This document shows, piece by piece, positions 1 through 43,632 of a stretch of 43,632 nucleotides of DNA. The notes beneath the pieces are model-generated. The model searched no databases. It was given only the letters and a program-made list of their open reading frames with translations, and was not told the DNA's origin. Both the position numbers and the translations under genes were made by a program. Origin of the DNA: a virus. The stretch lies in IMG/VR virus record IMGVR_UViG_3300047667_001165, positions 1-43,632 of that record. One strand, given 5' to 3'. Position 1 is the stretch's first letter. Each line of letters opens with the position of its first letter.

Positions 1-3000
1 TTAAGTTTACTACAACGTCATCATTAGATTTCCAAATAGCTTGAAGACTTCCATCAGAGGGGTCGCCAAAAGCCATAGCCATCTTTTCTCTTTCAAAATA
101 CATAAGCCATTCACGTTTGCTGTTTCCATAGTCGTACTTAGCAATAATACTTTCAGAACCTGCAATTGCTGCATTATCATTTTTCGCCCTAGCTGTAACC
201 GACAAGTTGTTGGTAATATCTAAATCCGTGTTGTCAGGAACTGATATATAATCATTCGACCCATCGAAAAGAGCATAGCCCTCATAGACATTAGCTGTGC
301 TTGGTGATACAACACCACCTAGCGCAACGTTCTTAAAATCGAATGTTGATTCTGCATCGTTGTGTCCTGCCACTGGAATGTTTCTTAGTGTGTTACCAAG
401 AGCATCAGTGTCAGCTGAAGTTAATTTAGGGATTCTTATGTTCGCTGGTGAACCTGCAACTGTTCCATCATTAGGAAAGTTAAGTGTTGAACCATCAAGA
501 AACACTCTACGAGGTGAACCTACAACTGTACCGTTATTTGAACCAGTTTGGTCCAGCCATTTTGCATCTGTGTTTCCATAGCCTCCAACACTCCATGCTA
601 CTGTATCGCTCAAATTAGTAATAGACACGTCTGAAATAATTCCTATAAAACGTCCAGCATTGGTATTATACGCACCGACAGTTAGAGGGGAGGCATTAGC
701 CATTGAATCAATAACTGTTGGGTCAGATTGTGGGGAATAAGTAGATTCCGCCCCATCAATAAATATTTTAGTAGCAGTGCTGTTTGAATTAGATATTATA
801 AAAATAAGTTCGTGTTCCAGACCGTCAGTTACGTCAATATTACCTGAAATTACTACTTGGTCTGTACCATCCCCTAGGAGAATAGTTGGTTGTCCTGAGT
901 TTAAGTAGCACAACCACCTAGCTGTTCCACTACCGCCAGCTTTTGAAGCTAAAGCTTTCACACCATCATCGTCTGAGGTAGCAATAGTGACTTTTACTTT
1001 AAACCCTGCGTCATAATCTAAAACATCAATATCACCGTAGAGAACAGCATCATCAGCACCATCAAAATACATACGTTCATCACCTACTGGTATTACTGTA
1101 TCAAGCCAGTCTTCATCTGTGTTTCCATAGCCATTCCAACCTGCAACACCATTGACGGTAATATTAGATATTGACCCCTCAAAAGTGAGTGTAAAAGCGT
1201 CGATGGTATTGTTGTATCTTCCCCCAAACATTAAAGGGAAATTATTATTTATTGTTGTTTGGTCAATACTAGAAGTTCCTTCTGATATTGTATCGAAGAA
1301 TACTTCATAAGTAGTTCCATCAGATATTATTCTAATAGTATGAAAGTCTCCATCATTAGCACCTGCTATTGTAATAGGTGTGCTTGAACCAGCACTAAGA
1401 GTGACGACTACATTAGAGTCATTAGCTAATATCGAAATAGTTTTAGCTGAAGTCCCTCCACCATTTCCTTGATGAGCTATATACGCTGTTTGATTAGCTG
1501 TTCCTATATAACTAACAGTCATATCGAAAGCACCACTAATATCTTGGACTGTTTCTGTTGTCACTAAATTATCCACACCATCAAAGTGCATATACTTATT
1601 AAACCCAGTGTTAATATTGTAATGGAAAACATCTTGTGTGCTACCCCAGAATGTACTTTCTGTGATGTTTGTTGCTGTCCCATGATTTCCATTGCCTGAA
1701 ACGTCATTGATTCTTGTTCCTGCTCCTTCTGAGAATGGGTAATTCAATTGAAGAACTCCTGCTTTGTAGATTTTAACTCCCCACATTTTACCATCGAATG
1801 TCTCCCATGAAGTTGCTGTCCCACGTTCAAGCATTGCACTGTTGAGTTCAATATCTCCAGATAGGGTTTGAGTATCGTTTAAAGTTCCGTTTATTTTGAA
1901 TGTGACGCTTGTTCCTACACGAACCAACGATATTTTATAGTCTGTTCCTGTCAAGAATGTAAATCCATTGAAGTTTACATACCCACCAGCATTATCATAA
2001 ATTGCAAGCCTCCCAGAGTCATTTAATGTAACCCGTGAAGTCGAACCACCACCATCACTGTTGGCTAATATATGTCTTCCTGTAACATCATCAGCATTTA
2101 TATTAACCTCAATCTCAAAATCGCCATCAAGAACAATCGCTGTTGTGAATGTTACACCGTCGTCATTACCATCGCCATGACCACAATTACTCCCCTCAAT
2201 TAAAGCATAAGGTTTAACGAGTCCAGAGTTTTGCAAAGTGTTTCCGAATACATCAAGAGTTGGGAGTGCTTCGTCTCGTGGAACGTATGTTGTTCCCTCA
2301 ATTGCAACACCGTTTACGATTACGTTTGAGATGTATTGTGAAGTGATGTCCCAATTTGTATCAGGAGAGTAACCTCCTAAATAAACAGGGTCTGTTCTTG
2401 TGATGTTTGATATAACAATCTCATGGTTTTCATCGTCAGTAAGCAAAGTATAAAGTTCAGCACGCGTCCCACTAAAGGCTACACCGTCGATTGTAACTAC
2501 AAGCGTTCCGTAGCTACCAGAAATAGCAGTGCTGGTAGAGCCAGAATCCATAGCGAGTAGGAAAACGGTAGCAGAGTTACTAATAATGATAAATTGAGTT
2601 GTCGCACCGTTATTATTAAATGTGAATGATAAATCGGTCAAAGCAATGCTTGGAGAGATAAGCGTGTCATTTCCTATAAAGTAATTACTATACCCAACTT
2701 GATTTTGGTAACTATAAACATCTTGTGTTGCGTGGAAAGTTGAGAGTGTAGCATTTGTAATTACACCGTGGTTACCGTTTCCAGAACTGTCAAAAGATGT
2801 TGTACCATCGACCTCGTCCATTTTGTAGAACACTTGAAGAACTCCAGCTTTGTATATTTTAACTCCCCACATTTTACCATCGAATGTCTCCCATGAAGTT
2901 GCTGTTCCACGAAGAAGCATCGCACTATTTAGAGTAATATCCCCAGTTACGGGTTGGGTATCTTCTAAAACATCGTTTACTGTGAGGGTTACGCTTGTCC

Positions 3001-3442
3001 CTGTACGAACCAAAAACACTTTATAGTCAGTTCCTGTTAGGAAAGTGAATCCAGTAAAGTTTACAACAGTATTACTATCATTAGAGATATTAAGATATCC
3101 AACATAAGTAAAAGAGATACGTCCATTACCCGATACAGCAGAATTAGCAAATATATGACGTTCAGTAACGTCGTCACCGTTCATATTAAACTCAATCTCA
3201 AAGTCTCCGTCAAGAACAATTGCTGTTGTGAATGTGATTCCATCATCTGTACCATCACCATCAAAACACTTCCCTTCTAACAGAGGTCGTTTAGATGTCC
3301 CAGTCTGATTTCTTGTTTTACTGTAGAATTTGTTTCCTTCTATCTCGGCACCCTGATACAATAACCCAGAGAGAGATAGAGAGTCAAGTTCCCCGTATCC
3401 CGCACGCTGGACCATATTTGGTTGTAATGTAACTGAGTCCAT
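1..3442 (-). CDS. LamG-repeat tail fibre / adhesin, C-terminus beyond the left edge
   Basis: The reading frame is open from the ATG at 3442 to the left edge of the window, giving at least 1147 residues; the C-terminus lies outside. The protein is made of repeated beta-sandwich (LamG / concanavalin-like) modules: FDG-D-D motifs, TFTTAIVLDGDFEIE-type strands and the block WETFDGKMWGVKIYKAGVLQ occur twice with an offset of about 1086 bp, and GYGNTD..WLD recurs further on. Such modules bind carbohydrate, so a receptor- or surface-glycan-binding tail fibre is inferred. The start lies 3 nt after the stop of the upstream gene, so the two are probably co-transcribed. Low-complexity threonine-, asparagine- and glycine-rich composition fits a virion fibre. 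No catalytic motif was recognised. It could instead be a head-decorating adhesin. Confidence 0.75.
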   Translation of the reverse strand, partial: MDSVTLQPNMVQRAGYGELDSLSLSGLLYQGAEIEGNKFYSKTRNQTGTSKRPLLEGKCFDGDGTDDGITFTTAIVLDGDFEIEFNMNGDDVTERHIFANSAVSGNGRISFTYVGYLNISNDSNTVVNFTGFTFLTGTDYKVFLVRTGTSVTLTVNDVLEDTQPVTGDITLNSAMLLRGTATSWETFDGKMWGVKIYKAGVLQVFYKMDEVDGTTSFDSSGNGNHGVITNATLSTFHATQDVYSYQNQVGYSNYFIGNDTLISPSIALTDLSFTFNNNGATTQFIIISNSATVFLLAMDSGSTSTAISGSYGTLVVTIDGVAFSGTRAELYTLLTDDENHEIVISNITRTDPVYLGGYSPDTNWDITSQYISNVIVNGVAIEGTTYVPRDEALPTLDVFGNTLQNSGLVKPYALIEGSNCGHGDGNDDGVTFTTAIVLDGDFEIEVNINADDVTGRHILANSDGGGSTSRVTLNDSGRLAIYDNAGGYVNFNGFTFLTGTDYKISLVRVGTSVTFKINGTLNDTQTLSGDIELNSAMLERGTATSWETFDGKMWGVKIYKAGVLQLNYPFSEGAGTRINDVSGNGNHGTATNITESTFWGSTQDVFHYNINTGFNKYMHFDGVDNLVTTETVQDISGAFDMTVSYIGTANQTAYIAHQGNGGGTSAKTISILANDSNVVVTLSAGSSTPITIAGANDGDFHTIRIISDGTTYEVFFDTISEGTSSIDQTTINNNFPLMFGGRYNNTIDAFTLTFEGSISNITVNGVAGWNGYGNTDEDWLDTVIPVGDERMYFDGADDAVLYGDIDVLDYDAGFKVKVTIATSDDDGVKALASKAGGSGTARWLCYLNSGQPTILLGDGTDQVVISGNIDVTDGLEHELIFIISNSNSTATKIFIDGAESTYSPQSDPTVIDSMANASPLTVGAYNTNAGRFIGIISDVSITNLSDTVAWSVGGYGNTDAKWLDQTGSNNGTVVGSPRRVFLDGSTLNFPNDGTVAGSPANIRIPKLTSADTDALGNTLRNIPVAGHNDAESTFDFKNVALGGVVSPSTANVYEGYALFDGSNDYISVPDNTDLDITNNLSVTARAKNDNAAIAGSESIIAKYDYGNSKREWLMYFEREKMAMAFGDPSDGSLQAIWKSNDDVVVNL
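1750..3290 (-). repeat. Internal duplicated LamG module (offset about 1083-1086 bp)
   Basis: Two stretches of the fibre gene, roughly 1750-2200 and 2836-3280, are near-copies of each other. The best conserved part is around 1751-1825 against 2837-2911, where only a few bases differ. The offset is a multiple of three, so both copies are in frame. This is a tandem duplication of one LamG-type module of about 360 codons and a likely site of recombination between fibre variants. Confidence 0.75.
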
Positions 3443-3445
3443 AGA

Positions 3446-4894
3446 TTAAGCTGGCTGTAAAACTAAATAAACACGATATTCACTTGCAGCTACACGATCA
3501 ATCGATAAAGTCCATCCTTTGTTTGCTGCCTGATTCGCAACTTCTGTAAAATCAGCCCACGGTGTCATACCAGAAGCTACAGACAAAGCTCTACCCCCTG
3601 TTGCATCCTGAGTTCCTGAGATAGTCCCTGACTGACCTATTGGTAAGTTAGTTGGGATTTGAATCTCCGTGTCAGAATCATGGACGAGTGTTGCCTTTTT
3701 ACCTGAAGAAACATCCCAATCGGTCTCATTAGTGACAATTGATAGAGCTTGGGTAGAGAGATAGTTCGCAAACTTTGTGGCATCGCTTGTGTCTTCGGCA
3801 TTTCCTAGAGCAAGGCTGGATCGGAATATGGCAGCATCTAATATATCAGACCCGTTATTACCTCTAAGCATTGCACCTGATAGACCACTAGAGACCCCGC
3901 CTTGGATTCCTAAAGTATATTCTACGAAACTTGTTAGAGTTGTTCCGCTCGTGTTAGTAGCGGTTGATTCAATAATCCACCAACCTAGAAAAGTGGCATT
4001 TTTTAGAATTGGATTTAGAACATAATCTTCTGTTAACACCCCTGCTTTTGCAAGTGACATGTTAGCGTAATTTCCCTGCCCATACTGCATTACCACATTA
4101 CCGTTATCATCACTGAAACGGTATAGTCTATGCCCTACCAAAGTAGTAGATCCTATTGCTGTAAGAGTTCCGGCGTTATCCCAAAATTTAGGTATATCGG
4201 TATTTCCCCCTGCATCATATGTAGTTCGGTCTGCCAAGTAAAACTCTGCATTCTCTACTAAACCAAAAGGAGCAACGTGGGGTCTGTGGATATTCCCCGT
4301 GCCGCCATACTCCAAAAAGCTTCCAGCCGCCAAATCGAAACCAAGGTCTGCCCTACCCGTAACCTCCATGTCTTTTTTAAATGGCACACCCTGTGCAAGC
4401 AAGTATGAATAAATAGTTCTTGTATTATTAGCATAATTGCCAATAGGGTTATTCAAATATTCAAAGCCAACTATTTGGTTAGTGGTGAGGTTAACCGCAA
4501 TACGCATCGTGAAAATCTTCCTAACCCAATCTTCGTCAGTTGGAATAGTAATCTGTTGCTGTATTGTATTATCCTTATCAAGGTAAACAAACGTCGAGGG
4601 TGCTGTTAAATTTGCAACTGTAACTCCGGATTCGCCTCCGAAATGCTGATGAACATACCCTTGGTCTGATTGGATCTCCCCTCCAACTGCGCCGTGTGTA
4701 AAGGTAGCTCCCCCAACTGTGACAGAACATACATAAGTTGTATTGACCCCTGTCCCACGAGCTGCTAACAAAGAGTGATCAACACCCTCAACAAAATCTT
4801 GGAGGTTGGCTTTCTCAACCACCTGCAACTCCGTAGTATCTATCGTGATGTTGTTGGATGAACGATCAATAGGTAGTTTTCCGTCTATAGGCAT
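3446..4894 (-). CDS. Putative virion structural / tail-fibre protein, 482 aa
   Basis: A 482-residue protein with no transmembrane segment and no enzymatic motif that I recognise. It is rich in Gly, Thr, Asn and Ala with alternating short hydrophobic stretches, as in beta-rich phage fibre and spike proteins. The N-terminus begins MPIDGKLPIDRSS and the C-terminal part (GGRALSVASG, then SEYRVYLVLQPA) looks like a compact beta domain. It lies directly upstream of the LamG fibre gene (3-nt gap) and downstream of another small virion-type gene, so it is inferred to be part of the distal tail or adhesion apparatus, perhaps a connector or short fibre. A TATAAT-like stretch sits immediately before the ATG. 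The function is unproven. Confidence 0.6.
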   Translation of the reverse strand: MPIDGKLPIDRSSNNITIDTTELQVVEKANLQDFVEGVDHSLLAARGTGVNTTYVCSVTVGGATFTHGAVGGEIQSDQGYVHQHFGGESGVTVANLTAPSTFVYLDKDNTIQQQITIPTDEDWVRKIFTMRIAVNLTTNQIVGFEYLNNPIGNYANNTRTIYSYLLAQGVPFKKDMEVTGRADLGFDLAAGSFLEYGGTGNIHRPHVAPFGLVENAEFYLADRTTYDAGGNTDIPKFWDNAGTLTAIGSTTLVGHRLYRFSDDNGNVVMQYGQGNYANMSLAKAGVLTEDYVLNPILKNATFLGWWIIESTATNTSGTTLTSFVEYTLGIQGGVSSGLSGAMLRGNNGSDILDAAIFRSSLALGNAEDTSDATKFANYLSTQALSIVTNETDWDVSSGKKATLVHDSDTEIQIPTNLPIGQSGTISGTQDATGGRALSVASGMTPWADFTEVANQAANKGWTLSIDRVAASEYRVYLVLQPA

Positions 4895-4928
4895 AATTAT
4901 AAGTAGTGTAAAATGTAAATATTAGATG

Positions 4929-5381
4929 TTAAGAAGAAACCATATACTCGACAATAAAGGTATCGCCAGAAGCAACAGTGAGAATAACACCAGAACCTAG
5001 TTCGTTTTTACCATTCTGTTCTGCCGTATAATTGACGGTCTCTCCAGTGATGATAGGTGTAACTACAGAATCAATATCAGTGAGTGTCGAACTGTCTGAT
5101 AGTATTGCTTTTAGATTGAATGATACGATAGTAGCATCAGTAGTCCATGTTGTAGGTCCACTAAGCTCCACTCGCTTAACATCTAAAGTATTAACCATAG
5201 CATCTTCCACTGTGGTAATGAGGGTTGCCCAATCGGGGAACTCTGTGCTACTCGGCGGTGTGCTTACAGAGTATGGTCCTAGGCGATTACTAAGCAATAC
5301 GCCCGAATCATCCTTTAGAATGACAATTTCAAGCTCACCAGAAACGGTGTATCTCTTGGCGAATCTACTACTAATACTCAT
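4929..5381 (-). CDS. Hypothetical small virion-associated protein, 150 aa
   Basis: Unrecognised 150-residue protein, acidic and rich in Thr, Ser and Val, with alternating hydrophobic residues suggesting beta structure (for example VKRVELSGPTTW and GVILTVASGDTFIVEYMVSS). There is no signal peptide, Cys pair or catalytic motif. It is the first gene after gp4 in the fibre cluster and is followed by the 482-residue structural gene after about 34 nt. A structural or chaperone role in the tail-fibre module is inferred from context only. Confidence 0.55.
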   Translation of the reverse strand: MSISSRFAKRYTVSGELEIVILKDDSGVLLSNRLGPYSVSTPPSSTEFPDWATLITTVEDAMVNTLDVKRVELSGPTTWTTDATIVSFNLKAILSDSSTLTDIDSVVTPIITGETVNYTAEQNGKNELGSGVILTVASGDTFIVEYMVSS

Positions 5382-5413
5382 ACTTTTAATTAGTCTCCAC
5401 TCAAGATTTTTCT

Positions 5414-5899
5414 CTAAAGGAAAGGAACCTTATTATCTTTAAGATGTTTTTCACTAACAATCATAAACTTCCAACCTTTCTTTTTAGCGAAGTCATTTGC
5501 AGCTTCCCATTTAGATTTGTTAATTATCCACATTTTAGTTTCGTAAAGGAGAGTTGATCTCTTCTTTTTCTTGGTAGCTTTGGGTCTTTTGTTCTCTTTG
5601 ATTGCTTTGATCTCCCTCTCGGGTTTAATCTCAACAATTATGATTCCTTGATTTTTTGTTTCGACATATAAATCCACCCAATATTGACAAACCCTTTTCT
5701 TGACTTTGTTATAATAAGGAACCCAAATAGTCTCACTACCCCATTTGAGGATATTGGATGATTTTTCAACTCTCCACATATATTCAAACTCCAATTGAGA
5801 ACGATACTCGATTGGAGTTTGGTTTATATTCTTTTCGGGGTATCTTGGTTTGTAGATACCTTGGTGATATGATGGTCTTGGTTTTCTGTTCTTAGCCAT
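5414..5899 (-). CDS. 4: Head completion protein, T4 gp4 family
   Basis: The 161-residue sequence follows the layout of T4 gp4 (about 150 aa): a basic N-terminus with Y-PRYPEK, the block TPIEYRSQLEFEYMWRVE, then KWGSETIWVPYYNKVKKRVC, a Y-VDLYVE strand, the acidic-lysine core IIVEIKPEREIKAIK, and a C-terminal WEAANDFAKKKGWKFMIVSE helix-strand. In T4 this protein acts late in head assembly, after DNA packaging and before tail joining. The D...E-IK pattern resembles TnsA/Holliday-resolvase-type nuclease folds, an established similarity of the family. It lies 5' of the small fibre genes and about 170 nt after a promoter-like repeat. Confidence 0.8.
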   Translation of the reverse strand: MAKNRKPRPSYHQGIYKPRYPEKNINQTPIEYRSQLEFEYMWRVEKSSNILKWGSETIWVPYYNKVKKRVCQYWVDLYVETKNQGIIIVEIKPEREIKAIKENKRPKATKKKKRSTLLYETKMWIINKSKWEAANDFAKKKGWKFMIVSEKHLKDNKVPFL

Positions 5900-5960
5900 C
5901 TACTATTATATTACATCAATTCTGGGCGTATGCTGAATCTCCATCCCATTCTTAACGCAT

Positions 5961-6023
5961 ATCCCTTAAATATTAATTATAGTGTACGTTACGTTAGAAG
6001 TTAATTATTTAATCGGAGTATAC
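5961..6023 (-). repeat. 63-bp direct repeat, distal copy, containing a promoter-like element
   Basis: This copy matches the sequence at 7564-7626 in 57 of 63 positions with no gap, and flanks the SGNH-fibre gene on its 3' side. On the minus strand it carries a TTAACT box (5999-6004), a 17-nt spacer and a perfect TATAAT (5976-5981), so it could drive the gp4 gene. It also retains the coding end of the propeller gene (GTATACTCCGATTAA), which shows that it is a duplicate of that gene junction. Confidence 0.8.
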
Positions 6024-6046
6024 ACACCACCAATCAAGGTGGTGTG
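6023..6046 (-). terminator. 9-bp perfect hairpin after the SGNH fibre gene
   Basis: CACACCACC at 6023-6031 pairs perfectly with GGTGGTGTG at 6038-6046 around a 6-nt loop. The hairpin begins 21 nt past the stop of the minus-strand SGNH gene. It is not followed by a clear T-run on that strand, so it may be a weak terminator or a 3'-end-protecting stem rather than a classical intrinsic terminator. Confidence 0.4.
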
Positions 6047-6067
6047 GTTGATATTCTTTTAGAGGAT

Positions 6068-7549
6068 CTATGGTAGCAAGAGTGCGGCTAAGTGAGCTGC
6101 ACCGATATCACCGAAGTGTGTGGACGCGACCGAGAATCTGTCATCACGGCATGAGCGAGGTACGATTCCTTTGCCTTGGTCCATGCTGTCGTCAGAGTCG
6201 AGAGGCGTGTAGTTGTCAGAGTTGACGAACCAGTCTTGGGTGTCGAAGTAAGTGACATACGGTGTGGCATCACAGAAAGGCTTTACGATAGCTTGGATTT
6301 GGGCTCCGTATGCGGTGCGGTCGTCTATGGTGGCGTCGGTGGCGTCGGTGACTGTGCGGTTAGGTATGCCTAGGACAAGGATGTTCTGGTTTCCAGCCAG
6401 AAGGAAGCGATTGATTGCGTCAAGGGTGTTTTGGGCGGCGGTTGCCATGGCGCTATTACCGTCGTTGTTACCCATGAATATGATGGTGTATTTGCGGCGC
6501 AGGTCAGCTAGTGACGTTCCGTTGATACGGGAAATTATAGATACTGAAGTTTCTCCACCAACACCGTTCAGGTCGTGGTCGTGTAGTCCCATTCCCGTGG
6601 CGAAACCTTTGACATAAGACGGGTCCGCGAAGGACGCGGTGGTGAGTGAGTCTCCCCATGCACCTACGCCGAGGTTGACTCGTATATATTCCCGCCAGTG
6701 TGCTGGTTTAAGTTGTTCAACAAGGGGGTAGTAGTCCGACCCGATTGCTTTTTTGTAGTAAAGAACTCCTCCCGATTCCCCGTCAAGTAACGTGGAAGCA
6801 GCAGCGGCAGTCTGAAAGGATTTACCGATGTGAAGAGGTTGGTCCGTGGTCTCGGTATAGGATGAATACAGTGCGGCATCCGTGTCAAGAAGGCCGACTC
6901 CGCTTACTAACAAAGTCATTTTAGCTCCGTCATTTTGCATGAGGGTAGTGTATCCCACACCGGCTTCGATAGGGCTGATACGAAGTTGGTCGAAGTTACC
7001 AGTGCTGTTAGCACGACGGCAATAGAAAGTGATTTCATCGCTTGCGGCCCATGTCATCCAGTTAACCTCGGAGAAGTCGGAAGAAGTGGCGGTTGACTTG
7101 GCACTACTAAGCAATCCGTCAGAGGTAAGCGCGTCATGTCGATGTGTGATGATCGCTGTGAATGCGTTGCGTGCATTACCTAGGTCGCCTGTCACGGCTG
7201 ACATGGTTGTGCCGTCAAAAGTGCGGGCTTTGTAGAACGATTGGTCGGATGTAGGGTCAGGCAAGGAACCAACGATGGTGGCGTTGTTACTGCCTCGGAT
7301 GTCCGTGATGGTCGCGCCGTCTTCGCCCATGATCCAGACATTGTCGGCCAAAGGGATTAACGTGTCTAGCGGGTTACTGGTTAAATCAATATCAGTAGTT
7401 GAAGCATCAGAACCTGTTAGGGTTAAGGTTGATCCGGTTAAACTTTGCGTGTATGTGGTATCAACTGCTCCTATCTGATTCCTGATAGCTGTCTTTTCTT
7501 CTTCTGAATTGGCATCACCCAAAACAAATTTAGTCGCAGCTAATGACAT
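6068..7549 (-). CDS. Chimeric tail fibre: phage-type N-terminus, LamG-like domain and SGNH hydrolase
   Basis: From the ATG at 7549 the protein has 493 residues; an in-frame ATG at 7570 would add MGYEGRE, but a promoter -10 box ends only 8 nt before it. Residues 1 to about 65 look like a phage fibre anchor. The middle resembles a LamG-type sandwich (VWIMGEDG, TFDGTTMSAV). The last 200 residues show SGNH-hydrolase blocks: GAWGDSLTT (nucleophile Ser), an intermediate VGGET Gly, MGNND (Asn) and a terminal STHFGDIGAAHLA (catalytic His), although the usual Asp three residues before that His is not present. Such domains deacetylate or de-esterify surface polysaccharide. G+C rises sharply after the first 65 codons (41 of 60 at 6301-6360, against 21 of 60 at 8401-8460), indicating acquisition of the enzyme part from a higher-GC source. 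Confidence 0.8.
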   Translation of the reverse strand: MSLAATKFVLGDANSEEEKTAIRNQIGAVDTTYTQSLTGSTLTLTGSDASTTDIDLTSNPLDTLIPLADNVWIMGEDGATITDIRGSNNATIVGSLPDPTSDQSFYKARTFDGTTMSAVTGDLGNARNAFTAIITHRHDALTSDGLLSSAKSTATSSDFSEVNWMTWAASDEITFYCRRANSTGNFDQLRISPIEAGVGYTTLMQNDGAKMTLLVSGVGLLDTDAALYSSYTETTDQPLHIGKSFQTAAAASTLLDGESGGVLYYKKAIGSDYYPLVEQLKPAHWREYIRVNLGVGAWGDSLTTASFADPSYVKGFATGMGLHDHDLNGVGGETSVSIISRINGTSLADLRRKYTIIFMGNNDGNSAMATAAQNTLDAINRFLLAGNQNILVLGIPNRTVTDATDATIDDRTAYGAQIQAIVKPFCDATPYVTYFDTQDWFVNSDNYTPLDSDDSMDQGKGIVPRSCRDDRFSVASTHFGDIGAAHLAALLLP

Positions 7550-7563
7550 TTCTCTACCTTCGT

Positions 7564-7626
7564 ATCCCATAAATATTAATTATAGCATAAGCTACGTTAA
7601 AAGTTAATTATTTAATCGGAGTATAC
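7564..7626 (-). promoter_or_regulatory. 63-bp direct repeat, proximal copy, with sigma70-like promoter
   Basis: This copy spans the end of the propeller gene (stop at 7612-7614) and the start of the SGNH-fibre gene. On the minus strand it has TTAACT (7602-7607), a 17-nt spacer and TATAAT (7579-7584). Transcription would begin around 7572, which favours the downstream ATG at 7549 as the true start. The same two boxes and spacing are kept in the second copy at 5961-6023. Confidence 0.5.
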
Positions 7627-7842
7627 GCCACAAGACCCATCACTATACATCGACCCAGCCTCATCAAAGTATAATACCTCATTACAACTCGGCTCTGTGG
7701 AATATATTCCACAAGGCCCGCCAGTATATCTCGCACCGTCCCCACCGAAGTATAATACCTCATTACAACTCGGCTCTGTGGAATATACAACACAAGGCCC
7801 GCCAGTATATCTAGCACCGTCCCCACCAAAGTATAGTGCGTC
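7612..7842 (-). repeat. 81-bp in-frame tandem repeats (27 residues)
   Basis: Two nearly identical 81-bp units occupy 7762-7842 and 7681-7761, followed towards the C-terminus by a diverged partial unit down to the stop. Each unit encodes one LYFGGDGARYTGGPC module. Variation in copy number would lengthen or shorten the protein tip without a frameshift. Confidence 0.9.
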
Positions 7843-9513
7843 AATACATTCACAAAGAGAATGACAACTTAACTCGGGTATACTCAACTCCTCAAGAGAT
7901 AGTGGTGTGAAATTGGGGTTAAATAGTTGAGGCTCTATACCTTCACACGACTGTGAACCCAAACTCCAGTTAATTTTAGTAACAAAACTAACATCGTTTG
8001 CGGGTAGACTATCGGGGATTCCCGAGTCAACATTAAACACCTCGACACCGATCAATCTATTTTTGATATAAGTTATTATATCAAAAACAACATCCAAAGT
8101 TCTATCCCATGCATGGCAAGAAACAATCTCATCATGTCGGTGGAAGGCTTGATGGTTTAGCACAATGACATCACTTCCGGTGAACTCGGGTGTTTGGCCG
8201 ATTACTATGAATTGTCTTTCGCCCGAAATGTCTACAATTTCATATAATAAATGTCCGCCTCCTATTATAACCCCTTCGCTTTCTAGTTTAGTATAAACGT
8301 CTTCTATGGTTAACCCGTCACCCTCGATTTCTAAAAAGTCATCTTCGATAGGGTATAAAACCCCTACATCGACAGAAACGTAATTACTTTCGGCGTCTAG
8401 TGTTGATACAAACTTCCCAACAATCTTTTGGTTAAACGAGTTAAGCAGAGTGTAAAGCTTTTGAATACTGTCGTTCACCACCATATCACTATTCAGTTCA
8501 TCAGGATGAATCAATATAGTCTCTTTGGGAAACGCCAACCCGTCCTCGCTTAAAATAGTAGTAACGAATTGGTATTCGATTTCCCTAACCACAGAACCGC
8601 CATCAATAACCATCAAAGATGTCCCGTAACGATCAATAGAAATTAGATCCTCTCTGGTATTGGAATATATCTCCAGACCATTAAAGGCATACTTCTTCAG
8701 TAATGTGGTTGACCCAACCCATAAGAATCCTTCTTGGGTTTTGTCAACAAGAATCTTATCCACTTCGGGTATCCCGTGTCTGATAACTTGGTCTTTAAAA
8801 ATTAATTCGGAAGTGGTTACTTTGTAAATTACACCATCCACAACATCAACATCAACTACCCCCGCTACATCTATATTCACTACAAAAGATAGAAACTCAT
8901 TATAGTGTTTTAAAACTTGGGTGTCTTGATCGAAAATATAAAGCTGACCCTTATCTAAAATAATCTTGACAGGATCTTTGAATTTATATTCGGAAGATTT
9001 GGAGCCAACCCCACCGAAGAAAGTTAGGAACTTGAAAGGATTAGATTCGATGTCCAGCTTTAAAACAAAATTACCATCCAATACAAACAAAACATCACCA
9101 TTTAAAGCAACATCTCGGATATCAAAGAATCGCCCAAACTGGGTTTGTGTTATAGTCTGTTGTAAAACACCTTTCTGATAAATTGTTATTTCATTTTTGG
9201 TGAACGTTACCTCAAATTTATCGGAAGTTTTCAAACCCAATATATCGTCACCATATTCGGGGCATGTTAAAGTTTCTAACGGTAGGACCGAATTGTATAT
9301 TTTAGCGAAGCCCTCCAAGTATTCGACATTAGCGTATACCTTTTCGAATAGAGGGTTAATATTCTCTGAAAAGTAGAAATCATAAGGAACTCTGAGATCT
9401 TCCTCTTGAAAAGGGAGAATGAAAGAACTTCTAATAGTTCTAAAAACACCAGAATCATACGCCTCTAAATCGTCAAGGAGTATGTCGGAATCTAATGGGG
9501 TAATGATGCTCAC
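7612..9513 (-). CDS. Propeller-like tail protein with C-terminal 27-residue repeats, 633 aa
   Basis: A GTG start is used (GTG AGC ATC ATT). Residues about 90-340 contain five or more blade-like segments with paired strands (VLFVLDGNFVLKLDIE, QLYIFDQDTQVLKHY, GFLWVGSTTLLKKYAF, SLMVIDGGSVVREIEY), suggesting a beta-propeller of NHL/WD-like type. The last 75 residues are repeats of LYFGGDGARYTGGPC-IYSTEPSCN, each with two Cys. The protein sits between baseplate-side genes and fibre genes, so a tail or baseplate-peripheral structural role is inferred. The Cys-, Tyr- and Gly-rich repeats could form a distal binding or oligomerisation tip. I do not recognise a named family. Confidence 0.65.
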   Translation of the reverse strand: MSIITPLDSDILLDDLEAYDSGVFRTIRSSFILPFQEEDLRVPYDFYFSENINPLFEKVYANVEYLEGFAKIYNSVLPLETLTCPEYGDDILGLKTSDKFEVTFTKNEITIYQKGVLQQTITQTQFGRFFDIRDVALNGDVLFVLDGNFVLKLDIESNPFKFLTFFGGVGSKSSEYKFKDPVKIILDKGQLYIFDQDTQVLKHYNEFLSFVVNIDVAGVVDVDVVDGVIYKVTTSELIFKDQVIRHGIPEVDKILVDKTQEGFLWVGSTTLLKKYAFNGLEIYSNTREDLISIDRYGTSLMVIDGGSVVREIEYQFVTTILSEDGLAFPKETILIHPDELNSDMVVNDSIQKLYTLLNSFNQKIVGKFVSTLDAESNYVSVDVGVLYPIEDDFLEIEGDGLTIEDVYTKLESEGVIIGGGHLLYEIVDISGERQFIVIGQTPEFTGSDVIVLNHQAFHRHDEIVSCHAWDRTLDVVFDIITYIKNRLIGVEVFNVDSGIPDSLPANDVSFVTKINWSLGSQSCEGIEPQLFNPNFTPLSLEELSIPELSCHSLCECIDALYFGGDGARYTGGPCVVYSTEPSCNEVLYFGGDGARYTGGPCGIYSTEPSCNEVLYFDEAGSMYSDGSCGVYSD

Positions 9514-9526
9514 TTACTTATTTAGT

Positions 9527-10018
9527 TTACCAACCCAGAAAGTTATAACCACCATCTTTACCCCATGCCATTTCATGTAGATGTTTAGCGGTATCCAGTT
9601 GCGCTCTGTGGTCGATTCTAGACTGTCTCATGTCATTCCTGACTTCATTCATGACAATCTCAGTAGAGGGCGTGAACATGGCTTGTGGGAACATTCTGGC
9701 TACTTCTGGGTTCACCGAGTGTTCGGAGTAGCTAACGCCATTGGTCGAGTCTATCTTGTCTAGGAAATTATCAACCATTCCCTCTAGGGCTTGCACACTA
9801 TTAAACTGTTTTGATGAAACTTGTGGATTAAAATTATTTAATCTAGAATCAATTTTAGATATACCTTCATCTGATATATCAACAATAGGGGAAGGTGCAT
9901 TGGAATTAAATGCTCGCAGAAAATCCTCTTTGATGTCGTCAAAAGTAACGAACTTCAAAATAGGCTTACCTTCAGATGTGACTTCGCCTGTTGGTATATC
10001 TGGAATCACTGCATTCAT
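9527..10018 (-). CDS. Hypothetical protein, 163 aa
   Basis: Unrecognised 163-residue soluble protein. Features are an acidic middle (DISDEGISKIDSRLNNF), the helix-prone block FNSVQALEGMVDNFLDKIDS, and a C-terminus rich in Met, His and Gln (MRQSRIDHRAQLDTAKHLHEMAWGKDGGYNFLGW). It is 13 nt upstream of the propeller protein and 8 nt downstream of a small acidic gene, all on the same strand, so it probably belongs to the late virion transcript. No membrane segment or enzyme motif was seen. Confidence 0.55.
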   Translation of the reverse strand: MNAVIPDIPTGEVTSEGKPILKFVTFDDIKEDFLRAFNSNAPSPIVDISDEGISKIDSRLNNFNPQVSSKQFNSVQALEGMVDNFLDKIDSTNGVSYSEHSVNPEVARMFPQAMFTPSTEIVMNEVRNDMRQSRIDHRAQLDTAKHLHEMAWGKDGGYNFLGW

Positions 10019-10026
10019 ATTATGGA

Positions 10027-10449
10027 TTAGTATTGTTCAATCGATTCTGTAAATTCTTTCCAGACACCTCTAACATCGTGAGAGACTATACCGTGGTCCC
10101 ATTCGTTAGAGGTTCTTCTTTTGAATCTAGCGTTGTATAGTGATTCTCTTTCGAAAAATTGGCTAAATGCCATAAAGTCTTTATCATCATCACCTTGGTC
10201 ATCATAATAACCATCATCACCTTGGTCATCATAATAACCATCATAACCATCGAGTTCCACCTCTTCTACTATATCCGTGTTTACTGAAAAATGTAAGAAT
10301 ACTCCAACACCCCTTTTGGCCACAGAAACGCCAAAATAATATTCGTCTTTATTATCAATTACATTTATACTATAATTGTCTTTATCTTCATAAGCAAGTT
10401 TCAAATCTTCATAAGAAGATTCTAACCACTGTTGTATGTCCGGTCCCAT
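10027..10449 (-). CDS. Hypothetical acidic, Tyr/Asp-repeat protein, 140 aa
   Basis: The ATG at 10449 is chosen because a longer frame would run deep into the upstream gene, which ends at 10454; this leaves a 4-nt gap. The 140-residue product is acidic (MGPDIQQWLESSYEDLKLAYED) and contains two copies of GYYDDQGDD encoded by a perfect 27-bp tandem repeat, followed by a basic/aromatic C-terminal part. No family is recognised. Its place in a late-gene run suggests a virion or assembly protein, but this is inference. Confidence 0.55.
   Translation of the reverse strand: MGPDIQQWLESSYEDLKLAYEDKDNYSINVIDNKDEYYFGVSVAKRGVGVFLHFSVNTDIVEEVELDGYDGYYDDQGDDGYYDDQGDDDKDFMAFSQFFERESLYNARFKRRTSNEWDHGIVSHDVRGVWKEFTESIEQY
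10185..10238 (-). repeat. 27-bp perfect tandem duplication in coding sequence
   Basis: The 27-bp unit at 10185-10211 is repeated exactly at 10212-10238, with the start of a third partial unit following. It encodes two copies of a nine-residue Tyr/Asp/Gly segment. Perfect identity indicates a recent replication-slippage event. Confidence 0.9.
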
Positions 10450-10453
10450 GATA

Positions 10454-11419
10454 TTATGAATTATTAAAGATAATCTGCTTAAGCATTCCTTGAACAGCTG
10501 GATAAATCTCCTCTGCAAGTTCCTCGTCGATGGCGTGATCATTTATATCTTTACATTGCTTTGTCTCTCCGTGCATCAAAACATAAGGTCTGTAACCACC
10601 ATCACCTTTTTTGCGAACCATGTAGTATGGATACTTAAAATCCCCTTTATCGTCCGGCTCACCGTATTGATCACGATACTCACCACTGTCGCCAGCTACA
10701 CACCATTTATTAGAAGCATTACCTGTAACATCAAACTTAATCGAAAGCCAGTCCTTCTTAACAGTAGGATCTAAACTACAAACAGTTCCGATAGAATTCC
10801 ATTTATACAAACGCATGTTGTTAACTTCTCGGATGAAAGAGAAGCCATCGGGTTTATTATAGTCGGGATCTCCACCACTCTTTTTAGTATCATCCCCTTC
10901 TCCATTTTGTTCGGCTAATGCCTTATCAACTCCCGCTTCGAGTGTTCCGAAGTCAATCTTCGATCTTAAACTTTTGGGAACATCGTTATCTTTATTTCTA
11001 AATACGAACCAGTTTGTGAGGGTTCCTTTGATCTGGGAAGCATCTTCGAAAACTGGTCTAACGGTTAAGCCATTGTAGAACTTATTAATTTTACCAGATT
11101 TCTTATCGTCGCCTTTAGCCAACTCAATAACTTTATCCCTAACCTCTTTATCCATTTTGAATACGAATGGTAGGATTTCCTCATAGTCTTTTTCCGTAAG
11201 TTCAATCATCTCAAGTCCTGTTCTGTCGGACTTCCTAGTATTAAGTCTTTCTGTGGGAACTACTCCTTTTGTTTTATACTCTTCAAATCTCTGTTGAATG
11301 AAATCCTCACCTAAAGCACCGAAAACATTAGAGCCAACCAACTCGTCGATTCTAGACTGTAAACTTTCTTCTAGAATAGAATTTCTGAAATGTTCGAAAA
11401 ACAATTTAAAACTTTGCAT
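10454..11419 (-). CDS. Hypothetical protein with WCVA motif, 321 aa
   Basis: Unrecognised 321-residue protein. The N-terminal helix (MQSFKLFFEHFRNSILEE) has the short F-K-FF-H pattern common at the start of T4-family proteins, which I cannot assign to a function. The C-terminal half has a distinct block: YKWNSIGTVCSLDPTVKKDW, NKWCVAGDSGEYRDQYGEP and PYYMVRKKGDG..YVLMHGET, a compact alpha/beta-looking region with conserved-looking Trp and Cys. A linker around residues 165-190 is rich in Gly, Asp and Lys. It directly follows gp53 with a 14-nt gap that holds a TATAAATA sequence, so it is probably a late gene. Confidence 0.55.
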   Translation of the reverse strand: MQSFKLFFEHFRNSILEESLQSRIDELVGSNVFGALGEDFIQQRFEEYKTKGVVPTERLNTRKSDRTGLEMIELTEKDYEEILPFVFKMDKEVRDKVIELAKGDDKKSGKINKFYNGLTVRPVFEDASQIKGTLTNWFVFRNKDNDVPKSLRSKIDFGTLEAGVDKALAEQNGEGDDTKKSGGDPDYNKPDGFSFIREVNNMRLYKWNSIGTVCSLDPTVKKDWLSIKFDVTGNASNKWCVAGDSGEYRDQYGEPDDKGDFKYPYYMVRKKGDGGYRPYVLMHGETKQCKDINDHAIDEELAEEIYPAVQGMLKQIIFNNS

Positions 11420-11424
11420 ATTCT

Positions 11425-11432
11425 TATTTATA
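11425..11432 (-). promoter_or_regulatory. T4-type late promoter box TATAAATA
   Basis: The 14-nt gap between gp53 and the next gene contains CTATAAATAAG on the minus strand, an exact match to the T4 late-promoter core TATAAATA. It ends 5 nt before the ATG at 11419, so a transcript from it would be essentially leaderless for that gene. Confidence 0.45.
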
Positions 11433-11433
11433 G

Positions 11434-11793
11434 TTACTGCTTGTCAATAATGGACATCATCTGCCCTAATACAGGCTTCTTTAGGATTTTGATAGTTTCA
11501 CCCACCATATCCCCCAACTGGAAAGGGTCATCTATGTTGTTGGTAATAGCTACAGCCCACCACAAGTTATAGGTTTCGTAAAACTTCTTGGCGATACTAA
11601 ACAAAGTATCATTGGATTGAACATCATACTCAACGTAATAGGTCGGGTTCATCCCCTCCGTTTCAACATAGATGGTATCCGAAAGATCGTAGAAATAGTT
11701 ACCCTCTTCATCTTGATCAACATAAAACAAGGTCTCTAAATTGTTATTACTGAGGTTTGGTAATTGTGGTAAATCTTTTTGTTTCTCCTTCAC
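11434..11793 (-). CDS. 53: LysM-containing baseplate wedge protein, gp53-like
   Basis: The 119-residue product starts with GTG. Residues about 50-95 form a LysM-like unit: YYVEYDVQSNDTLFSIAKKF then NLWWAVAITNNIDDPFQLGDM. The combination of a Y-V..NDTL-SIA-KFY segment and LWW...NNI-DP is the signature I associate with gp53 baseplate wedge subunits of T4-like marine phages, which are part of the inner wedge of the baseplate and essential for tail assembly. An alternative is a different LysM-bearing baseplate or tail protein. The upstream neighbour is on the opposite strand 17 nt away, so the promoter must lie in or before that small gap. Confidence 0.65.
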   Translation of the reverse strand: MKEKQKDLPQLPNLSNNNLETLFYVDQDEEGNYFYDLSDTIYVETEGMNPTYYVEYDVQSNDTLFSIAKKFYETYNLWWAVAITNNIDDPFQLGDMVGETIKILKKPVLGQMMSIIDKQ

Positions 11794-11810
11794 AAGGATA
11801 ATTACTTAAC

Positions 11811-12053
11811 ATGAGTCAGTTTGAAGATATTTTTAAAAAAGAAGTTCTCGAAGAAGAAAGCAGGGTAGAAAAGAAACGAGTTTTCTATCCTCGAAAGATT
11901 AAAAAGGCTGGAGGATTTGATCCCAAGTTTATTGATTGTTTAGGCGAAGAACTCAAAAGACTCCAATCACTTGACGAAACAATCACAATTTCACACATAT
12001 TAAAATCCCTAGACTTCGAAGTCAAAAAAAGCTCTAAAGGGACTAACCTTTAG
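11811..12053 (+). CDS. Small hypothetical plus-strand protein, 80 aa
   Basis: An isolated 80-residue plus-strand gene between two minus-strand structural genes. The protein is highly charged (IFKKEVLEEESRVEKKRVFYPRKIKK), with a C-terminal helix that ends in the sequence forming a terminator stem. No family is recognised. Its size, charge and orientation are typical of early phage accessory proteins that bind host factors, but nothing in the sequence proves this. Its last codons double as one arm of the terminator at 12030-12057. Confidence 0.6.
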   Translation: MSQFEDIFKKEVLEEESRVEKKRVFYPRKIKKAGGFDPKFIDCLGEELKRLQSLDETITISHILKSLDFEVKKSSKGTNL

Positions 12054-12057
12054 AGCT
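12024..12057 (-). terminator. Bidirectional intrinsic terminator
   Basis: AGCTCTAAAGG (12030-12040) pairs perfectly over 11 bp with CCTTTAGAGCT (12047-12057), loop GACTAA. On the minus strand the stem is followed by seven Ts, a strong rho-independent terminator for the gp17 transcript. On the plus strand it closes the 80-residue gene, whose stop codon (12051-12053) lies within the stem. Confidence 0.85.
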
Positions 12058-12097
12058 TTAGGGAATTTAAGAATAAGCAAGGTTTTTAATTTTCAAC

Positions 12098-13987
12098 TTA
12101 AAAGTTCCGCAACCAGTCTAAATCCGAATCTTCGGGGTTATTTATAGGCGTGTTTGAAGAGCCAAAATAAATTGATACATTGACTGTAGTATTATTTGCA
12201 GGTAAAGCCATTTGTTCCCTCCGTGTATCGCCGTTACCCTTCATCTTTTCGGAAACAATATGAAACGGTTTCATAGCATCGTCAAATTTCGGTTCCGATA
12301 AATTGAAATATCTTTCCACAATATCGTGATGTAGTGGGAATAACGAATAACAAAACGCATCAACCCTATCGTCATAAACACTTTGGGATTCTCGTTTCCA
12401 ATTACCATTACCCGAACCAGAACCTTCGTGCCTGATGAAAGTATCCATTTCTTCTAGAAGTTTTTCGGATCTGATAGTAATAGTTTTTACCCTGATACCT
12501 CCTCGTTTTCGGCTATTAATGAAGTGGCGAACATTGGATATAACTTTCTTTTTAGTGTTATGGTGATTGGTAATACCAACTTGTCCGTTTTTATTCATGG
12601 CATCTCTCGCTTTTTCATCATGATGGTAGCATATCAATTTAGGATACTGGTGGAACTTCTTCAGCAGTGTGATCAACTCACCACCACCTTTACCGTTGTT
12701 CTCTACAGTGGCATAGCATTGGTTATATCTGTTGAAAATATCAATACATACTAGTGCGAAGTCTTCGACCAAAATAGAATCACAAGCATACTCCGCAACT
12801 TGCTTGGTGTCATATAGGTCGGTGATGTCGGTGATGCATATAGTAGAAGAACATCCGCCAACACCTTCTGCCACATCAACACCCGCAGAGTAAATGTGGT
12901 TTGGTTCCGCATATTCCCATACCTTTAATGATTTATCTCTAGGGTCATTTACATCTGATAGATCTTTAGTTTGGGTGAACATCGGATCTTCTTTATCAGA
13001 CTCCACCTCTTTCTTAAAGTCATTATCATAGAGCTTCTTTTGATTACTACCGAGATCGAACGAGCCGCCGAATTCAACAAAAAATGCTTGCTCCGAACCC
13101 ATCTCAATAATCCTGTCATCATACCAGTCTTGGTCTCGTTTTGGGTGGTCACTCCATAAAATCTCAAAGGGTTTGTATTTTGTTTTTATACCCTTCTTGT
13201 CTTCATCCGTTGCATCGGGTTTGTCTCGCAAAAGTTTTTGATATTTCTTGGCTTTGAAGAAGTATCTAGCAAAAACATTATTCATACCAAAGGGTGTTGA
13301 TATTAGAATACAAAAAGAATCATCTCCTGCTGCTTCCAATGTAGGCGTTAGTGATTGCATAATCTCCTCATCAAGACCCGATTGTCCATTTGCATTAATG
13401 AATGCCGCTTCATCAATAATAAGACTAGTGATAGTAGATCCTCGAAATGCAGTAGAAGAAGTAGAGGTAATTCGGCATAGACATTTGTTATCCAATATAA
13501 TAACACTTTCGTTACATTTCTCAACGAAAGGTTTAAGGAAATACGGTAGATCTTCGAAACTTTCTTGAACCTTTTTAAGGTTTAGTTTTGCCAATTCATA
13601 CTTGTTTCCCAACAATCCGATCTGTTGGATACCGTCAGAGAATATCAATTTCCATAAAATGAATAGGACAACCATTGTAGTTTTAGATGTCTGCCTAGAC
13701 GCATTGAGAACCACCCTGTTGTGGTCTTGGAAGAATTGTAGTGCCTCTCTTTGGATAGGCCAAAGCTGCATGAGTTCCTTCTGTGTGCCCTTTACAAGGA
13801 TGGTATAATAGTTCTCCGCGAAGTATTCAATGGACTCTCTACATCGCTTATACTCCAAAATATGTTCGGGTAATAACTCCATCACCGAACCTTTCTGTAG
13901 CAACTTTTCGTTACCTAGATAATTATTTTGTGTTATAATTTTGGCATCGGGTATCTGGCTTTTTCCCCACAGTCTATCATCTTCCAT
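12098..13987 (-). CDS. 17: Terminase large subunit (gp17), ATPase and nuclease
   Basis: Complete 629-residue DNA-packaging motor. The N-terminal ATPase has the adenine-motif region CRESIEYFAENY (about 49-60), Walker A SRQTSKTT (97-104), Walker B SLIIDEAAF (188-196) and the coupling motif ISTP (229-232). The C-terminal RNase H-like nuclease has Asp in YSAGVDVAEG (D371), Glu in ATVENNG (E429) and the distal DDRVDAF (D539, D540, D543). It docks on the portal, translocates DNA into the prohead and cuts concatemers. A degenerate copy of its ATPase domain lies 46 bp upstream and a strong terminator follows it. The small subunit gp16 and portal gp20 are not in the window. Confidence 0.95.
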   Translation of the reverse strand: MEDDRLWGKSQIPDAKIITQNNYLGNEKLLQKGSVMELLPEHILEYKRCRESIEYFAENYYTILVKGTQKELMQLWPIQREALQFFQDHNRVVLNASRQTSKTTMVVLFILWKLIFSDGIQQIGLLGNKYELAKLNLKKVQESFEDLPYFLKPFVEKCNESVIILDNKCLCRITSTSSTAFRGSTITSLIIDEAAFINANGQSGLDEEIMQSLTPTLEAAGDDSFCILISTPFGMNNVFARYFFKAKKYQKLLRDKPDATDEDKKGIKTKYKPFEILWSDHPKRDQDWYDDRIIEMGSEQAFFVEFGGSFDLGSNQKKLYDNDFKKEVESDKEDPMFTQTKDLSDVNDPRDKSLKVWEYAEPNHIYSAGVDVAEGVGGCSSTICITDITDLYDTKQVAEYACDSILVEDFALVCIDIFNRYNQCYATVENNGKGGGELITLLKKFHQYPKLICYHHDEKARDAMNKNGQVGITNHHNTKKKVISNVRHFINSRKRGGIRVKTITIRSEKLLEEMDTFIRHEGSGSGNGNWKRESQSVYDDRVDAFCYSLFPLHHDIVERYFNLSEPKFDDAMKPFHIVSEKMKGNGDTRREQMALPANNTTVNVSIYFGSSNTPINNPEDSDLDWLRNF

Positions 13988-14033
13988 ATAAATTATATAT
14001 GGAATTTATAGTTTTTTTTAAAAACTATACTAT

Positions 14034-14747
14034 TTACCCCAACTCAACTCTAAGGAATGTATTCAAGCCACCCAGTTGTAGAATACGTTCATTCACAACT
14101 TTACTTCCTTCGGAAAAGGTGGATACGTTACCTTTGAATAGTGGAACTTTACATTGATGCCACCCCTCCGATTTTAATAATGCAGGGTGATGTTTAATAT
14201 AACCACCGACCATAAATATACTACCACCACTATGAGTAACAGCGGGGGTTATGTTTTGTAGGATTTCTGTGTAGGTAGACTCACATTCTATGTGATCATA
14301 CTCTTCCCAAATTAAGTTATCCAAAGAAAGACCTCTAACCGAGTTTGTATTTGGTGTGAATAGTATTAATCGAGATCTATCTTTGGTTTCTATTAATTTC
14401 TCTCCAACAAACACGATGCTTGATTTTAGGAACGATGGAAGTTCCCCTATCACATTCCTGATATTATTAAATAGCAAGTGGTTTATATGACTATTATGAC
14501 CCACAAACCCTGTGTTGTGGTTCATTTGGAAAATTAAATTCCAAATCATCCAGACCATATTAACGGTGGACTTACCTCTTCTTCGAGGGCATTCAACCAA
14601 AACTCTGGCGTGGTTCTGGTATGAGTCAACGATACTTTCCTGATTCGGAGTTAGTTTTATTTTCAATTATTTCTCGGAGAAATAAAATATATCATCTCTA
14701 CATTTCACATACTCCTCGATTTCATCTAACTCATAAGAATGGCCCAT
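14034..14747 (-). pseudogene. Second terminase-like ATPase domain, interrupted by an in-frame TAA and lacking the nuclease
   Basis: One frame runs from the ATG at 14747 to the stop at 14034, broken once by TAA at 14667-14669. The 26 codons before the stop encode ELDEIEEYVKCRDDIFYFSEK, matching the gp17 adenine-motif region (CRESIEYFAENY in the intact gene here). The stop falls where that gene has the conserved Tyr. The codon right after is TTG, from which 210 residues can be read: Walker A CPRRRGKST (26-34), Walker B DNLIWEEYDH (116-125) and a FMVGGY segment in place of the TTP/STP coupling motif. The frame ends exactly where the nuclease domain should begin. It is either a decaying duplicate of gene 17 or a stand-alone ATPase translated from TTG. 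Confidence 0.75.
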
Positions 14748-14789
14748 AAAATTAATTATGAGCCATTTTTATAAAAACAAGAAGATATT

Positions 14790-15383
14790 CTATAGGAACA
14801 TGGATTGCTCTGGTGTGGGGTTTGGGAACACAAATCCCGATTTTGGTTTATAAGGCTTATATAATAAACCCAATTCAATAACACCCATTTTATCCAGAAT
14901 ACTCTTAGGAATTTCACCCAAGAGCCAATCGGATTTCAGGGAGTTTATTTTTCTAGATGTGGTGACGAGATTGGTCCAAGAGGTTTTTCCATTACGGGAT
15001 ATCGGAATTATATGATCAACAGACAACTCACTTTTTTTAAGTTTAACTCCGGTGTAAACGCATGTATGGTTGTCCCTTTCCCATATACGAGACTTGGTTA
15101 ACGTAGGTGTTTTTACTACAGTTTTCTTGTAATTCTCAGCTACTATAATTTGTGGTATTTCTATACTACGATCAACAGTTCCTATGTATTTAGCTTCTCT
15201 GTTGTTCGCGACAGGTTTCATGATCCATTGAGACCAATCCATTCTACCCAACCCCGATGTAGACCCGTCTGGCTCTAGGTTTATATCAAATGCCGTGAAA
15301 CTACCCTTGAAAAGGCCGTGCATAGCGTCTTGCCAATAACACATACCACAAGGTATATAGTTTTTGTTTAATTTTAGGATCAT
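14790..15383 (-). CDS. HNH endonuclease (probable homing endonuclease), 197 aa
   Basis: Residues about 102-160 form an HNH nuclease core: RIWERDNHTCVYTGVKLKKSEL, then SVDHIIPISRNGKTSWTNLVTT and RKINSLKSDW, with the invariant DH, the Asn and the third-position Asn/Lys block. The first 100 residues form an unassigned N-terminal domain (IPCGMCYWQDAMHGLFKG), probably DNA-binding. Free-standing HNH genes in T4-like phages usually act as homing endonucleases that bias inheritance of their neighbourhood. Here it lies next to the degenerate terminase copy and thyA. A consensus-like promoter lies directly upstream. Confidence 0.85.
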   Translation of the reverse strand: MILKLNKNYIPCGMCYWQDAMHGLFKGSFTAFDINLEPDGSTSGLGRMDWSQWIMKPVANNREAKYIGTVDRSIEIPQIIVAENYKKTVVKTPTLTKSRIWERDNHTCVYTGVKLKKSELSVDHIIPISRNGKTSWTNLVTTSRKINSLKSDWLLGEIPKSILDKMGVIELGLLYKPYKPKSGFVFPNPTPEQSMFL

Positions 15384-15394
15384 AATGATGATGC

Positions 15395-15423
15395 ATGCTA
15401 CCTTACTTATTTGTAGATGTCAA
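15395..15423 (-). promoter_or_regulatory. Sigma70-like promoter before the HNH gene
   Basis: On the minus strand a perfect TTGACA (15418-15423) is followed by a 17-nt spacer and TAGCAT (15395-15400, four of six matches to TATAAT). The predicted start is about 5 nt before the ATG at 15383. It would allow the HNH gene to be expressed early by host RNA polymerase, separately from thyA. Confidence 0.45.
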
Positions 15424-15429
15424 GAATTT

Positions 15430-16344
15430 TTATACCGCTACGGGTGCTTTAATCGAAGGTTGGGGTTTATAATTAAACAAGCTTGATTTGGTATGATCCC
15501 AATCAAAAATTCCACCACTCTCTGTTTCGAGTTGGGGGGTGGTCTTATCAATATGTCGTTCTAGTTGAATCTTTGCTTGATCGATGTGATTGTCATACAA
15601 GTGAACATCTACAAAATGACCTACCAGCTCACCCTCTTCTAGCCCAGCTTCTTTGGCCAACAGATGTAAGAGCATACCGTAGAAAGCTGCATTTAGAGGA
15701 ACCCCTAAGAACCAATCTGCGCTGCGTTGTAACCATGTTAGATTTAATTTACCGCCCAACGCATTGACAATAAAACAGAGATGGCATGCGGGAAGTGCTG
15801 TGTGTTTCAAGCCTAGTGGATTCCATGCTAAACAAACCATCCGCCTATCGTCTGGATTGGTTTTTAGAGTGTCAACAATATTTTTAAATTGATCTACGGA
15901 TTCACCATTATCAATCAAAAGCTCTTTACCTGATTCATCTATACCCCAAGACAACTCAACCTGTGGATCATGAAAGCCTCGCCACGAAGCACCATAGATA
16001 CAGGGGCCAAGATCATCTTCAGCCAACATTTTAGCTTTGGTTTCTTCGTCAGTTCCATAGGGGACTTTCTGTGGATTGCACCACTCATCCCAGATATGAC
16101 AACCTCTTTCCTGATACCATCCTTTAGATGTGATACCTTTGATAAAGCCTTCTAGCTCAACCTTCAGAGTTTTGAACGCGATTCTCTTAGTGGTCAGGGC
16201 AGGAAAACCTAGAGACATATCATGCCTAATAGATCTATCGAACAAGGCATATGTATTGGTGCCTGTTCTATTTTCTTTTAGAACTCCATAATCGACAAGT
16301 TCTCCAAGGATATCCAGATATTGATTTTCGAAATTATGTTTCAT
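15430..16344 (-). CDS. thyA: Thymidylate synthase (ThyA type)
   Basis: The ATG at 16344 (2 nt after the upstream stop codon) gives 304 residues, the normal ThyA length; a longer frame would invade the upstream gene. Recognised blocks are RTGT (phosphate-binding Arg), the conserved GCHIWDEW helix, GPCIYGASWRGF, DDRRMVCLAWNP, the catalytic Cys in LPACHLCF (C187), the QRSADWFLGVPLN substrate motif and VDVHLYDNHIDQ. It makes dTMP from dUMP with methylenetetrahydrofolate, supplying precursors for phage DNA. It is placed in the structural half of the genome with a small upstream gene and an HNH gene, an arrangement that suggests acquisition as an accessory unit. Confidence 0.95.
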   Translation of the reverse strand: MKHNFENQYLDILGELVDYGVLKENRTGTNTYALFDRSIRHDMSLGFPALTTKRIAFKTLKVELEGFIKGITSKGWYQERGCHIWDEWCNPQKVPYGTDEETKAKMLAEDDLGPCIYGASWRGFHDPQVELSWGIDESGKELLIDNGESVDQFKNIVDTLKTNPDDRRMVCLAWNPLGLKHTALPACHLCFIVNALGGKLNLTWLQRSADWFLGVPLNAAFYGMLLHLLAKEAGLEEGELVGHFVDVHLYDNHIDQAKIQLERHIDKTTPQLETESGGIFDWDHTKSSLFNYKPQPSIKAPVAV

Positions 16345-16345
16345 A

Positions 16346-16720
16346 TTAAGAAATTGCCCTTGACCAAATTTCACTTGAAACAGAATGAACGATTTCGACC
16401 TTATAACTCCGATTCTTTTTATGTTCACCATACTTTGAAGGCGTTCCTTCAAATTGGGGTTTAATATACGCACCTAGGTTCTGGACAAACCGAGGTGGGA
16501 AATTGCGAACAAGTTCTTCAATCCGTTCAATAGAGACCCCTTTTTTTGGGTATGGTAATTCTCGTTTAAGTCGCATAAGTTCAACGCATCTAGGGTGGGT
16601 ATCACGAGAAAAGTTATGCCACCATATATGGGAAACAATCACGGATTTCTCGTTCAAGTCTGTGATTGATTCTATTTCTTGCAATAATTTATTTGTTTCT
16701 TCTTCTAGGTATTTGTTCAT
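16346..16720 (-). CDS. Hypothetical protein upstream of thyA, 124 aa
   Basis: Unrecognised 124-residue basic protein with an N-terminal amphipathic helix (MNKYLEEETNKLLQEIESITDL) followed by WWHNFSRDTHPRCVELMRLKREL and a Lys/Arg-rich C-terminus. The stop codon is separated from the thyA start by one base, so the pair is probably translationally coupled. It is the first gene after the gp18 terminator and a TTGACA promoter, so it is likely expressed early with thyA. No catalytic motif is evident. Confidence 0.6.
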   Translation of the reverse strand: MNKYLEEETNKLLQEIESITDLNEKSVIVSHIWWHNFSRDTHPRCVELMRLKRELPYPKKGVSIERIEELVRNFPPRFVQNLGAYIKPQFEGTPSKYGEHKKNRSYKVEIVHSVSSEIWSRAIS

Positions 16721-16758
16721 ATTAGAATTTTGGATAACCTGTAGTCGGCCATACCAAG

Positions 16759-16787
16759 ATTCTTACCGAATTTTGAATTTTTGTCAA
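16759..16787 (-). promoter_or_regulatory. Sigma70-like promoter for the thyA transcript
   Basis: On the minus strand TTGACA (16782-16787), a 17-nt spacer and AAGAAT (16759-16764) lie immediately after the gp18 terminator and about 40 nt before the ATG at 16720. The terminator-promoter order insulates the thyA genes from late sheath transcription. Confidence 0.5.
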
Positions 16788-16790
16788 CAA

Positions 16791-16821
16791 AAAACCCTCC
16801 TTAATTTTTAAGGAGGGTTTT
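16791..16821 (-). terminator. Strong intrinsic terminator after gp18
   Basis: CCCTCCTTAA (16795-16804) pairs perfectly with TTAAGGAGGG (16808-16817), flanked by A-runs and T-runs on both sides, so it can work in either direction. It lies 26 nt beyond the gp18 stop on the minus strand. Confidence 0.9.
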
Positions 16822-16846
16822 GTTGAATTTTAACTAGGATCTAATC

Positions 16847-19810
16847 TTAAAAAACTTCTTGGAAGTTTTGATCCAACCTAAGGAGGTTAAGGTTAAGTTT
16901 GATCTGATTAACGATTCCGGTAATGGTGATGCCGATATCAGCAACTAAGCAACCGTCCTGTTGTGTGGCTAGAGTATTCTTTTTCAAACTTACATTGAAA
17001 TCTTCAATCGCCCCATTTTGAAGCAGGGTGTTCAAGTAGAGTTCAATGTTATTCTTGAAACGAATTCTGGTCTGAAGGTTATTCTGCTCAAATAAGAACG
17101 GTCTAAGCGCGGACTGAAGATTTCCTTCAAGCCAAATAAGTAGTCTTCTCGCAGAGTTTTCTTTTAGTTGGTGGTTATCATTCTTAAGCATTGTTCTATC
17201 TGCGAAACGAAGGAAACCGTCGTAGTTCTTGTCGAAGAATACCGCGTTTTGCTGGATCTTGAACAAGTAATCTCGGTCGCGAAGAACCGGATCGATTGCT
17301 GCATCAACAACATTTCGGATCAAACCTCTTTGAACACCAGCAGCAGCCAACCAAGGGAAGTCTGTTTGTGCGAACAGTGCCGCAGTAACAGGTGAACTCG
17401 GAATCCAAACTGGAGAAGAACTATAAACGTTGCTCGACTTATACCATTGGGCATCGATAGTCGTGATAGTGTTGCTCAATCCTTTAGTAAGGTTTTTCAA
17501 GGGCCAGTAAACTTCGGTCTGGAAAACTCCAGCATTTTTACATTTGGTCTTCGAATCATAAACTTTACAATCCCTACCATTAACCAGAGAATGTCTGAGG
17601 TTATCTGCAATATGTAAGTGATGTATACCGCCGTTAACCACTCTAGTCGATTCGGTGAAAGTGAGGAAAGTGTCGTAGATCTGTCTCCAGTTAGTTCTCA
17701 TGTTTCCTGTTTCAGAACCTTCGGGAACTGTTCTACCAAGATCTTCAACGACATTAAGGAATACTTTATCATTGAAGCAGAAAGAGTTGTCCGCCTGTGT
17801 GCTTGTGAGCCATTGATCTCGGTCTTCCTTAACCGTGTTCCAGATGGTTCCTAAACCCGCTTCAATCGAAAGGTCGAGGCTTACACGCTCGGGATTATCA
17901 ACGGTGCAAAGAGCGTTTCTCAGTTTAGCCGGAATATTACCCACGTCACAAGCTTTTTCTGGTTGTTTCGCTACATACTGACTAACGGAATACATCCCGT
18001 TGGAATACCCCTTAAAGTTAGCTTCTGAAAGAGAAAGGAAGCTAGACCCTAAACCATTAGTGTTACCTCTCCACATTCTAACATTCTTGATTTTCTGTCC
18101 ATCAGTGCCTACGTAACTATCATCTGCGATATTGGGATTTACTAATACCGTCAGTCTACTTGAATCGCCTTCAACTTTACTCTCCAAAAAGATATTTTGT
18201 TGGAAGCCACCTTCGGTGATAGTCTTCTCGATTTCAGAAATAGAACCAGTGTGGGATTCAACAACACTGGGAATTAGTTGATTAGAACCATTTTGAACAT
18301 CTTTACGAAGTCTCCATAGGGTAACATTCAAGAAGTTTCTATGATCTGGGTCTGACCATGATCCATTGATATGCTGTTCGGAAAGAGCAGAAACTGCTTG
18401 CGATATACTGGGGACAGGTTCTCCGAAAGGAGCTTTCAAATTAAAGTCGTAAGTGTCTGTTGACAGGTCGTCCCAAATAACTTCACCCGTAGTGGATGTG
18501 CTGGTCTTGATATTAGTGATAGAATCCCAATCAGACGCTGGGTCGCCATCGGTATTGTCTGTTACGGTGATATAGTAACCTTCGCGAGCATCCTTGGTTT
18601 TGGAGCGACCGCTATCTAATACAATAAGACCTACCTTACCAAACTCGACAGGGTCAAACGTAGTAATAGTATCATCAAAAATAGTGTAACTGGTTGACCA
18701 GTCAATAAGGCCGCATTGGATCTTATCGTAGCCATTTTCATCAAGATCGATACGAACAGGTTGTCCGAGAACATAGCCTACACTGTCGGTTACTGTAAAC
18801 ACTTCCGTAAGGAGTGATGGTTCGAACGAACTATCATCCATAATTAGGAGCATTGCGAGATACTCTGTTGTGGTTAATTCTTGGTTGGCTACAAGCCCCG
18901 AAACAAATACAACTTCCAAATCTATAGTTCCGGCTGAAACGCCCACACCATCATATAATTCATAAGCCCCTAGATCCACAATAGCAGGGTATGAAGCCCC
19001 AACATAAACCCACTCGGCAGTTGCCCCGCTACGGGGGATAACGGCTTTAAATTTATCTGCTTCTAATGGATTTTCCTCGACCATTAACTTATATTGATAA
19101 TCACTGATAGGAACACGTTCGGAACCGGCCCCTACCGCTCCAATATAACCAGAATCGTTTACCGAAAATGCTGATTGGATTGCGGATTCCAGTCCAGTCA
19201 ACTGAACTCCGTTAGTGGCATTTAAGTCGCCGCTTGTTACTACGTATGTGTATTCAGTTTTAAGACCACCCGAATTAGAATTATATACAAAGTCATCAAT
19301 AGTGATCGCTGGATCAAATGTGGTAGTTGCTGCAATGATCTGAGTATACTCATACGCACTCAGTAATCCACCTTCAGCCAAACCAGTATCAAACGGTTTG
19401 ACCGTTTTGAGATCTCCGAATTCTTCTGGAGTAATATCTTGAGTAGCCTTGTAATTTAAAATAACCGACTCGGAGACTGTGTCCTCAAGTGCTGGGTAAA
19501 GGAGGGCTGAGTATTCATCACCAACATCGAAACCTTCTTCAGGTCCATATGGAAGTTTAACAAAAACTAAGTTGGCTCCAGACTCAATAATCCTTTTAGC
19601 AGACTCGAATGAGTAGATCTGTTCGGTTCGTGACGGATCTGGCTCACCAAAGAGAGTAATAAACTCGGGTAAGCTTCTTAGGATAAATGGCTCGTTCGCT
19701 ACACCTTCGGATGTGAAACCTAAACATAGCACATTATATCCTTCTGGGATTAAAGGTCTAGCATCAAAATTCTCATTGATGATAATCGCTGGTGAGATTG
19801 GCTGTGACAT
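16847..19810 (-). CDS. 18: Contractile tail sheath protein (gp18), unusually long
   Basis: 987 residues against about 660 in T4. The N-terminus (SQPISPAIIINENFDARPL, then NVLCLGFTSEGVANEP...SLPEFITLFGEP) is the classic sheath start. The C-terminal domain is also typical: DFPWLAAAGVQRGLI, RDRDYLFKIQQNAVFFDKNYDGFL, RFADRTML, NSARRLLIWLEGNLQ, ending in the strand that exchanges between sheath subunits. The extra length lies in the middle (about residues 110-480), where inserted beta-rich domains probably decorate the tail exterior. It is preceded by a good ribosome site (AGGAGT) and a TATAAT box 7 nt before the ATG, and followed by a strong terminator. It diverges from gp19. Confidence 0.93.
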   Translation of the reverse strand: MSQPISPAIIINENFDARPLIPEGYNVLCLGFTSEGVANEPFILRSLPEFITLFGEPDPSRTEQIYSFESAKRIIESGANLVFVKLPYGPEEGFDVGDEYSALLYPALEDTVSESVILNYKATQDITPEEFGDLKTVKPFDTGLAEGGLLSAYEYTQIIAATTTFDPAITIDDFVYNSNSGGLKTEYTYVVTSGDLNATNGVQLTGLESAIQSAFSVNDSGYIGAVGAGSERVPISDYQYKLMVEENPLEADKFKAVIPRSGATAEWVYVGASYPAIVDLGAYELYDGVGVSAGTIDLEVVFVSGLVANQELTTTEYLAMLLIMDDSSFEPSLLTEVFTVTDSVGYVLGQPVRIDLDENGYDKIQCGLIDWSTSYTIFDDTITTFDPVEFGKVGLIVLDSGRSKTKDAREGYYITVTDNTDGDPASDWDSITNIKTSTSTTGEVIWDDLSTDTYDFNLKAPFGEPVPSISQAVSALSEQHINGSWSDPDHRNFLNVTLWRLRKDVQNGSNQLIPSVVESHTGSISEIEKTITEGGFQQNIFLESKVEGDSSRLTVLVNPNIADDSYVGTDGQKIKNVRMWRGNTNGLGSSFLSLSEANFKGYSNGMYSVSQYVAKQPEKACDVGNIPAKLRNALCTVDNPERVSLDLSIEAGLGTIWNTVKEDRDQWLTSTQADNSFCFNDKVFLNVVEDLGRTVPEGSETGNMRTNWRQIYDTFLTFTESTRVVNGGIHHLHIADNLRHSLVNGRDCKVYDSKTKCKNAGVFQTEVYWPLKNLTKGLSNTITTIDAQWYKSSNVYSSSPVWIPSSPVTAALFAQTDFPWLAAAGVQRGLIRNVVDAAIDPVLRDRDYLFKIQQNAVFFDKNYDGFLRFADRTMLKNDNHQLKENSARRLLIWLEGNLQSALRPFLFEQNNLQTRIRFKNNIELYLNTLLQNGAIEDFNVSLKKNTLATQQDGCLVADIGITITGIVNQIKLNLNLLRLDQNFQEVF

Positions 19811-19865
19811 GATAGTAATTATAGCAACTCCTATATGATTTTTAAATGAGGTCGGAGACTAATTA
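19811..19865. promoter_or_regulatory. Divergent 55-bp regulatory gap between gp18 and gp19
   Basis: This gap must hold the start signals of both tail genes. On the minus side it contains AGGAGT and CTATAATTACTATC before the gp18 ATG. On the plus side it contains GAGGTCGGAGACTAATTA before the gp19 ATG. These are two of the few starts in the window with clear Shine-Dalgarno character, consistent with very high expression of the sheath and tube. Confidence 0.5.
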
Positions 19866-20540
19866 ATGTATATGAATGAGATTTCAAACACTTATAATCT
19901 TCGTGAAGGTGAAAGACAATTCAGAAAGCACGGATTTTCCCGTCAAAACTTTCTGAAACCAGTGAAGATTGGTCCAGAACCTTTCAGCTCGCAGATCTTA
20001 AGAGGTCTACATTATATCAGCACCGCCGCTCTACCTGCTCTCACTAGAGATGCTAAAGATGTGCCTTACCAAGGCAGTATGCTTAAGGAGATGGGTCAAT
20101 TGCAATTTGGCAATGAAACCACTATCGGTTTTAGAACTCCTGCAAACTTTCTCGCATATAACTCACTCCTGCAATGGTCAACCGAATTAGGAAACCCTCT
20201 TGATGGTTCATCTAAATATTGTGTTGGTGATGATTCCACCATTCAATATGTCGTCACTGACAAGTCTAATAGAGTTGTGAGAGGTGTTGAGTTTATCGGC
20301 GTATTCCCTAGTAGTGTTGGTGAAATTGCTTATGATAATATGAGTGACGATATCACAAACTTTGATGTTACGTTCACCTATAACTACTGGCAACCAATTC
20401 CTCTTGAAGGTATTGACTTAGATTCCTTCGGCAATAATGCTAATGATTCGGACTCAGCACAGACCAACCAATCGGTGATATATGACGAGTATGAAGCTTT
20501 GATTGCAACCAGAGATTCTAAATCATCTATTGACTGTTAA
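19866..20540 (+). CDS. 19: Tail tube protein (gp19)
   Basis: 224 residues, T4 gp19 being 163. The N-terminal part SRQNFLKPVKIGP and the block RGLHYISTAALPALTRDAKDVPYQG fit the tube fold, as does the C-terminal signature VRGVEFIGVFPSSVGEIAYDN..NFDVTFTYNYWQP, which aligns by eye with the end of T4 gp19. About 45 extra acidic residues follow (DSDSAQTNQSVIYDEYEAL). It forms the inner tube through which DNA passes. It is transcribed divergently from the sheath gene, whereas in T4 genes 18 and 19 are adjacent and co-directional. It converges on the next gene, overlapping its stop by 4 nt. Confidence 0.85.
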   Translation: MYMNEISNTYNLREGERQFRKHGFSRQNFLKPVKIGPEPFSSQILRGLHYISTAALPALTRDAKDVPYQGSMLKEMGQLQFGNETTIGFRTPANFLAYNSLLQWSTELGNPLDGSSKYCVGDDSTIQYVVTDKSNRVVRGVEFIGVFPSSVGEIAYDNMSDDITNFDVTFTYNYWQPIPLEGIDLDSFGNNANDSDSAQTNQSVIYDEYEALIATRDSKSSIDC

Positions 20541-20989
20541 TGTCTTTCGAAGATATAGGCTTCCAGCCATTCTGGAGAAGTTGCATTCTCCATAGAGAAT
20601 AGAGCATCCTCGTAACGATCTGCGATATATTCTATTAGATTATTCCTTTCGTTCGAGGGTTTTTCGTTTTTCGCCTTCATGCGAGAAATCTTTTCTGTAT
20701 TCGCTTCTAAACAATCCTCCCACATATTATGCCCATTAATAAGGCATAGCCAACTAGCTAGATGCTTTTTGTTATTGTTTTTGCTACTACCCCAACCCCT
20801 AACATTTGACTTGATTACATGTTTTTTGAAAAAGTCTGCGTAATCTACATAATACGCCCCAGTTTCATTTTCGCATAAAAAACAATTCATTTCAGAATCC
20901 CAGATAACCTCCGTAGGGTATTCTAAGTGAACAGTTTTCCAAATTTCTGTGTGGACTTCATCAATATAATCTTCTTTAGTTTTCTTCAT
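20537..20989 (-). CDS. Hypothetical protein, 150 aa
   Basis: Unrecognised 150-residue protein: an N-terminal helix, then EVIWDSEMNCFLCENETGAYYVDYADFF with a C-x2-C pair, a conserved-looking WGSSKNNNKKHLASWLC segment and an acidic C-terminus (EWLEAYIFERH). It overlaps the end of gp19 by 4 nt and is the last of a run of five minus-strand genes led by RNase H. Expression with the RNase H group is inferred; no function can be assigned. Confidence 0.6.
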   Translation of the reverse strand: MKKTKEDYIDEVHTEIWKTVHLEYPTEVIWDSEMNCFLCENETGAYYVDYADFFKKHVIKSNVRGWGSSKNNNKKHLASWLCLINGHNMWEDCLEANTEKISRMKAKNEKPSNERNNLIEYIADRYEDALFSMENATSPEWLEAYIFERH

Positions 20990-20996
20990 TTTAAAT

Positions 20997-21431
20997 TTAG
21001 GTGTGTTTGTCTATTTTCCTCTCGGTGTATATTGCGATATACAATTCACCGATAAATGGGAACTCGGTTACGGTAATTCCTATCAATTTTCCGTTCCCGC
21101 TTACACTCTTATGGAACAGTATCTTCATCGGGTCAATACCGTTTTTAATAAAAATAGTATCCACACCTTTTCGAAGCTTATTTACGTCGTTTGTTGTGTA
21201 AAACGCAGACAACTCCCTTCGAACATCGGCTTTGATGCGCTTGATATGTTTTCCATACTGTAATTGGTATATTAATGGATCTTCTCTCTCCAATTTCTTA
21301 CATTTCTTACACCGGAATCTTCTCTTTACTTTTTTGGGGCTACCCTCTTCCGCCACCTTAACCCTAAATTGATTTTGAGAGAGCCACTTAGCCTCACCAC
21401 AGTCTATACAAGGTATATGTCTGTTGGGCAT
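20997..21431 (-). CDS. Zinc-ribbon protein, 144 aa
   Basis: The N-terminus has CIDCG (residues 8-12) and CKKCKK (41-46), two CxxC pairs separated by about 30 residues, a zinc-ribbon or treble-clef layout. Between and after them the chain is very basic (SPKKVKRRFRCKKCKK, KHIKRIKADVRREL), suggesting nucleic-acid binding. The C-terminal half is alpha/beta with no recognisable motif. It could be a phage transcription modulator or nuclease accessory protein, but this is inference. Neighbours are small unknown genes in the RNase H run. Confidence 0.55.
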   Translation of the reverse strand: MPNRHIPCIDCGEAKWLSQNQFRVKVAEEGSPKKVKRRFRCKKCKKLEREDPLIYQLQYGKHIKRIKADVRRELSAFYTTNDVNKLRKGVDTIFIKNGIDPMKILFHKSVSGNGKLIGITVTEFPFIGELYIAIYTERKIDKHT

Positions 21432-21433
21432 TC

Positions 21434-21820
21434 TTAAATATAGTGAATATAGTGTGTCGCGAAGATTGCGAACAACTCCAAAAGTTCTTTTTTATTATCA
21501 CCTTCAGGCTCAAGCTCTTGTCTATGTTTGATTTTTCCAACCATTCTATCCAACCTTTCAGCCAGTATCCCCGAAGACTTGGGGAACCGTTCACCGGAAA
21601 GAATGGATATATGCTGCCTAACTAGATGCTGGTCTGCCGAAGGTAGCCTATTTAAAACGTCATCTAAGCATGGTCTGAAAGGATTTGCCGCTGGTTCGGC
21701 CATAAGCTCCACCGGAATAGGACCGACCGTGTTTGGCCCTTGGTATGTAGTTATTCCCTTTATACCTCTAGGTATCCCTAAATCATTACCTTTAATTGCT
21801 TTATCTAAATCGCTATCCAT
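21434..21820 (-). CDS. Hypothetical protein, 128 aa
   Basis: Unrecognised 128-residue protein. The first 50 residues are Pro/Gly-rich and probably unstructured (NDLGIPRGIKGITTYQGPN), followed by helices LDDVLNRLPSADQHLVRQHISILS and ILAERLDRMVGKIKHRQEL and an aromatic/His end. It overlaps the 3' end of the membrane-protein gene by 8 nt, indicating translational coupling. No function can be inferred. Confidence 0.55.
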   Translation of the reverse strand: MDSDLDKAIKGNDLGIPRGIKGITTYQGPNTVGPIPVELMAEPAANPFRPCLDDVLNRLPSADQHLVRQHISILSGERFPKSSGILAERLDRMVGKIKHRQELEPEGDNKKELLELFAIFATHYIHYI

Positions 21821-22256
21821 TGCTTTTTGAGTTTTCGGTTTCTCCTATTGCTGTGAAATGTATGAATAGCTTGTTGTAGCCATTACATTTCTTACATTTA
21901 AATCCTTGGACCTCTAATCCAAAATCTATTTCCTCAATAGATGAACAATGCCTACAACGCATCTCAATTGGAATGTCCCAGATTCTATCTGAAATCCTTT
22001 GGTGTATTTGTTTCTGGTGGTCTATCTCAGCTCGTCTGGTTTCTTCCCGAAACTTAGTGTTACTAGTTATTGCTTCTTCTTGAAATATTTTATTACTTAG
22101 TTTTATGTTATAAATCAAAACCGAAATTACAGTTAATAATAAGGCCAAGATCGAAAGCTTCGCCACCAATCCAACCACATAAAACACCAAAAGACTTAAC
22201 ACAACCCCACCAACAAGCCATGCTTTCGTTTTATTCAATATTTGTTTCGGTTCCAT
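21813..22256 (-). CDS. Membrane protein with cytoplasmic zinc ribbon, 147 aa
   Basis: Residues about 12-50 form two closely spaced hydrophobic helices (WLVGGVVLSLLVFYVVGLVA and SILALLLTVISVLIYNI), i.e. a membrane hairpin. A charged helical stretch follows, then two CxxC pairs (CRHCSS and CKKCNGY) spaced for a zinc ribbon. A membrane-anchored zinc-ribbon protein beside RNase H might tether replication or act in superinfection or host takeover. This is unproven. The ATG shares its last bases with the RNase H stop codon, so the two are coupled. Confidence 0.6.
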   Translation of the reverse strand: MEPKQILNKTKAWLVGGVVLSLLVFYVVGLVAKLSILALLLTVISVLIYNIKLSNKIFQEEAITSNTKFREETRRAEIDHQKQIHQRISDRIWDIPIEMRCRHCSSIEEIDFGLEVQGFKCKKCNGYNKLFIHFTAIGETENSKSNG

Positions 22257-23158
22257 TATAGATATAACTCTTTTAGGGTGTTGAAGTTATCCCACATCTC
22301 TCTGGTCTTGTAGGTGACATGGTAGTTGTCCAGAATCCGAGTCAATTCCCAATCTTTCTTTTTTTCTTTAGGCTCGATCTGCCTCTTAATGAAGCACACC
22401 TCTTTATCAGATAAAGGTTTAAAATTAAGATCAATTAAACTTTTAGTTTCCTCAATAATATCTATTTGCTCCTCTGTCAGTTTAGGTGAAAGCTCGTCCC
22501 AGTTCTCGACCAGCTTTTTAGCTTTCTTCTCACCATAACGGAACAACCCTTTGATGTTATCAGAGGGGTCGCCCTTAATTGATTTCCATAAAACATAGTG
22601 TTCTTTAGATACTGGGGCATATTCATCCCAGTTATCAAGTTCCAGAAGCATTCTTTTCTGGGGGTTATAAATACTGCAATCCTCAGATATACATTGGAAG
22701 AAGTCATGGTCGGAAGAAATAATCAAACTACCGCCTTCTAGGTTTTTATTGAGATAATGTATTAGGTCGTCTGCTTCGGAGCAGAGGGGAAATACTGAAT
22801 GAAACCCGTAGGCATCTGCTATATATTTGGCATGTTTACATAGGCTATACACTTGCTTCTTCGGACCATTAGTATCTATAGATCCTCTGTTTGCTTTATA
22901 AAGTGGGTTAACTGTGGTTCTCCAGTTGATCGCTTCTGGGTCGATCTTCCTATCCCACACCATATAAATTTCTGTGTCTGCATCAAGAAAATCTGAGGAG
23001 GTATAGTATATATCCGAAAAAAACTTCTGCAAAGCAGTGACATCGTTTCCTTTATTGTCCAGCTTTCTAGTTGCTCTCGAATTTTTTTCTAGATACTTCT
23101 CGGTGTTGCCTATGCTCCTGTGTAGCATATTGTTGGCATCTATTAGGATGTTCTTCAT
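22256..23158 (-). CDS. rnh: RNase H / 5'-3' flap exonuclease (T4 Rnh type)
   Basis: 300 residues, close to T4 RNase H (305). The FEN-family metal ligands are visible: LIDANN (D7), VWDRK (D69), SEADDLIHYL (E128, D130, D131), SSDHDFF (D150, D152) and KGDPSDNIKG (D197, D200), the last leading into the helix-hairpin-helix. It removes RNA primers and flaps from lagging-strand fragments. It heads a run of five minus-strand genes and starts only about 40 bp from the first attC-like site of the cassette array, so its promoter must lie in that gap or within the site. Confidence 0.9.
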   Translation of the reverse strand: MKNILIDANNMLHRSIGNTEKYLEKNSRATRKLDNKGNDVTALQKFFSDIYYTSSDFLDADTEIYMVWDRKIDPEAINWRTTVNPLYKANRGSIDTNGPKKQVYSLCKHAKYIADAYGFHSVFPLCSEADDLIHYLNKNLEGGSLIISSDHDFFQCISEDCSIYNPQKRMLLELDNWDEYAPVSKEHYVLWKSIKGDPSDNIKGLFRYGEKKAKKLVENWDELSPKLTEEQIDIIEETKSLIDLNFKPLSDKEVCFIKRQIEPKEKKKDWELTRILDNYHVTYKTREMWDNFNTLKELYL

Positions 23159-23201
23159 AAGATGAGATTACTATAAAAATTCCTCTTTTCAAGTTTTATA
23201 T

Positions 23202-23320
23202 TATTAATAAGACGTGAGAGAGTGACGTTCTACCGCTAGCTTAGTTTATTTTTATATCAGATCGCGTTTCAATTCCGAACGGAGTTCGGTTTAGATCGCG
23301 CCTCCACATTGACGTTCTGC
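23202..23320 (+). repeat. attC-like site 1 (left boundary, degenerate)
   Basis: The right half is intact: GATCGCGCCTCCACATTGAC followed by GTTCTGC (23314-23320), which opens cassette 1. The left half is damaged: the AAC box reads TATTAAT (23202-23208) and the arm has GACGTTC where the other sites have GACGATC, which weakens the stem. It marks the left edge of the array and may be a remnant site or serve as the entry point. Confidence 0.8.
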
Positions 23321-23343
23321 AATAAATTACCTACTAGATAATT

Positions 23344-23532
23344 ATGATCCAGCAATACACCGTAACCAACTCACAAGGACCAGAATATTATATTTGGTCA
23401 TTCCAAACACCAAATCAATCAGAAATGGAGTGGTGTGAGAAACAATCTAAAATTACTAAACGAACAAATGAGGGGTTACCGCTTGTGATTTTAAACAATA
23501 TTGAAATTAGGGACGAGAAGCTTCCTTGGTAA
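23344..23532 (+). CDS. Cassette 1 gene, hypothetical 62 aa
   Basis: It starts 24 nt after the GTTCTGC box of site 1. The 62-residue protein is polar (MIQQYTVTNSQGPEYYIWSF, EMEWCEKQSKITKRTNEGLP) with one Cys and no recognised motif. It is the only plus-strand gene of the first cassette and overlaps by 26 nt a 49-residue ORF on the opposite strand. Position and orientation are as expected for an integron cassette gene; the function is unknown. Confidence 0.6.
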   Translation: MIQQYTVTNSQGPEYYIWSFQTPNQSEMEWCEKQSKITKRTNEGLPLVILNNIEIRDEKLPW

Positions 23533-23656
23533 AGGGTTGGAATAATTCAACAAACTCCGCATCCGTAAGTTTTGAACCATCTTTGTTTCTGATTTTGTTT
23601 CTGGCTTCGTCTAGAGTTAGTTCACCATCATACACCAAAGTTTTTTGTTCGTTCAT
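23507..23656 (-). CDS. Cassette 1 convergent small ORF, 49 aa
   Basis: A 49-residue minus-strand frame from the ATG at 23656 (MNEQKTLVYDGELTLDEARN...). It has a plausible soluble, acidic composition with a helical DEARNKIRNKDGSKLTDAEF segment. It fills the space between the plus-strand gene and site 2, converging with the former. No family is recognised. It is short enough that it could be a chance frame, but similarly placed minus-strand frames occur in the other cassettes. Confidence 0.45.
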   Translation of the reverse strand: MNEQKTLVYDGELTLDEARNKIRNKDGSKLTDAEFVELFQPFTKEASRP

Positions 23657-23697
23657 TACTTTAATTAGTAATCACATCAAACTTTTCAAATCCAGAT

Positions 23698-23816
23698 GCA
23701 GAACAAGACGTGGGAGGACGACGATCTACCGCTAACTTAGTTTATTTTTATATTAGATCGCGTTTTAATCCCGAACTACGTTCGGTTTAGATCGCGCCTC
23801 CACATTGACGTTCTGC
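23698..23816 (+). repeat. attC-like site 2
   Basis: Opens with GCAGAAC (23698-23704) and closes with GTTCTGC (23810-23816). The left arm GTGGGAGGACGACGATC pairs with the right arm GATCGCGCCTCCAC, leaving three unpaired bases on the left arm, like the extrahelical bases of true attC sites. The inner hairpin is CCGAAC-TAC-GTTCGG, whereas the other copies have GGA in the loop: the stem is kept while the loop changes. Confidence 0.88.
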
Positions 23817-23832
23817 TAGAAACTAAGAATCC

Positions 23833-24207
23833 ATGAGTAAACCTACATATTTTAGACTGTATTATAGTGATCCCGACGAAGAACTTGATCTAAGTAATTT
23901 TCTTGATGCGAAAATGGTATATCAAAGCTCCGAAAGGATTATTTTCATTTGCAACGATTTTGATCTTCGTGGTGGATCTTATGTCGGTAGATTTTGGTAT
24001 AGTCTGAGAACTGATCTCGAAAACCTAATGTTGCCACTGGACCTTGTAAGGTGTCAAATTTTTCCCCAGCACCGAATGTTTGAAGCACTCTGTCTTTTAG
24101 ATGGGAACCGACAAACACAAGGTGAGATAAAACAAGAAGAAGTCGCCCTAGTTCAAATCTCACAAGACGAAAGGGGGTATTTGGAACTGACAGGTCAAGT
24201 TGAGTGA
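23833..24207 (+). CDS. Cassette 2 gene, hypothetical 124 aa
   Basis: The ATG is 17 nt after the GTTCTGC box. The 124-residue protein has an acidic N-terminus (MSKPTYFRLYYSDPDEELDL), alternating strands (RIIFICNDFDL, GSYVGRFWYS) and an acidic C-terminal segment. Third codon positions are A/T-biased as in the rest of the phage, which supports this frame over a 118-residue frame on the opposite strand (23945-24301) that overlaps most of it. I recognise no family. Confidence 0.65.
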   Translation: MSKPTYFRLYYSDPDEELDLSNFLDAKMVYQSSERIIFICNDFDLRGGSYVGRFWYSLRTDLENLMLPLDLVRCQIFPQHRMFEALCLLDGNRQTQGEIKQEEVALVQISQDERGYLELTGQVE

Positions 24208-24315
24208 TCGCTTGGGTCCAGATGCGATGATGCCATGAATTTAGGTAATCTTGGATTGTTTGGTTTATTAGGATTCGTTCTTGTTCATAGGTCATATTCA
24301 TACTTAGGCCCAGAT

Positions 24316-24433
24316 GCAGAACAAGGCGTGAGAGGGCGACGATCTACCGCTAGCTTAGTTATGTTTATGTATTATCGCGTTTTAATTCCGAACGGAGTTC
24401 GGTTTAGATCGCGCCTCCACATTGACGTTAGCC
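24316..24433 (+). repeat. attC-like site 3
   Basis: Opens with GCAGAAC (24316-24322), matching the GTTCTGC box that opened cassette 2, and closes with GTTAGCC (24427-24433). The arms GTGAGAGGGCGACGATC and GATCGCGCCTCCAC are conserved. The central AT-rich loop segment differs from the other copies and is a base shorter. Confidence 0.88.
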
Positions 24434-24450
24434 CGAGAATCTAAGAAATC

Positions 24451-24687
24451 ATGTCAGAACCAAATAACTATAATCTTAGACTAAACCCAAAAAGAGAACT
24501 GGAAACCGAAATCTTAAAGAAAATAAACTCTGAAGATTTTGGAGAATGGCATATCACTGAACAAGAAAAAGGGAATCTAACGGCTTCTCAGATTGAAGTA
24601 GCTCTAAATTCACTGAAAGATAAAGATAAGATACAAGATTTTGCCAAACGAATTGAAACTGACGGAACTATATTTTCTCTAGATTAG
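24451..24687 (+). CDS. Cassette 3 gene, hypothetical 78 aa
   Basis: Starts 18 nt after GTTAGCC. The 78-residue, strongly charged, probably all-helical protein (LNPKRELETEILKKINSEDFG, then SQIEVALNSLKDKDKIQDFA) has no recognised motif. Its end overlaps by 20 nt the end of a 64-residue minus-strand gene in the same cassette. The composition suggests a small soluble regulator or inhibitor, but that is speculation. Confidence 0.65.
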   Translation: MSEPNNYNLRLNPKRELETEILKKINSEDFGEWHITEQEKGNLTASQIEVALNSLKDKDKIQDFAKRIETDGTIFSLD

Positions 24688-24862
24688 CTTTTCGGGGAAG
24701 GGGGCATTCTTTATTTCGTGCATCTAGATTATTCCACCATTCATCCATACAATCTGCAAAATAATTTAGTAGATCATCACAGCTATCGGGATTTTTTATT
24801 TCCTGCATGTATGGCTTAAGGAGCTTATCCATTGTTCTTAGTGGGCTGTTTGGTTTTCTCAT
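24668..24862 (-). CDS. Cassette 3 convergent gene, hypothetical 64 aa
   Basis: The ATG at 24862 gives 64 residues (MRKPNSPLRTMDKLLKPYMQ, then CDDLLNYFADCMDEWWNNLD). The helix with two Cys and a DEWW pair looks like a genuine small protein. An extension of the frame upstream to 24901 would enter site 4 and is less likely. It converges on the plus-strand gene with a 20-nt overlap and so lies wholly within the cassette. The function is unknown. Confidence 0.5.
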   Translation of the reverse strand: MRKPNSPLRTMDKLLKPYMQEIKNPDSCDDLLNYFADCMDEWWNNLDARNKECPLPRKANLEKI

Positions 24863-24892
24863 GCTTATATTTATCCCTAAAACCATTTGAAG

Positions 24893-25011
24893 GGCTAACA
24901 AGACGTGAGAGAGCGACGATCTACCGCTAACTTAGTTTATTTTTATATTAGATCGCGTTTTAATCCCGAACGGAGTTCGGTTTAGATCGCGCCTCCACAT
25001 TGACGTTCACC
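24893..25011 (+). repeat. attC-like site 4
   Basis: Opens with GGCTAAC (24893-24899), the exact reverse complement of GTTAGCC that opened cassette 3, and closes with GTTCACC (25005-25011). The box change relative to sites 2 and 3 is matched at both ends of the cassette, the most telling sign that these are recombination boxes. The inner hairpin CCGAAC-GGA-GTTCGG is intact. Confidence 0.9.
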
Positions 25012-25023
25012 TAGAAATAGGAC

Positions 25024-25299
25024 ATGCCCGATCCAACAAAAGCACAATGCCTAGAAATACTAGAATCATTACACCACAGGAAGAAACAGCTTCAATATAT
25101 TATACCGAAGCTGAAATCTGATCTTCGGAATTTACCAATCTACAAACCAAATCTTTATAAGGTTCCCAATCAAAATTGGGATTCTGAGGTTTCACGTAAC
25201 CAAGCTCAAGAGCGTCTTGATAACTCTTTGATAGAGCTTGCGGGGATTGATCTGGATATACCTCTTTTTTCAGAGCTAGTTGTTTCTGCTTCAAAGTAG
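25024..25299 (+). CDS. Cassette 4 gene, hypothetical 91 aa
   Basis: Starts 12 nt after GTTCACC. The 91-residue protein is helical (QCLEILESLHHRKKQLQYIIPKL), with a Pro-rich middle (LPIYKPNLYKVPNQNW) and a C-terminal helix-turn (RLDNSLIELAGIDLDIPLF). Codon usage looks phage-like. A 119-residue minus-strand frame (25100-25459) overlaps two thirds of it, and both read like plausible proteins; the consistent placement of plus genes just behind each site favours this one. Confidence 0.55.
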   Translation: MPDPTKAQCLEILESLHHRKKQLQYIIPKLKSDLRNLPIYKPNLYKVPNQNWDSEVSRNQAQERLDNSLIELAGIDLDIPLFSELVVSASK

Positions 25300-25459
25300 G
25301 GGATTCGTAATTTGATTCTTGTTCAACCATTTCTGGTGTTGTCTTAGTCAGATCAAAAAGACGGAGAGGTGAACAAGGCGCAGTATCTAACTCACTACCG
25401 CTACCTTGGTTGGTTTTGGAGGAGTCATTAGTTGTTTGTTTATTATTTTTTGTATTCAT
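25100..25459 (-). CDS. Cassette 4 opposite-strand ORF, up to 119 aa
   Basis: A minus-strand frame opposite the 91-residue gene. Its C-terminal two thirds look protein-like (SPTLKQKQLALKKEVYPDQ, SYQDALELGYVKPQNPNFDW). The first 45 codons from the ATG at 25459 run through attC-like site 5; an internal ATG at 25324 would place the whole gene inside the cassette. If the long form is real, site 5 doubles as the 5' end of a gene, which may explain why its sequence is diverged. The function is unknown. Confidence 0.45.
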   Translation of the reverse strand: MNTKNNKQTTNDSSKTNQGSGSELDTAPCSPLRLFDLTKTTPEMVEQESNYESPTLKQKQLALKKEVYPDQSPQALSKSYQDALELGYVKPQNPNFDWEPYKDLVCRLVNSEDQISASV

Positions 25460-25499
25460 ATTGAAATTGGTATTGATTAGATATGCTCCATCGTTGTCT
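25368..25499 (+). repeat. attC-like site 5 (diverged, 132 bp)
   Basis: It has almost no sequence in common with the other five, yet it opens with GGTGAAC (25368-25374), the exact reverse complement of the box that opened cassette 4, and closes with GTTGTCT (25493-25499). The arms AAGGCGCAGTATCTAA and TTAGATATGC pair with one extra G on the left. It was found only by looking for the predicted box, so it is strong support for the attC reading. Confidence 0.82.
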
Positions 25500-25508
25500 T
25501 AGAAAATC

Positions 25509-25826
25509 ATGAATAGATTCTCAAAACACCACGAATTAGATTACACGTTTTCCAACTTATCATCCGTTAGGATTGTGATCAAGGAGAAACTCTCAGATGA
25601 ATCGTATGATGAGAAATTCAGTGGAAAAACTTTTCAACCAAACGGAGAAGTAATAGAAGAATCTTTTATTAGTGGTGAATTGGAGGCTATCCTTCGTGAT
25701 TTTCAGGACCGTCTTTCTGCTTTTGTTGATTATTCTTCATATTTTGACGATTGTAATATCGCTCCGCATCCCGACGATTCAGCTCCTCGCGCTGTTTACT
25801 CTGCCACGACAACACTTGACTTGTAG
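25509..25826 (+). CDS. Cassette 5 gene, hypothetical 105 aa
   Basis: Starts 9 nt after GTTGTCT. The 105-residue acidic protein has strands (RIVIKEKLSDESYDEKF, SGKTFQPNGEVIEESF), a helix (ELEAILRDFQDRLSAF) and an acidic tail. No family is recognised. Its last 140 nt are overlapped by an opposite-strand frame of 65 residues. Confidence 0.6.
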   Translation: MNRFSKHHELDYTFSNLSSVRIVIKEKLSDESYDEKFSGKTFQPNGEVIEESFISGELEAILRDFQDRLSAFVDYSSYFDDCNIAPHPDDSAPRAVYSATTTLDL

Positions 25827-25884
25827 AAGCAGGGACATATTTGAACCAAAATGTTTCCCACCATGCTTTGATTTTACTTTTCAT
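25687..25884 (-). CDS. Cassette 5 convergent ORF, 65 aa
   Basis: The ATG at 25884 gives 65 residues: an N-terminal amphipathic, Trp/Phe-rich segment (MKSKIKAWWETFWFKYVPAS) followed by a very polar Gln/Asn/Arg tail. The N-terminus could associate with a membrane surface. It converges with the 105-residue gene with a 140-nt overlap, so at most one of the overlapped parts is under strong coding constraint. Confidence in this frame is moderate at best. Confidence 0.4.
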   Translation of the reverse strand: MKSKIKAWWETFWFKYVPASTSQVLSWQSKQREELNRRDAERYYNRQNMKNNQQKQKDGPENHEG

Positions 25885-25932
25885 CACATTTAATTAGATG
25901 TCGAAATCAATAGTTCAAGTTTTACTTGAAGA

Positions 25933-26050
25933 GACAACAAGGCGTGGGAGAGCGACGATCTACCGCTAACTTAGTTGAGTTTTATATTAGATCGCGTTTT
26001 AATCCCGAACGGAGTTCGGTTTAGATCGCGCCTCCACTTTGACGTTCATA
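25933..26050 (+). repeat. attC-like site 6
   Basis: Opens with AGACAAC (25933-25939), the exact reverse complement of GTTGTCT of cassette 5, and closes with GTTCATA (26044-26050). The body is of the common type, with the inner hairpin CCGAAC-GGA-GTTCGG and the arm GATCGCGCCTCCAC, so a cassette ending in a common-type site follows one ending in the diverged type. Confidence 0.88.
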
Positions 26051-26089
26051 AAATAATTGTTTAAAACCAATCTCCCGATAATTAAAAAT

Positions 26090-26266
26090 ATGGATGAAAA
26101 ATTATTTGTTATTGAGGAATCTAAATTAACCCAATTAATCGATCTTCTCAATGATGCCCCTCATAGATGGGTTGAATACCCTATCTTAATTCTCAAAAAC
26201 TTGGACCAACTAAAAATAGAAGAAAGCATCGAACCGGATGGAGAAAAGCAATTACTAGAAGGTTAA
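26090..26266 (+). CDS. Gene after site 6, hypothetical 58 aa
   Basis: The ATG at 26090 gives 58 residues (MDEKLFVIEESKLTQLIDLL, then RWVEYPILILKNLDQLKIEE), acidic and leucine-rich. A TTG start at 26057 would add 11 residues. It lies 39 nt beyond GTTCATA, further than in the other cassettes, and no closing TATGAAC box is found downstream. It is either the last cassette after loss of its site or a resident gene next to the array. Its stop overlaps the o-spanin-like gene by 4 nt, end to end. Confidence 0.55.
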   Translation: MDEKLFVIEESKLTQLIDLLNDAPHRWVEYPILILKNLDQLKIEESIEPDGEKQLLEG

Positions 26267-26526
26267 TCTATTAGTAATCTAGTTACCTCTTCTTTGTGTT
26301 GTTCCAAAGTAACAACATCGGTATCTTCGGGTAATGTGAATACCTTCCCTTTAAATACCACTTTACTATTCGCTGGAACTTGGAAGCGTTTTGGCTTCGA
26401 GAAGTTTGATGATGTTTCTATTGGCTTCAAGCCTATGCTTGAGTTGCAAGATGTAAGAACCATCAGGGCTAAAATCGAGAGACCCGTGAGCTTCGCTAAT
26501 TTTTGATATAAGTTTTTCTTCTTCAT
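26263..26526 (-). CDS. Small lipoprotein, candidate o-spanin (Rz1-like)
   Basis: 87 residues with a textbook lipoprotein signal: a basic MKKKNLYQK, hydrophobic LSILALMVL, and lipobox LTSC with the modified Cys at residue 27. The mature part is short and polar. The gene begins inside the preceding one in another frame and extends beyond it, the overlapping architecture typical of i-spanin/o-spanin pairs, which fuse inner and outer membranes at the end of lysis of Gram-negative hosts. The mature chain is not notably Pro-rich, unlike lambda Rz1. It could be an unrelated phage lipoprotein. Confidence 0.55.
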   Translation of the reverse strand: MKKKNLYQKLAKLTGLSILALMVLTSCNSSIGLKPIETSSNFSKPKRFQVPANSKVVFKGKVFTLPEDTDVVTLEQHKEEVTRLLID

Positions 26527-26623
26527 TATAGAGTTCTATGATTGTTCTAACGTTCGAATTTAATTCGCGAGCAGCTAGGAATTTTAGCAGGTTAACAAAA
26601 ATAGCCGCAATCGTTGTTTTCAT
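26366..26623 (-). CDS. Candidate i-spanin (Rz-like), 85 aa
   Basis: The N-terminus MKTTIAAIFVNLLKFLAA is a short hydrophobic segment that could serve as a signal anchor. It is followed by a largely helical, charged chain (VRTIIELYNEEEKLISKISEAHG, then LKHRLEANRNIIKLLEAK) as expected for the periplasmic coiled coil of an i-spanin. The lipoprotein gene starts 97 nt into it in a different frame, overlapping by 161 bp. It is shorter than lambda Rz, so identification rests mostly on the gene arrangement. Confidence 0.5.
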   Translation of the reverse strand: MKTTIAAIFVNLLKFLAARELNSNVRTIIELYNEEEKLISKISEAHGSLDFSPDGSYILQLKHRLEANRNIIKLLEAKTLPSSSE

Positions 26624-26667
26624 ATGTTATACTTAGTAATAACAAACCCACAACATAAGTAAATTCA

Positions 26668-27768
26668 GTGAGTAATATTTGTAACCCCATCGCCGCAGCA
26701 GAGATTGTTGGTCGCGAATATTTAGAGTCCCAAATGCCGAGTCGAGATGGTTACAAAACACGTAAAGTTTTTGATAACATTTCTCTCATAAATCAATCCG
26801 TTGGTAGTGTTGAGGATTCTGTAGCCAAAGTTGCGAAGCTGCACGGGCCTTATAGGGGTCCAAGCACAGAATTAGTATCATTCACTAAAAACCTATTCGG
26901 TAGAGATGAGGGATTTAGATCCTCAATTTTGGAGATTGAAAATACGGTTATAGGTATACAGCGTATTGTAAAGGATGTGAGTGAGCTGGGCGATCTTATC
27001 GGGGACATTACTCTTCAGGATGTGTCTGCAACTCTTTTGCGTGGTTACCTTAAAAATGTAGATATACTCCTACCTGATGGTGTTAGAACGGCTATAACCT
27101 CTAGTCTGAATAAGATGCCGTTGTTTACGGAAGTTTCAGAAGCTCTAGGAACGATCTATTCTAACATCATAATTCCTGACAATGCAATAAATATGGTTGA
27201 CGGTATTATAGGTAATGTATTGGACAGCACAGGACTTAGTAGTGTTCTAGGACAACACACATGGATTCGTATGCTACCTGAATATGCTGAAAACTTCCAC
27301 GACAATATCAGACTATTCCAAAGACTAGGTTCGAGAGTTTTACCTAAATGCACATATGGTAAAATATTTAATATTATGGACGAACCTTTGGCGCATCTAT
27401 ATAATTTAGCACAAGATACTTTTAGCTTCTTGGATGTTTTGGATAACAGAAAAAAATATCTAGGAATTCTATTCCAACAATACGGGGATCTGGTTAAAAA
27501 GATTAACAATCTATATCCTATGTGTCATGAATATAGCGTTTCCAACGAACCTTTAAATATTTCTATCGGTCGAGAAACCGCATTTGTTGATATACTCGGA
27601 GACAAGATCAATAAAACCGAGAACAATGCAAGCAACAATTCAAAACCTCCGTTATCCGGTGGGTCTAGTGATACGACTAATATCATTGCTGCTGAAAAGG
27701 CGTGGGCTAAACAACTAGATGCAGCTATTGCCGATTTAGACACCAGATTGGAAACACCAATAACTTAA
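26668..27768 (+). CDS. Putative baseplate/tail structural protein upstream of gp5, 366 aa
   Basis: A GTG start (GTG AGT AAT ATT) follows a 44-bp divergent gap. The 366-residue protein is mainly helical (SSILEIENTVIGIQRIVKDV, TSSLNKMPLFTEVSEALGTI), with a Gly/Ser/Asn-rich linker near residue 325 and a final helix (EKAWAKQLDAAIADLDTRL). It is 4 nt upstream of the gp5 hub gene and certainly co-transcribed with it, so a hub or baseplate partner, possibly an assembly chaperone, is inferred. I recognise no family. Confidence 0.6.
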   Translation: MSNICNPIAAAEIVGREYLESQMPSRDGYKTRKVFDNISLINQSVGSVEDSVAKVAKLHGPYRGPSTELVSFTKNLFGRDEGFRSSILEIENTVIGIQRIVKDVSELGDLIGDITLQDVSATLLRGYLKNVDILLPDGVRTAITSSLNKMPLFTEVSEALGTIYSNIIIPDNAINMVDGIIGNVLDSTGLSSVLGQHTWIRMLPEYAENFHDNIRLFQRLGSRVLPKCTYGKIFNIMDEPLAHLYNLAQDTFSFLDVLDNRKKYLGILFQQYGDLVKKINNLYPMCHEYSVSNEPLNISIGRETAFVDILGDKINKTENNASNNSKPPLSGGSSDTTNIIAAEKAWAKQLDAAIADLDTRLETPIT

Positions 27769-27772
27769 TATT

Positions 27773-30700
27773 ATGCAACATTTAGGAAATTTTAGAGGGA
27801 TCGTTTTTAAGAGAGCCGATCCTAGTCGTGCGGGTAAAGTGAAGGTTTGGGTTCCTGCGGTCCATAAAGAAATATATCAACAAGATATAGATGCTAATGG
27901 AGGTAGTGAAAAGGGATTGGTTGATGGTTATAGTAAAAAATTAGTCGATACTGTTTCTAAAAATTTGCCTTGGGCTGAAGTTGCACAACCAGTGATGGCT
28001 GGTGGTGGATCGTCTTATGGTTACGGTGGGGTTGAAACTTTTGGGGATGGCTACACTGGATTTGATGGTTCGGTTTCCGCAGATGATGAAGGTAGAGTTG
28101 ATCCCGAAGAGGTTAGGTCTTATTTCATAGGAGCTATTAGGAACTCACAACTTAATGGAAAGATTCCTTCGGATGCTGCTCAGTTTAATATTGACGGTTC
28201 CCCTGAAAGTTGGGCTAATTTCTTCGTCACTTTAGGATATAAGGAATCAAGCTTCAAAACAGGGACTGTTGGCGATCAAGGCCGTGCCGACATACCTAGT
28301 GGATCACATGGACTATATCAACTGTCTCCGGAAGATGGGCAGAATAAAGGCTACAACCCTTCAGGGGAAGCGTATACATTGGAGCAACTTTATGACCCCC
28401 AATTTAATATTGATCAAACTATTAGCATTGCAGAAAAATTACTTAGTGATGATAATATTATCGCGGGTGGTCGGACTAGGGGCTTATCTCGTTACTGGGG
28501 TCCGCTTAGAAGGGGTGATGTCAAACCACCGCCCGTTCCCGCTTCGACACCGCAGCCAACTATATCGAAGCCAACACAATCTGCTGCGAATGCATTTTCT
28601 TCAGGATCTTGTGATGGGGGATTTTCTGTTAATTCTGGTGTAAGAATCTTCTGTGGCTCTAGGAATGATATCAAAGCCAAGATGGGTAAATTTGAATCCA
28701 GAGTTGGTGATCGAAAGATTTCATTAGACTTCAATGCCGCTAGTGCAAGCGCCAAAGGGTTTGAAGTCTTGATACCCTCGGGTGCTTCTTCGGATGAAGA
28801 AAATAGAGCCACCCAATACCTGCAAAGGTTGGGGCAGTTCTTCGCTAGTCACGGAGTTCCGAGGAAAAACCGAGGTGTCAAGAGGAAAAACTTCCCTTCT
28901 AGTAATCCTGTAATATTCACAGAACCCTTCTTTAATAAAGATGTGGCGGCTATCAATTGTGTTGTTCAAAACATAGGAGAATATAATAAGATTCTTCTTG
29001 AGACTTTAGGGCAAATCCAAGGTGCTGTTTTGATGGCTCCGCATGAAAATACTAGCATCTCAACCAATGTCGGTGGTGATAGAACGGGTGCTGTATTGAG
29101 GTATAATGGCGAAACTATTGGCGAAAGGGAATTTGCCATGAGGTATATTATCAGACCTTTGGCTAGCGGTAAGGTTGTAACCACCAGAGATGCTTTTGGT
29201 GCTGTCGGTAACAAACACCCCGAAGAAACTCGTGATGAGGCTTTTCTGAGTAGTATAGATATCTCCGATACTGATATTAAAAAAACTGTGGATTTTGGTA
29301 AAAAGATCTATGAAGCTTCCGAGTTGGCAAGAACCAAACCAACGACCGAAAATGTCGAGGCGGCAAATTCACTTCGAGAGGAGAGAGATTTGTTCTGGGC
29401 TAATTTAGAGATTGACGAATCCGATACCGAGAAAAAGGCAGAAGCGCAAGCTAAACTGGATACATACATCTCAAACAACAATAAAGACTACACCGATAAA
29501 CCTGAAAACAATAAAGTAAATCCTGCTTCGAACTCTATTGCGCATACCCCTTACAATAACGTTTCCCGTGGCTCTTTTTCAACACCCGATGTGGGGGCTA
29601 ATGTGTGGGTTTTCTTCGAAGGTGGAGATATAGATTACCCTGTCGTTTTTGCAAACAATCCTAAACCCCAAGACTATGCGGGGGTTTATGATATTAGTTC
29701 GCCATCTCCAGATAATCCCGAACCAATGGAAGGTGATGAATCAAATATATATAGGGGTAAAACCGTAATAAATGGTAGGGGTGGATATGCGGAAATAGTC
29801 GATACCACTGGCCGTGAAAGATATAAAATTGGCTCTGCTCATGGCGGTTCCTATGAGATGAATCAAATGGGGACTACCGAATTTGCGGTTGGCGGTAAAA
29901 CTCGTTTGATTAAAGGTGATGAATTCTCAACTGTTAGGGGTGATGGCTCATTCTTTATTCAAGGTGATAAGGAGCTTATAGTTAAGGGTGATGTTTATAA
30001 TAAATTCGGTAATGTTAAAGGTGATGCCGACATATCAAAAAGAATTAAAGAACTACACCAACCCATCCATGATACGCAACAACTCTTTGATTTACAAAGG
30101 GCTGGTTCTGGTCATGAATTGGATACCTCGCCTCTACAGACGCAGGATGGGGACACTACGGATTGTCCTGTATGCAACGGAAAAAACAAATTCCCAACTA
30201 GGACAACTACACCGTCTACATTCACTCCCGCTATGCCTAATGGTGCTGGCGGTATTTCCGAAAGTTTATCCGCTGGTAAATCTACTGTTTCGGAAACAAG
30301 TGAAGCTCGTGAGAATTGTTTCAACTGCCAAGGTAGCGGTAAAGTTCCTTGGTCTGCCGAAGGTGTCTTTAAAAGAGATCCTAGGAAAAAAGAGATCCCT
30401 GATATGATCAATGCGAATTCTGATAAGATGTCAGAACTCGAAAATCGTTTGAGTAAAGGTGGTAATGTAACAGACTACATCTCTAGATCCCATACAATCT
30501 TTGTAGGTTCTAATATGAATGATTTGAATTCTATCAGAGTCGATCCTGTGGGGAAGAGGAAGCTTATGGGTCAGATGCCTTCCAAGTCTGGCAAAGGTGT
30601 ATTCCCGATGTATGTCCCAACTCCACACGTTGAGCCCGTCGCCACTAATAGTTTGTCTGGCGGTGATTACTCTATGATGGTATCAAACAAATATGCTTTA

Positions 30701-31471
30701 TTTGTGGGTGCGAATGGTATTAGTCAGAAGACTCTTGGTATGTTTGAGCTACAAGGTAGAATCATGACTATCTCGGCTGATCAAGTTAATATATCTTCTA
30801 ACAATGAGGTGGTGCTTGATGGTGGTAAGTCTCTGGAACTTACCGCTGATGTCATTACCATCAAACCTAGAGTCAATCTAATCGGCGGGGAGTCGTATAA
30901 AACGGTAGCACTAGATTCTAGTGTAGCAATTAGCTCTAATATGGTGGTTAAGGGTGGAATCCACAACGAAGGTGGTATGACTACTCAACATATTACAGCG
31001 CCTCTACAATACTCGGAAACCGAAACCACTATAAGCTATAGCGATCTACCCGCAGGTATTATTATGGGTAAAGATTCTATGGGTGGTGATGTGGTGTCTG
31101 TTGCAGTGTCCAGTTTAACCAATTCATCCCATTCGCATACAGTTGCTACTATATCTTCTACATTATTGGATACTAATGATGATGTCCGTCAATGTGGTGC
31201 TGCGGCGGCTGGTGCGGAACCTATTTTAGCCCCAGAGGTTGTCCATAAAAAATCAAGACTGAGGGGCAAACAAACCCCTATCAGATATCAAGATCCCAAT
31301 CTTTTCAAGTTATTTGAAGACTGCAATGAAAACAGTTCCAACTTCGATAAGATTACCGATCTTATCGCAGATCCTAATACAGATATAGACGACATTATGG
31401 AACTTCTTACTAGAGCTTCCGACAGCGAACTTTCAGTGACAAAGAACTCTAATTGTATTCCCTGTGAGTAG
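27773..31471 (+). CDS. 5: Baseplate hub / tail-associated lysozyme (gp5-like), multi-domain, 1232 aa
   Basis: N-terminal OB-type start (FRGIVFKRADPSRAGKVKVWVP), completed much later by VGANVWVFFEGGDIDYPVVF (about 604-627). Inserted between are two wall-hydrolase-like domains. The first (about 105-245) is lytic-transglycosylase-like: GYKESSF with the catalytic Glu, SHGLYQLSPEDG, ISIAEKLL and LSRYWGP. The second (about 300-400) is amidase_3-like: ISLDFNAAS, GFEVLIPSGASS, NRGVKRKNF and VIFTEPFF, but without the first zinc-ligand region. Further on are CPVCNGKNKF (about 797) and CFNCQGSGK (about 849), DnaJ-type zinc motifs, and a repetitive beta C-terminus that would form the needle. It punctures the envelope and locally digests peptidoglycan. 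T4 gp5 is 575 residues. Confidence 0.85.
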   Translation: MQHLGNFRGIVFKRADPSRAGKVKVWVPAVHKEIYQQDIDANGGSEKGLVDGYSKKLVDTVSKNLPWAEVAQPVMAGGGSSYGYGGVETFGDGYTGFDGSVSADDEGRVDPEEVRSYFIGAIRNSQLNGKIPSDAAQFNIDGSPESWANFFVTLGYKESSFKTGTVGDQGRADIPSGSHGLYQLSPEDGQNKGYNPSGEAYTLEQLYDPQFNIDQTISIAEKLLSDDNIIAGGRTRGLSRYWGPLRRGDVKPPPVPASTPQPTISKPTQSAANAFSSGSCDGGFSVNSGVRIFCGSRNDIKAKMGKFESRVGDRKISLDFNAASASAKGFEVLIPSGASSDEENRATQYLQRLGQFFASHGVPRKNRGVKRKNFPSSNPVIFTEPFFNKDVAAINCVVQNIGEYNKILLETLGQIQGAVLMAPHENTSISTNVGGDRTGAVLRYNGETIGEREFAMRYIIRPLASGKVVTTRDAFGAVGNKHPEETRDEAFLSSIDISDTDIKKTVDFGKKIYEASELARTKPTTENVEAANSLREERDLFWANLEIDESDTEKKAEAQAKLDTYISNNNKDYTDKPENNKVNPASNSIAHTPYNNVSRGSFSTPDVGANVWVFFEGGDIDYPVVFANNPKPQDYAGVYDISSPSPDNPEPMEGDESNIYRGKTVINGRGGYAEIVDTTGRERYKIGSAHGGSYEMNQMGTTEFAVGGKTRLIKGDEFSTVRGDGSFFIQGDKELIVKGDVYNKFGNVKGDADISKRIKELHQPIHDTQQLFDLQRAGSGHELDTSPLQTQDGDTTDCPVCNGKNKFPTRTTTPSTFTPAMPNGAGGISESLSAGKSTVSETSEARENCFNCQGSGKVPWSAEGVFKRDPRKKEIPDMINANSDKMSELENRLSKGGNVTDYISRSHTIFVGSNMNDLNSIRVDPVGKRKLMGQMPSKSGKGVFPMYVPTPHVEPVATNSLSGGDYSMMVSNKYALFVGANGISQKTLGMFELQGRIMTISADQVNISSNNEVVLDGGKSLELTADVITIKPRVNLIGGESYKTVALDSSVAISSNMVVKGGIHNEGGMTTQHITAPLQYSETETTISYSDLPAGIIMGKDSMGGDVVSVAVSSLTNSSHSHTVATISSTLLDTNDDVRQCGAAAAGAEPILAPEVVHKKSRLRGKQTPIRYQDPNLFKLFEDCNENSSNFDKITDLIADPNTDIDDIMELLTRASDSELSVTKNSNCIPCE

Positions 31472-31477
31472 ATCTAA

Positions 31478-31897
31478 CTACTCTTCATCATCTTCATAAT
31501 CTTCCGGATCTTCATCGGATGCTTGATTTAAGATTTGGAATAGGCCCGATTCTTGAATAGCTCTCTGCTGACTTAATTCTTGGAACTTTTTATCCAACGC
31601 GGTATGCGTTAGTGAGTTAGGGGCAAAGTGGTAATACATATCATTGCCTGACATATCATACCCAAATACAACAAAACAACTGAAGAATTCTTGAAGAATA
31701 TTAAATAGAACTGTTTTCTGTTCAAGGGTTTTCTTTTCGGCATCTAATGGAATATAGTATTTTTCCTCCAGTGCTTCTGATACTGCGCGGAAATCTTTAG
31801 ATTTAAAATCTACCGCCTCTAAAAACTTCTCAACACCCTTTTGTTCTTCGGTATTAAGATCGAGCTGGTCGATTATGTTCTGATCTTCATTCTCCAT
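31478..31897 (-). CDS. Hypothetical acidic protein, 139 aa
   Basis: 139 residues, highly acidic, ending in a run of Asp/Glu (DEDPEDYEDDEE). The middle segment FNILQEFFSCFVVFGYDMSG is hydrophobic but too polar around it to be a clear membrane helix. It overlaps the end of the next upstream gene by 11 nt and is the last gene of the replication-side minus-strand run, converging on gp5 with a 6-nt gap. Acidic phage proteins of this size often mimic DNA or bind polymerase, but no evidence is visible. Confidence 0.55.
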   Translation of the reverse strand: MENEDQNIIDQLDLNTEEQKGVEKFLEAVDFKSKDFRAVSEALEEKYYIPLDAEKKTLEQKTVLFNILQEFFSCFVVFGYDMSGNDMYYHFAPNSLTHTALDKKFQELSQQRAIQESGLFQILNQASDEDPEDYEDDEE

Positions 31898-32390
31898 TAC
31901 TATAGTTAGCGAATTTATTTAGGATACCAAGTGCATTTAATTCCTTAACTATTACTTCAAATGAATGAGTGTTTAACTTTTTTCTGATAGGTTTGACATA
32001 TTGATCGCCGTCATATATCTCAAAGTAATCACTACCAAAGCTTTCATACTTTTCGTCTACATCTTTTGAATTTTCGAAGAAAGTTAAAAAAACATTCCCT
32101 CTACCACCATCGATAATGATCGTCCACTTCCTAGAATCAAATTCGGTATAGCTATTTGTCAAATAAGTATATCTAAGAAATTCAGTTCTAAACTCTTTTA
32201 GAACGGTTTTAATATCTTTATTATAGAACGGCCTCTCTTCAGGAAAGACCTTATCCAAAAACTTTTCGAAATCAATCTCCAAGCTTCTTGGGTCACTGTT
32301 ACCTATAAGTTTATCTGCTTTGTATCCAGAACCCCTTAAACGTTTTAACATATAAGAAAGTCGGGTGATGTTTGATTCGATTTTACCCAT
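31887..32390 (-). CDS. Hypothetical protein, 167 aa
   Basis: Unrecognised 167-residue protein. An N-terminal basic helix (SNITRLSYMLKRLRGSGYKA) is followed by alpha/beta segments (KWTIIIDGGRGNVFLTFFEN, then SFGSDYFEIYDGDQYVKPIR). It sits 4 nt after the MazG-like gene and overlaps the next gene by 11 nt, so it is within the clamp operon. A replication-associated or nucleotide-metabolism accessory role is conceivable from context alone. Confidence 0.55.
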   Translation of the reverse strand: MGKIESNITRLSYMLKRLRGSGYKADKLIGNSDPRSLEIDFEKFLDKVFPEERPFYNKDIKTVLKEFRTEFLRYTYLTNSYTEFDSRKWTIIIDGGRGNVFLTFFENSKDVDEKYESFGSDYFEIYDGDQYVKPIRKKLNTHSFEVIVKELNALGILNKFANYSNGE

Positions 32391-32394
32391 TACT

Positions 32395-32661
32395 TTAACG
32401 TTCCACTATAGTTTTCAAACGACCAAATCTCAATTCATCCAAAGTAGTGTCCATCTTGGCTGCTAGTTGTGAAAGCACAATCAAAGAATCACCAATCTCA
32501 TCTTTGAGATCTTGTTCTGTTGCTCTACCTTCAGGAATCTTAACTATAGCACCTTGGATTTCTCCGCATTCCTCACCTAGCTTCAGACCGATACCACATA
32601 GATCTTTTTCACCCCAGTTGTTTGTGGCAAATTCCAATATTTCTTTTTCCAAATTATGCAT
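32395..32661 (-). CDS. MazG-like nucleotide pyrophosphohydrolase, 88 aa
   Basis: An 88-residue all-helical protein with the MazG/dUTPase-helical signature: LGEECGEIQGAIVKI (ExxE metal ligands) and KDEIGDSLIVLSQLA (ExxD), followed by TLDEL. It hydrolyses nucleoside triphosphates to monophosphates, or in some phages alters (p)ppGpp-like signalling. In phages it is thought to sanitise or remodel nucleotide pools during replication. It overlaps the 3' end of the clamp gene by 8 nt, indicating translational coupling with the replication module. Confidence 0.8.
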   Translation of the reverse strand: MHNLEKEILEFATNNWGEKDLCGIGLKLGEECGEIQGAIVKIPEGRATEQDLKDEIGDSLIVLSQLAAKMDTTLDELRFGRLKTIVER

Positions 32662-33394
32662 TCTTAGTTTTGGTTACGATGTAATATTTTACATTAGTTT
32701 CATTCTCTTCTCTGAATCCAATTACTTTCTCGTCTTCAGTTTCATAAAGGGTTGCATCAGACTTACCAACATAATGGAAAATATTCTTGATGAACTTACT
32801 ATGTTCTGAGAAGTGATCGATATAGGGGAGTTTGGTGCTCACCGAGTTAGCCTTACTGCTCCCTACGGTTAATAACATTTCATCATCTTTGTTTTCGATA
32901 GTAACTGTATCGATATCAACCACGTTGCAAGCAGTCTTAATCTTAGCAATCAAATCCTTTTCCAAAAGAACTCCTACCTTAAATGATTTTTTAATACTAT
33001 TAAACTTCTCAGGTTTCCAGAAAGTTTTATCTCTCTTGGCTAGAATAGGATCATATAAAGTGAATGTGAACTGAAAATCATCAGTTTTACATACAATCTG
33101 GTGATCTATAATCTTAAGCAGGATACGTTCGTCACTTAGCATTTTAACCGCACTGAGTAGCTTCTGAGGGTCTTTGATGTAAATTACGTCACCCTCATCC
33201 AAATTGTGGTGAAGTGGTGTGTGTTCTAAATATAAAGCCAGTGTCCCGTTTTCTTGCCTATTGGCACAAAAAGTAACGAGTTTTCCCCTAATCATATAGA
33301 TGGGGAAGAACTCGCACTTGGGAACAAAAGACTTTATGGCTTCTAAAAAATTCTTTTCGAATTCTTTTCGATTGACCATAATCTTTTTACTCAT
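32654..33394 (-). CDS. 45: Sliding clamp, gp45-like
   Basis: 246 residues, T4 gp45 being 228. By eye the chain follows the two-domain clamp pattern: N-terminal strands, PQKLLSAVKML (the loop helix before the central strands), FTLYDP, a junction with FWKPEKFNSIKKSFKVGVL, then LIAKIKTACNVVDIDTVTIENKDDEMLLTV, closely resembling the start of the gp45 second domain, and a C-terminal YYIVTKTKNA strand. It would encircle DNA, tether gp43 and activate late transcription. The loader genes 44/62 are not in the window. SSB and MazG-like neighbours support the assignment. Similarity is distant, so some doubt remains. Confidence 0.65.
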   Translation of the reverse strand: MSKKIMVNRKEFEKNFLEAIKSFVPKCEFFPIYMIRGKLVTFCANRQENGTLALYLEHTPLHHNLDEGDVIYIKDPQKLLSAVKMLSDERILLKIIDHQIVCKTDDFQFTFTLYDPILAKRDKTFWKPEKFNSIKKSFKVGVLLEKDLIAKIKTACNVVDIDTVTIENKDDEMLLTVGSSKANSVSTKLPYIDHFSEHSKFIKNIFHYVGKSDATLYETEDEKVIGFREENETNVKYYIVTKTKNA

Positions 33395-33397
33395 GTA

Positions 33398-33838
33398 TTA
33401 AATGTTATCAGTAGTTTTTTGTTTTTCAACTAATTTGTTAACAGAAGTTTCAATCGAAATCAATTTCCTCAAAATACTAGTTAAAATACTCGGAGGTAAT
33501 AGAGATGTAGATTCAACAAACTGTTGCTGTGAAGGGTGTTGTTTCCGTATTTGTTGGGCTTGGTGTGTAGTTGCAGGAAATTCTGCCATATCACCAAAAC
33601 CATCATTGGCATTTGGTTGATATAGCGGAACCTTATCACCACTTCCTTCACTGTGGGCATCAGGTCTACCATGTCGAGCAAGCTGGGTTAGAGCTTGTCT
33701 CTTATCAATTCGATTTGATTCAACTCGACTGTCAACGGTTGGCGCTTTTTCCATTTGACGATTTAATTGATTGTCGAATATATTAATATGATCGACCATC
33801 CCCGCCAAAATTTCTAATTCTTCAGGTGTTTGTGACAT
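33398..33838 (-). CDS. Hypothetical protein between SSB and clamp, 146 aa
   Basis: 146 residues with little predicted fold: Gln-, Pro- and Asp-rich linkers (DSRVESNRIDKRQALTQLAR, AHSEGSGDKVPLYQPNANDG) between an N-terminal acidic helix and a C-terminal helix (SILTSILRKLISIETSVNKL). Such a disordered chain with terminal helices could be a small adaptor for SSB or clamp. It is 3 nt before the clamp gene and 8 nt after the SSB gene. No family is recognised. Confidence 0.55.
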   Translation of the reverse strand: MSQTPEELEILAGMVDHINIFDNQLNRQMEKAPTVDSRVESNRIDKRQALTQLARHGRPDAHSEGSGDKVPLYQPNANDGFGDMAEFPATTHQAQQIRKQHPSQQQFVESTSLLPPSILTSILRKLISIETSVNKLVEKQKTTDNI

Positions 33839-33846
33839 AGCCCTAA

Positions 33847-34812
33847 TTATTCATCCTCCATATCGAATTCTTTCATCAGATTATCGAATTCTGCATCATC
33901 AGATTCATTACCCTTCGAAGAAGTTTCGGACGATTCGCTCACTGTGTCTTCCGACGAGCCGTGGGACATCGGGATGTCATCATCATCCTCGTCATCATCG
34001 AAACCTACAGGAGCTTCTGTTCTGGCTGAAGTTTGGGCACCTACCGAAACACCGAGAAGCCTTGTCTTAAGAATCTTATCCAGCTCTGCATCAATCTTGG
34101 GCTGTTCCAACATAGACAGAAGATCGGAACCCTTCTCTTTTTGAAGAATACCTGCCTTTTCTGGTGTAATCTTCTTAAAGAAGTCGTCCTTCTTTCCTGT
34201 ATATATAGAGAATTTGAACTCGGGCCAAGGATCGTCCCCTTTGGTGATAACCATTTTAATAGTAACTCCAGAAAAATCTAGTGAAAATAGTTGACGTTTG
34301 GTGACCTCGTTTTCGGGATCGTCAAAGATTTCTTTAAGGAACTTATTAAAGGGAGAACCCGTTCTTGGTCTTTCGGCATCTACCGGTTTATTGCTGTATT
34401 CCCAAACCTTGAAAGTCTTTTCTGCTGCCTCGTCTGAGGAATCACTAAGACAGAAAATATTAACTCTACTTCTCTCTTTTGGGTAAAGGAGTTTCGCTAG
34501 GTCGTTCTGCCCGTTGCCCCATAGTTCAGTCTGAAACTTTTTGATATAATCCGGCTCACCATCCCAGAGAGTTCTAGAAATTCCGAGAGGAACATTCTTA
34601 CCATCAATAGGTGACTTGAAAGAGTTGAAATTGTAGGGAAGGTTCAGAACCTTACCTTTGGTATCCATAAACATTCTGAATAGAACCGTTTTGGGTTTAT
34701 TACAGTCAAGTAATCTCACATCGCGAGATTTTTTACTTTTCGATTGATCATCAATCTTGTCGGTTTTTGCTTCTGCTTCCGCAAATAATGCGTCTAGTTC
34801 GTCTTTTTTCAT
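33847..34812 (-). CDS. 32: Single-stranded DNA binding protein, gp32-like
   Basis: 321 residues with the gp32 plan: a short charged N-terminal arm, a core starting KTVLFRMFMDTKGKVLNLPYNF, then SRVNIFCLSDSSDEAAEKTFKVWEYS, FNKFLKEIFDDPENEV and FSGVTIKMVITKGDDPWPEF, equivalents of the OB-fold strands of T4 gp32, and a long acidic Asp/Glu/Ser tail ending FDNLMKEFDMEDE used to contact partner proteins. The zinc-binding Cys/His cluster of T4 gp32 is not visible. It coats ssDNA during replication and recombination. The leader contains six AAAAC units, a candidate autoregulatory operator. Confidence 0.72.
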   Translation of the reverse strand: MKKDELDALFAEAEAKTDKIDDQSKSKKSRDVRLLDCNKPKTVLFRMFMDTKGKVLNLPYNFNSFKSPIDGKNVPLGISRTLWDGEPDYIKKFQTELWGNGQNDLAKLLYPKERSRVNIFCLSDSSDEAAEKTFKVWEYSNKPVDAERPRTGSPFNKFLKEIFDDPENEVTKRQLFSLDFSGVTIKMVITKGDDPWPEFKFSIYTGKKDDFFKKITPEKAGILQKEKGSDLLSMLEQPKIDAELDKILKTRLLGVSVGAQTSARTEAPVGFDDDEDDDDIPMSHGSSEDTVSESSETSSKGNESDDAEFDNLMKEFDMEDE

Positions 34813-34851
34813 ATTAATTTAGTTTTGTTTTGTTTTGTTTTGTTTTGTTTT
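34813..34851 (-). promoter_or_regulatory. (AAAAC)6 leader before gp32: candidate autogenous translational operator
   Basis: On the minus strand six perfect AAAAC units (34822-34851) followed by TAAATTAAT lead directly into the gp32 start codon. The leader has no G and cannot form structure. T4 gp32 represses its own translation by cooperative binding to an unstructured A/U-rich leader, so this repeat is well suited to that role. The inference rests on analogy. Confidence 0.5.
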
Positions 34852-35182
34852 AGCCCCTACCCCCACACCAAAATTCAGGAATATTGGTAGGGAAGTCCTG
34901 CCAGATATCTTTCGCTTTATCTTGGTTATGTCTAGCTTCTTTGGCCGTTTTAATAACCCCCTCGAATAAAGTTTCGATGTCAATTTCGGGCTTTTCTTCT
35001 TCGGGTTTATTTCTCGATACCGCATTTTGAAGTTCTTGAATCAAGGTTTCGACCTCGTCTTCAGTTAGTTCAAATTGCTGACCTTTAATTATTAAATTAA
35101 AGGTCTTATAAGCTGAAATTTCATCACTATTTTCAGTGGAGTTTGGGAACCATTCTGATTCGATGTATGTGTCTTCGTTCAT
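34850..35182 (-). CDS. Hypothetical acidic protein upstream of gp32, 110 aa
   Basis: 110 residues, acidic and helical (FELTEDEVETLIQELQNAVSRN, then KPEIDIETLFEGVIKTAKEARHN), ending DFPTNIPEFWCGGRG. In T4 the small gene 33, the late-transcription co-activator, lies near genes 59 and 32, and this product has a similar size. However, I see no convincing similarity, so no assignment is made. Its stop codon overlaps the first AAAAC unit of the gp32 leader. Confidence 0.5.
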   Translation of the reverse strand: MNEDTYIESEWFPNSTENSDEISAYKTFNLIIKGQQFELTEDEVETLIQELQNAVSRNKPEEEKPEIDIETLFEGVIKTAKEARHNQDKAKDIWQDFPTNIPEFWCGGRG

Positions 35183-35191
35183 ATCTTTATA

Positions 35192-35860
35192 CTAGCTTGT
35201 GGGTGGTGTGTTTTCAACTTTTAATTTGATTTCTTTTGATAGTTTCTTATACTTTTTTGACGCATCATATCTTTGTTTGAAAAAGAAGGGTGAGAAATCT
35301 CCACTACCTAAATACATTCCCCACAACTCTTGCTCTCGGTATAACCTCTTCAATTTTGTATCATAGTCTGGAAATGGAAACAACGAATATCTACAAATAT
35401 TATGTCCTTTTATATGAATCCAGAAATGAGGTTGGCAACCCGCTTCGCGATACTCTAAATACTCCGATAGTTTAACCCCCTTCTCTTTGCAGAATTTCCT
35501 GATAAACTTATACGACTCCATACAGAACCTTAAAGACTTAGGATTGTCAAGATCTAAACCATCTATAATTTTACAATACTGTACGTAGTTTGTTAGTGCC
35601 TGTGACTTGGTTGCATACTCTTTGATATGGATAAACTCTTCTTCCTTGTGGAAATACAGAGTAGCCTCGAAGAACATCTGCCTGTTGATGTCAGAATGCT
35701 TCCTGAACCACTTCGTTAGAAAAAGGTAGTGTGGATATCTTGGATCTTCTTCAAAGTCCTCAAACTTCTTCCTAGCCCTGAATGGCTTTCTTCTGAATGT
35801 CCGTGATGTATGGAGATGTAAGTTATACAACTCTTTTACTTCCGTTGAAACGTTATCCAT
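35192..35860 (-). CDS. Possible gp59-like helicase loader, 222 aa
   Basis: The ATG at 35860 is preferred over a GTG at 35884 that overlaps the upstream gene. The 222-residue protein is basic, helical and aromatic: RRKPFRARKKFEDFEEDPRY, PHYLFLTKWFRKHSDINRQM, KFIRKFCKEKGVKLSEYLEY and PHFWIHIKGHNICRYSLFPF. Size, basicity, two-part helical layout and position just upstream of gp32 (T4 order 33-59-32) all fit the helicase loader gp59, which puts gp41 onto gp32-coated DNA. Direct sequence similarity is weak by eye, so the call is tentative. Confidence 0.4.
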   Translation of the reverse strand: MDNVSTEVKELYNLHLHTSRTFRRKPFRARKKFEDFEEDPRYPHYLFLTKWFRKHSDINRQMFFEATLYFHKEEEFIHIKEYATKSQALTNYVQYCKIIDGLDLDNPKSLRFCMESYKFIRKFCKEKGVKLSEYLEYREAGCQPHFWIHIKGHNICRYSLFPFPDYDTKLKRLYREQELWGMYLGSGDFSPFFFKQRYDASKKYKKLSKEIKLKVENTPPTS

Positions 35861-35867
35861 GTTTTGT

Positions 35868-36158
35868 TTATTGGCTATAAACACCTCTTTCTGAGATAAT
35901 CGATGATGTTGTTTTGGTGTCGCATTCTATTTTTAGAGTTCTTTCGGGTCTACCTCTACCGTCAACCGATGAATAATAAATCTTTAAATCACCACTAACA
36001 TCATACCCTAGCCTATTTTCAAAATTAGGTCTGTATGTCATAGTAAAACTATCCATACCATAGTTGTCTGCTAATGCTGCAATCGCCTTTGCAAATTGGC
36101 CATGTGCCTCGGGTATTTCTACCGCATCGATTGTCAATAAGGGGGTTTGTTTTTTCAT
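35868..36158 (-). CDS. Hypothetical protein, 96 aa
   Basis: 96 residues, alpha/beta-looking: EAHGQFAKAIAALADNYGMD followed by strands SFTMTYRPNFENRLGYDVSG and LKIYYSSVDGRGRPERTLKI. One base separates its start from the stop of the gene before it, and it ends 7 nt before the gp59-like gene. No motif or family is recognised; it is probably part of the same early/middle transcript. Confidence 0.5.
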   Translation of the reverse strand: MKKQTPLLTIDAVEIPEAHGQFAKAIAALADNYGMDSFTMTYRPNFENRLGYDVSGDLKIYYSSVDGRGRPERTLKIECDTKTTSSIISERGVYSQ

Positions 36159-36159
36159 A

Positions 36160-36450
36160 TTATTTGTTGTTGTCTACTACTTTCTTTAGTCTTCTAGATT
36201 TAGACACATTTGGAAAATTCCTAATGAATTGAATGATAAAATTATATCTATTATACCCCGTGTGTTGTTCAATCAACAATTGAAGATTAGCATTTTCAAT
36301 ATATTCAATCAAGAACGAAACGGGAGAATAGAAAACTTTATTCAAAAGAGACGTAAGGGTGACCATGTGAATGAAGTTCTTGTTGTTCTCCCTATCAGAA
36401 ATTTTTTCATGTGAGTTTCTAAGGGAATCGTGTTGATCGAATAAGTTCAT
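36160..36450 (-). CDS. Hypothetical protein, 96 aa
   Basis: 96 residues: a polar start (MNLFDQHDSLRNSHEKISDR), then a more hydrophobic helical section (HMVTLTSLLNKVFYSPVSFLIEYIENANLQ) and a basic end (SKSRRLKKVVDNNK). On the minus strand AATAAATA lies 5 nt before the ATG, resembling a T4 late-promoter core. No function can be assigned. Confidence 0.5.
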   Translation of the reverse strand: MNLFDQHDSLRNSHEKISDRENNKNFIHMVTLTSLLNKVFYSPVSFLIEYIENANLQLLIEQHTGYNRYNFIIQFIRNFPNVSKSRRLKKVVDNNK

Positions 36451-36483
36451 TCAGATATTTATTAGAATAACTTATTTTTTCAA

Positions 36484-37158
36484 CTAGTAAATACCCAAGG
36501 CATCTAACAGATCAAAACTAAATGTCTTTGTTCGGAATCCGCCGAAAAAATATTCAGCAATAACGGCATACTCGTATCTGTAGTTTCGGCCTATTTGTAG
36601 AAGATTATATTGATCTAAACCAATCTCAGAAACAACCTTAGTTTTAAATTCTTCGCTAGGGTAGATGTATTCGCTTGTGTGCGTCACAGAAATTATAATA
36701 AACTCGTTGTCCAAATACTGGAACTTTTTACCTAAAGTAAAATTTGTTGAGTCTGGTTTATCTTCCAGAGTCTCTGTGAAAAACTTGGTCTGGTCATCTA
36801 GTTCTTCCTCAAGAAGAGCCGTATACAGTTCAATCTTTTTATCAAAATCCTCTTTATTGAGTTCTATCGTTTTTGTCTGTTTTTCGTATTGGTTCATATC
36901 TTTTTCGTTTAATAATTCTGCATTATGTAGTGATAAAATTGTTGCGTCGATTCTATCTCTTTCCACTACATCTACCATTTTCTTGACAATTTCTGCATCA
37001 ACTAGATTGTGAAAAACCTCTTGTGATTGCCCTGCGAGGTCTACAGGTAATTTACCAAACTTAAAGTTATCGGTATAATAGTGGTCCATCTTACCGCCTC
37101 TAATTTTTCCTTGGTTAAAAAATTTTGTCATATTAGTCATATTAGTCATATTAGTCAT
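36484..37158 (-). CDS. Hypothetical protein with repeated start codons, 216-224 aa
   Basis: Depending on which of four in-frame ATGs is used (37158, 37149, 37140, 37131) the product has 224 to 215 residues; the extra N-terminus is MTNMTNMTN. The body is acidic with a coiled-coil-like stretch (DFDKKIELYTALLEEELDDQ) and a C-terminal alpha/beta part (FIIISVTHTSEYIYPSEEF, YRYEYAVIAEYFFGGFRTKT). It follows gp41 immediately and may work with it, but no family is recognised. Confidence 0.55.
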   Translation of the reverse strand: MTNMTNMTNMTKFFNQGKIRGGKMDHYYTDNFKFGKLPVDLAGQSQEVFHNLVDAEIVKKMVDVVERDRIDATILSLHNAELLNEKDMNQYEKQTKTIELNKEDFDKKIELYTALLEEELDDQTKFFTETLEDKPDSTNFTLGKKFQYLDNEFIIISVTHTSEYIYPSEEFKTKVVSEIGLDQYNLLQIGRNYRYEYAVIAEYFFGGFRTKTFSFDLLDALGIY

Positions 37159-37165
37159 ATTAGTC
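37127..37165 (-). repeat. 9-bp tandem repeat spanning a stop/start junction
   Basis: Three perfect ATTAGTCAT units (37132-37158) with partial units on both sides. On the minus strand every unit reads ATGACTAAT and so contains both an ATG and, in the gp41 frame, a TAA. The gp41 stop (37160-37162) lies in the first partial unit. Slippage has multiplied the stop/start overlap and offers several initiation codons. Confidence 0.9.
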
Positions 37166-38533
37166 TTTCATTAGATCCTCGAAGAAATCTTCCGCCTCTT
37201 CGGTTTCATCCTCTAAAGGCTCGATAGACATGCTATCTCCTTCCTGCATTCTAGACTCGGAAATTTTTAAAGTCAAGGGGTCAGTGTTAAATCTGTGAAC
37301 TTTATTTACAGGACCGAATCTGCTCTTACCTACAATGAAACCAAACTGGTTAATCTCCTTCATGTCATCAGTTGCGTAGAGGAAACCACAGAAATCGGAA
37401 CAAGTGGCGATACCAATTGAGCTACCTAGATTAGACATGCTAGGTTTTTCGGTGTCGTATCCGGCTCTGTTAAGCTGTGATACGACAACGAAGGGAATTC
37501 CGTGGTTGAATGATAGTGCTCGGGTCTCAACATACAGGCTTGATACCAACAAATGGTGTTGTGTATATGTCTTACTTGGTTTGAGTAGTTCAGGGTAATC
37601 AACAAAAACACAGTCAAACTTAATCCCTAAATGATTTTCGGCCCGTTTGATGAATGCCGACAATCCTTGGGGTGTTAGCGATCCAGTTGCAAAGTCTTTG
37701 ATCAGAATATCCCCGTAACCCTTATCGGTAGCAGAAGTTAGAAACTGCCCAATCTTTTCAGATTCACTTTTAAGATTAAAGATTGCCACATCTGCCAATT
37801 CGGCTACGAATCTATCGGCGTAAATATAACGAGGCATCTCCAATGATACAACCAAGCAGTTCTTACCTTGTTTTGAAAGGTTGCAAGCAAGAGACTTGAT
37901 GAAGTTGGACTTACCGATATTAGATGCAGCACAAATGTTATACATCGCAGAACCCTTTGCCAGTAGCCCACCTCCAATTTGCTGATCCAACCAAGCAAAG
38001 CCTGTTGGAAGGCGGTTAGTTTCGTCGTTAAGCTCTCTAATGTAGTCTTCTCGACCAGTCTTCTCAAACAATCGTAGACCAAGATCGTCAACCATATAGA
38101 TTGACATGGCCTTTTCCATCTCTCCGTAAACCTCTCCAATATCAAGAGGTTCACCCGCCATACCTTTAGCGAATCCATCATCAATTAATCCTTGAATAAT
38201 TCTCTGCCTGAAAAACTCTTCAGCAGAATTTAATAAAATCTTTGTATCAAATTTTGACTTCTGAAAAGATTTATACCCTTTCAAGAAAACTCTGAAACTA
38301 TCCCTTTGCTCCTCCGTTTTGAGATATTGTTTAATCTCCGCAGGACTTGGAACTTGGTTATGTTTTAGAAAAAACTCCTTTGCTATGTTTAGTGCAAGAA
38401 AGTTATTCTCATCAATGATTGTTTTTTTGGAGACGAATTCGATAATAGCAGGACAGAAAATCTCACGGTCCTTACCGAAAATCGACGAATATGCTAATGC
38501 CTTTTCTATGTATCCTAAATTAAGCTCTTCCAT
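37160..38533 (-). CDS. 41: Replicative DNA helicase gp41 (DnaB family)
   Basis: 457 residues, T4 gp41 being 475. An N-terminal helical domain leads to the RecA-like core: PTGFAWLDQQIGGGL, Walker A AASNIGKS (202-209), LVVSLEMPRYIYADR, Walker B VFVDYPELLKP (310-319), the sensor-type VVVSQLNRAGYDTEKP (350-364), and KSRFGP near the C-terminus before an acidic tail. It forms the hexamer that unwinds the phage fork 5'-3' and partners with primase gp61. A promoter-like TATAAT lies 7 nt before the ATG. Confidence 0.93.
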   Translation of the reverse strand: MEELNLGYIEKALAYSSIFGKDREIFCPAIIEFVSKKTIIDENNFLALNIAKEFFLKHNQVPSPAEIKQYLKTEEQRDSFRVFLKGYKSFQKSKFDTKILLNSAEEFFRQRIIQGLIDDGFAKGMAGEPLDIGEVYGEMEKAMSIYMVDDLGLRLFEKTGREDYIRELNDETNRLPTGFAWLDQQIGGGLLAKGSAMYNICAASNIGKSNFIKSLACNLSKQGKNCLVVSLEMPRYIYADRFVAELADVAIFNLKSESEKIGQFLTSATDKGYGDILIKDFATGSLTPQGLSAFIKRAENHLGIKFDCVFVDYPELLKPSKTYTQHHLLVSSLYVETRALSFNHGIPFVVVSQLNRAGYDTEKPSMSNLGSSIGIATCSDFCGFLYATDDMKEINQFGFIVGKSRFGPVNKVHRFNTDPLTLKISESRMQEGDSMSIEPLEDETEEAEDFFEDLMKD

Positions 38534-38540
38534 TAATATG

Positions 38541-38568
38541 ATTATACCCCTCTGTTTTTACGATACAA
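38541..38568 (-). promoter_or_regulatory. Promoter-like element before gp41
   Basis: On the minus strand TTGTAT (38563-38568), 16 nt, then TATAAT (38541-38546). The -10 box ends 7 nt before the gp41 ATG, so a transcript from it would be nearly leaderless. It overlaps the end of the preceding gene. Confidence 0.35.
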
Positions 38569-39481
38569 CTAAGTTTTGATATAAATGTTCGGAGCTATTA
38601 TGGATAATATTCCGACGTTTTCTTGCATTAACAATTAATTGGGTCGCATCTGCAATACGCCTATCCGTCTCTTTGTTGACTTCATTAAAAACACCATCTA
38701 AGACATCGGTTTCTATAGCTTTATTTTTTTCGGGATTATTCATAATCATATTAATATGAACCGAGTTTTCATTCGTATTTTTCCTCAGAACCAAAGTGCC
38801 TAGGGTTGCCTCCACTTCATGAATATCCATTTTGATGCTATCCAATATTACCATATGTGGTGTATATGGTTTGGGAAAATGTAATTTTTTTGTCCATACA
38901 TTTTTCCTAAAGGTTTTAACAAACCAGTTTTTAACTTTACCCAAAAATCTTACATTTTCTATAGATTCTATGTGGTTCTTTTTTTGGCAGTTATACTCAT
39001 TATAGTAGTTTTCAACGCTTCGTTTTTCGCCTGTGTTGACAAGTAGCATAGTGTAATCATCTTCCGTATTGTCAACACGCCAGCCCTTAGCTAATTTACA
39101 ACCACGAATAACAACGTTCATGTTGGTAGAAAGTGTGTGCGTGAAAAATCCTAATTCATCAGTTTCCTCGGAATTTGGGTCTCCCATTTCAATCATTGTG
39201 TCAGGCTGTATGCATATGTTGTATGGTAAAAAATCGCCCCCTGTTAATTCCATTTTTACCATATTATCTTTGATGATATCTTTTAGTTTTACATCAGCTT
39301 CGTAATCACTTTCCGATATTTTAAACTCAAAACTCTCCATGCCTAATATCTCCGATAACGGAACCGGAAACAGACCTCCTGTAATTTTAATAGCAGGTTT
39401 CAGTGCTTTCTCAACCACCCCCGATTCCAAACACACCTGTTCAAACATTTTGTTAATTTCTTTCTCTTTTCTGTCTTTCAT
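38558..39481 (-). CDS. Hypothetical protein between UvsX and gp41, 307 aa
   Basis: 307 residues, unrecognised. A helical start (KDRKEKEINKMFEQVCLESG), a central beta-rich region (FEFKISESDYEADVKLKDII, VVIRGCKLAKGWRVDNTEDD, TPHMVILDSIKMDIHEVEAT) and a basic helical end. In T4 the place between uvsX and 41 is held by gene 40 (114 aa, a membrane protein), to which this bears no resemblance. It overlaps the upstream 86-residue gene by 29 nt. Confidence 0.55.
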   Translation of the reverse strand: MKDRKEKEINKMFEQVCLESGVVEKALKPAIKITGGLFPVPLSEILGMESFEFKISESDYEADVKLKDIIKDNMVKMELTGGDFLPYNICIQPDTMIEMGDPNSEETDELGFFTHTLSTNMNVVIRGCKLAKGWRVDNTEDDYTMLLVNTGEKRSVENYYNEYNCQKKNHIESIENVRFLGKVKNWFVKTFRKNVWTKKLHFPKPYTPHMVILDSIKMDIHEVEATLGTLVLRKNTNENSVHINMIMNNPEKNKAIETDVLDGVFNEVNKETDRRIADATQLIVNARKRRNIIHNSSEHLYQNLVVS

Positions 39482-39713
39482 ATTCTTCTAGTATTTCTAT
39501 CTTTTTACGACACTCTTCTTCAAATCTATCTATGACAGTATTGGGTTTTGCTTCATCACATTCCCTATCAAGGAACACGCCATCGGTCCTAGCCTTTTCA
39601 AACTTTATTCGGAAAGCTTCTTGCTTCTCTGAAAGTTCTTCCATACGTTTTGATTCTGGGGATTGAATATTTTCTACATCAATCCCCAGAGATTTGTCAT
39701 CTTTACTACACAT
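39453..39713 (-). CDS. Small coiled-coil-like protein after uvsX, 86 aa
   Basis: 86 residues, extremely charged and helical (SKRMEELSEKQEAFRIKFEKA, then IDRFEEECRKKIEILEEYER). It is predicted to be a single long helix or coiled coil. It overlaps the uvsX stop by 8 nt and the next gene by 29 nt, so it is tightly coupled. It could be a small regulator or mediator of the recombination genes; no family is recognised. Confidence 0.55.
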   Translation of the reverse strand: MCSKDDKSLGIDVENIQSPESKRMEELSEKQEAFRIKFEKARTDGVFLDRECDEAKPNTVIDRFEEECRKKIEILEEYERQKRERN

Positions 39714-40743
39714 CTTGTTCTACTTCAATCTCTACAGGTTCTCCTTTAAGACTGCCCAAAGAATAACGATCTTTGACTGCTTTTTGGAATGTTACATCGT
39801 CGATGATAGAACCCCAGAATTCAGCAGTATTGGTATCCTTATTCCTTAGTTTAGTCTCACCGCCATCTTTGGAATACCAACCCTGTGTCGGGACAGTAAC
39901 ATGACCAGTTGCCCTTGCAATGTCTAATAGCGAAGAATATTTATCCAGACCACCTTCAAAGGTAACTTTGATTGGAAACTTTGATTTCTCTTTAGTTAGG
40001 CGACTTTTGTGAACGTTAACTATGAAGTTACTCCCGACGAATTCTTTTCCGTCTTTTTCTTGTTGCTTTCCGATTACCCAAATGTTGTTCGGTGTAAGCT
40101 CCATACCTTTACCTCCTGCGATAACGGTCTTAGAATACAACTCCTGAGTCTCATAAGTTTTGGCGATAGCAACTAGAGGGATTTTCTTAACGTTTAGGTG
40201 CGGGTTAATAATTCTCCAGAAAGAGCCAATCTCTTTTGCTCTGGTCATATCCACTTTAACATTTCCGTCTTCCGCATCAGTCATTTCTTTTTTGGATGCA
40301 ATCTGACCTAAAGAATCAATTCCGATGAATACTTTATCTTCTTCGGTAAGATCTTTAAGGGTTTTTGCTATATCCAATTTAAGGTCTTCGATGGACATAA
40401 TAGGCTTGTGATATACTCTCGAAGTATCAATCCCCACAGACTCCATTGTATCGCTACTACAACCATACTCTGCATCAAAAAAGATGAAGATGGATTCGGG
40501 ACAAGAATCCATATATTCTTTGGCCAAGATTAGCATAAACAATGTTTTGAATGTCTTGGAGTTACCCGCAATAACCAAAGATCCTCTTGAGAATCCACCA
40601 CCTTTTACTCTAGCCGATAGAGCAATATCCAAAGCTGGAACCCCTGTCGTATAGAACTCCTCAACAAAAAACTTAGAGTTTTTGATTGTATCCGCACCTT
40701 CAATTGTGTTGCTCTTTTTGAGCTTTTTTAGTAGTTCGTTCAT
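39706..40743 (-). CDS. uvsX: Recombinase UvsX (RecA/Rad51 family)
   Basis: 345 residues, T4 UvsX being 391. The RecA fold is clear: TTGVPALDIALSARVKGGGF, Walker A GNSKTFKT (60-67), FIFFDAEYGC, Walker B VFIGIDSLGQI (138-148), a DNA-binding loop region with TRAKEIGSFWRII, VAIAKTYETQE and VIAGGKGMELTPNNIWVIGK. It forms filaments on gp32-coated ssDNA, performs strand exchange and starts recombination-dependent replication. It is 4 nt after a small acidic gene and followed by two overlapping unknown genes and then gp41. Confidence 0.93.
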   Translation of the reverse strand: MNELLKKLKKSNTIEGADTIKNSKFFVEEFYTTGVPALDIALSARVKGGGFSRGSLVIAGNSKTFKTLFMLILAKEYMDSCPESIFIFFDAEYGCSSDTMESVGIDTSRVYHKPIMSIEDLKLDIAKTLKDLTEEDKVFIGIDSLGQIASKKEMTDAEDGNVKVDMTRAKEIGSFWRIINPHLNVKKIPLVAIAKTYETQELYSKTVIAGGKGMELTPNNIWVIGKQQEKDGKEFVGSNFIVNVHKSRLTKEKSKFPIKVTFEGGLDKYSSLLDIARATGHVTVPTQGWYSKDGGETKLRNKDTNTAEFWGSIIDDVTFQKAVKDRYSLGSLKGEPVEIEVEQDV

Positions 40744-40747
40744 TACT

Positions 40748-41092
40748 TTAGCTAGTTACAATTTGGGATTCGGTATCAGCTTCATTCTTCTTCTCTTTAG
40801 ATTCCTCTAATGTAGAATATAGATCGGGGATGCTGTTGCTAAACTGACTGGTCACATCTTGATATGTGCCTACTTTGTAGGCCACTCTGAAACCTCGGGC
40901 TGGGTCTTCGAGTAGAGCTTCATACACAAGCGGTAGCAACTGAATATTGAGTTCGGCTTTTTGGGTTTGTTCGTTCCTATGGGGATAGGCTTGGACCAAT
41001 TTGGGATTCTTAACACCCCAGCCATCTTCATTACTATACATCACTTGTGCTACGATGATAGCACCTTCTTTTTCAAATACGTTAATTTCCAT
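40748..41092 (-). CDS. Hypothetical protein upstream of uvsX, 114 aa
   Basis: 114 residues: beta-strand-rich front (INVFEKEGAIIVAQVMYSNED, PKLVQAYPHRNEQTQKAELN), then YEALLEDPARGFRVAYKVGT and an acidic, probably disordered tail. It is the first gene of the uvsX transcript, preceded by a promoter-like element and a terminator. It may be a small recombination or SSB-type accessory protein, but I recognise no family. Confidence 0.55.
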   Translation of the reverse strand: MEINVFEKEGAIIVAQVMYSNEDGWGVKNPKLVQAYPHRNEQTQKAELNIQLLPLVYEALLEDPARGFRVAYKVGTYQDVTSQFSNSIPDLYSTLEESKEKKNEADTESQIVTS

Positions 41093-41101
41093 TACGGTTT
41101 C

Positions 41102-41130
41102 ATCATAACAGACTGTTAAAACTTTTTCAA
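41102..41130 (-). promoter_or_regulatory. Promoter for the uvsX transcript
   Basis: On the minus strand TTGAAA (41125-41130), a 17-nt spacer and TATGAT (41102-41107), each five of six matches to the sigma70 consensus. It lies between the terminator at 41147-41182 and the ATG at 41092. The predicted start site is only a few bases before the ATG. Confidence 0.5.
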
Positions 41131-41140
41131 GTGAGTAAAT

Positions 41141-41182
41141 AAAAAAAATACCATAAGTTATGGTGAAATAACCTATGGTATT
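41141..41182 (-). terminator. Strong intrinsic terminator between the 92-aa gene and the uvsX operon
   Basis: AATACCATAAGTTAT (41147-41161) and ATAACCTATGGTATT (41168-41182) form a 15-bp stem with a single mismatch and a 6-nt loop. On the minus strand it is followed by a run of eight Ts (41141-41148, shared with the stem base). It ends the transcript of the 92-residue gene. Confidence 0.9.
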
Positions 41183-41202
41183 TTGAAAGCTTAAAAAATG
41201 TT

Positions 41203-41481
41203 TTACTCTTCGGTGGCTTTTGGTTCTTCTTTAACAACCTTTTTCTTTTTAGTTTTGGTAGGTTCTTTAACAACCTCTTCAATAGCAGGTTCAAGTTCTT
41301 TAACAACCTTTTTCTTTTTAGGTTTGATTAGCTGCGAACCCTTTTCTTTTGTTACATCATATTTTTGGATAAACTTTTCTCCGTCAGGTTTTTCTACCTC
41401 AATTTGGAAAATAGTTCCATCAACTTTAGTCAGTCTATAAACACTGCCATCTTCTTGCTCAAGTCTTAATTTGTTAGCCAT
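41203..41481 (-). CDS. Small Lys-rich protein after gp43, 92 aa
   Basis: 92 residues. The first 55 form a compact beta-like unit (KLRLEQEDGSVYRLTKVDGT, IFQIEVEKPDGEKFIQKYDV). The rest is a repetitive Lys/Glu/Val tail with KPKKKKVVKE and KTKKKKVVKE, encoded by imperfect repeats at about 41229-41327. The tail resembles nucleic-acid-binding histone-like tails. It lies 8 nt downstream of the polymerase gene, in the place where T4 has regA, the translational repressor, but shares no recognisable similarity with RegA. Confidence 0.55.
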   Translation of the reverse strand: MANKLRLEQEDGSVYRLTKVDGTIFQIEVEKPDGEKFIQKYDVTKEKGSQLIKPKKKKVVKELEPAIEEVVKEPTKTKKKKVVKEEPKATEE

Positions 41482-41489
41482 AATATTAA

Positions 41490-43632
41490 TTATCCAAAAA
41501 GCTCTTCGAAATCGACTTCTTCATCATGCTTCAGATTGGGGAAGATCCAACCAACCGTATCGAACAATTGTTTGGCCACGGTTAGATACATTTTTTCCCA
41601 TTGCTTTTCGTAATCTATCTCCAAACCAAACTCTTCAGGTAGTTTCTGATTACTGCCCGCGATAGACTCGATACCATATTCATTAGGTTTAATATAACAC
41701 CACAGAGCTTTAACACCTCCTTGATGTAATTGATACTTCCCTTTTAGTCCCAAGTCTTCGACGATCCTATTATGAAATACACAAGACTTGACTTGGGCAG
41801 GACAACGACTCCCTGCGACATAACGTTCTCTAAAACCTTCGGTAATAACAGTCGATCCTTCTTTATTAACTCTAGAACCACCATTCTCGTATAGGGACAG
41901 GTTGTTTGCTCTCTGTCTTTTAGACACGTCTGAAAAACTTGCCTTGAAAAACTGCTCCTTATGTTTCGCTAAAATTTTACATAAATGAATCCTATTAAAC
42001 TTATGACCCATCTCCAGATATTTGGCGAGAGTTTCAAAATACAGCTCGTTGAACAAACCCTTCACCATAGGCGAATATTCGGATTTGATAACCTTCAACC
42101 CAGTGTATTTCATCCTCTTCTTTTCGGGGAGAGGAAAGCCTTCGTTATCTAGGACGTAGTATGCATATTGCTTTTTAGCAAAGAACAAAGCGGTTGGTGC
42201 TGCTTTTTCCCTACCAAAGTTATACGTAGGTTTGGTGCAAGCCATCGTATCTCTAGCCCAATCATTAGTGATCTTATTAAGAAAATCACCAATCTTATCA
42301 GAATAGATTTTACCGAAAGGGGTTAGTGCTTCATTTTCAAAGAATTCTTTACCGTAGTGTTTAACTACGGAATCGAACGTAACCATAACACTATCCGTGT
42401 CCCCGCCCACAACCGGATCTTCTTCACAACCATAACTTTTTTTAAACAACTTTTGTATCTCATCAATCGCATTCTTAGTAACACCTTGTCCAGTTAAAGT
42501 AATTGAACGGGCAATATCCAAATCATAAAGAGGTGAAGCTGCTGCTGAAATCATCCCATAACAACTATTAAGAAAAATCTTGGTGATCTTCGCTTTTCTC
42601 TGCCAGTATTTAGCACCCTCAAAATCATCTTTTGAGAGACATTGGTCGGCTTTTTTCGTATACAGGCTTTTGTTATCAAACTGCTTTTGAATAAATTCGA
42701 TAACAATACCTGATTTGTTCAAGTCAAAAATAACATCAGCTTTTGAAACACAATAGCCCTTTTCTCTCATCTCATCTAGGAATCGATCTTCCCTGACTTT
42801 ACAGGAAGTTCCGTAGTCGGTGTAAATGATAAACTCGCCGTCTTGACCTTGGACAGATCCAACTTTGGTTTCCAATGAAGTGTTCAATGAAATCATATTC
42901 GTTGGATATAGTGATGTGATATCGTAAGAAAATAGATTTGTTGTCAGCCCCACAGTTGGTTCTTTAACAAACCCACCCTCAAAGGATACTGGTTGCGATC
43001 TTTTAGCCGAAGGAACAAACACACCTTTGTTAACAGCACTTGCCGCAATAGATCCATTAATAACCTTGATCTTACCCAAGCTCTCGACATAGTTGGAGAA
43101 CCCCTCATATGCCGTCTGGCGAGACGTTTCAAGGAATTCCAACTCGGCATCCATAGAAACTAGAAGAGCTACGTCAACCAAGTTATAGAGGCTGTATTTG
43201 GGCCAATCTTTTATGGATAGATCGTAGAGAGACATCCCAGCATCGACCTTACCGCATTCTAGGATATCGCTAGCAACTGCATCCAGAGACCAACTTTCTC
43301 TCTCAGCCTTAAAGGTGAAAGTAGAAAACACATCCATATAATCCATAACGTTAATGCCGTGGATATTATAACGAATTTCGGGGTTTCCGAATTTATCGAA
43401 ACCTTCTTTGGCTGTAACCTTACCGTAAGGTGAAAGCTTCTGGTAGTGTTTTCCACCCAATACAAGCTTCAATCTATTAATGATATAGACTGTATCGAAA
43501 CCATTACAGTTCCAGCCTGTGTAAATATCGGGATAATTCTTAACCCAAAAATTGAGCATATGGGTAAGTCGTTCCTTCTCATCTTCTATCTCATAATACA
43601 CAATATCATCAATAGAAATAGGGAGTAGTTTT
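41490..43632 (-). CDS. 43: DNA polymerase gp43 (family B), N-terminus beyond the right edge
   Basis: The frame is open through the right edge (it reads KLLPISIDDIVYYE before 43599), so about 714 C-terminal residues are present. Exonuclease motif II is YTGWNCNGFD and motif III YNLVDVALLVSMD; exo motif I is outside. Polymerase motif A is SYDITSLYPTNMIS, motif B KITKIFLNSCYGMISAAASP and motif C VVGGDTDSVMV. The end (EVDFEELFG) is an acidic/hydrophobic clamp-binding-like tail. It replicates the phage genome with the gp45 clamp. No intein, intron or split is seen in the visible part. Confidence 0.95.
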   Translation of the reverse strand, partial: KLLPISIDDIVYYEIEDEKERLTHMLNFWVKNYPDIYTGWNCNGFDTVYIINRLKLVLGGKHYQKLSPYGKVTAKEGFDKFGNPEIRYNIHGINVMDYMDVFSTFTFKAERESWSLDAVASDILECGKVDAGMSLYDLSIKDWPKYSLYNLVDVALLVSMDAELEFLETSRQTAYEGFSNYVESLGKIKVINGSIAASAVNKGVFVPSAKRSQPVSFEGGFVKEPTVGLTTNLFSYDITSLYPTNMISLNTSLETKVGSVQGQDGEFIIYTDYGTSCKVREDRFLDEMREKGYCVSKADVIFDLNKSGIVIEFIQKQFDNKSLYTKKADQCLSKDDFEGAKYWQRKAKITKIFLNSCYGMISAAASPLYDLDIARSITLTGQGVTKNAIDEIQKLFKKSYGCEEDPVVGGDTDSVMVTFDSVVKHYGKEFFENEALTPFGKIYSDKIGDFLNKITNDWARDTMACTKPTYNFGREKAAPTALFFAKKQYAYYVLDNEGFPLPEKKRMKYTGLKVIKSEYSPMVKGLFNELYFETLAKYLEMGHKFNRIHLCKILAKHKEQFFKASFSDVSKRQRANNLSLYENGGSRVNKEGSTVITEGFRERYVAGSRCPAQVKSCVFHNRIVEDLGLKGKYQLHQGGVKALWCYIKPNEYGIESIAGSNQKLPEEFGLEIDYEKQWEKMYLTVAKQLFDTVGWIFPNLKHDEEVDFEELFG

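Follow-up and report, generated by a model that had tools for sequence, protein, structure and literature searches.

The analysed window comprises all 43,632 nucleotides (43.6 kb) of the IMG/VR virus record IMGVR_UViG_3300047667_001165 and has a GC content of 39%. All genes around the locus of interest are encoded by the minus strand and follow one another as terminase large subunit (TerL), a LysM-type gene, presumably gp53-like by analogy to T4-like phages, a propeller-like gene, a fibre-like gene and gp4 (Table 1). Two further IMG/VR contigs of 139.6 and 37.8 kb carry this stretch with 100% identity wherever compared and constitute lineage 1 together with the window; genome-wide counts were taken in the former, a contig of 139,595 bases of the same phage. 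The phage encodes gp46- and gp47-like proteins, a gp55-like late sigma factor (L066:7314-8159; phrog_234, 1.6e-13) and a UvsX-like recombinase, a machinery which could act on short homologies. Searches of the window for Rfam families and tRNAs yielded neither, and its first 25 kb found no match in the phage collection by megablast.

Table 1. Features in and around the fibre slot, in window positions unless another contig is named
Feature	Position	Strand	Remarks
Terminase large subunit	12098-13987	-	
LysM-type gene, presumably gp53-like	11434-11793	-	
Propeller-like protein, 633 aa	7612-9513	-	upstream border; Cys-rich 27-aa tandem repeats at C-terminus
Repeat J	7563-7626	-	last 5 propeller codons, putative promoter TATAATTA (7577-7584), first bases of fibre gene ATGGGATA
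Fibre-like protein, 500 aa	6068-7570	-	slot occupant
Fibre anchor, residues 1-64	7379-7570	-	conserved with lineage 2
9-bp GC-rich hairpin CACACCACC-TTGATT-GGTGGTGTG	6023-6046	-	between fibre stop and J'
Repeat J'	5960-6023	-	copy of J upstream of gp4; putative promoter TATAATTA (5974-5981)
12-codon mini-ORF, MGWRFSIRPELM and stop	5911-5949	-	precedes gp4
gp4 head-completion protein	5414-5899	-	downstream border; phrog_218 head closure, 1.6e-36; matches gp4 of T4-like phages
UvsX-like recombinase	39706-40743	-	phrog_97, 1.6e-70
Structured repeat, ca. 112-123 nt, window copies	23196-23318, 23692-23814, 24309-24431, 24887-25009, 25926-26048		
Structured repeat, copies in 139.6-kb contig	L062:9041-9150, L062:9540-9661, L065:7859-7926 (partial)		

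The propeller-like protein gave no hit in Pfam, in PHROGs or, by tblastn, in the phage collection, and a weak match to NHL repeats (E=0.007); profile searches of the genome contigs with the propeller and gp4 alignments returned no relatives. Three tandem repeats of 81 nt each (7618-7860, minus strand) at the end of its gene code for the Cys-rich units, the last of which enters J. Residues 305-461 of the slot occupant form an SGNH/GDSL hydrolase domain (Pfam PF13472, E=1.1e-10), and the protein presumably functions as a receptor-binding fibre. The first 195 nt of its gene have a GC content of 39% and the rest one of 53%, which bears out the earlier claim of a chimeric gene; this difference suggests a foreign origin of the body, the first ca. 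64 codons being native. Neither a tblastn hit nor any other detectable relative of the SGNH fibre was encoded in the phage records searched, its PDB sequence search returned only a weak, non-significant hydrolase match, and the AlphaFold models of fibre and propeller were poor (mean pLDDT of 34 and 35). Elsewhere in the window, a 1147-aa ORF carries several Laminin-G/ConA-like domains and an internal 300-nt repeat (1680-1979 and 2766-3065; 76%), and is likely a second adhesin gene.

The direct repeats J and J' are identical at 58 of 64 positions (91%) without gaps, in agreement with the 57 of 63 positions given in the original prediction. Its further description of the pair was likewise recovered: the repeats include the five codons with which the propeller gene closes (GTA TAC TCC GAT TAA) and the string TTAACT-17-TATAAT, and they enclose exactly one gene. 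In J', the propeller-end codons are accompanied by a fibre start in which ATG is replaced by AAG, and its end AAGGGATA matches the fibre start in J. A 76-base query located two places only in the 139.6-kb contig, and the best match of the 64-mer beyond this pair reached 36/64 on either strand. Control AT-rich 64-mers of the same genome had best matches within 3 kb of 32 positions on average and of 47 at most, which together with the low next-best match shows that the pair is not due to chance. Promoters elsewhere in this contig with a comparable similarity over 60 bp, named as the finding that would speak against the original prediction, were thus not encountered. The region of the hairpin preceding J' folds with -18.5 kcal/mol over an 85-nt stretch and is devoid of a T run; it is a possible terminator. 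Inspection by eye revealed no comparable GC-rich hairpin at the J' position of lineage 2.

The motif TATAAWTA occurs at 35 sites in the 139.6-kb contig, ten of which precede an ORF start by no more than 60 nt (about 1.3 expected), among them those of the genes for the tail sheath and for a 321-aa and a 482-aa protein of the late region. The sites show no enrichment of a -35 hexamer (p about 0.18). Late promoters of T4 consist of TATAAATA at -13 to -6 and are read by gp55 (PMC1524935). Because of the enrichment of TATAAWTA, the lacking -35 enrichment, the encoded gp55-like sigma factor and the match to the T4 motif, J and J' are best read as candidate T4-type late promoters, and a plain sigma-70 promoter was rejected on the same grounds. 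Accordingly, the prediction of a promoter within the repeats stands as regards a late-type motif, but not in its sigma-70 style, the string TTAACT-17-TATAAT being probably incidental since TATAAWTA sites show no significant -35 signal. The present phage shares with T4 the motif, its position relative to the gene start and the gp55-like sigma factor; unlike in T4, TATAATTA with an A to T exchange at the sixth position is common, and the start codon lies at about +1. Often, the A of the start codon follows the first T of the late-type motif at a distance of 13 nt, which is the transcription start by T4 numbering (in the 139.6-kb contig, e.g. at G001 positions 117791, 126182, 46766, 48413, 44143 and 1744). 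Translation of late genes may thus begin on leaderless mRNAs.

Two further lineages illustrate the variability of the slot. Lineage 2 (L013, L026 and L037) is related to lineage 1 by 65% identity in gp4, 56% in TerL and 47% in the propeller, and has the same gene order but a fibre of 986 aa. The two fibres are 68-69% identical over about residues 1-64, the anchor, and no match was found between their bodies beyond about residue 64; the repetitive body of lineage 2 is similar to putative tail fibre proteins from Pelagibacter phages. In the same place as the mini-ORF of lineage 1, lineage 2 contains one encoding MGYRIAMRPELS and a stop, with conservative changes. Lineage 3 (L039; gp4 62% and TerL 47% identical to lineage 1) also possesses a relative of the propeller, which lacks the Cys-rich 81-nt tandem repeats and whose stop is located one base ahead of the start of gp4; the junction contains neither fibre nor promoter nor mini-ORF. 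Nor does the anchor occur in the remainder of this contig of 55.6 kb, possibly a fragment. Both expectations of the original prediction for relatives, i.e. another fibre gene and no gene between the borders, are thereby realized in lineages 2 and 3, respectively. Judged by these comparisons, the interval between propeller and gp4 is a real fibre slot of variable occupancy with three states. The identity values suggest lineages 1 and 2 to be sisters. Remoter relatives of gp4 or TerL (about 27-40% identity) provided no outgroup with the pair of propeller and gp4; they have no detectable propeller gene and are therefore uninformative about the slot. Only three lineages were found, and contigs of lineage 1, like those of lineage 2, do not differ from one another wherever compared; a swap under way was therefore not observed.

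The repeat pairs provide hints to the history of the locus. In lineage 2, TATAAATAATAACAACATGGG is found exactly twice, at the two slot borders, with 27/29 identity over the extended stretch; control 29-mers of this lineage reach at best 24/29 outside the fibre gene and 27/29 once the repetitive fibre gene is included, and the pair, short at 29 nt, may owe part of its likeness to a promoter consensus specific to this lineage. In lineage 1 as in lineage 2, the upstream and downstream borders of a genome are more alike than the same border across genomes. J' was most likely copied from J and not the reverse, because it carries the propeller-end codons and the dead fibre start. Copying probably took place after the split of lineages 1 and 2 and with the fibre gene already in place, since the anchor predates the split and the repeat pairs are more alike within genomes. 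For the same reasons, the repeats are probably not a scar left by the original insertion, and this reading was rejected. Either gene conversion or a short duplication would account for J'.

We consider it likely that the locus represents a fibre slot of a T4-type phage in which the late-promoter junction was copied within lineage 1. In this scenario, for which we infer promoter activity, fibre function and the direction, timing and mechanism of copying, the fibre retains its anchor of ca. 64 residues while the body is exchanged: the slot holds the SGNH-hydrolase body here and the repetitive one in lineage 2, and is empty in lineage 3. The gp55-like sigma factor would read both J and J', J driving the fibre gene and J' providing gp4 with a late promoter of its own downstream of the fibre. 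J' would have arisen by duplication or gene conversion within lineage 1 after the split from lineage 2, the copy probably being made by the UvsX and gp46/47-type recombination of the phage.

The copied junction may also be viewed as the remnant of a tandem duplication, in which an arrangement J-fibreA-J'-fibreB lost fibreB except for a few bases of its start. The fibre-start-like end of J' and the propeller-end codons at its beginning agree with this course of events, which we nevertheless regard as rather unlikely: no clear remnant of fibreB extends past about 8 bases, and a simple copying event of short extent suffices to account for this sequence. That J and J' resemble each other merely as ordinary late promoters of this phage is highly improbable. 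TATAAWTA indeed recurs before other genes; however, those sites have the 8-mer only, whereas the identity of J and J' spans 64 nt including coding codons, and the poor next-best 64-mer in the genome further disfavours a mere consensus for lineage 1.

The original prediction had proposed that the fibre gene was inserted, or can be lost, through recombination of the two repeats. Such crossovers may delete or exchange the gene, but the repeats probably do not date from the original insertion; with no leftover promoter at its junction, lineage 3 was rejected as an excision product and offers no evidence of repeat-mediated excision. A more far-reaching version, in which the repeats serve as homology arms and whole fibre cassettes are deleted or exchanged between J and J' in the population, would be compatible with the encoded UvsX and gp46/47-like proteins and with the within-genome matching pair retained in each of two lineages. 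In silico, crossovers at all 65 points between J and J' delete the fibre gene and preserve an intact propeller protein (633 aa, ...GSCGVYSD) and one promoter for gp4, as anticipated for an excision; the arrangement would thus permit such an event. We still judge such a cassette unlikely, as lineages 1 and 2 differ by a swap within the gene, past the anchor and not at J, the empty lineage 3 is without promoter remnant, and the slot is identical across all lineage-1 contigs. Compared to these readings, a copied junction in an otherwise modular slot remains the preferred one.

Domain mosaicism of tail fibres with a conserved N-terminal anchor and a replaceable C-terminal body is established, and an SGNH hydrolase domain has been reported in a tail fibre (PMC10684548). 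The present slot corresponds to such modular exchange in its conserved N-terminal ca. 64 residues, the non-homologous bodies at the same genomic position and the SGNH hydrolase domain, and differs in that the promoter-bearing upstream junction is also copied downstream of the gene. While fibre modularity is thus already known, paired late-promoter borders alike within genomes, as seen here in two lineages, are less usual. Unlike the invertible tail-fibre switches of the Mu/P1 type with their inverted repeats, J and J' are direct repeats. PeSLs are mobile regulatory cassettes of T4-type phages (PMC4503421), reportedly described by Arbiol et al. in 2010 and by Comeau et al. in 2014. They are early promoters with a stem-loop and reach a high density in shuffled regions. 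The likeness is that of repeats which carry a promoter and lie next to exchangeable genes of a T4-type phage. J and J' differ from PeSLs by their late-class motif and by being two copies in 139.6 kb instead of many dispersed between shuffled genes; as to the stem-loop, a hairpin lies before J' only. A structured repeat of ca. 112-123 nt without Rfam match is present in 8 copies in the phage, those of the window sitting in gaps between small, often divergent genes; possibly, it is a regulatory cassette dispersed in the manner of PeSLs.

Receptor-binding genes help to decide which bacteria a phage infects. We tentatively put forward, while considering it quite unlikely, that paired late-promoter junctions are kept alike by recombination in each genome and act as homology arms, forming a late-gene counterpart of PeSLs through which the whole fibre gene can be lost or exchanged without a scar. 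If true, a fibre could be dropped or traded with both neighbours remaining intact and expressed, which would account for the continued function of exchange hotspots, and copied promoter junctions would be a concrete sequence sign to seek in other phages. Even without repeat-driven exchange, the locus clearly exemplifies a fibre slot in three states.
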